Of a stretch of 64,000 nt of DNA, positions 1-64,000 are shown one piece after another (position 1 is the first letter of the stretch; each line of letters begins with the position of its first letter). This DNA is from Diphasiastrum complanatum (lineage: Eukaryota > Streptophyta > Lycopodiopsida > Lycopodiales > Lycopodiaceae). The notes under the pieces were generated by a model. The model saw only the letters and a list, made by a program, of their open reading frames with translations. It made no database searches and was not told the DNA's origin. The translations under genes and the position numbers were made by a program. The stretch is taken from the NCBI GenBank assembly GCA_029204225.1, contig CM055101.1, positions 62,748,171 to 62,812,170 of the forward strand. Reading direction: 5' to 3'.

Positions 1-2017
1 TATTTGCCATTGACAAATTCACCTTTGGTTTCTTGGCAGGTACTAACTTCTGGGAGGACTGTATCCTCCATTTTGTTTCTGGGTGTTTCCACAGTTTTTC
101 ACTCAGTCGAAGTTCCAGTCTTAAGGAAAACCTTCGTTCTGCAGGTTGCACAAACTTCGATTATCAGTCTCAAGGGGATGGACTCATGATCAAAATTTGG
201 TGGTAGGAACAGATCTGGATGGATGGTTTGGTAACGGTAATGAAACATGATGAAGGCTTGGTGGCAGGGTGAAGGAACTGATAGTTCTACAGTTGCAACT
301 TTGGACCCTTGCAATGTCGAGCTTTGACCACCACTTGCTGGGTGACGAACTCACTTTATTTTGCAGGTTCACAGTTGTCTTCATCTTTCTTTTTTTGTAG
401 CTCTTTCTTTTGATTCGTTACTTTTGGATCTCTTTGGGCTTCATAGGAGGGGATTCAACTATCATTGCTCCAAAGAGTTTCTTGTGATCAAGATTGATCT
501 TACTCATCTGTTGCTTAAATTTTGTCTTTCCCTCCTCAGCTTCTTTGCTTAATTTCTTATGTCTTCTAGCTGCTTTGTCTGCTTCTTAGATCTTCGTTTG
601 GCTGATCAACCATTGTAGGTGGTAGTTAGTCTCCGCAAGACACTTGGAATGATCTATTAGCTGCTTCGGTAAGACTGTAAAAAATTGGGGATTTCTCAGA
701 AGAACAATGAAATGATGATAAACAAACAGATGGAAGGTAGGGTGGAAGTGGTGTCATCGGTAGATGGTGTGAATGATAGGCATGAGAATGGGCGCAAAAG
801 TATGGCAAGAGATCGGTTCAAGGAGACTGATTTTCCAATGCTTGTGTTTCCCTTTCTGAAGGATCCTCATCATGACTGGGGTACTTATTTTGATTGAGTC
901 TCTTTGAATTGCCCATCTATCTTTTTAGCCTTGTCTTTTTCATATTTGACTTGTGACCTTGGTTGTCAATCTTGTTGATGTTGTTGCTAGCAGCGTAACT
1001 GCTCCAGTGGATCCAAGCATATCCACTCTCTCTCCCCCCCCCCTCCCCCCCCCCCCCAAATCTGTCGATGGAGATGTTGTTGCTGGTAATTGTTCATGCT
1101 TAGGATTGGATCGGTGTGTGGAACACGTAGTTGAAAACATGTTGAACATGTGATTGGACTAAAGATTGAACAAATTTTAACTAAATTTGTTTCGATCTTG
1201 CTATAGTTGACTTGAAGATGAATATGGCAATGAGATATAGGAATCAGTTCGGACGTGATATGTACTTCGTAGATTTGGTAGATGCGCAAAAATCCGAAAC
1301 TCTGTATAAGGTGATTTGAAGATTGATATATGAATGAAAATGTGTTCTTGAGATGCTCTACGGAAGACTCTCATGCAGTAGGTATTTTTCATGCAAAAAT
1401 CAATCACACACTAGGAATGAAGAGCAACAAGGAAATAAACAAACTGTACACAGAGAGAGAGAACTGTATAGCACTTGTCGAACAAAATTTGGATTCATCA
1501 ACATTGATAATCTACCTTGATAGTTGCAATATGTCATTTGTTTTGTAGAGTAATGTGACTTACTTTGACATGCCCTTGTCAAAACAAGGCAGTGTTTGTG
1601 ACACTAAAATCTACCATCATTGATAGCAGATGTTGTAAGATATAGCTTGAGATGCAGATATGGTTGAGGTACTATGTCCTGAGGACCTCTCTGAAAAGGA
1701 GATTCAGAACCAAAGCTCTATTTGGATTTCCGAATTGTAGATTTATTGCGTATTGGCACATTGGAAATCTTATCAGCATGTGGAGAGACAAATAGATTTG
1801 GGATTGTGGAAGGGGAGAAAAATTGTCAATTCCTTGTAAAGATTTCTCTTGGTTGGACATTGTAGCAGATGACGGAATATCAATTTCACTTCCGTTCGAC
1901 TTGCATTATGGAACTGGTGTATTGTGCGGTGATGTAGAAGTTTGCAAGAAACTTTTCGATTGAGTAGCAGGTTTAACTGTTGGTTGCCATGGTGCTCGTG
2001 TTGTTGTCGTGAGGATC
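1..2017. other. No supported gene
   Basis: No reading frame here shows a recognisable domain; all are short and overlap on both strands. The stretch holds a C-rich run near 1027-1058. It may contain decayed sequence downstream of the minus-strand gag next to it, since pol would lie on this side, but no protease or reverse transcriptase motif is visible. Confidence 0.5.
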
Positions 2018-3330
2018 CTATCGTGATTCATAACTGACGTGACAGGCAGGTAGGATCTTAGTTGGTTGTCTCAAACAGTTTTTGAAACTGTGTTTTCTAA
2101 CACAGTTGGGACACTCAGCACGGTACACGATCTTGACTGGACAATCAACCATGAAGTGGCCAATTTCACCACAGATGAAACATCTGTTGTTCAATGGACC
2201 TTGTATAATGGCATAGCCATCTTGTATGGCTAATGGTTCTGGACTTTTAGATGGATATTCAGGATAAGTAAAGGAATGTCCAGATTGTGACGGTTGTTCT
2301 TCATATTGTTGGACTGTATGTGTTTGGATAGGCTGATATGAAGGACAAGCATCAACAGGATGCGTAGCCCGACAGTGTGGGCACCATATTGTTTTTTTGT
2401 CTATAAGATACCTGTGCATGATTTGACTGACCAGACATACTATTTTGGATAGACTTTAGGGTAGTTTGAAACTCATTGGTGAGTTGTTCCATCTGTAGTT
2501 GGTGTTGCTTATTAAGCAACTCCAACTAGGATTTCCAAAGCTGATCTTGGGTATCCTCGATCGGCTTTGACTCATGGACAGGAGCACGCGGTGTTCTTCT
2601 TTCTCTGGATTCGTCAACATCTGATCCCTCGTCTTCTTCTTTGATGGCATCAGACATAGCTAGCTTTTAGGCTCATATATTCATCATTGGATTTAAGATC
2701 ACGTCTAATCTATCTTGGAAGGCCGACTAAGAATTAGATGATGAGCATTTGTTCAAAGGGTTGTTCTTGTACTTGACTTTTGAGGCGCTTGAAATGCTCG
2801 ATATAGTCTTGTACATGTTCATCCTTTGCCATCTTGATATTACTCAATTTGACAAAAGGGGTCTCTATCAAGCAAAAGGGCTTAAAGCGCTTGATAAAGA
2901 ACTCTTTCAGAACTGACCAGTCTGTCTTATCTTCACGATCGAGGTTAAAAAACCAGTCACGTGCTTTAGCGATCATGGTCATTAAAAAAAGTTGGACCAT
3001 AGTAGTGGGAGATGTTTCGCCATACACATCACATGCATTCTCAAAGATTTGCAAAAATCTTTGAGGGTCCGAACTACCGTCAAACTTTGGTAGATCTAGC
3101 TTGGGTGTACGTCTCTCAAGATGAGCACAGTGGGTAGCAGAAGCACCATTAAGGTTGGTTCTGGCCTGAGAGGGTTCAATACCATAAGAATGGGCTCGTG
3201 CTCATGAAGACTCGGCCCTATTAGGTTCTTGTTCCTCAAATGGGTTTGCAGATGATCCATGTATTTGGGCCCCCATTCGGTAGAACCTATGACGTCTGAT
3301 TTGTTCAGCTACAGGGGACCTTACCTCGTA
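2018..3330 (-). pseudogene. Broken Ty3-type gag
   Basis: Reading leftwards, the first recognisable block (about 3120-2734) has the start LPKFDGSSDPQRFLQIF followed by a helical region with ARDWFFNLDREDKTDWS and FFIKRFKPF. This is the typical pattern of the retrotransposon gag domain of Ty3 elements. A linker follows (2650-2456). A block at 2419-2018 contains the zinc knuckle CFICGEIGHFMVDC (CX2CX4HX4C) and a second Cys-rich stretch. The blocks lie in different frames separated by stops, so the gene is dead. No protease or RT follows. The assignment to Ty3 rests on the gag pattern only. Confidence 0.75.
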
Positions 3331-3439
3331 TAGATAATCGTTTGGGATTTGAGAATCTGTATGCTGGTCCAATGGGTACTGTTGTGTCTTTTTGGTGTTG
3401 GGTATGCTTTTCTGGTTATTTTGAAATTTTTGATTTGTT

Positions 3440-3549
3440 TGGTGTTTTTTTTGGATTTTTGGTGTTTTTTTTGGATTTTTGGTGTTTTTTGGATTTTTAG
3501 GATGTTTAAGGAAGTGAAGGGAGAGACTCAGTTTTTTTTTTTTTTTTAG
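3440..3549. repeat. T-rich tandem repeat and poly-T
   Basis: About three copies of a roughly 20-bp unit with the core GGTGTTTTTTTTGGATTTTT occur in a row, followed after a short gap by a run of about 18 T. Confidence 0.8.
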
Positions 3550-3574
3550 TCTCTAAGGCTTTGGGGAGATGGTG

Positions 3575-3790
3575 GTTCGGTCGAAATGCCAATCAGAGGT
3601 GTCGTTTGAAAGTTCTTTGGTTTGGCGTGGATTTGGTCCGGTTGAGATGCTGAGGAACCCCTTCGGTCGAGATTGGACCTAGAACCTTCGGTCGAGATTT
3701 GATCATTTCTGTCGGTCGAGATGTGATCGAAACCCGTCAGTTGAGATATGATCGAAAAGCCGTCGGTTGGAATGAAATGCCTAATTATTA
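3575..3790. repeat. Degenerate GGTCGAGAT array
   Basis: About seven variants of the unit CGGTCGAGAT (also CGGTCGAAAT, CAGTTGAGAT, CGGTTGGAAT) recur at irregular spacing of roughly 25-35 bp. The array stops just before copia element A. Confidence 0.6.
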
Positions 3791-3871
3791 GATCTAGTTG
3801 AATCGTCCCCATCCTAGCCATGGTCATCAGACTCATGTGATTGTGATGCATGAGACTGGGACTGCGATACC

Positions 3872-4598
3872 TGTGAAGTTTTTAGCACGTTTGAACTTCA
3901 CCACACACCCTACAGGATCTTACTAAGGTGTTGTGATTGCACAAGATTGATCAAAGAACAGTATGCTTGAAAAATCTAAGACAAGAGCACAATGACATAC
4001 ATCTGATGAAAAAATGTAACTCTTCACTATGAAAAATGAATGTCAGAAATAATTCTAAGTGTTTAGTATGGGAAAAAGAGGCTGCTCTCGGGTAGAGAGA
4101 GAAAATCAAGCATAGAAAACTTGGGTAGAGAGAGAATGAGTCCAAAACACCAAAATCTCAATACTCACAATATGGCAAAACATGCCCAACTTTCCCTACA
4201 TGAGAGAGACTCGAATTCCTACAGTGGAGTTGCATGGAAAGTCCACTTATCTGAACTAATTCACCTACCATAGATCCACATGTGTAACTGCATCCATGTA
4301 TGCATGTACTGCATGTCAACTCATAAAACTGCCTAGACATGTGTAGATCACAAAAACTACTTTGCATGTTGCATGCACTAATTGTATTTGGCTTGCATGC
4401 ATACAATAAGACTTTGCATGCTATCTAAACATCTGCATGTCATCATAATTGAACCTATCTAACTCAAATCCGAGCTACACTAGAAGAATATGTGCTCAAT
4501 TCAGACTCCTTTTACGTACAACATGAAATTTAGTGGAAATCACCATGGACATGACCCCAAACTCGAGATAGGAAGATAATATTTTAATAATTTTCACA
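3872..4598 (-). repeat. 3' LTR of copia A
   Basis: This is a complete 727-bp copy that matches 6988-7609 plus 11172-11283 closely. The adjoining interior (CTCCTTAA on the plus strand, TTAAGGAG on the coding strand) fits a polypurine tract. Confidence 0.9.
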
Positions 4599-4662
4599 CT
4601 CCTTAAAATTTATGTTCCTATCAACATAGACTTCGAAATTAGGCCAAGGTTTGACCTCATCT

Positions 4663-6294
4663 TTATAAATACCTTCTTGAGTAGAGGCTTGGTGAGAAGA
4701 TCTGCAACACAATCTGAAGATGAAACATGCTCCAATGAGGTCTCTCTCCCAATGACTTTTTCTCAAACAAAATGATGAGCCACTTCAATATGCTTGCTCC
4801 ATGAATGACTGGATTATTTGCAAGAGCTTGAGCTGAAATGTTATCATTCTTGATAATTGGTAAATCTTCATCTGCATAACACTTTAGCTCCAAAAGTAGC
4901 CTTTTGATCCATAAAACCTCTTTTGTTGTGGTTGTAAGAGATTTATATTCAGCTTCACAGGATGATAAAGAAATAGTTGCCTGCTTCTTTGATAGCCAAG
5001 AAACCAAATTTCTTCCAAGAAATATAGTGTAAGCACTTGTGGATTTCTTATCCAACCTGTCTCCTACAAAATTTGAATCTGAAAAAGCAATCAAAGTCAG
5101 ATCTTCTCCTTCATAGAATAGTCCATAATCCAAGGTAGAAGATATATACCTCAAGACTCTTTTAGCCAACTTCCAATGATATAACTTTGGATCTTGCATG
5201 TGTTGACTTAGCTAATGAACACAAAAGCTTAGATCAAGCCTAGTCACTGTTAACCAAATAAGTGAGCCAATAAGATTCCTATAAAGAGTGATGTCCTCAA
5301 AGGATTTTTCATCATCTTTAGTAGGAACTTTTATAGTGTGCTCCATAGGTGTATCTATGCCTTAACAATTTTCCATATGAAATTTTCTGAGCATGGAAAG
5401 TGCATATCTACTTTGGCTTATAAATGCATGAACTTTCCAAAAATCTATCTCAAGGCCTAGAATATAGTGAAGAACTCCTAAGTCCTGCATCTTAAACTTA
5501 GTACCAGGTGCATGCTTAGTCTCTTCAACTAACTTCTCATTGTTTCCACAAAGAATGATATCATCTACATAGATGAGAAGAATAATTACAAAGTTATCTA
5601 CAAATTATAATACAGAGAAGGGTCATATTCACTTAGACAAAATCTGAGTGATATGAGATAGGAATTGGGCCTTGCATACCAAGACCTTGGTGTCTATTTC
5701 AGTCCATACAGACTTTTGAACAAAAGACAAACTTTTGATTCATCACCTTCCTTCACAAAACCTAGAGGCTGTTCCATATAAATCTCCTCCTCAAGGTAAC
5801 CATTGAGAAATGCATTAGAAACATCAAGCTGGAACATACTCCATTTGTGAAATGTACTCTCCTCCACTATCACTTCTTAAAGCTTTTAACTTGAAAGGAA
5901 ACCGCTTCTCTACATAAGCTTTGAAAGTAAGAAAAACATCATAAACCATGGCTTTTGAAGACAACATATAGATCCAAGAATAGTATAATCATCTACAAAA
6001 GAGACAAAGTAGTTGGCTCCTCCTTTGCTCTTAGTTAATGAGAAATGAACATCAGAATGTACAAGTTCAAATGGTTGCTTTGTCTTGATACTTGCCTTCT
6101 ATGTGACTTTGCCAGCACACAAGCTTCACAAGGTAGAAGCTCCTTTGATAGTGTCTTTGGTAGACCAATAGCTTTTCCTTCTTTGACCATAGATTGCATG
6201 GCTTTGAAATTGGGATGACCCAATCTCTTATGCCATAGATCCTCCTGTAGAACCTTGGTCTCATAAGCAATATCTGCAATCTAGGATCTAACAC
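4663..6294 (-). pseudogene. Copia A pol remnant: integrase, RT, RNase H
   Basis: Reading leftwards, 6294-6035 is an integrase zinc-domain piece (GHPNFK, then CEACVLAKSH). 5900-5215 is RT sequence in several frames. 5199-4663 is RNase H with KRVLRYISSTLDYGL, FSDSNFVGD, SWLSKKQATISLSSCEAEY and LLLEL. Stops and frameshifts interrupt all parts and the gag-protease half is absent, so the element can only have moved using proteins supplied by relatives. Confidence 0.88.
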
Positions 6295-6974
6295 AGATGT
6301 TGATCCACCCTATATAATCTAGCAACAGATGTGAGAACAAACTCTCAATACAGAAAATCAATCTATCTTGAATTTGCATCTTGCTTCAGTCACAAAAGAA
6401 GAAGCACATGCAAGCAAAAAGTCTATCTCTCCCACGAGTTTCAAAGTACTGATAAACTCTCTAGGAACTTACTTTCAACTCAAACACAGTAATATGTGTG
6501 AAATGAAAAGTCTAAGACCTCAAAACACTCACTTCTATCCAATTCTATTCGATTGACAATGAAAATTGATGAAAATGGTGAAAAAGATAGATGTGTGCTC
6601 ACTTTGGCATATCCCAAGAGTTGAGTACCCTCTCAAACTCTGTGATTGCCTAGAACTCTTCTAAAAACAAATCAAATTGATTTAGAAGCAAGAGCAACAC
6701 ATTCTACTCTTCAATAACTATCCAACAAGCTATAGAACATCAAATTTGGATCATTCCTTGAAAAGTAACACTCATTAATGAGGGTTGATTTCACACATGT
6801 GAGCTCTCTGTCCATACAGAGCTCCGCTGGATTAGATCAGCCTTGATTTGATCCACTTATGGTCCACAGATTGCTTGTTTCTCAGTGAGTTTGAATCCCT
6901 CTCCAAAATCCGAATTCCTACAAGCAAAAACACTGATGATCTGATGTATACACTCTCACCTCTTCAAAGCATGA

Positions 6975-6987
6975 AGCTCTGATACCA
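6975..6987 (-). other. Primer binding site of copia A
   Basis: The coding strand reads TGGTATCAGAGC directly after the right LTR. This is the usual copia site complementary to initiator methionine tRNA. Confidence 0.88.
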
Positions 6988-7609
6988 TGTGAAGTTTTTA
7001 GCACGTGTGAACTTCACCACAGACCCTACAGGATCTTACTGAGGTGTCGTGATTGCACAAGATTGATCAAAGAACAGTATGCTTGAAAAATCTAAGGCAA
7101 GGGCACAATGGCATACATCTGATGAAAAAATGTAACTCTTCACTATGAGAAATGAATGTCAGAAATAATTCTAAGTGTTCAGTATGGGAAAAAGAGGCTG
7201 CTCTCAGGTAGAGAGAGAAAATCAAGCATAGAAAACTCGGGTAGAGATAGAATGAGTCCAAAACCCCAAAATCTCAATATTCACAATATGGCAAAACATG
7301 TCCAGCTTTTCCTACATGAGAGAGACTCGAACTCCTACAGTGAGTTGCATGGAAAGTCCACTTATCTGAACTAATTCACCTACCATAGATCCACATGTGT
7401 AACTGCATGCATGTATGTTGCATGTACTGCATGTCAACTCATAAAACTGTCTAGACATGTGTAGATCACAAAAACTACTTTGCATGTTGCATGCACTGAT
7501 TGCATGTGGCTTGCATGCTTACAAAAAGACTTTGCATGCTATCTAAACATCTACCTGTCATCATAATTGAACCTATCTAGCTCAAATCCGAGCTACACTA
7601 GAAGGATAT
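6988..7609 (-). repeat. 5' LTR of copia A, first part
   Basis: This matches the left LTR from its first base and stops at GATAT, where element B is inserted. The LTR resumes at 11172. Confidence 0.9.
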
Positions 7610-8084
7610 TGTGAAAAAAGTACAAAAGGACCAAGAGTGGATCCTAATCTGATCCTCAAGAGGGATTGGTTGTCAGATTACTTGATCTATCAATCTACTT
7701 TAGATTAAGATCAATCTAGATCAATTCTAGACACAAAATCCTAACAAGAACAATCATTAATTGAAGGTAAGTGTACTTTATGGTTTCACACATGTGAAAC
7801 ACTATCTGAGTACGGACTCCAACCTGAAAATCAAGTACACATTGATAGAACCTCAAAACAATGAAAACGAATGTAGACAAATGGAGAGAATCACTCAAAA
7901 TTGCTTCCAAAACCAAGATTGGTGTCTCACATTGATTATGGCCAAATGTGGCTCTATATATACAATAAGTGGGAGCTCGTGGTACTGATCATCTCTATGA
8001 TCTCAAAAGTGTGAAGGTGGTTTGTCATATGATGATTCATCATGCAAAACTGACACTTGGTCTAATATTGAAATCAAAAGGCAT

Positions 8085-8757
8085 TTATATCTCAATAAGG
8101 CTAACTACTTGCTTATGGATATAAGTGTCCACTTTGGATGCTTCACTTATTCTTAAAAGAAGTTTACAACTTGCCTTTAAGATTGAAAACTTACAATTTT
8201 CATCTTTATGAATGAACACATCATTCATGATCTTATTGAAACCAAAAGATACTACATTATGAAGATATTTCCATTTTCTTGACTTCATAACTAATGTAAG
8301 CTTACAAGGAAAACATATTTTGCTATCTTTTAAGGCTTCACACTCAACTAGTATTGCCTTAATCCACCTTTGAGATACAAAAATCTCTTCAAAGCAAAAT
8401 GGTTCTTCATAAGTTGACATGAGAGCATAAATGAAACTATTTTCATTAAGCCTCATTCGCCTTTCCACAAAGGAAACACCTTTCCTTCGACTTGTCCTTC
8501 TTGTATTTGCATTTTGAACTTGAAGCTCCATCCTTTACCTCGGCCCCCTTGCTTTGGTTCTCCTTGGATGGATTGGTCTTCTTTTTGTAGCATCTTGAGA
8601 AAAAATATCCTCCCTTGCCACAAAGGTTGCACTCATGATCCTTTCTTTCCTTCAATAGGATGCCACCTATTGATGCCATGTGAATAAAAACTTGTGATAT
8701 GATTCTACAAATGTAATTTGTGACTTTCAAGAGACTAGATTTGAACATCTTCAACAA
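8085..8757 (-). pseudogene. Copia B gag zinc knuckle and pol remnant
   Basis: 8757-8446 holds a degraded zinc-knuckle region (CNLCGKGGYFFSRCYKK, with the usual His replaced, and a second CFLCGKA). 8531-8085 follows in another frame and resembles the start of copia RT (YALMSTYEEPFCFEEI, then a W...A.L pattern). Protease and integrase between them have been deleted. No intact domain remains. Confidence 0.7.
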
Positions 8758-8759
8758 TC

Positions 8760-10340
8760 TAGAAGGATCTACAAAAGATCTAGCTCACAAACCTAAGAAT
8801 CAATCTTCACAAAAATGACTAGTCACTTAGAAACTTTGCTTTGAACACTAAGACAAAAGCACACAATCTTTGAATCAAATCAATAAAGAGATCAAATCCA
8901 ATCTCCTATTGGACTCATCAAATACCAATGACTCTTTCTTTTGAAAGTTGAAATGGATATGAAAAAGATTTGACACCTAGATTTTCCTTTTCACTTGACT
9001 AGTTCTCTCAACACTTGAGATTCTTGAACAAAAGATGGGTTTTGTTTCAAATACATGAAAATCAAACTTAATCACTTCTTTTGGACTCACTCTTGACCCA
9101 AATAATCTCACACTTGAAATTTAGAATGAATTTGATTTGATTTGACAACAAACTATACCACCAATTTTTCACAAAGCTTAAAAAATTAGACAACTAGAGA
9201 TTCACAAAGATCTCAACCATGCATGAATACTCAAATATGGACTCCTCATTCTAGACATCCAATGGGATCTCAAATTGACCCCTCACACTCTCACAAAGAA
9301 AGTTGAATAGAACTAATTTGAGTTTCATACATACGATGTCAATTTTTGCTCAATAAATTGATTCAATCACCCCTATTGGATTCCACCAATTACTCTACCT
9401 CTTAAGACTTGGAATGAAATTCAAAATCAAAAGTGGTGATTTTTCTCAATAAGATATTGTGCTTCAAAGAGCTAATGCCACTTAGAAAGATTTGATCACC
9501 TAGGAAGAGACAAACTCTCCACCAATAACAACACATAATGAGCTTCTAGATCTCGCCCTCTACAAAGGAAGGAACTCTTAGAAAATTGGATCTCTCTCTA
9601 CACATTTTCCATAGACACCTTAATGACTCTTTTCAAACCTTACAATCACTCAAACAGATTGAGTAGGGCTGAACAATGTGACTTGGATCTCAATCTCTTT
9701 TCTAGAACTCTCAATTGAAGCCAATCTATGTCAAATTCTACAAAAGATTTGCATAGATGCTCTATATGCACTAGAAACTCTCAAAGGTTTCACTTGGAGG
9801 ACAAATCCAAAGATGTTTTCTAGCAAATTGATGCTTCTAAACTTGACCCTATCACTCTTGAACAAATCTAGAGTGATGGTACAATGGATTTCAACCTCTC
9901 ACCTTGCATATCACTTCTTAATCTATGATTTTTAGCAAAATCTCTCTTAACTTCAACATACACTCAAAAAATTAGAGAAGATCAATTAATGCACCTATTT
10001 CAGGCTTCAATTTTAATTTTTTGGCTGATCTAATCCAAGAACTATCAAAGGATTAGATTTACTATAGAAAATGCTTGATTTTGCACCAAAAATCACTCAA
10101 ATTGGGTAAGTGAGTCAAATTCTACAAATTTTTGAAATTTATCAGCCAAAAATGGAGATGTACGGCCTCACACGTGTGAAAAGGGTTCCTACAGCCCACA
10201 ACAAGATCTGGACCAAAAATTTTGAGGATAGCTATCAAATCCAACTCGCTACACAAAATTTGACTAGTTTCCAAAAAATTGCTAATTTTGGCTTTGATTT
10301 GGATTAACCCTATCAATTTCAACAAAACCTCTTGTACTAG
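8760..10340. other. Long untranslated leader of copia B
   Basis: This is the interior between the gag remnant and the primer site. It is AT-rich and contains only short chance frames. One CACACGTGTG palindrome is at 10169-10178. Confidence 0.6.
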
Positions 10341-10352
10341 GCTCTGATACCA

Positions 10353-11171
10353 TGTGCAAAAAGTACAAAAAGGACCAAGAGTGGATCCTAATCTGATCCT
10401 CAAGAGGGATTGGTTGTCTAATTACTTGATCTATCAATCTACTTCAGATAAAGATCAATCTAGATCAATTCTAGACACAAAATCCTAACAAGAACAATCA
10501 TTAATTGAAGGTAAGTGTACTTTATGGTTTCACACGTGTGAAACACTGTCTGAGTATGTACTCCAACTTGAAAATCAAGTACACATTGATAGAACCTCAA
10601 AACAATCAAAACAAATGTAGACAAATGGAGAGAATCACTCAAAATTGCTTCCAAAACCAAGATTGGTGTCTCACATTGATTATGGCCAAATGTGGCTCTA
10701 TATATACAATAAGTGGGAGATTGTGGTACTGATCATCCCTATGATCCCACATGTGTGAAGGTGCTTTGTCATATGATGATTTATCATGCAAAACTGACAC
10801 TTGGACAAAACCTTCTTTTTTGAGCACTTTTGGTCCATTTTCCTTCTATATGGAGATCTACTTGGAAATCTTCTAGAAGTCAAAATTCGCCTACTTCAGC
10901 TTATTCCACCTATGTGAGCTGTCCTCTACACATGGGATATGACACCTAACCAAAGGATGTGGCTCATGCAATCAATAGATTGATGCCATGTGTCATATGT
11001 CTAGAAAACTAGTTTTTGGCCTTTTTAGCCACTAGAACTTGAATTAAATCATATGTACAACCTATATGATTATGGTACATGACAAGTACACTATTTTAAC
11101 ACGTGGAAACAGGGTCCACACATGTATGTTTATCTATATACAAGATTTTTGGCCTCTACGCATTTTTCACA
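10353..11171 (-). repeat. 5' LTR of copia B
   Basis: This complete 819-bp LTR runs from TGTGCAAAAAG to TTTTTCACA. It includes the palindrome CACACGTGTG at 10531-10540. Confidence 0.9.
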
Positions 11172-11283
11172 GATATGTGCTCAATTCACACTCCTTTTAT
11201 GTACAACATGAAATTTAGTGGAAATCACCATGGACATGACCTCAAATTCGAGATAGGAAGATAATATTTTAATAATCTTCACA
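11172..11283 (-). repeat. 5' LTR of copia A, second part
   Basis: The sequence continues the interrupted LTR with TGTGCTCAATTC and ends CTTCACA, matching 4490-4598. Confidence 0.9.
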
Positions 11284-11332
11284 ATACCTACGTGCAACGA
11301 AGATGTGTAAATTTTGTAAATGATGTTGTTAG

Positions 11333-11480
11333 AGTGTCCGACTGAAGAATTTGCAATTGAGCATGGCCAGAATCCTACATTTCTTCTACAGGGACATTGA
11401 TGGCTACTCCTCTGCCGAGGCCATGAAAAGTTTTGATAGAATAGACAAGGATCCAGCAACCTAATTGGATGCAAAGAAAG
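11333..11480 (+). pseudogene. 3'-end fragment of a kaurene synthase-like gene
   Basis: About 140 bp are nearly identical to the end of the terpene synthase gene at 37685-37840. They cover the last part of the final exon (LSMARILHFFYRDIDGYSS), the stop region and about 25 bp of 3' UTR. Relative to that gene, 23 bp are missing just before the stop (after AAAAGTTTTG), which shifts the frame. Nothing of the other exons is found upstream, where copia A is inserted nearby. It is a gene fragment, not a working gene. Confidence 0.9.
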
Positions 11481-11803
11481 ACACATCAATCCTGCCTTGC
11501 TTTACAAACGATCGTGTGACATACTAGTGACCTGCTTATTTAGTGACAAATCACTATGTTCTTCATTTTTATTGGTAGGTGTATGAATCTTAGGATCCTA
11601 CAATATATATACCACAATAGTTAATTTACTTTCTATCTCTTTTTTTAGCTTTTAGGAAATTGCCCTAATTAGCTATTGTGATCGTTTGTTTGCTAGGCAA
11701 GTTTAGATGACTTAATGGTAAAAAGAACACAGCCTCCAAAAATATATAGACACTTTTTGTGGGTAAGTGGCCATTGCCCGTCATAGACGGGCACAACCAA
11801 CTA

Positions 11804-11855
<52 letters not shown>

Positions 11856-12290
11856 CCACTTGCCAAATAATTTTATAAAATTAAAAATATTTTTGATATA
11901 CAAGGAGTTTACCAAGGCAAAAAAATGTTGCCTATTTAAGGGGGGTCCAAGGTTTTTATTATTTATCTCAACGTTCAAACTGATCCAAATTTGACAATCA
12001 CCATAAGATAATACGAAAATTAGGTGAACATCCTCCGGAAATACTTTACTTGCAACTTGACAACACTGTTGGGGAAAATAAAAATCAAATTGTCTTGGCA
12101 TACTTGTCCATGCTTGTAGAGAAAAAAAAATTCAAAAAAAATATTTTCGAGCCCACTTTGTATGTCTACCCTATATCCATTTGTGATATTTGACTGTTGA
12201 TTGCTTTTTTATTTTTTTGTTTTTTTGCTCTTGGGAGTTTTTCGTAAGACACGTTGGAATAATATTCCATCTTTATATGATCGAAATTTG
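11481..12290. other. No gene seen; TA microsatellite
   Basis: AT-rich sequence with a TA run at 11805-11853 and no domain-bearing frame. Confidence 0.6.
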
Positions 12291-12302
12291 GAATGTTTGT
12301 GC

Positions 12303-12572
12303 AGCGATCCATCATGGGGTGGTCTCCCACACATGACGAGTACATGCATGCGTATTCCCACGGTATGCAGGCAATACTCGAGTTATTGGAGAGGCAGGGC
12401 GTGTGTAAAAACTGGGATGCAGCTCCTCAGGTACGACATGAAATCCATTTTATGTTTTTTAAACTTGCTATTCTCTCTGACTCCCATACGATTGTTGGGA
12501 AGACTAATTCATGTGTCTTGCACATGCAAAAACAACAAGGTCCACATGACGGAGCTGATGAGGAGGATTAGG
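12303..12572 (+). pseudogene. Two exon-like segments of an unrecognised gene
   Basis: A segment starting after the acceptor-like TTTGTGCAG reads RSIMGWSPTHDEYMHAYSHG and continues to a coding-like end before the donor GTACGA (about 12430). A second short segment after 12530 ends in an acidic tail, GPHDGADEED, and a stop. The first has the look of conserved helical protein, but I do not recognise it. It could be a fragment of a host gene captured or stranded here. Confidence 0.3.
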
Positions 12573-12609
12573 ATAGGTCTAGCTAGTGTTTTGGCTCTAT
12601 AGCTAGCCT

Positions 12610-14400
12610 TTCCATGTTTACAGACGCTTGTGTACATGTTTTTACATCTATCGTTTTTAGTTGTACATTTGCCGGCCATCTTTCAATACAACTAGTTTTT
12701 TTTTATGTAATATTGAACCTTGACTAATCATGTAATTGAAATGTATTTGGCCCTAAAAGCATGTAGAAATGTTTAATTTATTGATTATAAAGTGCAATTA
12801 TTGTGGTTAATGTGTGATTATTGTGGTGTACTATAATATATTCAACTATGATTGAATGCATAGAATCACCTTTTTTGTTCTACCCTAGACCCTTAACATC
12901 AATATCCTTTGATTGGGAATGGCTATCATGGCTAGAAATGAATTTCAGCATATTGTTAAGTAGAAGTTTTCTGGCTATATATCAATACATCAGGCTTCAC
13001 TATTGTTGCTATCTGTTCTGGACTCACACGGCTGCAGAAAATGAGGGTATAAGAAAGTTGAAACCTCTGAAAAGTTTGATAACCATGTCGAAATTTCTCT
13101 AAAAAAAAGCAATATTTCATTGATCTATACTGGAGGCAAGTATAGTCCGTACAATCACTTTAGGATGGCCATTGTCACTTGGGGAATTACTGGACCTTTT
13201 AAATTTATGGTCTATGATAATGGTGCAACTTTGCCATTTAGTCACTAGGTCAGGGTCCTAGTCAAGTAAATCTAGAGTCATTTGTTCCCCTTTGTACTCC
13301 CTATGTGCTAATTCATGCAAGAAATTTATTCTCTGAAGGTGAAGATCAGTTTTTCATCAATGCCCCACTTATGACATTTGTAATTTTCAAAATGGCAGCT
13401 CTCTAAGGCAGTAGCTGCTTTTTCTTTGTCAGCCTGTAAGTGAATGCCCAAGAGGTTGTGGAATGCCATACGATCAGTGTTCGGGAAACTTTTTTGAGGT
13501 TTCCCTCAAAAATCCCATATCTTACGGAGTATTCTGGCTACTAACAGGGGATATGCTTCTACTTGCCGGTTTTCCCCTACAAAATCTCAAATTTATCACA
13601 TAAATCTTGCAAAATTTTGTAGTTGTCGATTTTTGGAAAAAGATGCCGGTTCCATTCCTTAAGAATGCCGGCTTTCCCAAACGCTGCCATACGATTATTT
13701 AAGGGCCTGTTACTTACAGATTGTGCTTGTAAATGATGGTCCATGATACCTAAATTTAGTAGATGTTAATTTGCATATCTCTGGTATTGCAGACGATATA
13801 GAGATAAGTGAATGGGAGGCCTTGGTTTCATTTGGGATTGGTGTACTTTAATGGTAGTCATTGCAAGTTTCGAGACAGTCATGAGTGTTGCACGCATTTG
13901 TAGTATGTATGATGACACTTTATAAGCAGGTAGTATATGTTGACAAGGTAATTTTTGGCCTTGGTTTTACTCTATCTTTGATTGGAGAGGTTGAGAGTTC
14001 TACAAATCAAGGAATAGTCAAATTTTGACACGTTAAAAAGCTAGTCATAAGTCATAATCCTTAACAGTCACGTAAGATTACCTCTATCTTGTCTGTCCAC
14101 TTTCAACTTGCCATCTTTGACCTGTTACAATACACCAAAAATACACATTCCTTACGTGCCTCTAAATGTGTCTGTTATTCATTTTGCAAGAAACTAAACT
14201 GTATGTGTTCCTTCATGTGTTTACCTCATATAATATTGAACCATTTTAAAATAATCAGTGCTGTGAATATTTGGATTCTGAATGGTTTTAGATGTTATGG
14301 CATAGAAGATAAAGTCGTCTATTGCCCTGACCACTTGACTTGTTATCCAGGGGTTTCTGCTAGATCTAAGGTACGAGTGTAGCATGTGGAATCCTTTTCA
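12610..14400. other. No supported gene
   Basis: AT-rich sequence with short unconvincing frames on both strands. No domain, LTR pair or tandem array was seen. Confidence 0.5.
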
Positions 14401-14413
14401 GATGTTGAAGAGG

Positions 14414-14602
14414 TATCATCTCATTAATAAAAAATATGATGATAAAGCTGTTTTTAATCACATTCTCTCTTCTTTGTGAAAAATCAGGTAATGCACATTG
14501 CCAAAGCAGTATTTATCATCTCATTAATAAAAAATATTATGATAAAACTGTTTTCAGTCACATTCTCTCTTCTTTGTGGAAAATCAAGTGATGCACATTG
14601 CC
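14414..14602. repeat. Tandem duplication, 100-bp period
   Basis: A unit starting TATCATCTCATTAATAAAAA occurs at 14414 and again exactly 100 bp later at 14514, with about ten differences between copies. Confidence 0.88.
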
Positions 14603-15219
<617 letters not shown>

Positions 15220-15779
15220 TCCTAGTTGCACCATGATTGTGAATCGCGGTGCGAATCGCGATTCGGAAAAATTTTAGAATCTTGCATAAGAATCATTTTT
15301 TTTTTGAAATTTTTTTTGGGCAATATGGGTATCAGTTGAAAGCTCTGATTAAGAGCATTTTTACTATGTAGTTTGCCGACTGTTTTGGGTGCAGGATGGT
15401 CCAATTTAGGTGCATTAACACCCAGGTTTACGCTATAGCTGCATTCAATATAAAAAATTAACAAAAAAAATGAGAATACCCCAATGTGTTCACAATTTTA
15501 TAGATGAATCGAAACCAGAGGGAACCATATGCCGTGGTGTGGCCCTGGCTTTTCTGTGTGCTCTGGCTCTCTGCTGCATGCTCTGGTCCTAGATCCTCCC
15601 CATCCCCCTACGTCTATCTCTACCTCTACCTCTACCTCTGCCTCTCTCCCCTCCTCTGGCCCCCATCTGGTTGCCCCCACCCCTGTGTCTACTTCGTCGT
15701 GTCTCTGTGTTAGGTGGCTGTGATCCTACGCCCTGGGATGGCCCTACCCACTATGATGATGCCTGGTCGATGGCTATCT

Positions 15780-17310
15780 TCGGATGCTCCACTCCAGTCT
15801 ACAAAAAGAGAACTCAGCCCCCCCCCCCCTCCCAGAACCTCTAGGTCTCCCTCTAGGCCTACGTACAGGAATGGCTGGTTCCTCCTCTATCTCCGCATCA
15901 GGGTTCAAGTCATCTCTCAGTGCCTCTGCCCCCATCTCCTCATCCTCTTCTGTATTTTCCTCAACCCACTCATCCTCCTCCTCACAGTCAGCCCCGAGCT
16001 CCTCTCCACCCTCTGAGCCCTCATCATCTCCCTCCTCAGCCCTATCTCTCTGCCTCTCTGACCTCCTCTGCCGTCTTAAAGCCCATGCGTTAGCCTGTGC
16101 CTGTCTGTAAAACTCTCTATGGATCTCATCATCTATCTCCTCCTATGTGGGTGGTGTCTGAAGAACATTAGCTGCCGAATCCACCAAGCAAGTGTCAGAG
16201 TTCACCTGCAACAAAAAACAATACACTGTTGTCAGACAGGTATTTTGCAATTCATTACATATTTCGAAAGCAATTCAACGTCAAAGCATAGCAAGAAACA
16301 AGGGGTAATGATGTGACTCACCTCGAGCATCTGGCCCTCTCCTCACGCGTGCCTCAGCATATGGCCGTTGGTGCTCACAAACACCAACTGCCTACACTGC
16401 TCGATGGATGACCTGTTTCTCTTTTGTGTGTGATACAAGGCCCAGGTGCTCCAATTCCACTCGCAAGCTCCTGCTGAATTGCCCTAGGTCACCTGTGCTG
16501 CGCCCGTGGATGCACCACCATGTAACGGGCCTCAACTGATCCTCCCTCCGTCGACTCTGCTCTCCATCAAAAGGAAACTAGAAGCGCTCAAATGTGAGTA
16601 GCTAGCGTGCAATGTTAGCCAGCATCCGAACTGTTGGCACAAGAAAAAACATGAGATGCGTAAGTCCTCTCGAATTCACACATTAGCAATGAATACACCA
16701 TTGCAGTAGCACTACTACTAAGCAATTTCTCACATGTACCTAGTCCGGGCCATACACGCTCCGTGTACTCCACCCATTCCCGGTGTAGCATCAAACTTGA
16801 GTGTGAAACAACAAACTAGACACTAAAGAGTCATACCTGCGCTCGTCCAAGGGTGACATCAGAATCGCCTCCCCAATGCGGTCCATGAACTCAAAAATGA
16901 GACCGAGCGTCCACCCTTCACGGTCTACCAGGCACAACACTCTGAAAATGGGTAGAAGGACCCCAGTAATCTCCTTAGCACATGTCCAGAACTGATCACC
17001 GAACATAGTGGACCAGAGAAATGCCACATGTGCAATGTCTCTAAACTCCGCAAATGCCGCCACCAGTAAACTCTAAACACATGCAAAGAGATAATAAACT
17101 CAAAGTACTTACGTCTGCCAAGCTGAGCGAATGTAACTCAGCTCCTGCATGATGGTCTCCTCCTCCTAATGAAGCAACCTACCTTGCAGTGCCTCATGCC
17201 TAGGAGGTGTCCATGTAGCATCCGCGACCGCCATTTGTGTGTAGAACTCCCTGAACACCCAAGTGTCAACAATAGCAAAATGAATGCCGCACCCATAAAA
17301 GAACTGGGTA
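15780..17310 (-). pseudogene. hAT transposase relic with acidic, AT-hook tail
   Basis: Reading leftwards, 17063-16791 encodes QFWTCAKEITGVLLPIFRVL, LVDREGW and FEFMDRIGEAI. This matches the pattern of plant hAT transposases before the C-terminal dimerisation domain. After stops, about 16480-16360 encodes CEWNWSTWALYHTQKRNR and LVFVSTNG, the hAT dimerisation core (normally CERNWS..., KKRNRL..., LVYVHYN). The frame then runs into a highly acidic tail (16110-15880) that ends with PVRRPRGRPRGSG, an AT-hook. Several stops make it a pseudogene. The N-terminal part is missing or unrecognisable. Confidence 0.72.
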
Positions 17311-17329
17311 TCACTCAAGATTGTCTATT

Positions 17330-18940
17330 GAGTGACAAAACCAATAGAATAGTGACTTCAAGACATTTAAATAGCTTGAATTTGGTACCTATCACTTGGA
17401 ATAGTTCAAATTTGATGCCTAACGTGTGATTTTGATGCTGATCACTCGACATGGTTGATCAAGGGACTAGACTCAACTAGTTTCGAATCTACTATGAATG
17501 AGATCTAATGACTTAGAAGATCTAGTAGAAGAGTTAGCAAATGGTTTCTTGTGAGCCTTTGAGAATAGCCTCCTTTGCTTAAATCCGTTTACAATGCAAG
17601 TATCATAATAGAGCAAACACCTTCCTTAAAATGAACATCTAAACCACTATCCGATTAGTTGCCCAACACCAAACAAACTCCTAGTAAGATTAGAAACATA
17701 GATTACATTTTCTATATCCAATCTTTTAGAGGATCCAAGACTTAAAGAGATTGTTCCCACTCAATCTATTCTACATTCTTCATCACTTGCTGTTAGAATA
17801 GACTTTTTACAACCTAAAAAAGGTACAAGAGTTAAGAAAAATTTATTTTGGAATGTCATGTGGGAACTAGCCTCACTCTCAATCCACCATGTGTCATTGG
17901 AGTAGCTCTTGCTTGTTGGTGTAGATGCCATCAAGGATGAATCAACTTCATCCTCGTAATCCTCAATGGTAAGGTTGTCTTGCTTACTCTCATCTTGTGC
18001 ATTCTTCTTTTTGTAGCACTGAGATGCAAAGTGCCTTCCACAAAAGAAGAACTTTTGTTTGGCTTTGTCTTTCTTCTTTCCTTTAGAGCTTAATTCTTGA
18101 TCATCATCACTTTTTCCATGCTTTGGATCTCCTTCTTGGACTTCCATCATGTAGTACATTTAGATTGATTGTTTTTTATCGCTTATCAATGGAATTGACC
18201 CCTATCATGCGATATAGCTTAAAATTATTGTCTATCACTTGAGATAAGGATTGAGTGATCAAGTTAGTGTAATTTCGAGTTTATGACATTCATGTAACTT
18301 TGAATGTTGTGCTTACATGTGAGACAGCTCAATTTTGGTCCTAATTACTTAGCATTGTTCTTTGAGTGATCATAATTGACCAACATCACATCAAATAGCT
18401 TAATCTTGGTGTCTATCAATGTAAAAAGCCAATCACTCGAGAAAGTCAAAATTTGCTACCTAACATATGATTTTGTTGCTTATTACTTGACATGGCTCTA
18501 TCAAGTGACTAGACTCAACAAGTAATATATTAAGACAACTCAAGTTCAACCCCTTGTCAAACCCCTATTACACGTGATACCTTAAATTTTATGTCTATGC
18601 ATGATTTTGTTGCTTATCACCCGACGTGGCTCATCAAGTGATCAGACTCAACCAATCCCAAGTCTAGTATACTGAAATAGCTCATATCACCTGAGATAAC
18701 TAAAATTTGATGTGTATATTTTGGAATAGCTCACTTTTGGTGCATATCACTAAAGGTTTCTCATAAAGTGACCAAATTTGAGAAATTGTGTGCTCATGAA
18801 ATAGATTAAAGTCGGTTCCCATCACTTTAGATAGTTCAAATCTAATTTCCAATACAAGATCTTGGTCCTTATCACTTGACATAGAAGAACGAGTGACTGA
18901 ACTTGGTCAATCTATGATTTGGAACAATCAATTTTGGCCC
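17330..18940. repeat. Degenerate tandem repeat, about 130-bp unit
   Basis: Variants of CTTATCACTTGACATGGCTC followed by ATCAAGTGACTAGACTCAAC recur near 17437, 18226, 18335, 18478, 18611, 18738 and 18858. The spacing in the right block is about 110-145 bp. The array is interrupted between about 17470 and 18165 by copia coding sequence. Confidence 0.65.
17530..18160 (-). pseudogene. Copia gag-protease-integrase fragment
   Basis: 18159-17761 encodes a zinc knuckle that has lost residues (CGR then HFASQC), followed by the protease region. There the active-site motif reads IESEASSHM instead of the DTGASSHM seen in copia C, so the catalytic Asp is gone. Further left the sequence jumps to the part of integrase equivalent to SKAHK...STRS, which indicates an internal deletion. 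It is clearly related to element C (25030-25800), including the stretch LMAST.TSKSYSNDTWWI. No LTR is attached. Confidence 0.88.
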
Positions 18941-20170
18941 CTGATAGATTGAATCTAGTCCTTGGGCAGGATGATTAGTTTGCTGCTTGGAAGGACAAGA
19001 GAGCAATAGTTTTCTTTTAAGAAGAGATTACGGAAGAAGAGATCTAATATAGGAGCATGAGAACTTCAACAGATGGACATTGCAAATGCTCAATTTTTTC
19101 TTGTCCCCCATCACCATCTCAAGAAAAACCCATTTTACACTCTCAATGATCCTCTGAAATCAAATTTAACTGTGATACAATCGATTAGTCCTGGTGATTC
19201 TCTTAGCATTGCTGGTAGCACCTTTGCACAAGACCATAGCAAAGGATTTCACAAACAAAGATGTTTGATCCATTCCTCAATGCTAGCAATCATCTAACAA
19301 CGTCCGCTGAGTTATTTCCTTTCCATCCACTCAACACAAAGTCCGAAAACACCCCACCACATTCCCCTGCGCTCTTGTCAATTGCTCCCATCTCCATCCA
19401 TGAACAATCCCTTCACGAAAAAAACCCACCTCCAATCCCTCCTCGGATTCCACCCACAGAGATTTCAGATCTCTTCTATCCTTAATCTTCCTTCAACTGG
19501 CTTTAACCGCACAGCACGGAACCATGTTCCTCAAAATCTATTAGCTCATTGGTACCATACTTCATGGAAGTAGTAATATATCTAGCGTCCCTCAGTGTAT
19601 TACAAAGAAGAAGAAGGAAGATTGCACCCCGCTTAACACATGTTTTTTTATTTTTAAAAAACGTTCCGACCTAGTACGTTCTGATCCAAAAGGGTCAAAA
19701 AGGGTTTCTAAGGGACACATATATAACAAATTAATTAATACTTTATAAACTAAATAATGTCCACAACTTATATGTGCCATCAAACCACATATTTACATTT
19801 GTCATTTTTTTTAAATCACAAAATTATCTTAAACACATGGTCATTTTGTACCAGCCATATCAAATCATCTACTTGTCTTATATCAAATCAAAATATAATA
19901 AAAACTCATTTGTCCTTTTCAAAAAATTATCAAAATCTTCAAAGAAAACATGGTCCTCTTGTACCCAAAATATGTCATATCAATCACATGCTTTTGTCCT
20001 TAAAAATTCATGCTTAAAAATATGTCATATCACCCACATGCTTTTGTCTTCAAAAAATATTTATAAAATTAGAGTCAAATCATTTTTTTAGTTCCATAAT
20101 TTGTCTTTTTGAAACCACTTGCTATATGACACCTTCCAAGCCGTAATAACGTATTTCTATGCAAAAAAAA
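18941..20170. other. No supported gene; short duplication
   Basis: There is no domain-bearing frame. A 50-bp unit containing TATGTCATATCA and CACATGCTTTTGTC is present twice in tandem at 19971-20075. Confidence 0.5.
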
Positions 20171-20174
20171 AATT

Positions 20175-20224
20175 GCGTGGCAGTGCCACGCGTGGCAAAA
20201 AAATGCGTGGCAGAGCCACGCGAC
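20175..20224. repeat. TGGCA/TGCCA palindrome cluster, left
   Basis: The sequence GCGTGGCAGTGCCACGCGTG is followed by a second near copy, GCGTGGCAGAGCCACGCG. The same motif recurs at 23064-23127 and 28902-29216. Confidence 0.82.
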
Positions 20225-20337
20225 ACTTGAAATCTGAAAAATGAATATAAATGTCCTCATTTAATATTTCTTCACGCTTTCTTGTGGATTTCTTGAAGCT
20301 CACTATCACACTCTCACTCTCAAGCTTTCAATCTCTC

Positions 20338-20790
<453 letters not shown>

Positions 20791-20857
20791 TTTCATTTTT
20801 CACATTTGATATCTTTCCAAGTTCTTTTCACAACTTCATATCTTTCTCTCAATAGTC

Positions 20858-21991
20858 ATGTCTACTAGCGGTAGCGGAGCATCAAGGAGGAGGCCAAGAT
20901 CTTCTTCCGGTGGAAGAGGACAAGCCTCGGGATCGGATTCCGATCACGTGTGAGATTTTTATACTATGCTATCTCCCGAGGATAGGCAAAGGATGAAAGC
21001 CCTTTGTCTTTCTGAAGGAGAATCTGATCAACAAGGTCATGGATTCGTTTCGACGGACATGCCGTCGGAAGAATCCACGAATATTTTCTATGACCTTGAT
21101 GAGGACGGTTCCATCATCATATGGACATTAGGGATAAGGTCGTCATCAATAGATTGCACGACCTTACTCTTAAATACTTTGGTCACGATTTGTTTAACCC
21201 TTGGGAGCAACAAGACCAAGGGGACAAAGACAAGATACTGGATATATTGTACCGTAAGTTTCCACAACCAAATCGATTTAATGACAAATGGGTGAAGACG
21301 AGTATGTGTATGCATATTCGTCATAAATGCCAATCATTAAAATGATTATGTAGTAAAGGCAAGAAGAGGCCGGGATGGGCATCTAAAAAAGATTGGGGAA
21401 AGTTGTTTATGAATCCAAGCATCCTAATCCCGAGCGCTTTAAGCAACACAGAGAGGCAACAAAATCAAGGCTTAATCTTTTAGGCCAATCTCACCTTGGA
21501 TCGAGAGGCAAGGCGAATATGCATGCCCAATTTGTAAGCAATTCTCTTTTATTTAATTGCATTTTATATGTTTATTGTTTTTTTTTTTCTAATCATCGAT
21601 TTGTATTGATGTAGTTTGAAAATTATGGGCGTAAATATACAAATGCTGAGTACAATATTGGATATCGCCAAGGCTATAGTGCCTTGGTTGATCATCTTGC
21701 GGCACAAGGCGTACATCCAAGGGTAAGTTTTTGTTACATAATTTGTATTTCTCTTATTTTTGATACACAATTTGTATTTCATTTCAATTTTATGACGTGT
21801 TTGGCTAATAATTATTAATTTGTTTTATAAATGTGTATGTAGAGGGCATCTGCTTTCTTTGTGGAAGAAAGTACGGGAGGAAACCAAGGAGATGAAGGGA
21901 ATGAAGATGAAGGGGACGAAGGTGAAGATGAAAGACAAGATTTGGCTTCGGACAATGATGAGGGAAAAGATAGCGAAGACTAAAATGCCTA
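20858..21991 (+). pseudogene. Plant-transposase-like (Ptta/En-Spm type) gene
   Basis: A Ser/Arg-rich start (MSTSGSGASRRRPRSSSGGR) meets a TGA at about 20951. In another frame follow DKVVINRLHDLTLKYFGHDL, RFNDKWV and RHKCQS. The next block has PGWASKKDWGKL and HPNPERFKQHREATKSRLNL with HLGSRGKANMHAQF. An intron-like gap (21540-21614) then leads to FENYGRKYTNAEYNIGYRQG and, after another (21724-21841), an acidic tail ending at 21981-21983. The WK..W...EF...S..NK.NR....TGS layout resembles the Transposase_24 family of CACTA-type elements. Frameshifts make activity unlikely. The family call is by pattern only. Confidence 0.5.
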
Positions 21992-22661
<670 letters not shown>

Positions 22662-22824
22662 AGCTTTTCTTCAAAATTTAGTATGCCTAACATACCTTAT
22701 GCATTTGCTTGGATTGTCTCCTTTCCTTCAAAATTGCATAGCTTTTTTCTACAAAAGCCAACAATGAACAATCATTCACTTACCAATCAATAAACAATGA
22801 AAAACTAACAAACAAAACTATCTC

Positions 22825-22955
<131 letters not shown>

Positions 22956-23063
22956 CCCCCCAAAGCTTTTCTTCCAAAAGCTTCTCTTCACGAAATCTAT
23001 CTGCAAATGCAGTCGAGACCCCGACTTTTTTCATTTCATGGGTTTTTTTTTTGTTAAAATATT

Positions 23064-23127
23064 TCTGTGTGGCACTGCCATGCGTGGCAGTGCCATGCCC
23101 TAAAAAAATTCTAGAAAGATTGCCACG
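23064..23127. repeat. TGGCA/TGCCA cluster, split by copia C
   Basis: TGTGGCACTGCCATGCGTGG, then CAGTGCCATG, and TTGCCACG directly before the copia LTR. It continues at 28902 beyond the element. Confidence 0.82.
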
Positions 23128-23690
23128 TGTTAGAATTAAGCAATTTTCACATGGTTTTTTTTTTTATGTATTTTGATAAAATTATAGGAATTAGGTCCTA
23201 GATTGTAGGAATCTAGAAGGTCAACACAAACCGCCAATGGATGATGTGGCAAACTTGATAGATCTTATCCAAAGTGGATATGGATGAGTACAATGAGCTG
23301 TCCCACATGTGCTGGATGCAGCTTAGAGAGAGATTATTGTGATTTTATACTTGATTCATGATGGATCCATTATTGAGCAAATGATGAGAAATCCTGATTT
23401 GTGAAGCAATCTTGGTTTTTTCACTCTCTTAAGCACTTTCTTTGTGGATGAATGCTAACTAAATGTTTAGTAAACTATTTCTCTGTTATCAGGCTGTACA
23501 GTAGTTGTACTTCACACATGTAAAGCCGTGGATCATCATTTTTTATTGTTCTTGCTTGGAATCACAAAGATTGTCAAGTAGAAGCTAGATTTGGAAGCTA
23601 GTCTTGATATAGATCAAGATCCCAAGCAACCAATCACTCTTTGTGATCATTTGTAGATCAAATTCAGTCCTTAAACTATGAATTTTGACA
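23128..23690 (+). repeat. 5' LTR of copia C
   Basis: 563 bp. It lacks the segment of the 3' LTR between about 28310 and 28410 that contains one CACACGTGTG palindrome. Confidence 0.94.
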
Positions 23691-23703
23691 TGGTATCAGA
23701 GCC
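23691..23703 (+). other. Primer binding site of copia C
   Basis: TGGTATCAGAGCC, directly after the LTR; the initiator-Met tRNA type. Confidence 0.92.
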
Positions 23704-24309
23704 AAGTCAAAGAGCTTAGTTGATGATCCGAAAATCTTCATTTTGGTGAAAGCATTGGTGCTAGATTCATTTTGAAGGAGGGCGACCTTTTCTAATAGTT
23801 TACTTGTAATGTTGAGGTTCAGATTAGTGTGGAAAGTTCAGATGTACTTCTCACACGTGTGAGAGGCTGCTAGAGTTGTACTTTCACCAAAACTTTGTCT
23901 TTTTTCAATATTTGAGCTTCAAACAAGTTGTGTAGAGTGAAACTAGTGATGTGCTTATGAAAAACCATTGTTTCCTTCATAGATTTGATGAGTAAATGGT
24001 GTTAGAAGCTTATTAAACCTACAAATCCTTGAAAGAGAGTTTGAGGCTTATGTTATTTAGTTCAAGAGTAAAACTAAAACCATTCTAAACACCATTAGAA
24101 GGCATTGGAACTTCCAAGAGTCAAATCCAAGCTTCTAAGTGAATAGATTGTGTAGAATAATTTTTTCCAAATCTTTTTGAGTTCAAGATCATTATAGATC
24201 TTTCTTCTTGGGTCTATGAGATTCAAGAGAGTAATTTTAGCTAAATTCTGAGAAAGGAAGAAGGGAGAGCCTTTGAATAGTACATTTGTTGTACTTGTTA
24301 CTAGATAGA

Positions 24310-25556
24310 ATGGGTTCAATTGGAGCCTATCTTCTTGAGGCTAGTGAAAGGCTAAATTCTAATAATTATTCAACTTGGAAAGTAAGAATGGAGTCACTAC
24401 TTGTGCTCCAAGATATGTTTGATCTTGTCATAGGTGAGGAAGAAGAACCTCAAGGAGGGCAAGATCTAGTGAGGTACAAAAAGAGAGCTAGACTAGCATT
24501 ACATTGCTTGAAAATGAATGTTAGTAATGAACTTCTAAAGGAATTGGCATCTTGTACCTCGGCCAAGGAGGATGGAACTACCTCAAAGGGATTTATGAAT
24601 CCAAAAATACCTCTAGAGTGCTTATGATTAGAAACAAAGTTCTTCAAAGCATTAGAGGAAGTGATGAGAGTGCTCAAGAGTATGTCTTGAGAATAAAATC
24701 TCTCAACAAAGAACTTTCCATCATTAGTGAGGGTATTCATGATGATGAACTTGTTCAAATCATTTTTAATGGTCTTGGAGATGAGTTCTCCAATCTTGTA
24801 CAAAGCTTTGCTATTCAAGATGCACTACCTTCCATTGACAAGCTCCATAGTGTGCTTGTGGCCGAGGACAGTAGGATCCTTCATGTCAAGCAAAGGATTG
24901 GATCCTTGAAGTTGCATGATGGTGATGAGAAGGCCAACTTCTCAAGCAAGGGAAACGCAAAGTCAAAGAAGAAGATCCAACACAAGGAGACCAAGAATGA
25001 TGATCAACCATCAAGCTTCAAAGGTGGAAAGAAGAACAAAGCCAAACTCAAGTGCTTCTTTTGTGGAAAGAAGGGGCACTTTGCATCTGAGTGTTTCAAG
25101 AAGAAGAATGCACAAGGAGAGAGCAAACAAGGCAACCTCACTCTTGAGGAAGATGAGGATGAAGTGGATTCATCCTTGATGGCTTCTACATCAACATCAA
25201 AGAGCTACTCCAATGACACATGGTGGATTGATACTGGGGCTAGTTCCCACATGACATTCCAAAAAGATTTTTTCTCAACTCTTGTACCTTTTGTAGGTTG
25301 TAAAAAGTCTATTCTAACAGCAAGTGATCAAGAATGTAGAATAGATGGAGTGAGAACTATTCCCTTAAGTCTTGGATCCTCTAAAAGAGTAGATCTTGAT
25401 AATGTACTCTATGTTCCTACACTCACTAAGAATTTGTTAAGTGTAGGACAACTGATGGATGATGGCTTAGATGTCCATTTTAAGCAAGGTGTTTGCTCCA
25501 TAATGATGAATAATACTTGCATTGTAAAGGGATTCAAGAAAGGAAGGCTTTTTTAG
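24310..25556 (+). pseudogene. Copia C gag and protease
   Basis: Gag begins MGSIGAYLLEASERLNSNNY with the usual NYSTWK motif. The frame shifts around 24560-24600 and continues through the helical capsid region to a basic linker and the zinc knuckle CFFCGKKGHFASEC (about 25050-25095). The aspartic protease motif WWIDTGASSHMTF follows at about 25222. A TAG at 25554-25556 interrupts before integrase. The knuckle and active site are intact, so most damage is from the frameshift and stop. Confidence 0.93.
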
Positions 25557-28266
25557 CTAGATGCTAATGTTTTTCTTGGAAGTGTGAACATGGTGAAGGA
25601 GGAGCTCAATCAAGTGGAGCTTTGGCATAAGAGGTTGGGCCACCCCAACTTCAAATCTATAGAGATGCTATGCACCAAGGATCTTGCTCTCAGCCTTCCA
25701 AAGACACTCTCAAAGTGTGGAAAAAGTTGTGAAGCTTGTAGCCTCTCAAAGGCACACAAGCTACCTTTTGATATCTCTTCCACTAGATCTACAAAAGCAT
25801 TAGATCTTATTCATAGTGATGTGCACTCTTTTTCTCAAGAATCTAATGGAGGTGCATCTATGTATCTATCTTTTATTGATGATTACTCTAGATACACTTG
25901 GATTGAACTTTTGGATTCCAAAAGTAAAGTGTTTGAAGCTTTTGTTAAGTTTAAAACTCTAGTTGAAAATCAAGTTGATGCTAGAATTAAAGTATTGAGG
26001 AGTGATAATGGTGGAGTATATCTCCACCAAGATGATAGAGTTTTGTAAATCCAATGCCATTAAGAGAGAACTTATAGTCCTCAACAAAATGGTATAGCCG
26101 AGAGGATGAATAGAACACTTTGTGAGTGTGCTAAGGCTTTGAGATTAGATGTATCTCTACCTAAGTCCTTTTGGGGAGAGGCTATTATTTGTGCAACTTA
26201 TTTGTGTAATAGATTGCCATGTAAGCCCATTGGAGGCATAACATCTTATGAGGCTCTATTTTGTAAGAAGCTGAATCTTAAAGATCTAAGAATTTTTGGA
26301 TCTACTTGATATGTTTTTCAGGCATTAGATACAAGAAAAAAGGATGATCCTACTTCTATTAAGGGGATCTTTGTTGGTTATGCTAAAAATAGCAAAGGAT
26401 ATAGAGTCTATAATCCAATCACTAAGAAGAATTTAGTTAGTAGAGATGTTACTTTTGATGAAGGTAACTACTACAAGTTGAATGAGAAAGCTTCTAATCC
26501 ATCTTATGTCAAGGATCTTGTAAGGTTTGAGGAGGAGCCTACATTTGATCAAGATCTTGAAGGTCCATCTCAAGATCCAAGGACTCCAAGGAGATCTACA
26601 AGAAGGAAGGCCGAGCTCTCAAGGCTCACCTATGTTGACAAAGGTGAACAAAGGGAAGATCTTCATTCACTTACCTCTTACACTTTTCTAACTTCTATGT
26701 TTGATGAGCCAAGATGCTTTGAAGAAGCTATGGAGTCACAAGAATGGAGGGATGCGATGCAAAAGGAGTATGATGCTCTTATGGAGAATCATACATGGAA
26801 GCTTGTGGATCTTCCTCATGGAAGGAAGCCACTTGAGTGAAAATGGATCTATAGATTGAAGTACAATCAAGATGGGAGCATCAACAAACACAAGGCAATG
26901 CTAGTGGCAAAGGGGTTCTTGCAAACCAAGGGAGTAGATTTTGATGAAACTTTTGCTCCTGTTGCTAAGCTAGTTTCCATAAGGTTGATTATTTCTCTTG
27001 CAACTACTTTCAATTGGCCTCTATTTCAACTTGATGTGACTAATGCTTTTCTCAATGGATATTTGGAAGAGGAGATTTTCATGAGGCAACCCGAGGGCTT
27101 CATCAAAGAAGATCAAGAGGAAAAAGTGTGTTTGTTGCTAAGAAGCCTTTATGGGCTTAAGCAAGCACCTAGAGCTTGGTACTCTAGGTTGAATACTTTC
27201 TTGAACTCTATTAAGTTTGTTGTAAGTGCTTATGATCCTTCTTTGTACTTAAGATTTAATGATGGTAAAATCATCATTCTCATTTTGTATGTTGATGACA
27301 TTATCCTTAGTGGAAATGATCTTGATGGTATACAAGAATTGAAAGTAGCATTGTTTAAGGAGTTTAAGATGGTGGATCTTGGTAATCTTCATTTCATATT
27401 AGAAATAGAATTTTCAAGAGGCAAGGATTTGAGTTTTATTTGTCAATCCAAATATGCTTCTTCTATCTTAGAAAAGTTTGAAATGAAAGATTGTAAAGGA
27501 GTAGAAACTCCTATGCAGCAAAATGTAAAAGTTTCCAATAGTGATGATGAAGCATCCTTTGAGGATATCACACTATATAGGAGACTTGTAGGCTTCTTGA
27601 TCTATCTTACTATAACTAGACCTGATCTAAGTTATAGCGTAGGCAAACTAAGCCAATCTATGCAAAATCCATTGGTCTGTCATTGGAAAAATGCAAAAAG
27701 GGTGTTGAGGTACATCTCGACCACCAAGAACTTTGGCATTTTATATGATGGATCTAATCTTGCCTTAAGGGCATATTCGGATGCTGATTTTGCAGGTGAT
27801 AAGGTGGATAGGAGGTCCATAAGTGCTTTTGTTACCTTCCTTTGCAATGGCATAGTGTCTTGGCTTTCCAAAAAGCAAGATACTATTTCTCTATCTTCAA
27901 CCGAATTGGAATACAAGGCACTAACGTTAATCCACAACAAAGGAGATCCTATGGTTGAAGAGGCTTTTGGTGGAGTTGCAAGTCATGGAGGCCGAGGAGC
28001 AGCCAATAGTATTTTGTGACAACCAATCAAGCCAAGCATTAGCAGCCAATCTCACATTCCATGCAAGGAGCAAGCACATAGAGATTGCTCACCATTTTGT
28101 GAGGGAAAAGGTTCAAGCAAAGGAGATCAAGCTACATCATGTGTCTTCTTCAGATTGCCTGGCTGATCTACTCACTAAAGCCTTGCCAAAGGCTTCATTT
28201 ATCAAGTTAAGATCAGCCTTAGGAGCTGTAGATAGATGTACTATAGTTGTATCATGTAAAAACTGA
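25557..28266 (+). pseudogene. Copia C integrase, RT and RNase H
   Basis: The integrase zinc domain has WHKRLGHPNFKS and CEACSLSKAHK. The catalytic core has LIHSDVHS, FIDDYSRYTW and LRSDNGGVY, after which a frameshift near 26030 loses the Glu region. The next piece has MNRTLCECAK and a TGA at 26307-26309. A TGA at 26838-26840 precedes RT, which keeps QLDVTNAFLNG, LYGLKQAPRAWY and the catalytic LYVDDI. RNase H has YSDADFAGD and SWLSKKQDTISLSS, then a frameshift near 27940, continuing from 27955 to the usual end LADLLTKALP. At least five lesions prevent a working polyprotein. Confidence 0.93.
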
Positions 28267-28273
28267 GGAGGAG

Positions 28274-28901
28274 TGTTAGAATTAAGCAATTTTCACATGG
28301 TTTTTGATGTATTTTGACATCTATGTGGATCCACACGTGTGAAATGACACTTGTAATATTCAGATCCAATTTGATTAGCTTTCATTTGAGTCTAATATGA
28401 CATCTCCTAAATTATAGGAGTTAGGTCCTAGATTGTAGGAATGTAGAAAGTCAACACAAACCACCACTGGATGATGTGGCAAACTTGATAGATCTTATCC
28501 AAAGTGGATATGGATGAGTACAATGACCTGTCCTACAGGTGTTGGATGCAGCTTAGAGAGAGATTATTGTGATTTTGTACTTGATCCATGATGGATCCAT
28601 TATTGAGCAAATGATGAGAAATCTTGGTTTTACACTCTCTTAACCACTTTCTTTGTGGATGAATGCTAAGTAAATGTTTAGTAAACTATTTCTTTGTTAT
28701 CAGGCCGTACAGTAGCTGTACTTCACACGTGTGAAGCCGTGGATCATCATTTTTTATTGTTCTTGCTTGGAATCACAAAGATTGTCAAGTAGAAGCTAGA
28801 TTTGGAAGCTAGTCTTGATATAGATCAAGATCCCAAGCTACCAATCACTCTTTGTGATCATTTGTAGATCAAATTTAGTCCTTAAGCTCTGAATTTTGAC
28901 A
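28274..28901 (+). repeat. 3' LTR of copia C
   Basis: 628 bp. It contains CACACGTGTG palindromes at 28332-28341 and 28724-28733. Confidence 0.94.
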
Positions 28902-29216
28902 CCACGGCGTGGCTGATTTTTGCTTGCTGAAAAAATTTGCCACGTGTGGCACTGCCACCCGTGGCAAACTTCAAAAAAAATTTCAAGAATTTTTCCACGC
29001 GTGGCAAATTTCTAGAATTTTAAGCATGGCAGTGCCATGCGGATTTAAAATTTGAATTGCTTCGAGCTCCCCCCCCCCCAAAAAAAAAAAAAAAAAAAAA
29101 ATCTGTTTGGAGGAAGAGTCGGTGACGGAAAACTTTGACGGCGTGGCAATGCCATGCGTTCATTGCCATGCAGTTTGCCACGCGATTGCCATGGACATTG
29201 CCACACGAGTCAAATC
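28902..29216. repeat. TGGCA/TGCCA palindrome cluster, right
   Basis: At least ten TGGCA or TGCCA words, including GTGGCACTGCCACCCGTGGC, CATGGCAGTGCCATGCG and GCGTGGCAATGCCATGCG. A C run and A run lie at 29071-29100. Confidence 0.82.
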
Positions 29217-29580
29217 TGGTCCCCGTCTTCATGGCAATGGGCCTATATTTGTAGTTGTGTTAAGTTTCAATTTGAATATCATGTTCTATTTTGATGTCAT
29301 ATTTAAGTTTGAATTTGAATGATGCTTAGTGTTTAGGTTTTAACACAAAATATTTACTATATCGAAACTATATACAATGGTTTTAATCTAATTAGTTATA
29401 CATTCTCGATATTCAATATTTGAATTATAAGATGATATCTTTTATTTGAGAACATGAATAGTCTTAATAGTGGTATTTGTGTTTTTTTTAAATAATGTTC
29501 AATTTTCATATCTTGATTTAAGTTCCAATTTGTATATATTGTTGTTCACTTTTGATGTCTTATTTGTTTTCCCATGTTTG
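29217..29580. other. AT-rich spacer, no gene
   Basis: Nothing coding is visible. It may be intron or flank of the exon-like frame that follows. Confidence 0.5.
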
Positions 29581-29584
29581 AAGG

Positions 29585-29905
29585 AATACGAATCGTCATC
29601 TAGTTCTAGTGATGATCACATACATTCTGTATCCACCACAAGATTGGAATACAATGGGTCACATATAGATCAACTATCTCGTCATGAGTGGATGAGATTA
29701 CGAGCCATGATGAGAATAGATGAACAACAACATCGCAAGACAAATCGATCTCGACCTAACTCTTCTTCTTCCTCAAAATCAAGTTCAAGTGATGAACATG
29801 ATTGTTCTATGCAAGATGAAGTTGAAATTATGAACAACTTGATAATATTGCACTTTCAAATGTTGTGTACTTTTATAGAATACTGCTCTTGCTGGCCACT
29901 TGTGA
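29585..29905 (+). pseudogene. Ser-rich exon-like frame, unrecognised
   Basis: After an acceptor-like TTTGAAG, the frame reads EYESSSSSSDDHIHS, then LSRHEWMRLRAMMRIDEQ, then a second serine tract. The LSRHEWMRLRAMM stretch loosely resembles LSPEDRQRMKALC near 20970 in the transposase-like gene, which also sits next to a TGGCA cluster. It may therefore be the start of a second copy of that element's gene. No function can be assigned. Confidence 0.3.
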
Positions 29906-31973
29906 TGACCATATGCTGAGAATTCCACTATTTTTTGCAAAGAATGTTGAATGATGCCATTATATGTGCTGCATTTCATAAAACCAAAATCTAAATCAAA
30001 GTAGAAGTATTTAATTAGTAGCACAGAGCTGTCTACAATAATAGATAAATCTTACCTTAGATGATCAGCTCCCCATGCACTTTGAACTGCATCAACAAAT
30101 TTACTAGTTGTTTTCTGTATCAAATTAACAAGACATATACAAGTTCCTGATATGACTAGTTCAAGCAGGAAACATGAACCCACTGGACTCTGGGTATCAA
30201 AAATTAGATTGATAACGGGGGGGGTTGAAGATACTTTTCAGCAACTCATGATCATACTTTTGAGCAACTCGTAGATCTAATTGAGTGTGCATAGTGCAAA
30301 ACTAGATCTGGATTTTAGGTATGTAAATTAACTACGCTGTTGGTTCGAACATTCAAAAATACTCCAATACCATGGAACTGAGTGATTTGGGTTTCCAAAA
30401 ACAGGGAATCTTTTCCGACACCACAATTAAAAATAGTGAAGTGTGAATCGTGATACCCGGGCAACAGTGGTCACTGCTATGCACGTTTTACTAGGTTTTG
30501 CAGCTTCTTTCTTTAGTGCTGAACTTCAATGTCATCCAATAGGAATCTCCCAAAATGCTGGCTAAAAAGTAGCTCCATCGTAAATGGTGCGTAAGCCTGC
30601 ATGCAAATTGCATATTACGAGAAAAAATTTGTCCACATTTCCTGAACACTGTGCTTGAATGCTGACTTGTTTCTGGAAATATAATGATCATGCCGCCAGC
30701 ACGAGAACATTATGGTGCCACGAGATTCAAACTCTGCTAATATTCTTGCCATACCGCATAATGCTACTAGCTGCATACAACAGCCTCTGGAGCCAAAAAT
30801 CGTTTCTACCGTCAGCTCAGCTTTACCAATTCGACAACTAGGTGTGAAAGATATGTGAAATTTTGTCAAGTAGTTAGCATGGCTTACATAACTCGTTCAA
30901 GGCTTACATTTGCAATAAGTCCTTTTTACAAATAGTCCTATATTTCACGGATTTCAATCAGAACGTGCGTGCGTCATCGATACATTTGCTAGAGCCTAAA
31001 AGCGCAGCCTCCTTTGTCTTTTTAGGAAATAGATTTCTAGAACTACCAGAATATATTATAGGAATACTACAACTGTGGAGGTGCAGACGATTTGAGCTCA
31101 CAATAGAAGAATATCCGATCACATTTGTAGATATCCAACTCAAAAAAATATTGCGACAGATTTAACACGTAAGTAAGAGTATCACTAAACTAGTCAAGAG
31201 AGTATCTCTGTAGTAAGATGGCAGACCAAAACCAGTCGCAAGGCATATCGAAGGTACGCCGAGCAGATAAGAGGCCAACAAATGCTTTAGATTTCAAAGA
31301 TAAATCACCGGCCTCTTTAGCAAGCACTTTTTTCCAAAAAGTTCCCTGATCTTCCATCTTTCTTCCAGCTCATATCAGCCATCCACATGGCCTCACAGAG
31401 TTAAATTACAAAGTTTGAGGCATGGACTTGTCTGCTAGGTTTTGCATATTGGCGTCAATGTTCGAGTGGAGCACATGGCAAGAGAGCCGCTAATGTCTGC
31501 TGTTTGGCATACTCGCTCTTTGAATATTCCGTCTGTCGGTTCACTTGGAGAACAATAAGAAAACTTCCACATGTGTCGAATATGCTTACAGTTGGCAATG
31601 GCAAGTTGCAACCGTGAACGTGGATGAGGTCCGATGATGAGGAATCAGGATGAGTCCATGACATGAGGACGTTAGGTCCTGAGACTGTAGACAGTTTTTC
31701 GTTGATAACCTACTTTTACTTTTACGTTTTTACGTTTTTACGATCTTCCTCACGTGTCTTCGCATTGCGCAAGCACATGCTCGTCGTTGGCCCGTGTTGC
31801 AGAGCTAGCCTCAGCTGGATAGCTGGCCATTCCAGCGACCCACGGTTTTTGGACGGGTGTCAGCCTTTCAAGTTTGTGAACGTGTACTTTGTAAACGTGT
31901 ACTGGATGTCTCAACTTCTTATTGTAGTATAACTGTGTAAAGATTAAACTCGTAAGTCGTAAATCGCAGTCTC
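29906..31973. other. No supported gene; upstream region of terpene synthase
   Basis: No domain-bearing frame, LTR or array was found. It has a more balanced base composition than the repeat regions. The last part is the presumed promoter of the gene at 32262, but I could not place a TATA box with confidence. Confidence 0.5.
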
Positions 31974-32261
31974 TTGGTGAACGTGAAGTCGTCTTGCTGG
32001 ACAAATATGGGAAACAAATGTACAATGCAAAATCTAAGTGACGATTCCCGCCTCACTTATTTCTCCTGCACAGCTATATTTGAAGATCTACAGCACTTGA
32101 GTAAACGGATTTCATGCAATCGATCGATTTCGGTACGCGCAGAAGGCCACTCTTGCTTTTTGGTATCACGCACCCGTGAGACCAGCCCAATACAGAAACT
32201 CACCAAGTGTGGGAAGATAGAAGAAGACGTCCACTCTTGGAGAAATAAGGCTCTAAACAAG

Positions 32262-35200
32262 ATGAGATCGAGTGTTTTCGTTTCTACTCCCGCACGTAAG
32301 CGACGTAATGATCTTTGGCTTTAAAACACTCTTCCAGTAATTTGTAATATTAGTTTCATCTGAGAACGCATCGAATGCTCAAAGTTCAAACTTAAAACAT
32401 TAAACACTTTCGAAATAATTAGCTTCAACTCCTAATACGGTTATCATTTGCAGGTTGCCCAGTTTCATTCGAGCGAGTCGTGAAACTGTGGACCAAGAAG
32501 AGGACTGTTAGATGTGTAGCGCAAGGTATGCAATATCACCTGTTTGCTTTGCGCAATGCTATGACATCCATCACCACTCTAATAGAATGTATTTCATTGA
32601 AAGTGGTCTTTTCGGCTTGTCCGGAGTCCCTTGCTTCTTAATTCCATAGTACATTTAACTTATCACTGCTATTTGACCTCATGGTCAGTGGCATCCAGTG
32701 CTGATCGCAGCATGAACGCAACTGCAGCTTACGGTACAGAGCTGAGCAGGCCCCTGACCAATCAGCCTCTTTCTCCAGAATTCCAGGTCAAAGCCCTGTC
32801 GTAACTGGATTCAACATAGAAAGTTTCAGGTTTATGTTTCAGATAAACTAGTCTCGGTGATCCTAATATGCTCAGAATTGTACCACATTCTAGATACCGG
32901 ACTCAGATTCAGAGAAAATGAGAATCTGCATAAACAAAATCAGGGCAATGTTACGTTCGCTTGATGATGGCTCGATTAGTGTTTCTGCACTTGATATGGC
33001 ATGGATTGCCCGAGTGCCAGCTTTGAAAGGTCTCAGGTCGGGACCCGAATATCCAGCTTGTATTCAATGGATCCTCGAAAACCAGCTTGCTGATGGATCG
33101 TGGGATGATCAGAATTCCTATTTTGTGTATGAACGGGTCTGCTCAACTCTCGCTTGTGTGATAGCGTTAAAAACATGGGCACTAGGAGAGGAAAATGTAG
33201 AGAAAGGTGAGTATCAACTCAATCAACGTTTTAAAGTTAACCTCACTACTTTACAAAGATGTTTATTATGGACATGTTTTATCTTTACACACTGTTACCC
33301 TTTGCAGGTATGATGTTTATCGAGAGACATATTTCTAAGATGGAGATTGAGCAAGATTGTGACAGGACGCAGTTTCCTTTTGTGATTGTCTTCCCAGCCA
33401 TGTTAGATGAAGCACGAATGTTGGGATTAGACATTTGTTACCACGATGCACCTATGATGAAGCTTCTTAAATTAAAGAGAGAGGACCAGCTAAAAAGGTT
33501 TATACTCTTTGAGCAGATTATAATCCGAGACCTAGAATTTAAATATCGATATCGACAACCCTGATGTTGTATTGACTGTCGAACCAGAAGAGTGTATTCC
33601 GTTTTACTATATGTGCGCAACTCCAATTGAATGTTAGAATTTTTAAAACTCAAGAGGAATACACTCATTCGGTAAACTCAAATCTACTGTTGCTTGTCTG
33701 GAATCTTAGAAATTTTATTATATATGGCTCCGACACATTGTTTTCATCTTACGTGTAAGCCTGTGTTTACCGAACGTACTTAGTTTGACGTTATTTTGAT
33801 TTCTCTACAAGGATATCCCTGAATATGATCCTTAAGTATCCAATCACGATATTACATTGTACCCAAGGGCTTCGTCACGTTGTCGATTGGGAGCCATTAA
33901 TGACGCTGCAATCTGAAAATGGTTCGTTGCTTAACTCACCGGCCTTGACTGCATATGCGCTAATCCATACTGGGAACTCCAGCTGTTACCAATATCTACA
34001 GGCCATACTTGCAGACTTTGGAAAAGCAGGTACTACCGTATTACTGTTGAGAAATTGCATTTACCATAAATATTAACATGGAAAACATGTCAGATTAATG
34101 ACAATTCGCTACTCAGGACCTGAAGATTTTGATTTCACGATATTACGAAAATGAATGATACAAGGAAGCACCTTTGAAATCAAAACTTCAGGCATTCTCA
34201 AAATCGAATAAAGCTAACATCTGTGAATATTTGCTGCAGCGCCAATGCCGAAGGTCTACCCTTTGAATCTTTTTGAACGTCTTGCAATCATTTATGAGCT
34301 GCAATGCCTTGGCATTTCAAGATATTTTCAGCTGGATATTGTCAATACACTCGAGCATGCTTACAGGTAAATTCCTGCAATAGCATGAACTAAGTTTTCT
34401 AGTTAACTCTAGTTTTAGGTAGCTACGCTGAATTTCAGATATCCTGTATTTTGACGTACTCCTCATTTATGATTTTCGCATCTCAGGCTTTATCATTGAC
34501 AAGATTATGCATACACAGCTAGGCGACATCATGCATGTTCATTTTCTACTCTAATATAAAGTCAGCCAATTAATTCCAATGAACTGTATTCCTTTCTCTT
34601 CTGAGTCTTCTCCGATAACCTTAAAACTGTAATTAAAAGGTGTCTGTAAGCGTTTCCGTAAAAGCTTACAGAGAAAATACCGCCACGCACTTAGCACCTC
34701 AATACCATAGAGACATCGGAAAACACAGACCTCACAGTTGAGTCTGAAAGAGTGTCTAAAGTAGCTGCTCAAGATGTACATGATAGCGATATGAGGCTCA
34801 ATCTGCTGCAACGTTCTAAGGATGAAATATTGCAAGGTAAGATCCCTCAAGTGCTACTTTCGAACTAACTGTTAATGGACTCATCTGCTCAGAACTTATG
34901 CAAACAAAGCACAAAAATACGATGACATATAACCTCATTCAAACAACAAATTGAGAAAAATCACAATGAAGAAACGTAAGATTTCAATGCTGCAACGCGT
35001 GTCATGAAAAATTCCATGTCTGAATACTGTAAGATAGACACAATATTGCTATACAGTATAAGCCGTCTTCTGTAGTTCATATGGATTGCAGGATTCCCTT
35101 AAAAGTAACGTACTCCTTAATCTCTTCTCTATGCTAACGTTCCTCTGCTACTTTTATTCTACCAATCAGATATTGCATTCTGTAAGTAATATTTTGATTT

Positions 35201-37809
35201 CTAGACAGTGAACTAAATTTTTACAGTATTCTCCTATTGTCTAATCGAATCTTGTATTTCTTTTGTAATTAATTGATATATTGATCTAGCTCTAATGATA
35301 CATTGATTAGATAATGCTAAATTCAAATGCTAATCCATCACACAACTTCAAAATCCATGATGCTTGCTACGAGTTGCTGATACACTGATTAAATTATGCT
35401 AAATTCAAACGCTAATCCATCACACACCTTCGAAATTGATAATGGTTGCTACAAGTTGCCGCTTTGCGGCCTGAAAGCTGAGAAATAATTTGTTTTGTCG
35501 AAACTAGAGCAGTTTCTGGTTTGAAGGGAGACGAAGATGGCAGAATTGCAGATACAAGCTCAGACCTGTATAAAGCATCGGAATTATTATCTAAATCGGA
35601 AGGATATTTCCAAGGAGACGCTGGATACTTGCAGAGACTATTCCAGGATGAAATTGACGAGTTTCACCAAAAGCCAACTTCAAAAAAAGATGAAACAGAA
35701 AGCATGGAGGTAACGGGAGGGTTTAATACTATCTATTTACCTTTTGCAGTTACAACAATTTCTAATTGGAATTTAAAAAAAATTCCTGAACGACATGTTA
35801 TATATTGACTCGTCGCAGGTTCATATGAGAGTAACGAGCCGTTGGTATGCCACATTGCTGCGTTTAGGAACACGTCGGTTTATTCAGGACTACGAGAAAA
35901 ATAGTTGGATTGGTAGAGGCAGCAGGTTAGTGCTTCTGTAAGTGCGTAAATGGAATAAACGAAATATACCTGAATTATTGATCTCTTTCTGGAATGCTAA
36001 GTTAGCGTAGTCTTACTATCAACAGAAGTTCTGCCAATCTGCAAGTTTAATAAATTACCTAGAACGTACTGTACTGTTATCATCACTTTTGCGATAGTAT
36101 ATGATGATGTTGTGCATACTGCAGCCCTTTGAACTAATATATTGTCCGAATTTCACTCAAGATGACATATCTAATGATGTAGAACCAAGCAGCAGTACGT
36201 CAACAATGATGCTATGTTAGCTCTCGCAAAGATAGACTTCAACCTATGTCAGTCAATACATCAAACTGAACTGGATCAGGTGATGAGGTACGGTCGCTTA
36301 TAAATGTGATTAGACGTTACGGTTCTAGTAAACAAAAGTAGTAAATCGGGGATGCTTCCTTCATCTGACATTTATTAGTAATGAATGCAATGTTTAGTCA
36401 TCGTGCAAGCCTCGTGTAATGTTGACTTGTCAAATTTTCTGGTCCATAGGTGGAGCCGCGAGTGTCAAATCTCTCAATTGAAATTTCCTAGGCATAAAGT
36501 GACTGTCAACTATTTCTCAATCGCGGCTATGATGTTTGAGCCCGACAAGGCTCCTGTCAGACTTGTCTGGACACGTTGCAGTGCTCTAGCAACAGTTCTG
36601 GATGACTTTTTTGATTATGCTGGCTCGATATGCGAGCTAAGAGAGTTCTTGAAAGCCTTCAGGAGGTAAACCTTTGGAGTATTTTTCTGATTTTTATATA
36701 ACTTATGTGGCATCGAACAGAGGTCTAGTTAGTCATGTGCTGACAATTGAGTAGTCGTTCATTCTAATGAGCTTTGCAGCGAGCCAAGGAGAGTGCCTCG
36801 TTTGCAAATAGATTTGGTTTCATTTCTTTCGTCTAGATCTACACCAAAGCGAAAACTACAAACTCATATTCTGATCCTTAATATCCTGCGATGTTCAGAT
36901 GGGAACCGTCGTTAGGTGGATGCTTTTCAAAAGAGTGCCAGATACTATATGTGGCCTTACATAATACAATCAATGATATTGCGCGAGAGGGTTTTATAGC
37001 TCAAGATCGTGATGTTGGGATCTATCTCAGAACAATTGTATGTCATCCTTCAATCTATTGAGCATTTAAGCTATCGTCGAAACACGATTCATTCTTTGAT
37101 CGAACTTAATTCCATGTTGCAGAGGTATAAATTTCTCGTCTCCTGATATTCCTCTAAATGGTACTTCGTCTTCAGTGGGACAGGTGGCTTGCCTCATGCT
37201 TGACCGAAGCAGAATGGAAAGAAGGCGGTTTCGATCCTTCCATTGAAGACTACATGAAGGTTGCAACCTGTTCCATCGCGTTGGAGCCAATTGTACTTAG
37301 CTCCATGCTCTTTTTGGGGGAAAAGCTAACCGAAGATCTGTTAGACACCCAAGAGTTCTCTAATTTAATGAATCTCGTAAACATCATCGGCCGCCTTCTG
37401 AATGACATTCGAAGTTACAAGGTGACACAACCTAATCTACTCATATCTTAGAGACGTAGAAATCATGTCTGTCAAGTAGTACAATTTTATTGCTAAAATA
37501 AGCTGTATATCATGTTTTCAGAGGGAGCTCGGTCAGGGAAAATGGTGCAGCGTGACAATATACGTAAAAGAGCATCCCGAAGTGAGCCACGAAGAGGCAG
37601 TAAGGCAGATACAGGGGATGATAGAGGAGACGATGATGGAGCTGATCCGTGCAGTGCAGCAGCCTAGCATTGTTCCAAAGTGCTGCAAGAATCTGCAACT
37701 GAGCATGGCCAGAATCCTACATTTCTTCTACAGGGACATTGATGGCTACTCCTCTGCCGAGGCCATGAAAAGTTTTGTCGAGCAAATTTTATTCAACAAA
37801 ATAGAATAG
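32262..37809 (+). CDS. KSL: Kaurene synthase-like class I diterpene synthase
   Basis: Ionises a prenyl diphosphate, probably ent-copalyl diphosphate, in plastids. Exons inferred from splice sites and homology: 32262-32295, 32454-32525, 32689-32786, 32894-33206, 33308-33497, 33812-34029, 34240-34366, about 34713-34836, 35513-35709, 35819-35925, 36183-36287, 36450-36665, 36899-37037, 37176-37421, 37522-37809; about 820 residues. The basic Ser-rich start suggests a transit peptide. Domain marks in order: SVSALDMAWIA, LADGSW, LGISRYF, RWYATLLRL, DDFFD (exon 12), EPIVL and NDIRSYKRE across exons 14-15. The PI pair with Ile is linked in kaurene synthases to ent-kaurene formation. The DXDD position reads DVHD. 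All junctions keep frame except exon 7 to 8, so a lesion or missed small exon is possible. The upstream frame is open from 31974, allowing a longer N-terminus. Confidence 0.88.
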
Positions 37810-38330
37810 ACAAGGATCCAGCAACCTAATTGGATGCAAAAACCTTGAATGCCCTAAATTCTATTTCACTTGGGTGAAATTGAACGTTAGGACCCATTAT
37901 ATAGTGGTGGACTCCAAATTTTATAAGATATAATATAAAGAAATTTCAAATCCATTGACTGAATTTATGATATTTTGAGGTCCATGATTGAAGCTATAAA
38001 GGGGCTGCTAATTTGGCTTTTTGAGGCCTAATTGGTTTCCTTTTATCTCTCCTCTGCATTCCCATTTTTTTCACTGTGTTCATATCAATTTTTTCATATG
38101 AGCCATCCATGTCTACGCTGAAGTTCAGTCGAGCACCATGAGAAGTGCGGATGTCGCCTGGTATTTAATCTCGAACGTCCCATTTCTAATAGTGCGAACC
38201 TTCTTTCCTTGATTTTATTGGATTATTCTACTTTTGGGGTGATTCAGTCAAATGATCGATCTTTAATCTTCATCCACTTTATTATCCAGTTCTGCTTATT
38301 TGTGTCTCTACACAATCTGTAGAAATACTC
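37810..38330. other. 3' flank of terpene synthase, no further gene
   Basis: The first 25 bp (AGACAAGGATCCAGCAACCT onwards) are shared with the fragment at 11333-11480. Nothing else is recognised. Confidence 0.55.
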
Positions 38331-38559
38331 GGGAATCGCTCAACAGTGGCTCCGACATATCGATGACACCGACGTCGAAAGTCGAAGGAGTCGAACATGT
38401 CGATGAAAGACAATTATTGTTCTAGTTGATTTGAAGCTAAAGACTTGCCCTAACTGCTTTGCAAGTAAATTTCCGAGAAGTCCTAACTAGATGAATGCCA
38501 ACGCATTATGGCCAACTGGCTATTGCAATCTATGCCCTAATTAGCTGTCCTACTGGATA

Positions 38560-39031
38560 CACGTTAATTGCTTAGTATAAATAGCTAATCATCAAAGACT
38601 TTAGTCAACTCTCTAGCTTAGTTTCTATCTAAGCTTAGAGCTCAGAGTATTGCTATTCGCACTTATTGCTTATCCGCGGACTCTGCATCAAACAGAGTTT
38701 TCAGTTATTCAGAGATTGCTTAGAGTATGCGGTTCGTTCGGTATCATGTTAGAATGTATGCCTCTTTGTGATTATTTGTAACTGATAAATCTCTTTTTGC
38801 TTCATCTGATTTATTCAATACTTCATTGTTTGGCTACAAAATCACTTTAGTGCAGAGGATTTCAACGTTGGTTGCTAAAAGATTGAACGAGACTTCTGTC
38901 ATTATGCTTTGTTCAATATTGATGGCCGTAGTCATGCATTAGGAAAGAAGACTAAGTCCCACTGCACTCGATAAGTCACTTATAGTCTTCAACTTGTCGA
39001 ACTAACTCACTTCATCTCCTTGTTTCCAACA
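38560..39031 (+). repeat. 5' LTR (right part) of a further copia element
   Basis: The sequence ends TTTCCAACA directly before a primer site and holds a TATA-like AGTATAAATAG near 38575. The left end of the LTR could not be fixed because no second copy was found. Confidence 0.62.
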
Positions 39032-39043
39032 TGATATCAGAGC
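39032..39043 (+). other. Primer binding site, copia type
   Basis: TGATATCAGAGC, one base different from the usual TGGTATCAGAGC. Confidence 0.72.
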
Positions 39044-39238
39044 AATATATTATATCAGAACTAGACTATTACTTGATATCTTTCACAATATCAAAGCGAT
39101 ATCATTAGATACTTTTCATAGTATCATATTCTTCAATTTGTGGTATCAAATTTCAGTATCAGATAATTGATTTCCAATTGTAACGCAACACAACATCATT
39201 CTTAATGTCATCGATTTTTTGACAAACTCAAGTTCCAA

Positions 39239-39520
39239 ATGGATTCTCAAAGTAAAGCCGGTCTTATCATAGACAAGCTGAATGGATCCAATTACTATTT
39301 GTAAAAATTTAAGATGAAGACCTTGCTAATCACCAACAAGTGGAATGTTGGCACAGGTATCAAATTGAAGCTTGAAGACGAAAAGCCAACTCAAAGTGAA
39401 AGTTGAAGGATGGTAAAGCTTTTGTGCTTATTATCCTCAATGTATGAAACACTCAGATTGGCCACATATCTGAAGCTCAAACTTCGAAAGAAGTATGGGG
39501 CATCTTGAATTCTTCATAAT
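39239..39520 (+). pseudogene. Copia gag N-terminal fragment
   Basis: The frame MDSQSKAGLIIDKLNGSNYY is followed by a stop where Trp is expected, then KFKMKTLLIT. Further on, in another frame, HISEAQTSKEVWGILNSS matches the copia gag pattern. The gag ends abruptly near 39515, where the unusual cassette begins. The matching RNase H end of a copia element resumes at about 46050. Confidence 0.8.
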
Positions 39521-39646
39521 ACAAAATCGACGGATTATAAAAAATTTCCAAAAGCATGCAAATTTATACAAGCCAGTAGGCTATAGACACACAATAAAAT
39601 TTTGTATATTAAATAAAAATATTTACAAAGTACAATTCAGCAGTAT

Positions 39647-41410
39647 CTAATCTGCTTTCGATATTTTTTCCAATGAAAGTTGCAACTTAGAATCATGCAA
39701 CAATTTTTTTCTTTCGTATGGATCCAATAGCTCATAGTTTTCATGCTTACTAAGATCAACATAAGCAGCATACACTGCAAAATGAGATGATCTGAGCATG
39801 GAATTCACTAGTCCAAATCCTAAAATTTTAACCGCAATAGTTTTCTTTAGAAAAATTATTTTATGCACCTTATTAAAATTATGTCCTCCAAGAAAATGAG
39901 ACAATGCCTTGATTGCCATAATCATAGTTTCACCATGTTGATGAAACTTTGAATGGGCAACACTTATCTCATTATTCTTGAAGGACTTTAGATAGTGCCC
40001 AAGTGCATGATCTCTTGAAAATTCTCCCGCAGAAGATCTTTGCCCTCCTCGACGAATTGCGAAATCATCAAGGAAAATTGTTTCCTGAAATGATAAAAAA
40101 CAAAGTAAGCTCCAGTATATAATCTGACATAAAAAATCTACTAGTACTTGATAAGAGACAAAAACTTACGCATTCGGCTTTGTCTTCTCTGATTACTGTC
40201 TCACTTTCAATATTATGTCCACCTTTGATGTCAATATTGTTGGTGAATAGACAGTTGGCTGTGGTAATCCAAGTTGACTTTGAATTCTAAGAAACTCCTC
40301 CTCAGAAGGCAGATCATCTTCTTTGTTGCACATTTCCTCCACAACCATTTTCAAGCAATCTTTCCCTGAATAAAATTTATCATTATGTACATTGTCAACA
40401 CCAGCATCGAAATCAATAATATCCAAAAATTCATCAAGCTTTTTGCTCAAAATGCAAAGAGTCTCAGCTTCAGTGAAGTAAAAAAGATCCGATATTGTCA
40501 AAAAGGAACTATTATCTATATTATAAATAGGCAAAGTGATCAAACATTTATCAGAAAGAGAAAGGTTGGTGGGTGTTCTAGGGTCTATAAAGGTAGACCC
40601 GAGCAGGATCAAAATCAGAACAATCATCTAAATTAACACTCGTATCAATAAAAAAAGGTTTCTATATCTACAATCTTTGACTTTTAAGACTTTGTACCAC
40701 TAGAAGAAGCTACTTCAGACGTGGAGGGCACATAGTTCAAATCGTCAGAAATATTTAACAAAAGAAAAAAAACAAAAGCAGACTAAAAATCAACAAATCT
40801 ACATTTTTTTATTATGAATTGGGCACTCATCTACAGACTTGAAATCATTATGTAACCTGGTAAACATTCTGTCAAGCTTAGCTTTATAGATATGCTTGTC
40901 GAGTGCCACCAAGTCCTGATAATGAATCATGTCTTTATTCTGAGACCTGAATAACGGAATACTGAGCAGGGACTTAAATCTGAGATATATCTCAGAAAAT
41001 GCCTCCACACCAGGGCCCTCAGTTATAGAAGTCAGAATAAAAAGAAAAGGAGAAAAAAGAGATTTGAAATAGTCCAACCTATCAGTAATACCAAATTCAT
41101 TAAAAAAAAAAAACCAAACTGGATTCAAAATTAGACATTTTAAACAAAAATAACAGAACTGAAGCTCCAAATATCGCTCTCAGGCGCAAACACCAGGTTA
41201 GACAAGCAAGTCTAGGCAACATGCACTCAAAAGAGATATTGGAAGCTGGAGTATTGGATCCGAGCGCAAGAACAACGAGCAGGAAAGAAAAGGGATACGC
41301 GCTTGAATGTGATACCGGAGGATGCAGTATCGGATCCAGGTGCATAATAGTCAACAAGACGTAATGAGAGCAAGTGGCGTGCTTGAAATCGATATTCGGC
41401 AAAGCAATCG
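39647..41410 (-). pseudogene. Gene X, unrecognised multi-exon gene
   Basis: The gene reads leftwards. A first part (about 41150-40799) has a start like MSNFESSLVFFF next to a T homopolymer that shifts frame, followed by GITDRLDYFKSLFSPFLFIL and FKSVDECPIHNKK. A second part (40627-40172) is rich in acidic residues (LDIIDFDAGVDNVHNDKFY, LPSEEEFLRIQ), changes frame once and ends GHNIESETVIREDKAEC before a donor-like GTAAGT. A third exon (about 40086-39647) starts ETIFLDDFAIRRGGQRSSAG and ends LSLEKISKAD before a stop. Exon 2 to 3 joins in frame. I recognise no family. The intron pattern and sustained amphipathic coding suggest a real, now damaged gene. Confidence 0.5.
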
Positions 41411-42262
41411 TAAATTTGCGTGAAAATCCGAGCCGAGAAATACCTATTTATATAAAAATTTTCGCACATGTGGAGAAGTGGCGAAGGAACACGTGTCAAC
41501 ATGCGATTGGCCCAAATAAATGCACCGTACTTTGAATGATTGAACTGACATCTGTCACGTGCGAGAATGACACGCGTCATCAAGGGATTCACGCACGTGT
41601 CACAGCCCACATGTCCTTATAATTTGGTCATCATTGTCAGTACGGACATTCCACGTGGACTAATCATCAGACGACACATGTCTCAAAAATTCATTAAAAG
41701 AAAAAATGCAAACTGGATTCAAAATTAGACATTTTAAACAAAGATATCGCTCTCAAGCGCAAACCCCTGGTCTGACAAGCACGTCCAATCAACGAGCGCT
41801 CGAGAAAGATTTTTGAAGTTGGACTATCGGATGCGAGCGCAAGAACAACGACCAGAAAAGAAAAGGTATGCGAGACATGCTTGAATGCGATACCATACGA
41901 TGCAATATCGGATCCAGGCACATAATAGCCAACAAGTTGTAATGAGAGCAAGCGGCGCGCTTGAAATCAATATCTAGCAAAGCAATCGTGAATTTGCGTG
42001 AGAATCCGTGCCCAAAAAGATCTATTTATAGAAATTATTTCGCACGTGGAAAAGTGGCAAAGGAACATGTGTCAACTTTTGATTGGCAAAATAAATGCGC
42101 CGTACCTAAAAGGATAGATCTGACATATGTCACGTGTGAGAATGACACGCGTCGATCAGGGATTCACGCACGTGTCTCAGCCCACATGGCCTCATAATTG
42201 GTATATCATAATCAGTATGGACATTCCACATGGTCTAATCATTTGACGACACGTGTCTCGAC
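41095..42262. repeat. Tandem 594-bp duplication spanning the gene X promoter
   Basis: GGATTCAAAATTAGACATTT occurs at 41121 and 41715, and the match continues through both copies to ACACATGTCTC / ACACGTGTCTC. Each copy holds the start region of gene X, a minus-strand TATA box (reverse of 41448-41457 and of 42023-42031) and several ACGTG words. Confidence 0.9.
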
Positions 42263-42300
42263 CGTCTTTTCACACATGCAAAAATTTCGTATATATAAGC
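41448..42300. promoter_or_regulatory. Divergent promoter region rich in ACGTG
   Basis: A TATATAAAT-type box faces left near 41450, a second faces left near 42025, and GTATATATAAGCC faces right near 42290, towards the histone gene. Between them are many ACGTG or ACGCGT words (for example AACACGTGTCAA, GTCACGTGCGAG, GCACGTGTCAC, CCACGTGGAC). The right-facing promoter (GACACGTGTCTC...CACACATGCAAAAATTTCG) is an inverted, diverged copy of the left-facing one (GACACGTGTTCC...CACATGTGCGAAAATTTTT). ACGTG is the core of plant G-box/ABRE elements. Confidence 0.6.
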
Positions 42301-42608
42301 CCTCAAAATTTTCATTTTTTTTTGCAAAATTCTCGCCTTTAGCTTCCGATATCGCTCTCAAGTGCGCTCTTTCATCCTTCAGGCTTCCGCTCTCTCACAG
42401 TGAGCTTGAGTACGATACCGCCTGTTGTGCAATATCGCTTTCGAGCACACACCTCTTTTCTTCATATAATCTCTGTAGATCTTGCGCTCAAAACCGATAT
42501 TCAGTGTTGGTATCGATCTCAAGCTCCCTTTCGTCGTAAATTTTTTGTTTTGATTCACTTTTGTTTATTTCAAACTTCTTTTTGTTAATCATTCTTCTTC
42601 TGAGAATC

Positions 42609-43010
42609 ATGGCCAGGACTAAATCCACCGCCCGTGCCATCACCACTATACAACCATCCCATTCCCGCATTCCCCCTGGTACTAGCCGTAGGCATGGCAG
42701 GAAGCAGGTATGGCTTACGAAGATCAGAAAACTCCAGAGATCAACTGAATTGTTGATCCCTAGAGCTCCTTTCGACCGATCTGTTCGAAATGTCACTCTG
42801 TCACTTGGGCTTGATGTTCGTTTTGCCGTGACAACCATGCAGGCTTTGCAAGGTGCTGTAGAAGATTTTTTGTCCCAATTTTTTTAGGATACTTGTCTTT
42901 TGACAGTGCATGGTAAGCGTGTCACCATCATGCCAAAAGATTTCGTCATTCTCAAAAGGCTTCGGGACAGATATTCTGGTCTGCATGTAGATAATGCCAG
43001 GTCATCCTGA
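42609..43010 (+). pseudogene. Divergent histone H3-like domain
   Basis: The frame starts MARTKSTARA, keeping H3 residues R2, T3, K4 and R8 but with Ala at the K9 position, and has a tail about 13 residues shorter than normal H3. The fold is clear: IRKLQRSTELLIPRAPF, then RFAVTTMQALQGAVEDFL, then HGKRVTIMPKDFVILKRL. LLIP.APF and KDF recall CENH3, while TIMPKD and the ungapped loop 1 are canonical H3. A TAG at 42885-42887 replaces the Glu of the usual FED, and TGA comes at 43008-43010. With no spacer, the ULP1 frame continues one base out of phase. It is either a damaged histone gene or the N-terminal domain of a broken fusion. Confidence 0.88.
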
Positions 43011-44268
43011 GCTCTGAGTCAGATGCTAGAGAATCTGACTCAGATAAAAAATCTTCACCCAGTCTTCCTCCTGTTATTCGTCCAGCTCCTCAGCAGGTTT
43101 CATCACCAAAATTGTTGATTACCCAAGAGGAGCTAGACAAAATAATAGAGAAATCTGTAAATATTGTTTCCACTTCTCTTTCTGCCCCTCCTGTACATAA
43201 TCTTTTTGTGAGAATTCCATATGATCCAACCCAAGTTTTTTTTTATTCTGACCATTATAATCAATACGAGGCCTACCTAGCTAACAAAATTGATCTTCTC
43301 GGCAACTTTTTTGAATTTTTTCTTCCAGATACACGTAGAAGCTTTAGATTAGGTCCTAAATTTTGTGCCGAGATTAAATATAAGACCTCAAAAATTTCAG
43401 ATGCAATAGTAGAGGCCGGTGTTTCATTTTTGCAAAATAGTATTAGTTTCAATTTTCATGGTACAGTTTTTGTAGTTAGTCCATTTTTCATGGGAGCGGT
43501 AAAGGCGAAAGAAGCCAATTTTGAGAAGACTGTCTATTTTATCGAGTGCAGTCCTATGGTGAAATTCTATTTGATTCCATATGAAAATAAGTAAGGATTG
43601 CTCTTTTGTTTTTGTTGCTTAATTCTGGATTGTTGCATGCCTCATTGCGTTAATAAGAACGGAATTTTTTCATAAATATGAATGTATCGATATTTGTATC
43701 TTGGTTGTTGCAGTCGACATTGGAGCCCAAACATTCTTTTTGTAAAGATAAATAAGGAGGGAGTATCAAATTTTCTATGTGTAAAATTAAACTCAGCTGC
43801 AAATACACATAGAGAATTTGATTCTCTACTTCATGATGTCGTTCGGGAAATACCGACAACGACAACTTCAATTGGAGATATAACCATCAAATCTCTGAAG
43901 GTATATTCAATTTATCTCTGATATGCATGTATTCCTTTTCTTAAATCAAATGTATCGTCATAGCATAAATAAAATTTCTATCATAATATTACTAATTTTG
44001 GTTCTCTATATGCAATGTGTATAGCAGAATGATGCTTTTAGTTGTGCATGGTTCGTCCTGTACAATACGAAGCTATTTTTTGAATGGTATAATCTACAAA
44101 TGGATGTAGATATTGAAAAGGTAATATTCTATTCATTTGTAGTTCATTTCATTCTGATTCATATTTTATTACTATCATTGTATGTAATTTGCTGATTCTC
44201 ATGTTTTGTGATGACAGTTCACTCTTGAGCCGTATACTCCTGATGATGTATATAGATTTCGGCAATAG
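43011..44268 (+). pseudogene. ULP1/SENP-type (C48) cysteine protease, probably fused to H3
   Basis: Proteases of this family cleave SUMO or related tags from proteins. Exons: up to 43590, 43714-43900, 44025-44120, 44218-44268, all joined in frame by GT-AG. After an acidic Ser-rich linker (SESDARESDSDKKSS) and LITQEELDKIIEKS, the C-terminal core shows FYLIPYENN then RHWSPN (catalytic His-Trp), a Leu-rich strand FLCVKLNS where the catalytic Asp would be expected but Asn stands, and QNDAFSCAWFVLY, with Gln six residues before Cys exactly as in SENPs. The open frame has no ATG before these domains, which favours an upstream exon or fusion with the histone. TAG at 44266-44268 may be an added stop. 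Confidence 0.72.
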
Positions 44269-44820
44269 TTGATCAGAACCTTTGTCTAGTACAGTGTAAG
44301 CATTGCACCTGCAATCGAGGGCCCTCAAAAGGAATCTGCTCCTGTCTTAACAGCCTTTCAGGTTGTTCAAGATGCAAATCTTATTCTATATGATCAAAAA
44401 GGAATAAAGTCCTTCCTAATACAGAGGAAGGCAAATTTGTAGCAGATATTCCTCTTGCCTTAAAAGGCATTGAGGCCCTTCCCGAAACAGAGGAGGAGGA
44501 GATTATAGGAGTTGTTGCTTTATCAGTTCCTAATACTGATATATAAAATATAGAAAAATTGATTGAATAGAGATCTATTTGTAAATAGAAAGACATAAAA
44601 AAAAAAGATATAATCATTTTACTTGTAAACAACCCGTTTATGGGTTTTTTTTTATTAATATCACAATAGATTCTTACAATCAGCTTGTGTCCATAGTCTA
44701 ATAATGGAATGCAATTTTTCTATAATGATAAAAAGACATGATGATTGGCATGTATTTGTTGATAGTGAATCTCAATGTTCTTCCATAAGTTGGATTGTTT
44801 CGCCAATATCTCTGCATTTG
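44269..44820. other. Tail of protease gene and intergenic sequence
   Basis: Possible read-through coding continues after the TAG (SIAPAIEGPQKESAPVLTAF near 44300) but meets further stops. The remainder to 44820 is AT-rich spacer between convergent genes. Confidence 0.4.
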
Positions 44821-44829
44821 ATCTCGAGC

Positions 44830-45891
44830 TCATGTCTTTTACGTACCTGCATAAAACTAATACAAAGTTAGTTAGAATTAGTACAGAAATTGTATTAGAA
44901 AGTTTTGATTGAAACTATTCATAAAAGATTGAGTGTTTATAGTTACTTACGAGTTTACCATTGAAAATGAATCTGAAGTCCGAAAGTACATCATCTTGTA
45001 GGAGCAATAGTTTTCGCCGGATGTAGTTTAGAATCCAATCTTCTTCCACCTCAACACATGTCAAAACGACATCATTGTATATAATTTTAATATTTTCTCG
45101 TTTTGAATGTTCACTGGCTTCCAAGTCTTGATCGAGTGGCACCCATTTACCTTTATTTTTTTTTTCATCTTTGATAATGGAAGCATAAGCTTAACATTTG
45201 TTTTTCAATTTGATAACAGAAGTACATGGAAGACATTTTAATTTTGCATTCTATTTCTCCATCTGATCACTTTCAAAACTAGGTAATGGAATTGGTACTA
45301 TTTGTCCAAAATTTCCTTTTGTATCAAGAATGTACATTGATTTATAAAAAAAAATTCCACTATCAGCTAGATCTTTTGCAGTTCTACCTCGATATTGCAG
45401 CTGTTCAATATCAGTGTGAATAACATCTAACACACCTGCTAAAGATCCACTTGGCTCCCATTCATTTATGTTGGATGGATATAAGTTTGCAAGAGAAAAA
45501 TGATCAGATTGGCAAGTTTACTATTAGATATTTATGAATGATAAAAATCAAAGTATCAAAAATATCAATACTCATAGTTGTTTTTTTTGTGATCCTGACG
45601 GTTGAATCCTTGCACATTTATCTCTGAATGCATATATGCATGTTGGACTAGAATTTCAGAAATAGATTTTCCTCCTGATGATGTTCTGAAATCCAAAATT
45701 CTGGCCTTCCAATAAGATCGAAATGATAGTTTTGACCTTTTCCTTTTTTGAAATGCTCCTCTTGATAATGGATGCATAAAAACCCAAGAGTTTTTTGAAT
45801 ATTTTCTTGGCACCCATAATCCATTATCGTCTGTCTCATTGAATAGAAGCACAGAGTCGATTGAGGAGCACGGCTTCCTTGATGGCGCCAT
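44830..45891 (-). pseudogene. Gene Y, unrecognised multi-exon gene
   Basis: The gene reads leftwards. Exon-like block 45891-45571 starts MAPSRKPCSSIDSVLLFNET and contains NGLWVPRKYSKNSWVFMHPL and a basic stretch. Block about 45500-45251 has NLYPSNINEWEPSGSLAGVL and RTAKDLADSGIFFYKSMYIL. Block about 45180-44950 has KGKWVPLDQDLEASEHSKRE and ILNYIRRKLLLLQDDVLSDF. A last short block near 44850 reads VRKRHELEIKCRDIGE. The blocks are separated by AT-rich, intron-like gaps. I recognise no family. It converges on the ULP1 gene. Confidence 0.42.
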
Positions 45892-46005
45892 CCGTAATTT
45901 GCATGCAAAAATCTAAAACAATGAACTATGAATCTGAAAATTTGCGTAGACAAAAAGCCATGAATCTGAAAAAAAGTGCTAGCAAAAATTTGAAACACTG
46001 ATCTA

Positions 46006-46042
46006 TTTGGCGCCACAAATTAACTCTGATCTATTTGGCGCC
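46006..46042 (-). promoter_or_regulatory. Two E2F-type sites, 28 bp apart
   Basis: TTTGGCGCC occurs at 46006-46014 and 46034-46042 within a 28-bp tandem duplication (CTGATCTATTTGGCGCCAC). This matches the plant E2F consensus TTTSSCGC, typical of S-phase genes. It lies about 115 bp upstream of gene Y. Confidence 0.5.
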
Positions 46043-46049
46043 ACAAAAG

Positions 46050-46420
46050 ACCCTATGTTTCATTCATGAACGAAGCACATTGCAGTCAAGTACTACTTGA
46101 TCAGAGACATGATTGAGAAAGACAAGTTGAGAACCATGTTCATTATGACCAAACAGATGGTTGCTGATATATTCACTAAACCCTTAGACAAGGGATTGTT
46201 TGAAAGGCAAAGAGCCAGCCTAGAAAATGAAGAGATGAACCACACGAGCACCGTAGAATCCCTTGCTATGGTCTATCTCCGATTGCTTGCCAAAGAATCT
46301 TCACAATCGCAAGACACCGTAGACAAACAGTTGCAAAAACATCGGATCTTTACAACCCAAGTACAGGGAAGTGATGGTGCGGTGGTTCGCTCACACCAAC
46401 AAGATGAATACTATAAATAA
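46050..46420 (+). pseudogene. Copia RNase H C-terminal fragment
   Basis: DPMFHS, a stop, then TKHIAVKYYLIRDMIEKD and MVADIFTKPLDKGLFERQRA form the normal end of copia pol. It begins exactly where the unusual cassette stops. It could be the far half of the copia element whose gag lies at 39239-39520, but no matching 3' LTR was found. Confidence 0.83.
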
Positions 46421-46501
46421 TGTTATTTAAGAATATGGATTAGTTGGAGAACGGAGATTATAGAGCTGTTCTGATTGTGTTGATTAAGAATATCAGTGTA
46501 C

Positions 46502-46819
46502 GAGTCTTAGACTACCATAAAGAGGGATTGCAAAAACAATTAGGCGGTTGAGATAACCATGCAATTTTTTGATACTGATATTATGATAAAGAAATGTAAA
46601 AACAATTAGGTGTCAAAGATAACCATACATTTCTTCGTTTATGATACTTGCGGAAGAAGAGTGAGAGTTAATTAAGATTCAATGGAATGTAGGAGTTAGA
46701 ACAATAACGAATCTGTATATTAATGTTGTAATAACAATGATCAAATCACAATACAATTGCACTGATAAGCATGTGATCCTACTTGCACAAACAAAATAGT
46801 TGCCAGTTATGAATATTTA

Positions 46820-46897
<78 letters not shown>

Positions 46898-46986
46898 TCT
46901 AACTCTGTGGAGTCAAATACTATGAAGACCAATTTTAGTCGTAAGATCTCTCTTGGAGAATCTTCATGCATCATCTTTAATCTACA
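46502..46986. repeat. Direct repeat R, left copy
   Basis: About 485 bp are alignable throughout to 59230-59756 in the same orientation. It includes ACCATAAA, AATACAATTGCACT, a CT run (about 46820-46845) and a TA run (46846-46894). The nature is uncertain: LTR-like, but without clean TG/CA ends. Confidence 0.82.
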
Positions 46987-47477
46987 ACACTCATTTACTT
47001 ATATAGCAGCTGAATGATTTTGTGTTAAGCTAACTTTACAATTAAAAGATCGTTAACAGATATTGAATTGGTCATTTAGATCAGTTATTAATGGAGCATG
47101 AAAATGTAACAATCTGTACTTGAAATCCTATGTAAATCTGCAGAGTGTCGTGTTCTTCACATTCTTCCAAAAAAATGTCGCATTTCTGAAAGTGCCCAAA
47201 ATGGTCCGAAATCTTGAGCAAACACTTTGTCGTATTTTTCACAAAATCCTTTTGTACTCAGAATGGCCCGAAAGTGAAGTAGAAGACTTTGTCGGGTTTT
47301 TTGTCTTTTTCGGTTGTTGAAGTTTGCGAGTAAAAATGCACACTGTTGCGATAAACAACTCAAAAATGCAGACTGTAAAAAATAGTTTATTTTCAGTAGA
47401 CTACTTTGAGAGAGTGATTTACATAACAGAAAAGGTGGGCTGTTGGGATGAGTAGGAGAAAGATTAAACTCCAACAT
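46987..47477 (-). repeat. Probable 3' LTR of copia D
   Basis: The sequence ends CTCCAACA, and the adjoining interior reads AAGCTTAAGGGGAAA on the coding strand, a good polypurine tract. The left boundary and the partner LTR were not identified. Confidence 0.5.
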
Positions 47478-50459
47478 TTCCCCTTAAGCTTACTACTATG
47501 AATCTAAATTGCAATTGAGATTTATCATATCTACTAAAGTAGAATGTTTATCTCTTGACAATAGCTTTGTCAAAATATTAGCCAACATATTGTTTGTATG
47601 ATAGTAACTTAGTACAACATCTTTATTCTAAACTTTCTCTCGAAGAAAATGGAACTGAACTTCTATGTGTTTAGTTCTAGTATGAGTACATGGTCGAAGA
47701 TAGAGCTATGCAGCTCTGATTGTCACACTGGAGTATTGTTGGACCAATTTGTGGAAATTGCAGATTCCATAGCAACGAAATGCATTTACGCTTTCTGTTG
47801 TTCCATGAAATGGGCCCTCTTGCAAGGAAACAGATATAACCTGATGTGGATTTTCTAGTATCCACGTCGCTTGCCCAATCTGAATCTGAATATGTGACCA
47901 ATGAAAGTGCAACTTCTATATTACCGTTATAGCTCAAAGCATAGTGCTTCGTGCTTGGATGTACTTCAGTACTCTTTGCAGAGCCTTCCAATGTAATAGG
48001 TTTGGATTGGACATGTATTGAGACAATGTGCTTACCACCTATGCTAGATTAGGTTGTGTGCAGATCATAGAATACATTATAGATCCTATGATAGATTGAT
48101 AAGGATATCTGTACATTTCTTGCTGATCTGCTTGAGTTCTAGAGCACATGTCTTTAGACAGCTTGGATCCTGGATCCATGGGTGTGTCTATTGGTTTGCA
48201 GTCCTCCATGCCATATCTACGAAGTACATTGTTTAGATAGGACTCTCGGCTTATAGTAATCCATTTGCTTGCGCGTTCTCTGTTGATCTCCATACCAAGT
48301 AGGTAATGGATTGGGCCTAAATCAAGCATCTCAAATTCTGATTAAAGCAAAGATTTTGATTCATGTAGTAACTGATTTGAATTGCTGATAATTAAAGAAT
48401 CATCAACATATAATACTATTATAACATATCTTGACCCTTTACTCTTGAGATATATATTTGAGTTTGCGGAGCAAGAAGTAAAACTATGTTGCAACAAGAA
48501 GTGATTAATTCTATCATACCGGGCCCTAGGAGCTTGCTTGAGGCCATATAGTTTCTTATGCAATTTATGTGAGAAATTGGCAAAAATCTAGCTTGGTATT
48601 TTTATGAAAGAAGTTTGTAAGTGAATCTCACATTTGTGGAGGATGTTCCAATGTGTGGAAAATTGTGAATTAAATTAAAAATATTAGATATAGGGGTCTT
48701 ATGTTTTTTGTATCAAGCCTCTAGGTGTAGGATGTTGATAGGGTCAAATTTGGCATAGATGGCAAATTATCCATTTTCACTTCTAATGCCACTATCGAGC
48801 CAAAATAGAGTATGAGGCCAAACTCATGCCAATTAGAGTGTAGATAAGTGTAATGCTTTTGCTTGATGAACTTTAAGAGGTCCGATAGGATTTAGAGGTG
48901 GAACCATGAGTGGTCCAATAGAATTTGAGATATGCTTGAAAATGGTCCAATAGAATTTAGAGGTGAATGAATCAATGGTCGAATAGGATTAAGAGGTGGC
49001 AAAAGTGTGGTCCAATCATGATTGAGCATTGTGGTAGATCATGGATCTATTAGTATCATTGTACTTCTCATTTGGATCTAATTGATTTTGAGATTGAGTG
49101 GATTTTGTGAGTAATTGGTTTTCTAGCTTTCTCTCTCTAACTCGAGAGTTCATGATGATTTTCTCTCTCTACCCAAGGAGAGCAGCTTGTTTTTACTTAG
49201 ATTATTTTTGGAACACTTCCCACATGTGTGAGTGAGAGTTTGAAGTGATTGAATGCATGTAGTAGTGTGATTTTGCCATAGAATCAAAGATAGATCTTGA
49301 ATCTCAATCTAGTCTTGATCTTGGTGCATCTACACACCTTAGGAGATCACAAGTACATGTAGTGGATAGTCCACACGTGTGAATTTAACAATTTACATAC
49401 CAAATGCTCTTGGCCTTGAAGGACGTAACCTTCTGGTTGATAAATGAATATTTTTTTTGGTATGTATCCGTGAAGAAATGTTGTCTGGACGTCCATCTGG
49501 TGAATGTCCAAATCTTCTGTAGCAGCTATAGCCAGCAAGGTGTGAATAGATTGATGCTTTACCACTGGACTTAGCATCCATAGCAGCTTTCCAATTGTCT
49601 GCATATGACATAAACAATGCTTCTGCAATAGTGGCAGCTTCATCATGAATCATGAACGCCTGAGGGATGAAATGATCAGGTTGCTGTTGTTGTCGTGTAG
49701 ATCTTCAAACTGTAGGTGCTTGAGTAGATGTTTCTCCTAGGTGAATGACTGGGATATCTTCAACTTGTGGTTGAACGATAGTAGGTCTAGGCCTATCGAC
49801 AATGAATGGAGTTGTTGGGACAAACTCCTACATTTCATGTTTCTGCTTGAAATCATGAAATTTGTCTTCAAGGAAGACAACGTCGCGGCTTGATCTGTAT
49901 TAACATCATAAATACGGTATGCCTTATGTGATGTTGAGTAGCCAATGAAAATATACTTACAGCTTACTGGGTCAAGTTTCTTCCTCAGATCAGAGGATAT
50001 TTGTGCATAGCAGAGACATCCAAATACACGTAGATGTTTCATACTTGGTTTGTAGTTCTTGGGTAACTAAGCATTGACTATGATGGATCGGGCACCTTCC
50101 AACAATGTTCAATTTTTCTTTTCAGCTATGCCATTCTATTGCGGTGTGTAGCTGGCAGTGAACTGATAGTGCACGCCACATGAAGATAAATAGTCTGCCA
50201 TTTCATCAGAGATGTACTCTCCCCCTGAATCAGACCACAGGGTCTTGATCCTCTGACTAGTTTGGGTCTCAACAAACTGCTTGAATTCTTTGAAACAGTT
50301 GAATGCTTCATACTTGTTCTTTATGAGCATGATTTTGGTGAATTGGGAGAAGTCATCAATAAATGTGATGAAATATGCTTGGCCCAAAGAGGGCATGCTC
50401 ATAGGACCACATAAGTCACTATGAATTAGTGACAGAATGGACTTCGCTCTTTTGGCTTG
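47478..50459 (-). pseudogene. Copia D: integrase core, RT, RNase H
   Basis: Reading leftwards, the integrase core has LIHSDLCGPM, FIDDFSQFTK, LWSDSGGEY and YTPQ (50459-50090). The integrase end has LRVFGCLCYAQI (50042-49737). RT has DIHQMDVQTTFLHGYIP and YQPEGYV (49653-49396), is interrupted by a solo LTR, then continues with KKLYGLKQAPRARY and LYVDDSLI (48563-48342) and LGPIHYLLGMEI (48329-48039). RNase H has YSDSDWASDVDTRKSTSGY (47991-47677). Frameshifts and the two insertions inactivate it. The N-terminal half continues at 58076. Confidence 0.92.
48568..49390 (+). mobile_element. Solo LTR inside copia D reverse transcriptase
   Basis: This 823-bp segment starts TGTGAGAAATTGG and ends GAATTTAACA, with the duplication ATTTA at 48563-48567 and 49391-49395. 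Removing it rejoins HLVCKL to HKKLYGLKQAP in frame. Its interior shares CTCTCTCTACCC...GAGCAGC with the reverse complement of the copia A LTR, so it is a distant relative of A. It contains CACACGTGTG at 49372-49381. Confidence 0.92.
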
Positions 50460-53634
<3,175 letters not shown>

Positions 53635-54188
53635 TGTTTTATGGTGACCACAATGGGATTTAGATCCACGAAAGCCAGATACTCTAGTGGTATCCTAGTT
53701 CATACCGCCATAGAGGATTTAGAAGGTTTAGAAGTGTTATCAATGCTCCTAATGTGAAAGAAATTGGACAAATACGAAAGGGAAACATACATTTTGATGA
53801 AAAAGAAGAAGAAGAAAAAAAAAATTGGATATTCCACATGGAATTGACCTCGTGAAATCCTTTATATGTGTTTTGATTTTGAATGGACAATCATTATTTA
53901 ATGATTGTATAGATGAAAAATGAATGATTGTAACTTTTGATCTTGATGGTATTGTGTGATAAAAATTGTTGTTTGGACTTAGTGATATTTGTGAGATGTG
54001 TGAACAAGATTGAATGTTTTCATGATTGAGTAGTACAATAGTTTCAAGATTTGTAGAAGAAGTAAGGTATAGTGTTGGACAGAGAGTATAATTGAAAATA
54101 AAAAATCATTTATACGATCATTTGACAACAATACATTAGAACATATAAAAATAAATAAATAAATAGAACCAAAAAAAAAAAAAAAACA

Positions 54189-55238
54189 ATGTCAATGGAT
54201 GAAGAAAGTGCCAGTCTACCTAGTTTTAATGGAAATGAAGATGAAGATGCAGATCTACATATTCAAAGATTCATGAATGTGTGTAGACAAAATTATGAAG
54301 AAGAAGATGATGATATGTTTAGATTATTTCTAGTAACATTGGATAATCTTGCTCTTGAATGGTATTTAGTATTGAATCAAAAGAAAATTTGCAATTGGTC
54401 AAAACTTAAAACAAGCTTCTTGGATAGATTTAGAAGATGGAATTACTATTCTGATATTATTAAATTACTAAGTGAAATTAAACCAAAACAAAATGAACCT
54501 ATCAAAAGCTTTGTTGATAGAATCAATTGTTTGGCTAAAAGATTAAGTGAAAGACCAGGAGAAGAAATTTTCTTATCTTGGTTTATATCAGGTTTGCCTA
54601 ATGACATGGCATATGATATTCTCTCAAAAGTTCCTAAGACTTTTGAGGAAGCTATCTCAAGGGCAGTTGCTTTAGAACGTGCTAATAAAATGATGACAGA
54701 AATAGAAGAATTTGATAAGAAGAGTTGGATAGATAGATCCTTGGATGAATTTGATGTAGGAATCACTTCCTACTATGCTAGAGTATCATCTATTCCTAAA
54801 ATTCTTAAAAAAAATGAATCTTGTTATTTTGATGATCCTATTCAAACAAATCAACTTTTTAAAATTAAGGAAAATATTATGGTGCAAGAAGGATGTAGTA
54901 AAAATGTTAAGTATGGCTATAAGATTAATCAATCAAATAAAATCATTGTTGTCATTGAAGAAAACAATTGTTGTGAAGATACTCAAGATGTGGTGCATTC
55001 CATTGATGTCTACTTTGAACCGATGGAGTCTTTATATAATGATAATGAAAAATTGGAAAATATATATGATGCTACAATTGATAAATATGCTATTGAGGAA
55101 GTAGAACAAGAAGGTCAATCAAATTTGGTTGATTCTAACTTGTTGCAAAGTCAATGTCTTTTGAAGGAAGAAATGCTACCAAATGACATATGGATATCAC
55201 AACCTGAAAGTCAAATATTACCATTATTAGGTGAATGA
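54189..55238 (+). CDS. Gag-like protein of element E
   Basis: An open frame of 349 codons begins MSMDEESASLPSFNGNEDED and shows the retrotransposon gag layout of Ty3 elements: F.GNEDEDADLHIQRFMNVC, LEWYLVLNQKKICNWSKLKT, FLDRFRRWNY, then SFVDRINCLAKRL and WFISGLPNDMAYDIL. After residue 200 it becomes acidic and less conserved. There is no zinc knuckle and no pol in frame. It is unusual here for being uninterrupted while the surrounding elements are broken, so it may still make protein. Confidence 0.8.
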   Translation: MSMDEESASLPSFNGNEDEDADLHIQRFMNVCRQNYEEEDDDMFRLFLVTLDNLALEWYLVLNQKKICNWSKLKTSFLDRFRRWNYYSDIIKLLSEIKPKQNEPIKSFVDRINCLAKRLSERPGEEIFLSWFISGLPNDMAYDILSKVPKTFEEAISRAVALERANKMMTEIEEFDKKSWIDRSLDEFDVGITSYYARVSSIPKILKKNESCYFDDPIQTNQLFKIKENIMVQEGCSKNVKYGYKINQSNKIIVVIEENNCCEDTQDVVHSIDVYFEPMESLYNDNEKLENIYDATIDKYAIEEVEQEGQSNLVDSNLLQSQCLLKEEMLPNDIWISQPESQILPLLGE

Positions 55239-56176
55239 TCAAGAAATTGAAGATAGTTTTGTTGGAGTAGAAGAATTCATAAAGAAAATTATTACTTCCA
55301 GTACGAGTGACATCGATGAAAGGTCTCAAGGTCAAAATATAACTTCCATTCTTCCCAAGGAAAAAAATGATGACCCATCTGATTCAAAGAAAGATCAAAA
55401 GGATTTATCATCTAAGATGGATGAGTTACAAGTTGTTCATGAATATGATGAAGATTTAGAATTAGAATTATCCAAGTTGGATCACTCATCTTTGAAGCTG
55501 ATTAATAATGAGCTATATGAAGAAACTAATGTGAAAAGCCAAAATGAAAGAGAAATGGAAGATTCTAAAAAAATAAATTCAATATATGATAATGAGATTT
55601 GTACCAAGAATACAAATGAAAATGTTCTTCAAGAGTTTAGCCATTAATAACTCTGTTAATCCATTATATGGTACGGATATTGAAATATCAATCGATGATA
55701 TATTAGTGGTTACAGTTGTGGATCAAAATCCTATACATGATAAATTGATCAATGACATATCTAATAAAACAAAAATGAATGAAAATATTTATAATAAATG
55801 TATGGTAAATGAATCTTTGGATGTATTATCACATCACTATAGTATTATGTTATCATTTATAATTATAATACTCTATCAAAATTTTTTGAAATCAGAAAAA
55901 TATAACTACATACGAGTATTAATACCTCTAACTGATGAAATACTAAGTAAGCATGATAAGAGGTGGAGAAGTGATTATATCTTCAAAAGCGCTAAAGATA
56001 TTCAAAATAAAGTCTCTGAAAAAAATGGTGAATATCAAAGAAAGTCCGAAAAAATCAATGGTTTCAAATATTACAAGATTATTTGTAATAATTGGTATAA
56101 TATGATATTAAGTCATCATACATATGAGATGCTTCATGATAATTACCATAAGAAATATCCAAATAAATTGATATAA
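55231..56176 (+). pseudogene. Acidic continuation of element E coding
   Basis: Two overlapping frames (55231-55647 and 55586-56176) follow the gag with a short overlap. They are rich in Glu, Asp, Lys and Asn, with no domain I recognise. The second contains a basic, tyrosine-rich end (EYQRKSEKINGFKYYK). Frame changes between blocks suggest decay of one longer frame. Confidence 0.4.
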
Positions 56177-56539
56177 TTATGATGATGTAGATGTATATAA
56201 TCTGATAGTTTTTTCTTTTTAAAATACAACAAAAACAAAAAATCCCAAATTTGAAACAATATAAAAAGACATTGAAAAAATATATCTATTTGAAATTGAA
56301 AAGAAAAAGACATAAACGATGGCATGACAATGAGATTATTTAGAAAAATGACTATCATTCAAAGTTGTTAACTTAATTAACTAGACACATAATTTGGCGA
56401 TATATTTTAATATGTGAATGGAGGATTAAGAAATTTACATATCAATGTGAACTTCATGTTTGAAATATATATGAGCAGCCTATGAAGATATTGTTTTAAT
56501 AGAATATAGATCTGGTCTTGTGATGGTTAGATAGATAAG

Positions 56540-56827
56540 TTAACCAACTAGCTTTCTATAGAGAGTAATGTCCTTGAAGGATCTTTCATTACCTCCTATA
56601 GTTAGCTTTACATTTGACTCCATAGGTGTATCACAAGACTTTGCATCTACCATATAAAATCTTTCTAGAATAGAATTAGCATACTTCTCTTGACAAATGA
56701 AAGTAGATTGAGAAGTCCTAATCACTTCTATTCCTAAAATGTAATGCAAATGACCAAGATCATGCACCTCAAACTCCTTCTTGAGAGCACTCTTGATATC
56801 CTCCACATCTTGGTTGGTCTCCCCCAC
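56540..56827 (-). pseudogene. Copia RT fragment inside element E
   Basis: One 95-codon frame matches the copia segment after the RT active site: EFEVHDLGHLHYILGIEV, STFICQEKYANSILERF and DTPMESNVKL...FKDITLYRKLVG. It stands alone, on the strand opposite to E's gag, and probably arrived by a later insertion followed by deletion. Confidence 0.88.
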
Positions 56828-57650
56828 TCAAGATGATATGCAATGACAGCTTGAATGTAGGATCCAATACAAATTCAAATAAGTGTGTGTTTATGGACGA
56901 GATGCACAAATTTCAATGATTATATTTTTACAAACTCAATTTGCCATATCTATCAAATACTTTTACTTTTTTAAGCTTATAGTAAGGAAAAACTAGTGGT
57001 TCAACTACCATGAATTGGACAACTAACTTTAGTTTTATGACACAAATGTGTGAGAGGCTATCTTGAGAAAAATATTTCATCTTATTTGAGAAAGATATAA
57101 TATACATCCTGGAAGATGATACACTCTATATGAAGATTGGAGGTAAAATATCCACACACATTACACTTGCATCATATAGACACTGTGATGTATGCATCCG
57201 TCCTATATAAAGACCGATATGTTGCATTTCATGCCTATTTGCATTATGCATTGATCTGAAGATGGGATGCAATGTTCTAATGCCTTGGATGGGCATTTTT
57301 TTTGTTGAATAGTATCATGAGGGTGGTATTGAGAGGAAATATGAAGATTTGGAAGGGATAAAACATTACTATTGGGGAGGTGAGCACTATGTCATTAGCG
57401 CAAATAGAGGATTTACCACTAAAAAAAAAAGAAGATAAAACACCTATTGATGATTATGGATCTATGTCGAAGACATCTGTTGCTGCTGAAGACCATCTTG
57501 GATCTTTTATTGAGAGTATTTGTGAGATCTTTTGAGTGATGAGTGGAAAAATGAGTGAGAGAATATGATGAGTGTTTTCTATTTTGTTGTTCATAAGGTC
57601 TTGAGAATTATAATTGGATCATAGATTTTCTTTGGTAAGAATAGAAAATA

Positions 57651-58075
57651 TGCTTAACAAATGTAATGGCACTTTACATGGAAAAGCTACCGCTCAAAGT
57701 GGTTGAAAAACACCATTAGAGCTATATATATATATTATATATTTTCAGAACCACATACATTATCATGATAAAACCATTGAAAAAGATGGTCAAGATTTCA
57801 TAGATAGATCATGGCAATTGCATCAAAGATTGAATCAAATTAAGTTTGCTTGATTGGAGAGAACACAAGAATTAGTAAATGAAAAATATTTATATCATTG
57901 AAAAGAATATTTGAGATGGATTACTTATGAGTTGAATGGGTTCGAACTTAAGTTACCTTCTAGTATAATCTTTGGCAATATTAGAACTAGAAACCCAATG
58001 ACTGGCTTCATAATCACACCAAAACCCCGCTATAGTGTTATGAACACTATTAATCAACACACAAAACGTACCACA
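57651..58075 (+). repeat. 3' LTR (partial) of element E
   Basis: 425 bp corresponding to 53175-53634, with a roughly 35-bp gap near its start. It is preceded by a purine-rich stretch (AAGAATAGAAAATA). Confidence 0.82.
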
Positions 58076-59200
58076 ACTTGTCGTCTTGGAAATTTCGTTC
58101 TAGGTTGTTTCCCTAGTAAGCACATTTCACAAACAATTTGATTTGCTATGGAGACAACATTAATATTCATGTCCTTGACCATACTATTGTGATGCATGTA
58201 CAAGATAGACCTCATGTTTAAATGACCTAATTTTTGATGCCAAACATGAGCATCAGAATTACTCATAGAAAGTGCATAATCTTGACTCAAGATATACAAA
58301 AAAAATTTCTCTGTGTGTAGAGAGAATTTCATTAGAATTCCTATCAATAATAGTACATCGACTAGCAATAAACAAAGCTCTATAGCCTTGATCAGTGATC
58401 TTGCTAATAGACAATAAATTTTTTGTTAATTTGGGTACCTAAAGTACACCATTAAGTTGTCTAGTGATGCCATCAGAGAATTGTAGTCGAATAGAGCCAT
58501 GGCCTTCGACTGATGTGAACTGGAGTCACCAAAGAAGATGTACTTCGATTCTGTAGCTGTGAGTGTAGAGAAGAGGTCCTTGCATGGTGTCATGTGCTGA
58601 GAGGCACCTGAATCGAGATACCATTGACGGGCATCTCTGTTGGGTTGATCTTGTACCATCAGCACCTTTTCGTCTTCTTGGAAATTTTCGACAGAGTCAG
58701 AACATTCTTCTTGCTGCTGCTACATCTTCTTCCTTGCTTCATTGTGCAGCGTGCATGAGGATGCAACAATCCTTGATGTCGTGATTAGATCTTTTGCAGT
58801 ATCTGCTAAAGAGTTTGGTCTTGGATGATTGTTATTGTCCGTGCTGTTGTTGTTGTTGTTGCATTGAATCTAGCTGCTCCATCTTCGTCTTCTTGTCCTC
58901 GAAGTTCTTCTTCTTGGACTACTGCTTATTAGAGTACAATGCCATTGACTTGGTACTCGTTTTGGATAAGCTTTTTCTCTTGACTTCTTCTTGCAATAGA
59001 CTGTTGTCAGCTTTTGGAGTGATAGTGCAAGAGTATTGCTCAAGAGCAATACTAGGTTGTCACAAGAGAATGGAAGATTGGCGAGAAGAGACATTGTTAA
59101 GTCTTCTTCTGAAATAGGGGAACCTATTACAGCTAGTTGATTCAACAACTGCTTGAACTCATTCAAACGGTCACTGACTAAGGTGCCTTCGCTCATTTTG
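58076..59200 (-). pseudogene. Copia D: gag, protease and integrase zinc domain
   Basis: Reading leftwards, 59196-58870 is mid-gag (SDRLNEFKQLLNQLAVIGSP, LLANLPFSCDNLV). 58665-58426 is protease with WYLDSGASQHMTP, the active-site Asp present. 58368-58076 is the integrase zinc domain (WHQKLGHLNMRS, CEMCLLGKQ). The first half of gag is missing where direct repeat R begins. The protein continues at 50459 after element E. Confidence 0.9.
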
Positions 59201-59229
59201 AGTGTAAGGACCTTATTTCTCAGGAAGAG

Positions 59230-59756
<527 letters not shown>

Positions 59757-59789
59757 TGTCAAAAATGGTGAGCTCCTGCAACTTTGTCA

Positions 59790-59925
59790 TGACGCGAAAT
59801 GAAGCGACACGAAGCGAAGATCGAATGGCAAACAATTCACGAAAGTCAACGTACCTCAAAAACTCTAAGACACGAAGTGAAGCGAAACTCGAAGGTCAAA
59901 TGATTCGCGAAAGTCAAACATGCCT
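59790..59925. repeat. Tandem GACACGAAG/GAAGCGAA repeat
   Basis: Two diverged copies of a unit of about 75 bp, each with GACACGAAG, TCGAA and CACGAAAGTCAA or CGCGAAAGTCAA. Confidence 0.6.
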
Positions 59926-59934
59926 CCAGGACCC

Positions 59935-60650
59935 ATGCTGCATGATCGAGGAAAGTACAAACAAGTTGTTGATAGTTGGATGCAGAGAAGGAAATCTCTA
60001 CCAAGCCAAGATAATTAACAACTCTGATAGCATATTAAATGCATCAGAGAATGAAGATCAGCTCTGGCATAGGAGACTGTATCATCTAAACATGAGGAGC
60101 CTGTATGACATGTGTAAAAAAGACATAGTCATAGGGCTAAAGATATCAAGACCCGATACTGAGTTCTGCGAAGCCTGTCAAAAAGGCAAATAGCATCAAA
60201 ATCCATTCACACATGAGGGAAGAAGAGCCAAATAAGTTTTTGAGCTCATCCACTCAGATATCTATGGACCGATGAAAATGGATTTGCTCTCAGAATTGAG
60301 GTATTTACTGACGTTCATAGATGACTAAAGTTTGATGACTACGATCTACTACCTAAAGATGAAATCTAAAGTGTTTGATTCCTTCAAGAAGTTTGTGGCA
60401 TTTGCAGAGCGACACACCTCAAAGAAGATTCAGATCATCAGATTTGACAATGGAGGTGAGTACAAGAGTAAAGAATTTTCAAAATTTTGCCAAGAACAAG
60501 GGATCAAGCATCAATTCACTTCTGCGTACACACTAGAATATAATGGTGTCGCAAAAAGAAGAAATAGGACGCTAGTCGAAGGAGCCAGATGCATGATGAC
60601 ATAGGCTCAATTGCCAAGTCAATTCTGGACTGTAGGGTCGAAGATCTTGC
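59935..60650 (+). pseudogene. Copia integrase fragment
   Basis: The zinc domain has LWHRRLYHLNMRSLYDMC and CEACQKGK. The core has ELIHSDIYGPM, LTFIDD (then a stop), IIRFDNGGEYKSKEFSKFC, IKHQFTSAYTLEYNGVAKRR and LPSQFW, after which it ends abruptly. The Asp-Asp-Glu residues are still visible, but three stops and missing gag, RT and LTRs make it a relic. It is a different copia family from C and D, on the plus strand. Confidence 0.9.
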
Positions 60651-61410
60651 GTAGTATAGCCCTCCCGCCTGTCAACAAAGGTTAGATCACTGGATAGGTA
60701 CCTAACTATTCATAGATGCTAAATTTAGTTAGTTTTCTACTTCCTCCCTAACTCTATTCACCAGTAACACTACTCTCCCTTAACTCTACTCCTCTACTAA
60801 CATTCATCATGATTTGGGTGAAGGAAAGGGATAGAAAAGGAGAGAAACAAAGAAGAGAAGAGAGAAAGAGAGAGAGATGAGATGGAGGTTAGCTCAAATG
60901 CTCAATGTCATTGCTTATGGAAAAACCTTAACTAGCATAACCAAAAAGCATGGAAAATGAAAATAACAAGCAATCACAACAATAGCATAAGCAAGATTGA
61001 TTAGCAAATAAGGATGCTTGAGCTCTCAAAATGGTAGAGTCTCCTCCTCTCTATTAAGCATCCAAATAGTGTACAAATGGTGCCTTTTTATAAAAAGGGG
61101 AAGGCCCTTGCCCCTCAATCCTATTGGCTAATATTCACATTGATCCCTATCCATTCATCTTGGATCCAACTTGATCCAAGGGTCCACAAAAAGTACATTG
61201 GAAATTACAAGATTCATGTGAGTCCAAAATTGGACCCAACTTTAAAAACTAAACTCTAAGTTTAGAATTGACTTTGGGCCTCAAGTTTTATTTTTATTAC
61301 AAAGGGCCCAAGTCTATTATTTTATTTACAACTTCACTTGTGTGCTCATTGGGCCATTGGCTTATACACGCAGGATGACATTCCCTCGCAACACATTTTA
61401 TTGGATGATT
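60651..61410. other. LTR-like spacer, no gene
   Basis: The sequence runs from TGTAGGGTCG (about 60629) to CTCGCAACA (about 61396) and would fit an LTR of a minus-strand element covering the coding sequence to the right. No partner or target duplication can be seen in the window. Confidence 0.3.
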
Positions 61411-61464
61411 TTATTCATTTACATTTTGTTGGGAATACTTGAAGCAGTGCCGGTCCCTCGCACT

Positions 61465-63990
61465 CTGCTGGTTTAGTATAGTGTTTTCTTCACCCGCCTT
61501 TGCTGGATAAGGTAGGTGGTGAAGTCCTCCATAAAGTTGAGGCGATCCAATTTCTTCAAGTCCTTGGGAGTGTGAAGGGACTTGTGGACTCCCCGCAGCC
61601 AATCTTGGTCGACCCATGTTTGGAATTTGCATGTCCATGGATCGCTCAGAAGCGCAGCTCGGTAATACACACTAGCGATTGGTAGCTGATCTTTGACTTT
61701 GTTTGAAGGTAGCGCCTTACTAACGTCAAAGAATATGGATGGGAAAAAATTGTCCCATTTAGTCTCGATCCCCATTAGATGTTCTAAGTCCCGGGCGTAA
61801 GTGACTGCCGCGCAGACTATTGGATCAGGGCAATTGATGTAATGGTTTGCGAATGCGGTGAGAGCCCTTCTGGCATCTACATCTGTATTTCACCCATATT
61901 CGGATTATGTAATTGGCCAATTAAAATTCTGAAGTGTGATCTTGTCCAGAGGGGTGCTGCAATCCGCCCATTTAAATCTTCGTGTACATGGCAGGAAGTG
62001 CACGTTCACCCGTAATTGTTGTGGACTCGTCACATAGGCCCTGATGGCCGCAGGGTCTCTTTCAAACAACTGCTGACGCCACTCTGGTTGTGGTTGGAGG
62101 GCAGGTAATGCTTGCAGTTCTTTGCCCTTTATGGTCTGAGCTGAAAACGATATCTGCCAGCTGCCTCTTGATGACTCGTGGGGATACTTTGATAGGAATT
62201 CGTTGATTTTTTCCTCCACGGACTTGGGTCTTCGGAAGGCCCGACTGGCAGATATCGTGCATGAACCTCTGGATGATGTGGCTTGGCTTTGGCTGGTATC
62301 TGCACCTTGGCCCTGGTCTCGTGTATCAGCAGCCGTATCTGTTTGCTCTTGATCTTGGCCTTCAGACCCTTGTTCTTGGTTAAATTTCCCTGCTGTCTGC
62401 TGGCTTTGGTCTTGGCTGGTACTGGCCTGTGCAACATCAAAAATCGGTGGCAGTGGAATCACCACGGGGGTGGGCTGGGCCTTCGTGTCCATGAATTTTT
62501 GGCATGCCTTGAGGGCTTGCTTGGCCTGGGCGAGCTCGTGAGTTGCGCTTGTCCGATATTTGTTGAACTATGCCTGGTAGCTGTTCAAGGTTTGACTATA
62601 AACCTGCACCTGATGTCGAAGAAGATTCATTTCTGATTGAGAAAGCAGCCTTGAGTCTGGTGCAGGTTGAGCTAACCAGACGAGCTTTTCATCTTGTAGG
62701 ACTTTGACCTCCATCCCCAAGCACGTATTCTCTGCTTCCAAAAGGTTTAGTTGCGTCTGGATGGGAGCAAGCCGTTGGGACACTTCTAATTGAAACTCTC
62801 GCACCTTTGTGGAGGCCTATGTCAACGCTTTGGAGAGCGTTGAGGCCTTCCTCCTTCTGTTGCAGCTTGGCAATCTCCGGGTGCCCTTCTTGTTCATGTT
62901 GGTGCGTTAGAATCAGTTCGTGCTGCAGCTTGGTGAGGTCTGCTCGCAATTGTGTGTTACTCGTCGTCAGGTGTAGTACCCTGCTTTCCAGAATGGCTTT
63001 GGCTGCTACCGCATCCAGGATGTATTTTCCCAGAGTCTGGTACATCGTCATTAGGTTTGTGGGAGCAGCCGATACACTAGCACTAATAGGGGCTTGTGTT
63101 GTATCGGCCCTGACGACTTGTGGAATACCGTCGTCATTATTTTCTATCAGGTTCTCATTGGACCTGATGCCATCTGGGGTGGTAGGATCAGTCCGATCTG
63201 GCGATGGTACGAAAATTGTTTGAATAAATGCATCATCAGACAATGATTGGTTGCCCTCGACAACCTTTGGTGGCAAAGCAGGTGGAGTTTGAGAAGCAAC
63301 TGTGGAAACAGGGGTGAGGACGGTTTGTCCAAATGAGAGGATGGGAGGAACAGAGGGGAACTGAAGGGTAGTGTGGAGTATGAAAGAAGGCAAAGATGGA
63401 TCATAAAGACTTTGGCATGGGGGTGAAAAATTGATGACTTCCATCCATGCCAGAGTGTCTGGAGACAATTGAGAATCAGAAGGATTGAACGGAATAGAAG
63501 CAACGGTGGCGTCAGGAGTGATGGAGGATGCGATGGTGATGGATGGAGTAGTGGATAAGGGTGGACACATAAATAGATGTGGATGGAACAAGAAGAGAGA
63601 TAGCGACAACATAGATTGGAGTGGGGGGTTGCAAGGAAGAAGAAGTGGCTGTGGTTGATGGGGTGGTTAGTGCGGTAGTGGAGGTGCGTCTTCGGGTAGC
63701 AGTTGGAGATGTGGATGTAGAGGCAGTGCCACGCATTCATTTGCTGGCCGTTGTGTTAATAAGTACAGGTTGGAGGAGGTGGATGCTTGAGATGGCGGAT
63801 AAAGGTTAGTGTGTGGCATGAGGGTAGACAAAAGGGATGAGCGTTGGAAACCGCGCACTTTCGTCTCGAAAAGTGTGCAGGAAAAGTTATACAACAGGGG
63901 GCCTGCTACGATACGCTCACGGTTGTTGGGTTTGATGGAGTTGGTTAGTTCACGAATAAGGAAACTATGCCAGTGGTATGGCACAACAGA
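61465..63990 (-). pseudogene. Unrecognised Pro/Gln-rich coiled-coil protein
   Basis: Reading leftwards, 63984-63667 has ELTNSIKPNNRERIVAGPLL and YNFSCTLFETKVRGFQRS. 63612-62815 has a Pro/Ser/Thr-rich stretch and then a heptad-like region (KYILDAVAAKAILESRVLHL, LRADLTKLQHELIL). A one-base shift near 62815 leads to VREFQLEVSQRLAPIQTQLN. A TAG at 62568-62570 precedes a Gln-rich part and DPAAIRAYVTSPQQLRVNVH. The last block (61775-61473) has GIETKWDNFFPSIFFDVSKA and WTCKFQTWVDQDWLRGVHKS. At least three lesions break the gene, and the right edge of the window may cut it. Function unknown; possibly an element-encoded protein. Confidence 0.45.
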
Positions 63991-64000
63991 GGGGCCAGGG

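What the first reader, a model, noticed from the sequence alone, without database searches (positions are those of the whole stretch)
42609..44268. Histone H3 domain apparently fused to a ULP1-type SUMO protease
A clear H3 fold (MARTK start, STELLI, KRVTIMPKD) is followed with no spacer by a frame encoding an acidic linker and a C48 protease with His-Trp and Q-x5-C motifs. The protease frame has no ATG of its own, and its four exons splice in frame. A one-base shift near 43000 plus TAG at 42885 and TGA at 43008 would break an original fusion. I know of no described H3-ULP1 protein. Such a protein could act at nucleosomes on SUMO-marked chromatin, for example to protect or target an element. 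That role is inference.
Basis: partly seen in the sequence, partly recalled or inferred. Interest (0 to 1): 0.9.

Follow-up and report, generated by a model that had tools for sequence, protein, structure and literature searches.

The report
Decayed plant histone H3–SUMO-protease fusion gene
A broken plant gene, probably from a mobile element, appears to have encoded one protein made of a DNA-packaging histone joined to a domain resembling enzymes that remove SUMO tags, which could have helped the element resist silencing, but only this one decayed copy could be examined.

Summary
The observation mostly holds. A divergent but clear histone H3 starts at 42609 (Pfam Histone 9.6e-25 read through one stop). 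A one-base frame change within a 13-base overlap leads into an open frame of 309 codons in four exons with GT-AG introns. The C48 (ULP1-like) call is weak: 14.0 and 16.3 bits against a cut-off of 20.7, though 0 of 9 reversed or shuffled controls hit C48. His-Trp and Gln-x5-Cys are present; the catalytic Asp position reads Asn by eye. Coding-like sequence continues, in broken frames, to about 44546. The first ATG after a TATA-like box is the histone's; the protease frame has none before residue 166.

The locus may be part of an old mobile element: a duplicated region shared with a divergent decayed gene, and a second decayed neighbour, both without an accepted Pfam family. No transposase, terminal repeat or second copy was found, but only pieces were tested and the source genome could not be searched, so an intact fusion is unproven. 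The H3 tail keeps K4 but lacks K9, K27 and other standard lysines, which would suit a counter-silencing role like that of VANDAL/KIU proteins (inference).

The parts
41093..42259 (.). two tandem copies (41093-41684, 41687-42259) of a region of about 575-590 bp between two divergent genes; each copy holds the first codons of gene A (MSNFESSL) on the minus strand, followed in both by a stop after a run of T
   Evidence: the repeat finder; 80% identity; alignment and peptide
42290..42299 (+). TATA-box-like TATATATAAG (by eye), about 310 bp upstream of the H3 ATG; no other ATG between 42320 and 42611
   Evidence: sequence; ATG scan
42609..43007 (+). histone H3-like coding part, one in-frame stop (TAG 42885), TGA at 43008
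   Evidence: Pfam PF00125 9.6e-25; translation
42995..43590 (+). acidic Ser/Pro-rich linker and first half of the C48-like part, frame shifted by one base from the H3 frame
   Evidence: ORF; joining
43591..43713 (+). intron 1 (GT-AG, 123 nt)
43714..43900 (+). exon with the His-Trp motif
   Evidence: Peptidase_C48 match
43901..44024 (+). intron 2 (GT-AG, 124 nt)
44025..44120 (+). exon with QNDAFSC (Gln-x5-Cys)
44121..44217 (+). intron 3 (GT-AG, 97 nt)
44269..44546 (+). further coding-like sequence in the same frame (two stops counting the TAG at 44266), then a shifted frame ending ...EALPETEEEEIIGVVALSVPNTDI and a stop: probable original C-terminal tail (inference)
   Evidence: translations; ORFs
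39650..41138 (-). gene A, divergent decayed gene (read by eye): pieces 40799-41138, 40193-40627 and 39650-40084 with a GT-AG intron 40085-40169; only sub-cut-off Pfam hits
   Evidence: Pfam
44772..45891 (-). gene B, convergent decayed gene (read by eye); its last two exons resemble a ubiquitin-like domain by eye only
   Evidence: no Pfam family for the pieces, no convincing PDB match; fold uninformative

Best explanation
The stretch 42609-44546 is a decayed gene that once encoded one protein of roughly 530 residues: a divergent histone H3 (tail plus histone fold), an acidic linker, a C48 (ULP1/SENP)-like domain and an acidic tail. It is one of at least three genes of an old, probably mobile, plant element, and shares a duplicated upstream region with a divergent neighbour. 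Most likely mechanism (inferred): the H3 part enters nucleosomes, perhaps over the element itself. With K4 kept and K9/K27 gone it could not carry the silencing methyl marks. The protease-like part would remove or bind SUMO on silencing factors there. The protein would thus be a counter-silencing factor. Shown: the histone domain, the open spliced second frame, the lack of a separate start, the breaks. Inferred: the fusion in the ancestor, the mobile nature, the function. The confidence given is for the anatomy (one fused gene in a multi-gene, probably mobile, locus); the function alone I put at about 0.2.
For: H3 domain 9.6e-25 with 42 of 91 fold positions identical to canonical H3. At that divergence a neutral copy should hold many stops (argument, not computed); one stop is seen in the 133 H3 codons and none in the 309 codons of the spliced second frame. 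The only ATG in 42320-42611 is the H3 ATG; the second frame has no ATG before residue 166. The frames overlap by 13 bases. C48 16.3 bits over the core, 0 of 9 controls. The tail has no lysine between K4 and aligned position 31; K9->A, K27->R, K36 in a gap (placement within the tail is uncertain). An upstream region shared with gene A and clustering of ATATCG there (8 found, 0.6 expected, motif chosen after looking) recall mobile elements with ULP1 genes (passages of PMC13317346, and PMC2528002).
Against: Only one broken copy. No relative of the protease part: 566 candidates, none at E <= 1. No H3-C48 protein seen among the 120 listed of 1203 hits at fusion length; 1083 hits were not shown. C48 is below Pfam's cut-off and the Asp position reads Asn. 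Some in-frame splices would remove both stops together with the histone fold, e.g. donor 42708 to acceptor 43096. The H3 frame ends about where an H3 normally ends. Gene A's start is followed by a stop in both repeat copies.
Confidence: 0.45

Rival explanations
1. Two genes or gene pieces that lie next to each other: an H3-like gene ending at the stop near 43008 and a separate C48-like gene whose first exon is lost or was not recognised.
For: The H3 frame ends at 43008, about where histone H3 should end (after RDRYSG); H3 proteins are normally stand-alone (recalled); no fusion seen among the 120 proteins listed.
Against: The second frame has no ATG for 165 codons and opens inside the H3 frame; no other ATG lies in 42320-42611. 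No promoter search of the stretch between was made.
Confidence: 0.3
2. The gene encodes a protease with a short H3-like tail: an intron from 42708 removes the histone fold and both stops, leaving MARTK...GRKQ joined to the linker; or splicing is alternative.
For: Donor CAG|GTATGG matches 7 of 9 consensus bases, acceptor ...CTCAGCAG, 389 nt, open frame through to the protease exons.
Against: The fold inside that intron is conserved as protein (Pfam 87.6 bits), which an intron would not be. The trial found 218 joins ending in the protease frame, and all 25 printed have no stop, so a stop-free join by itself means little.
Confidence: 0.1
3. A chance pile-up of a captured H3 fragment and unrelated coding debris in repeat-rich DNA; the protease call is wrong.
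For: C48 score below cut-off, no PDB or database relatives, Asn at the Asp position by eye.
Against: Correct order of the C48 match, in-frame GT-AG introns, long open frame (2 of 1000 random sequences reach 199 codons), 0 of 9 controls hit C48.
Confidence: 0.15

Closest known systems
KAONASHI (KIU) / VANDAL non-TIR Mutator-like elements with ULP1 genes
   Same: Plant element with several genes, a ULP1-like gene, no long terminal inverted repeats found, a short motif clustered in non-coding DNA; VANC-type proteins of VANDAL elements lift methylation from related copies (review PMC13317346, passages seen)
   Different: No mudrA-type transposase found in the pieces tested; the protease-like part is next to a histone H3; no sequence relationship was tested or shown
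CACTA and MULE families of grapevine with ULP1 regions
   Same: ULP1-like domain carried by plant DNA transposons (PMC2528002, passages seen)
   Different: The word histone does not occur in that text; no CACTA ends found here
hAT elements of Pseudocercospora fijiensis carrying histone H3
   Same: A histone H3 sequence carried by a mobile element (PMC6710886, abstract and one section seen)
   Different: Fungal; a captured housekeeping H3 inactivated by RIP; no protease mentioned in what I saw; here H3 is strongly diverged and abuts a C48-like frame
Ginger1 DNA transposons
   Same: Ulp1 protease domain as a C-terminal part of an element protein (PMC2836005, passages seen)
   Different: Joined to a DDE transposase; listed families are from animals; the word histone does not occur in that text

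Membership tests
Histone H3 (core histone, PF00125) | Score above Pfam gathering cut-off over the fold | tested here: met
   54.9 bits before the stop and 87.6 read through, cut-off 26.4
Histone H3 | Canonical tail with the standard modifiable lysines | tested here: not met
   13-residue gap in the tail, K9, K14, K18, K23, K27 replaced, K36 in the gap; K4 kept
CENH3 / CENP-A | Longer loop 1 and divergent N-tail (features recalled) | tested here: inconclusive
   Loop 1 has canonical H3 length in the alignment; yet before the stop the best PDB scores are CENP-A (44.6 bits, against 40.9 for H3.Y and 40.4 for the next H3)
Peptidase C48 (ULP1/SENP, PF02902) | Score above Pfam cut-off | tested here: not met
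   14.0 and 16.3 bits, cut-off 20.7
Peptidase C48 | Catalytic His, Asp, Gln, Cys in order (recalled) | tested here: inconclusive
   HW and QNDAFSC present; Asp position reads Asn by eye alignment (sequence)
KIU/VANDAL non-TIR MULE | mudrA-type transposase gene in the element | tested here: inconclusive
KIU/VANDAL non-TIR MULE | Short motif clustered in non-coding DNA, no long terminal inverted repeats | tested here: inconclusive
   ATATCG 8 against 0.6 expected in 41093-42608, partly from the duplication; of 43 inverted pairs in 37800-46100 the 25 longest shown are at most 28 nt
KIU/VANDAL non-TIR MULE | Multiple copies in the genome | not tested
   Own genome search did not complete (15 calls); no second copy within the window

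The most novel reading that the evidence does not exclude
A plant mobile element encodes its own non-silenceable histone H3 fused to a SUMO protease, which replaces or invades nucleosomes over the element and strips SUMO-dependent silencing there: chromatin made by the element itself.
Probability: 0.15. Interest if true: 0.93.

Novelty: new variant of a known kind. Interest (0 to 1): 0.62.

Why it matters
ULP1-like domains recur in plant transposons, and a recent review says the precise function of the domain there is unknown (passage in PMC13317346). A version joined to a histone that lacks K9 and K27 would point directly at chromatin and give a testable idea of what these domains do. It would also be an unusual case of a mobile element supplying its own nucleosome part.

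Tried and rejected
Terminal inverted repeats or CACTA ends around the locus: none convincing; the nine-base motif count printed no rows. CENH3 as origin: not decided. Ubiquitin-like fold for gene B: suggested by eye and by a strand-strand-helix-strand-strand pattern in a poor single-sequence model (pLDDT 45.9); Foldseek gave 0 matches at E <= 0.001, so it is only noted. The H3 model without an alignment had pLDDT 39.1 and was not used. Sub-cut-off Pfam hits passed over: CENP-T_C 24.4 bits (cut-off 28.1) and CENP-S on the H3 part, RsmF_methylt_CI on its C-terminal piece, SAM_EPH and DUF19 on gene A pieces. NCBIfam gave one irrelevant hit at 0.028. H3 search of viral contigs: 32 stretches, 1 confirmed by tblastn (L001, 34% identity); its open frames look phage-like by eye and the match lies opposite a minus-strand frame, so rejected. 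Protease search of viral contigs: 64 stretches, none confirmed. H3 protein search at fusion length: 1203 hits among 1494 candidates, 120 listed; no PF02902 in the Pfam column of those rows; phmmer of the protease part hit 0 of 120; the 40 domain rows printed all come from proteins with two or three H3 domains. Literature: (histone H3 + transposable element + Ulp1 + MULE) 0 papers; others (15 of 286 listed; 1 paper; 15 of 28 listed) showed no H3-Ulp1 element in the listings; eight later paper searches failed, so absence from print is not established.

Full report
What is there. At 42609 a reading frame starts MARTKSTAR and continues through STELLI and, past one stop, KRVTIMPKD. Pfam Histone scores 54.9 bits up to the in-frame stop at 42885 and 87.6 bits (9.6e-25) if the stop is read as X. 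In a pairwise alignment 42 of 91 fold positions equal canonical H3. Of the residues I looked at as DNA contacts or four-helix-bundle positions (lists recalled), R69, R72, R83, F84, K115, R116, D106, H113, D123 and R129 are kept; R49, R63, K64, Q85, S86, C110, L126, A127 and I130 are not. The tail keeps K4, but K9 is Ala, K14, K18, K23 and K27 are replaced, and 13 residues including K36 fall in a gap; the placement within the tail is uncertain.

The second part. A frame shifted by one base is open from 42995 and overlaps the H3 frame by 13 bases. It runs for 596 bases and continues through three introns with GT-AG borders (123, 124, 97 nt) to a stop at 44266-44268. It has no Met for 165 codons. 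Over its last part it matches Peptidase_C48 in the right order (profile 84-196 of 217), at 14.0 bits for 309 residues and 16.3 bits for the 139-residue core, below the cut-off of 20.7. Of 9 reversed or shuffled controls none hit C48; 3 hit other families at E 0.15-0.18 and 6 hit nothing. Since C48 was named before the test, the match to that one family is less likely by chance than its library-wide E-value suggests; this is my reading. The Asp position appears to be Asn (eye alignment), so catalysis is uncertain. The PDB search returned three chains at E 0.5-2, none a protease.

The gene may be longer than reported. After 44268 the same frame goes on through a further stop, and then a shifted frame rich in Glu ends near 44546. 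I read this as the decayed C-terminal tail, so the ancestor would have had about 530 residues (inference).

One gene or two? For one: TATATATAAG at 42290 (by eye), no ATG other than the H3 start in 42320-42611, no own start for the second frame, abutting frames, few breaks in a protein that has diverged strongly. Against: no intact copy, and an H3 would normally end about where the first frame ends. Trial splicing found 218 joins of the H3 frame with the protease frame; all 25 printed have no stop, and the best-scoring one (42708 to 43096) would remove the histone fold. I hold one fused gene as most likely, about 0.55-0.6 taken alone; with the probably mobile multi-gene locus included, 0.45; the counter-silencing function alone about 0.2.

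Surroundings. Upstream lie two copies of a 575-590 bp region, 80% identical. Each holds the first codons (MSNFESSL) of gene A, followed in both by a stop after a run of T. Gene A runs the other way to 39650 and is broken (read by eye). Gene A and the H3 gene therefore appear to share an upstream region. In 41093-42608 ATATCG (either strand) occurs 8 times against 0.6 expected from the rest of the window; the motif was picked after looking, and part of the count comes from the duplication. Downstream, gene B runs towards the H3 gene from 45891 to 44772 (read by eye). The group sits between a terpene synthase gene (one piece PF19086 7.3e-20) and what reads as the end of a copia element (46070-46420, by eye). 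I infer a plant; no call names the organism.

Relatives. Protein search with the protease part: 566 candidates, none at E <= 1. With the H3 part at fusion length: 1203 hits among 1494 candidates, 120 listed; the protease part matched 0 of these 120, and the 40 domain rows printed come from proteins with two or three H3 domains. Viral contigs gave one match for H3, judged false, and none for the protease. The source genome could not be searched, and two further protein queries were not sent.

Comparison with the known. I saw passages of PMC13317346, PMC2528002 and PMC2836005, and the abstract and one section of PMC6710886. According to these, plant MULE and CACTA elements carry ULP1 domains, VANDAL elements with such VANC genes induce hypomethylation of related elements, Ginger1 transposases carry Ulp1, and a fungal hAT element captured H3. 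None of the passages I saw describes H3 joined to ULP1. The finding would work most like a KIU/VANC-type anti-silencing gene, but membership is not shown: no transposase was found in the pieces tested and no sequence relationship was tested.

Verdict. A real and unusual decayed gene; the histone is certain, the protease fold probable but below the family cut-off, the fusion likely but unproven, the function a hypothesis.

Noticed in passing
44772-45891, minus strand: Decayed gene B; its last exons (IKIIYNDVVLTCVEVEED...FRFIFNGKL then VRKRHELEIKCRDIGETIQLMEEH) look ubiquitin-like by eye, which would be striking beside a ULP1-like gene; tests were uninformative.
   Followed up: partly
39650-41138, minus strand: Decayed gene A without an accepted Pfam family, sharing the duplicated upstream region with the H3 gene.
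   Followed up: partly
32894-37809, plus strand: Terpene synthase gene: piece 37158-37448 passes the Pfam cut-offs, piece 37480-37806 matches the same families below cut-off, piece 32894-33310 matched nothing and looks like a diterpene synthase N-terminal part by eye only.
   Followed up: partly
11345-11475: Stretch 84% identical to 37687-37840, which overlaps the 3' end of the terpene synthase gene: perhaps a stray copy of that gene end.
   Followed up: no
46502-46988 and 59230-59756: Two copies of an LTR-like sequence, 76% identical, the first next to what reads as the end of a copia element.
   Followed up: no
54159-55238, plus strand: Open frame of 359 aa with a retrotransposon gag match (Pfam 3.3e-09).
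   Followed up: no
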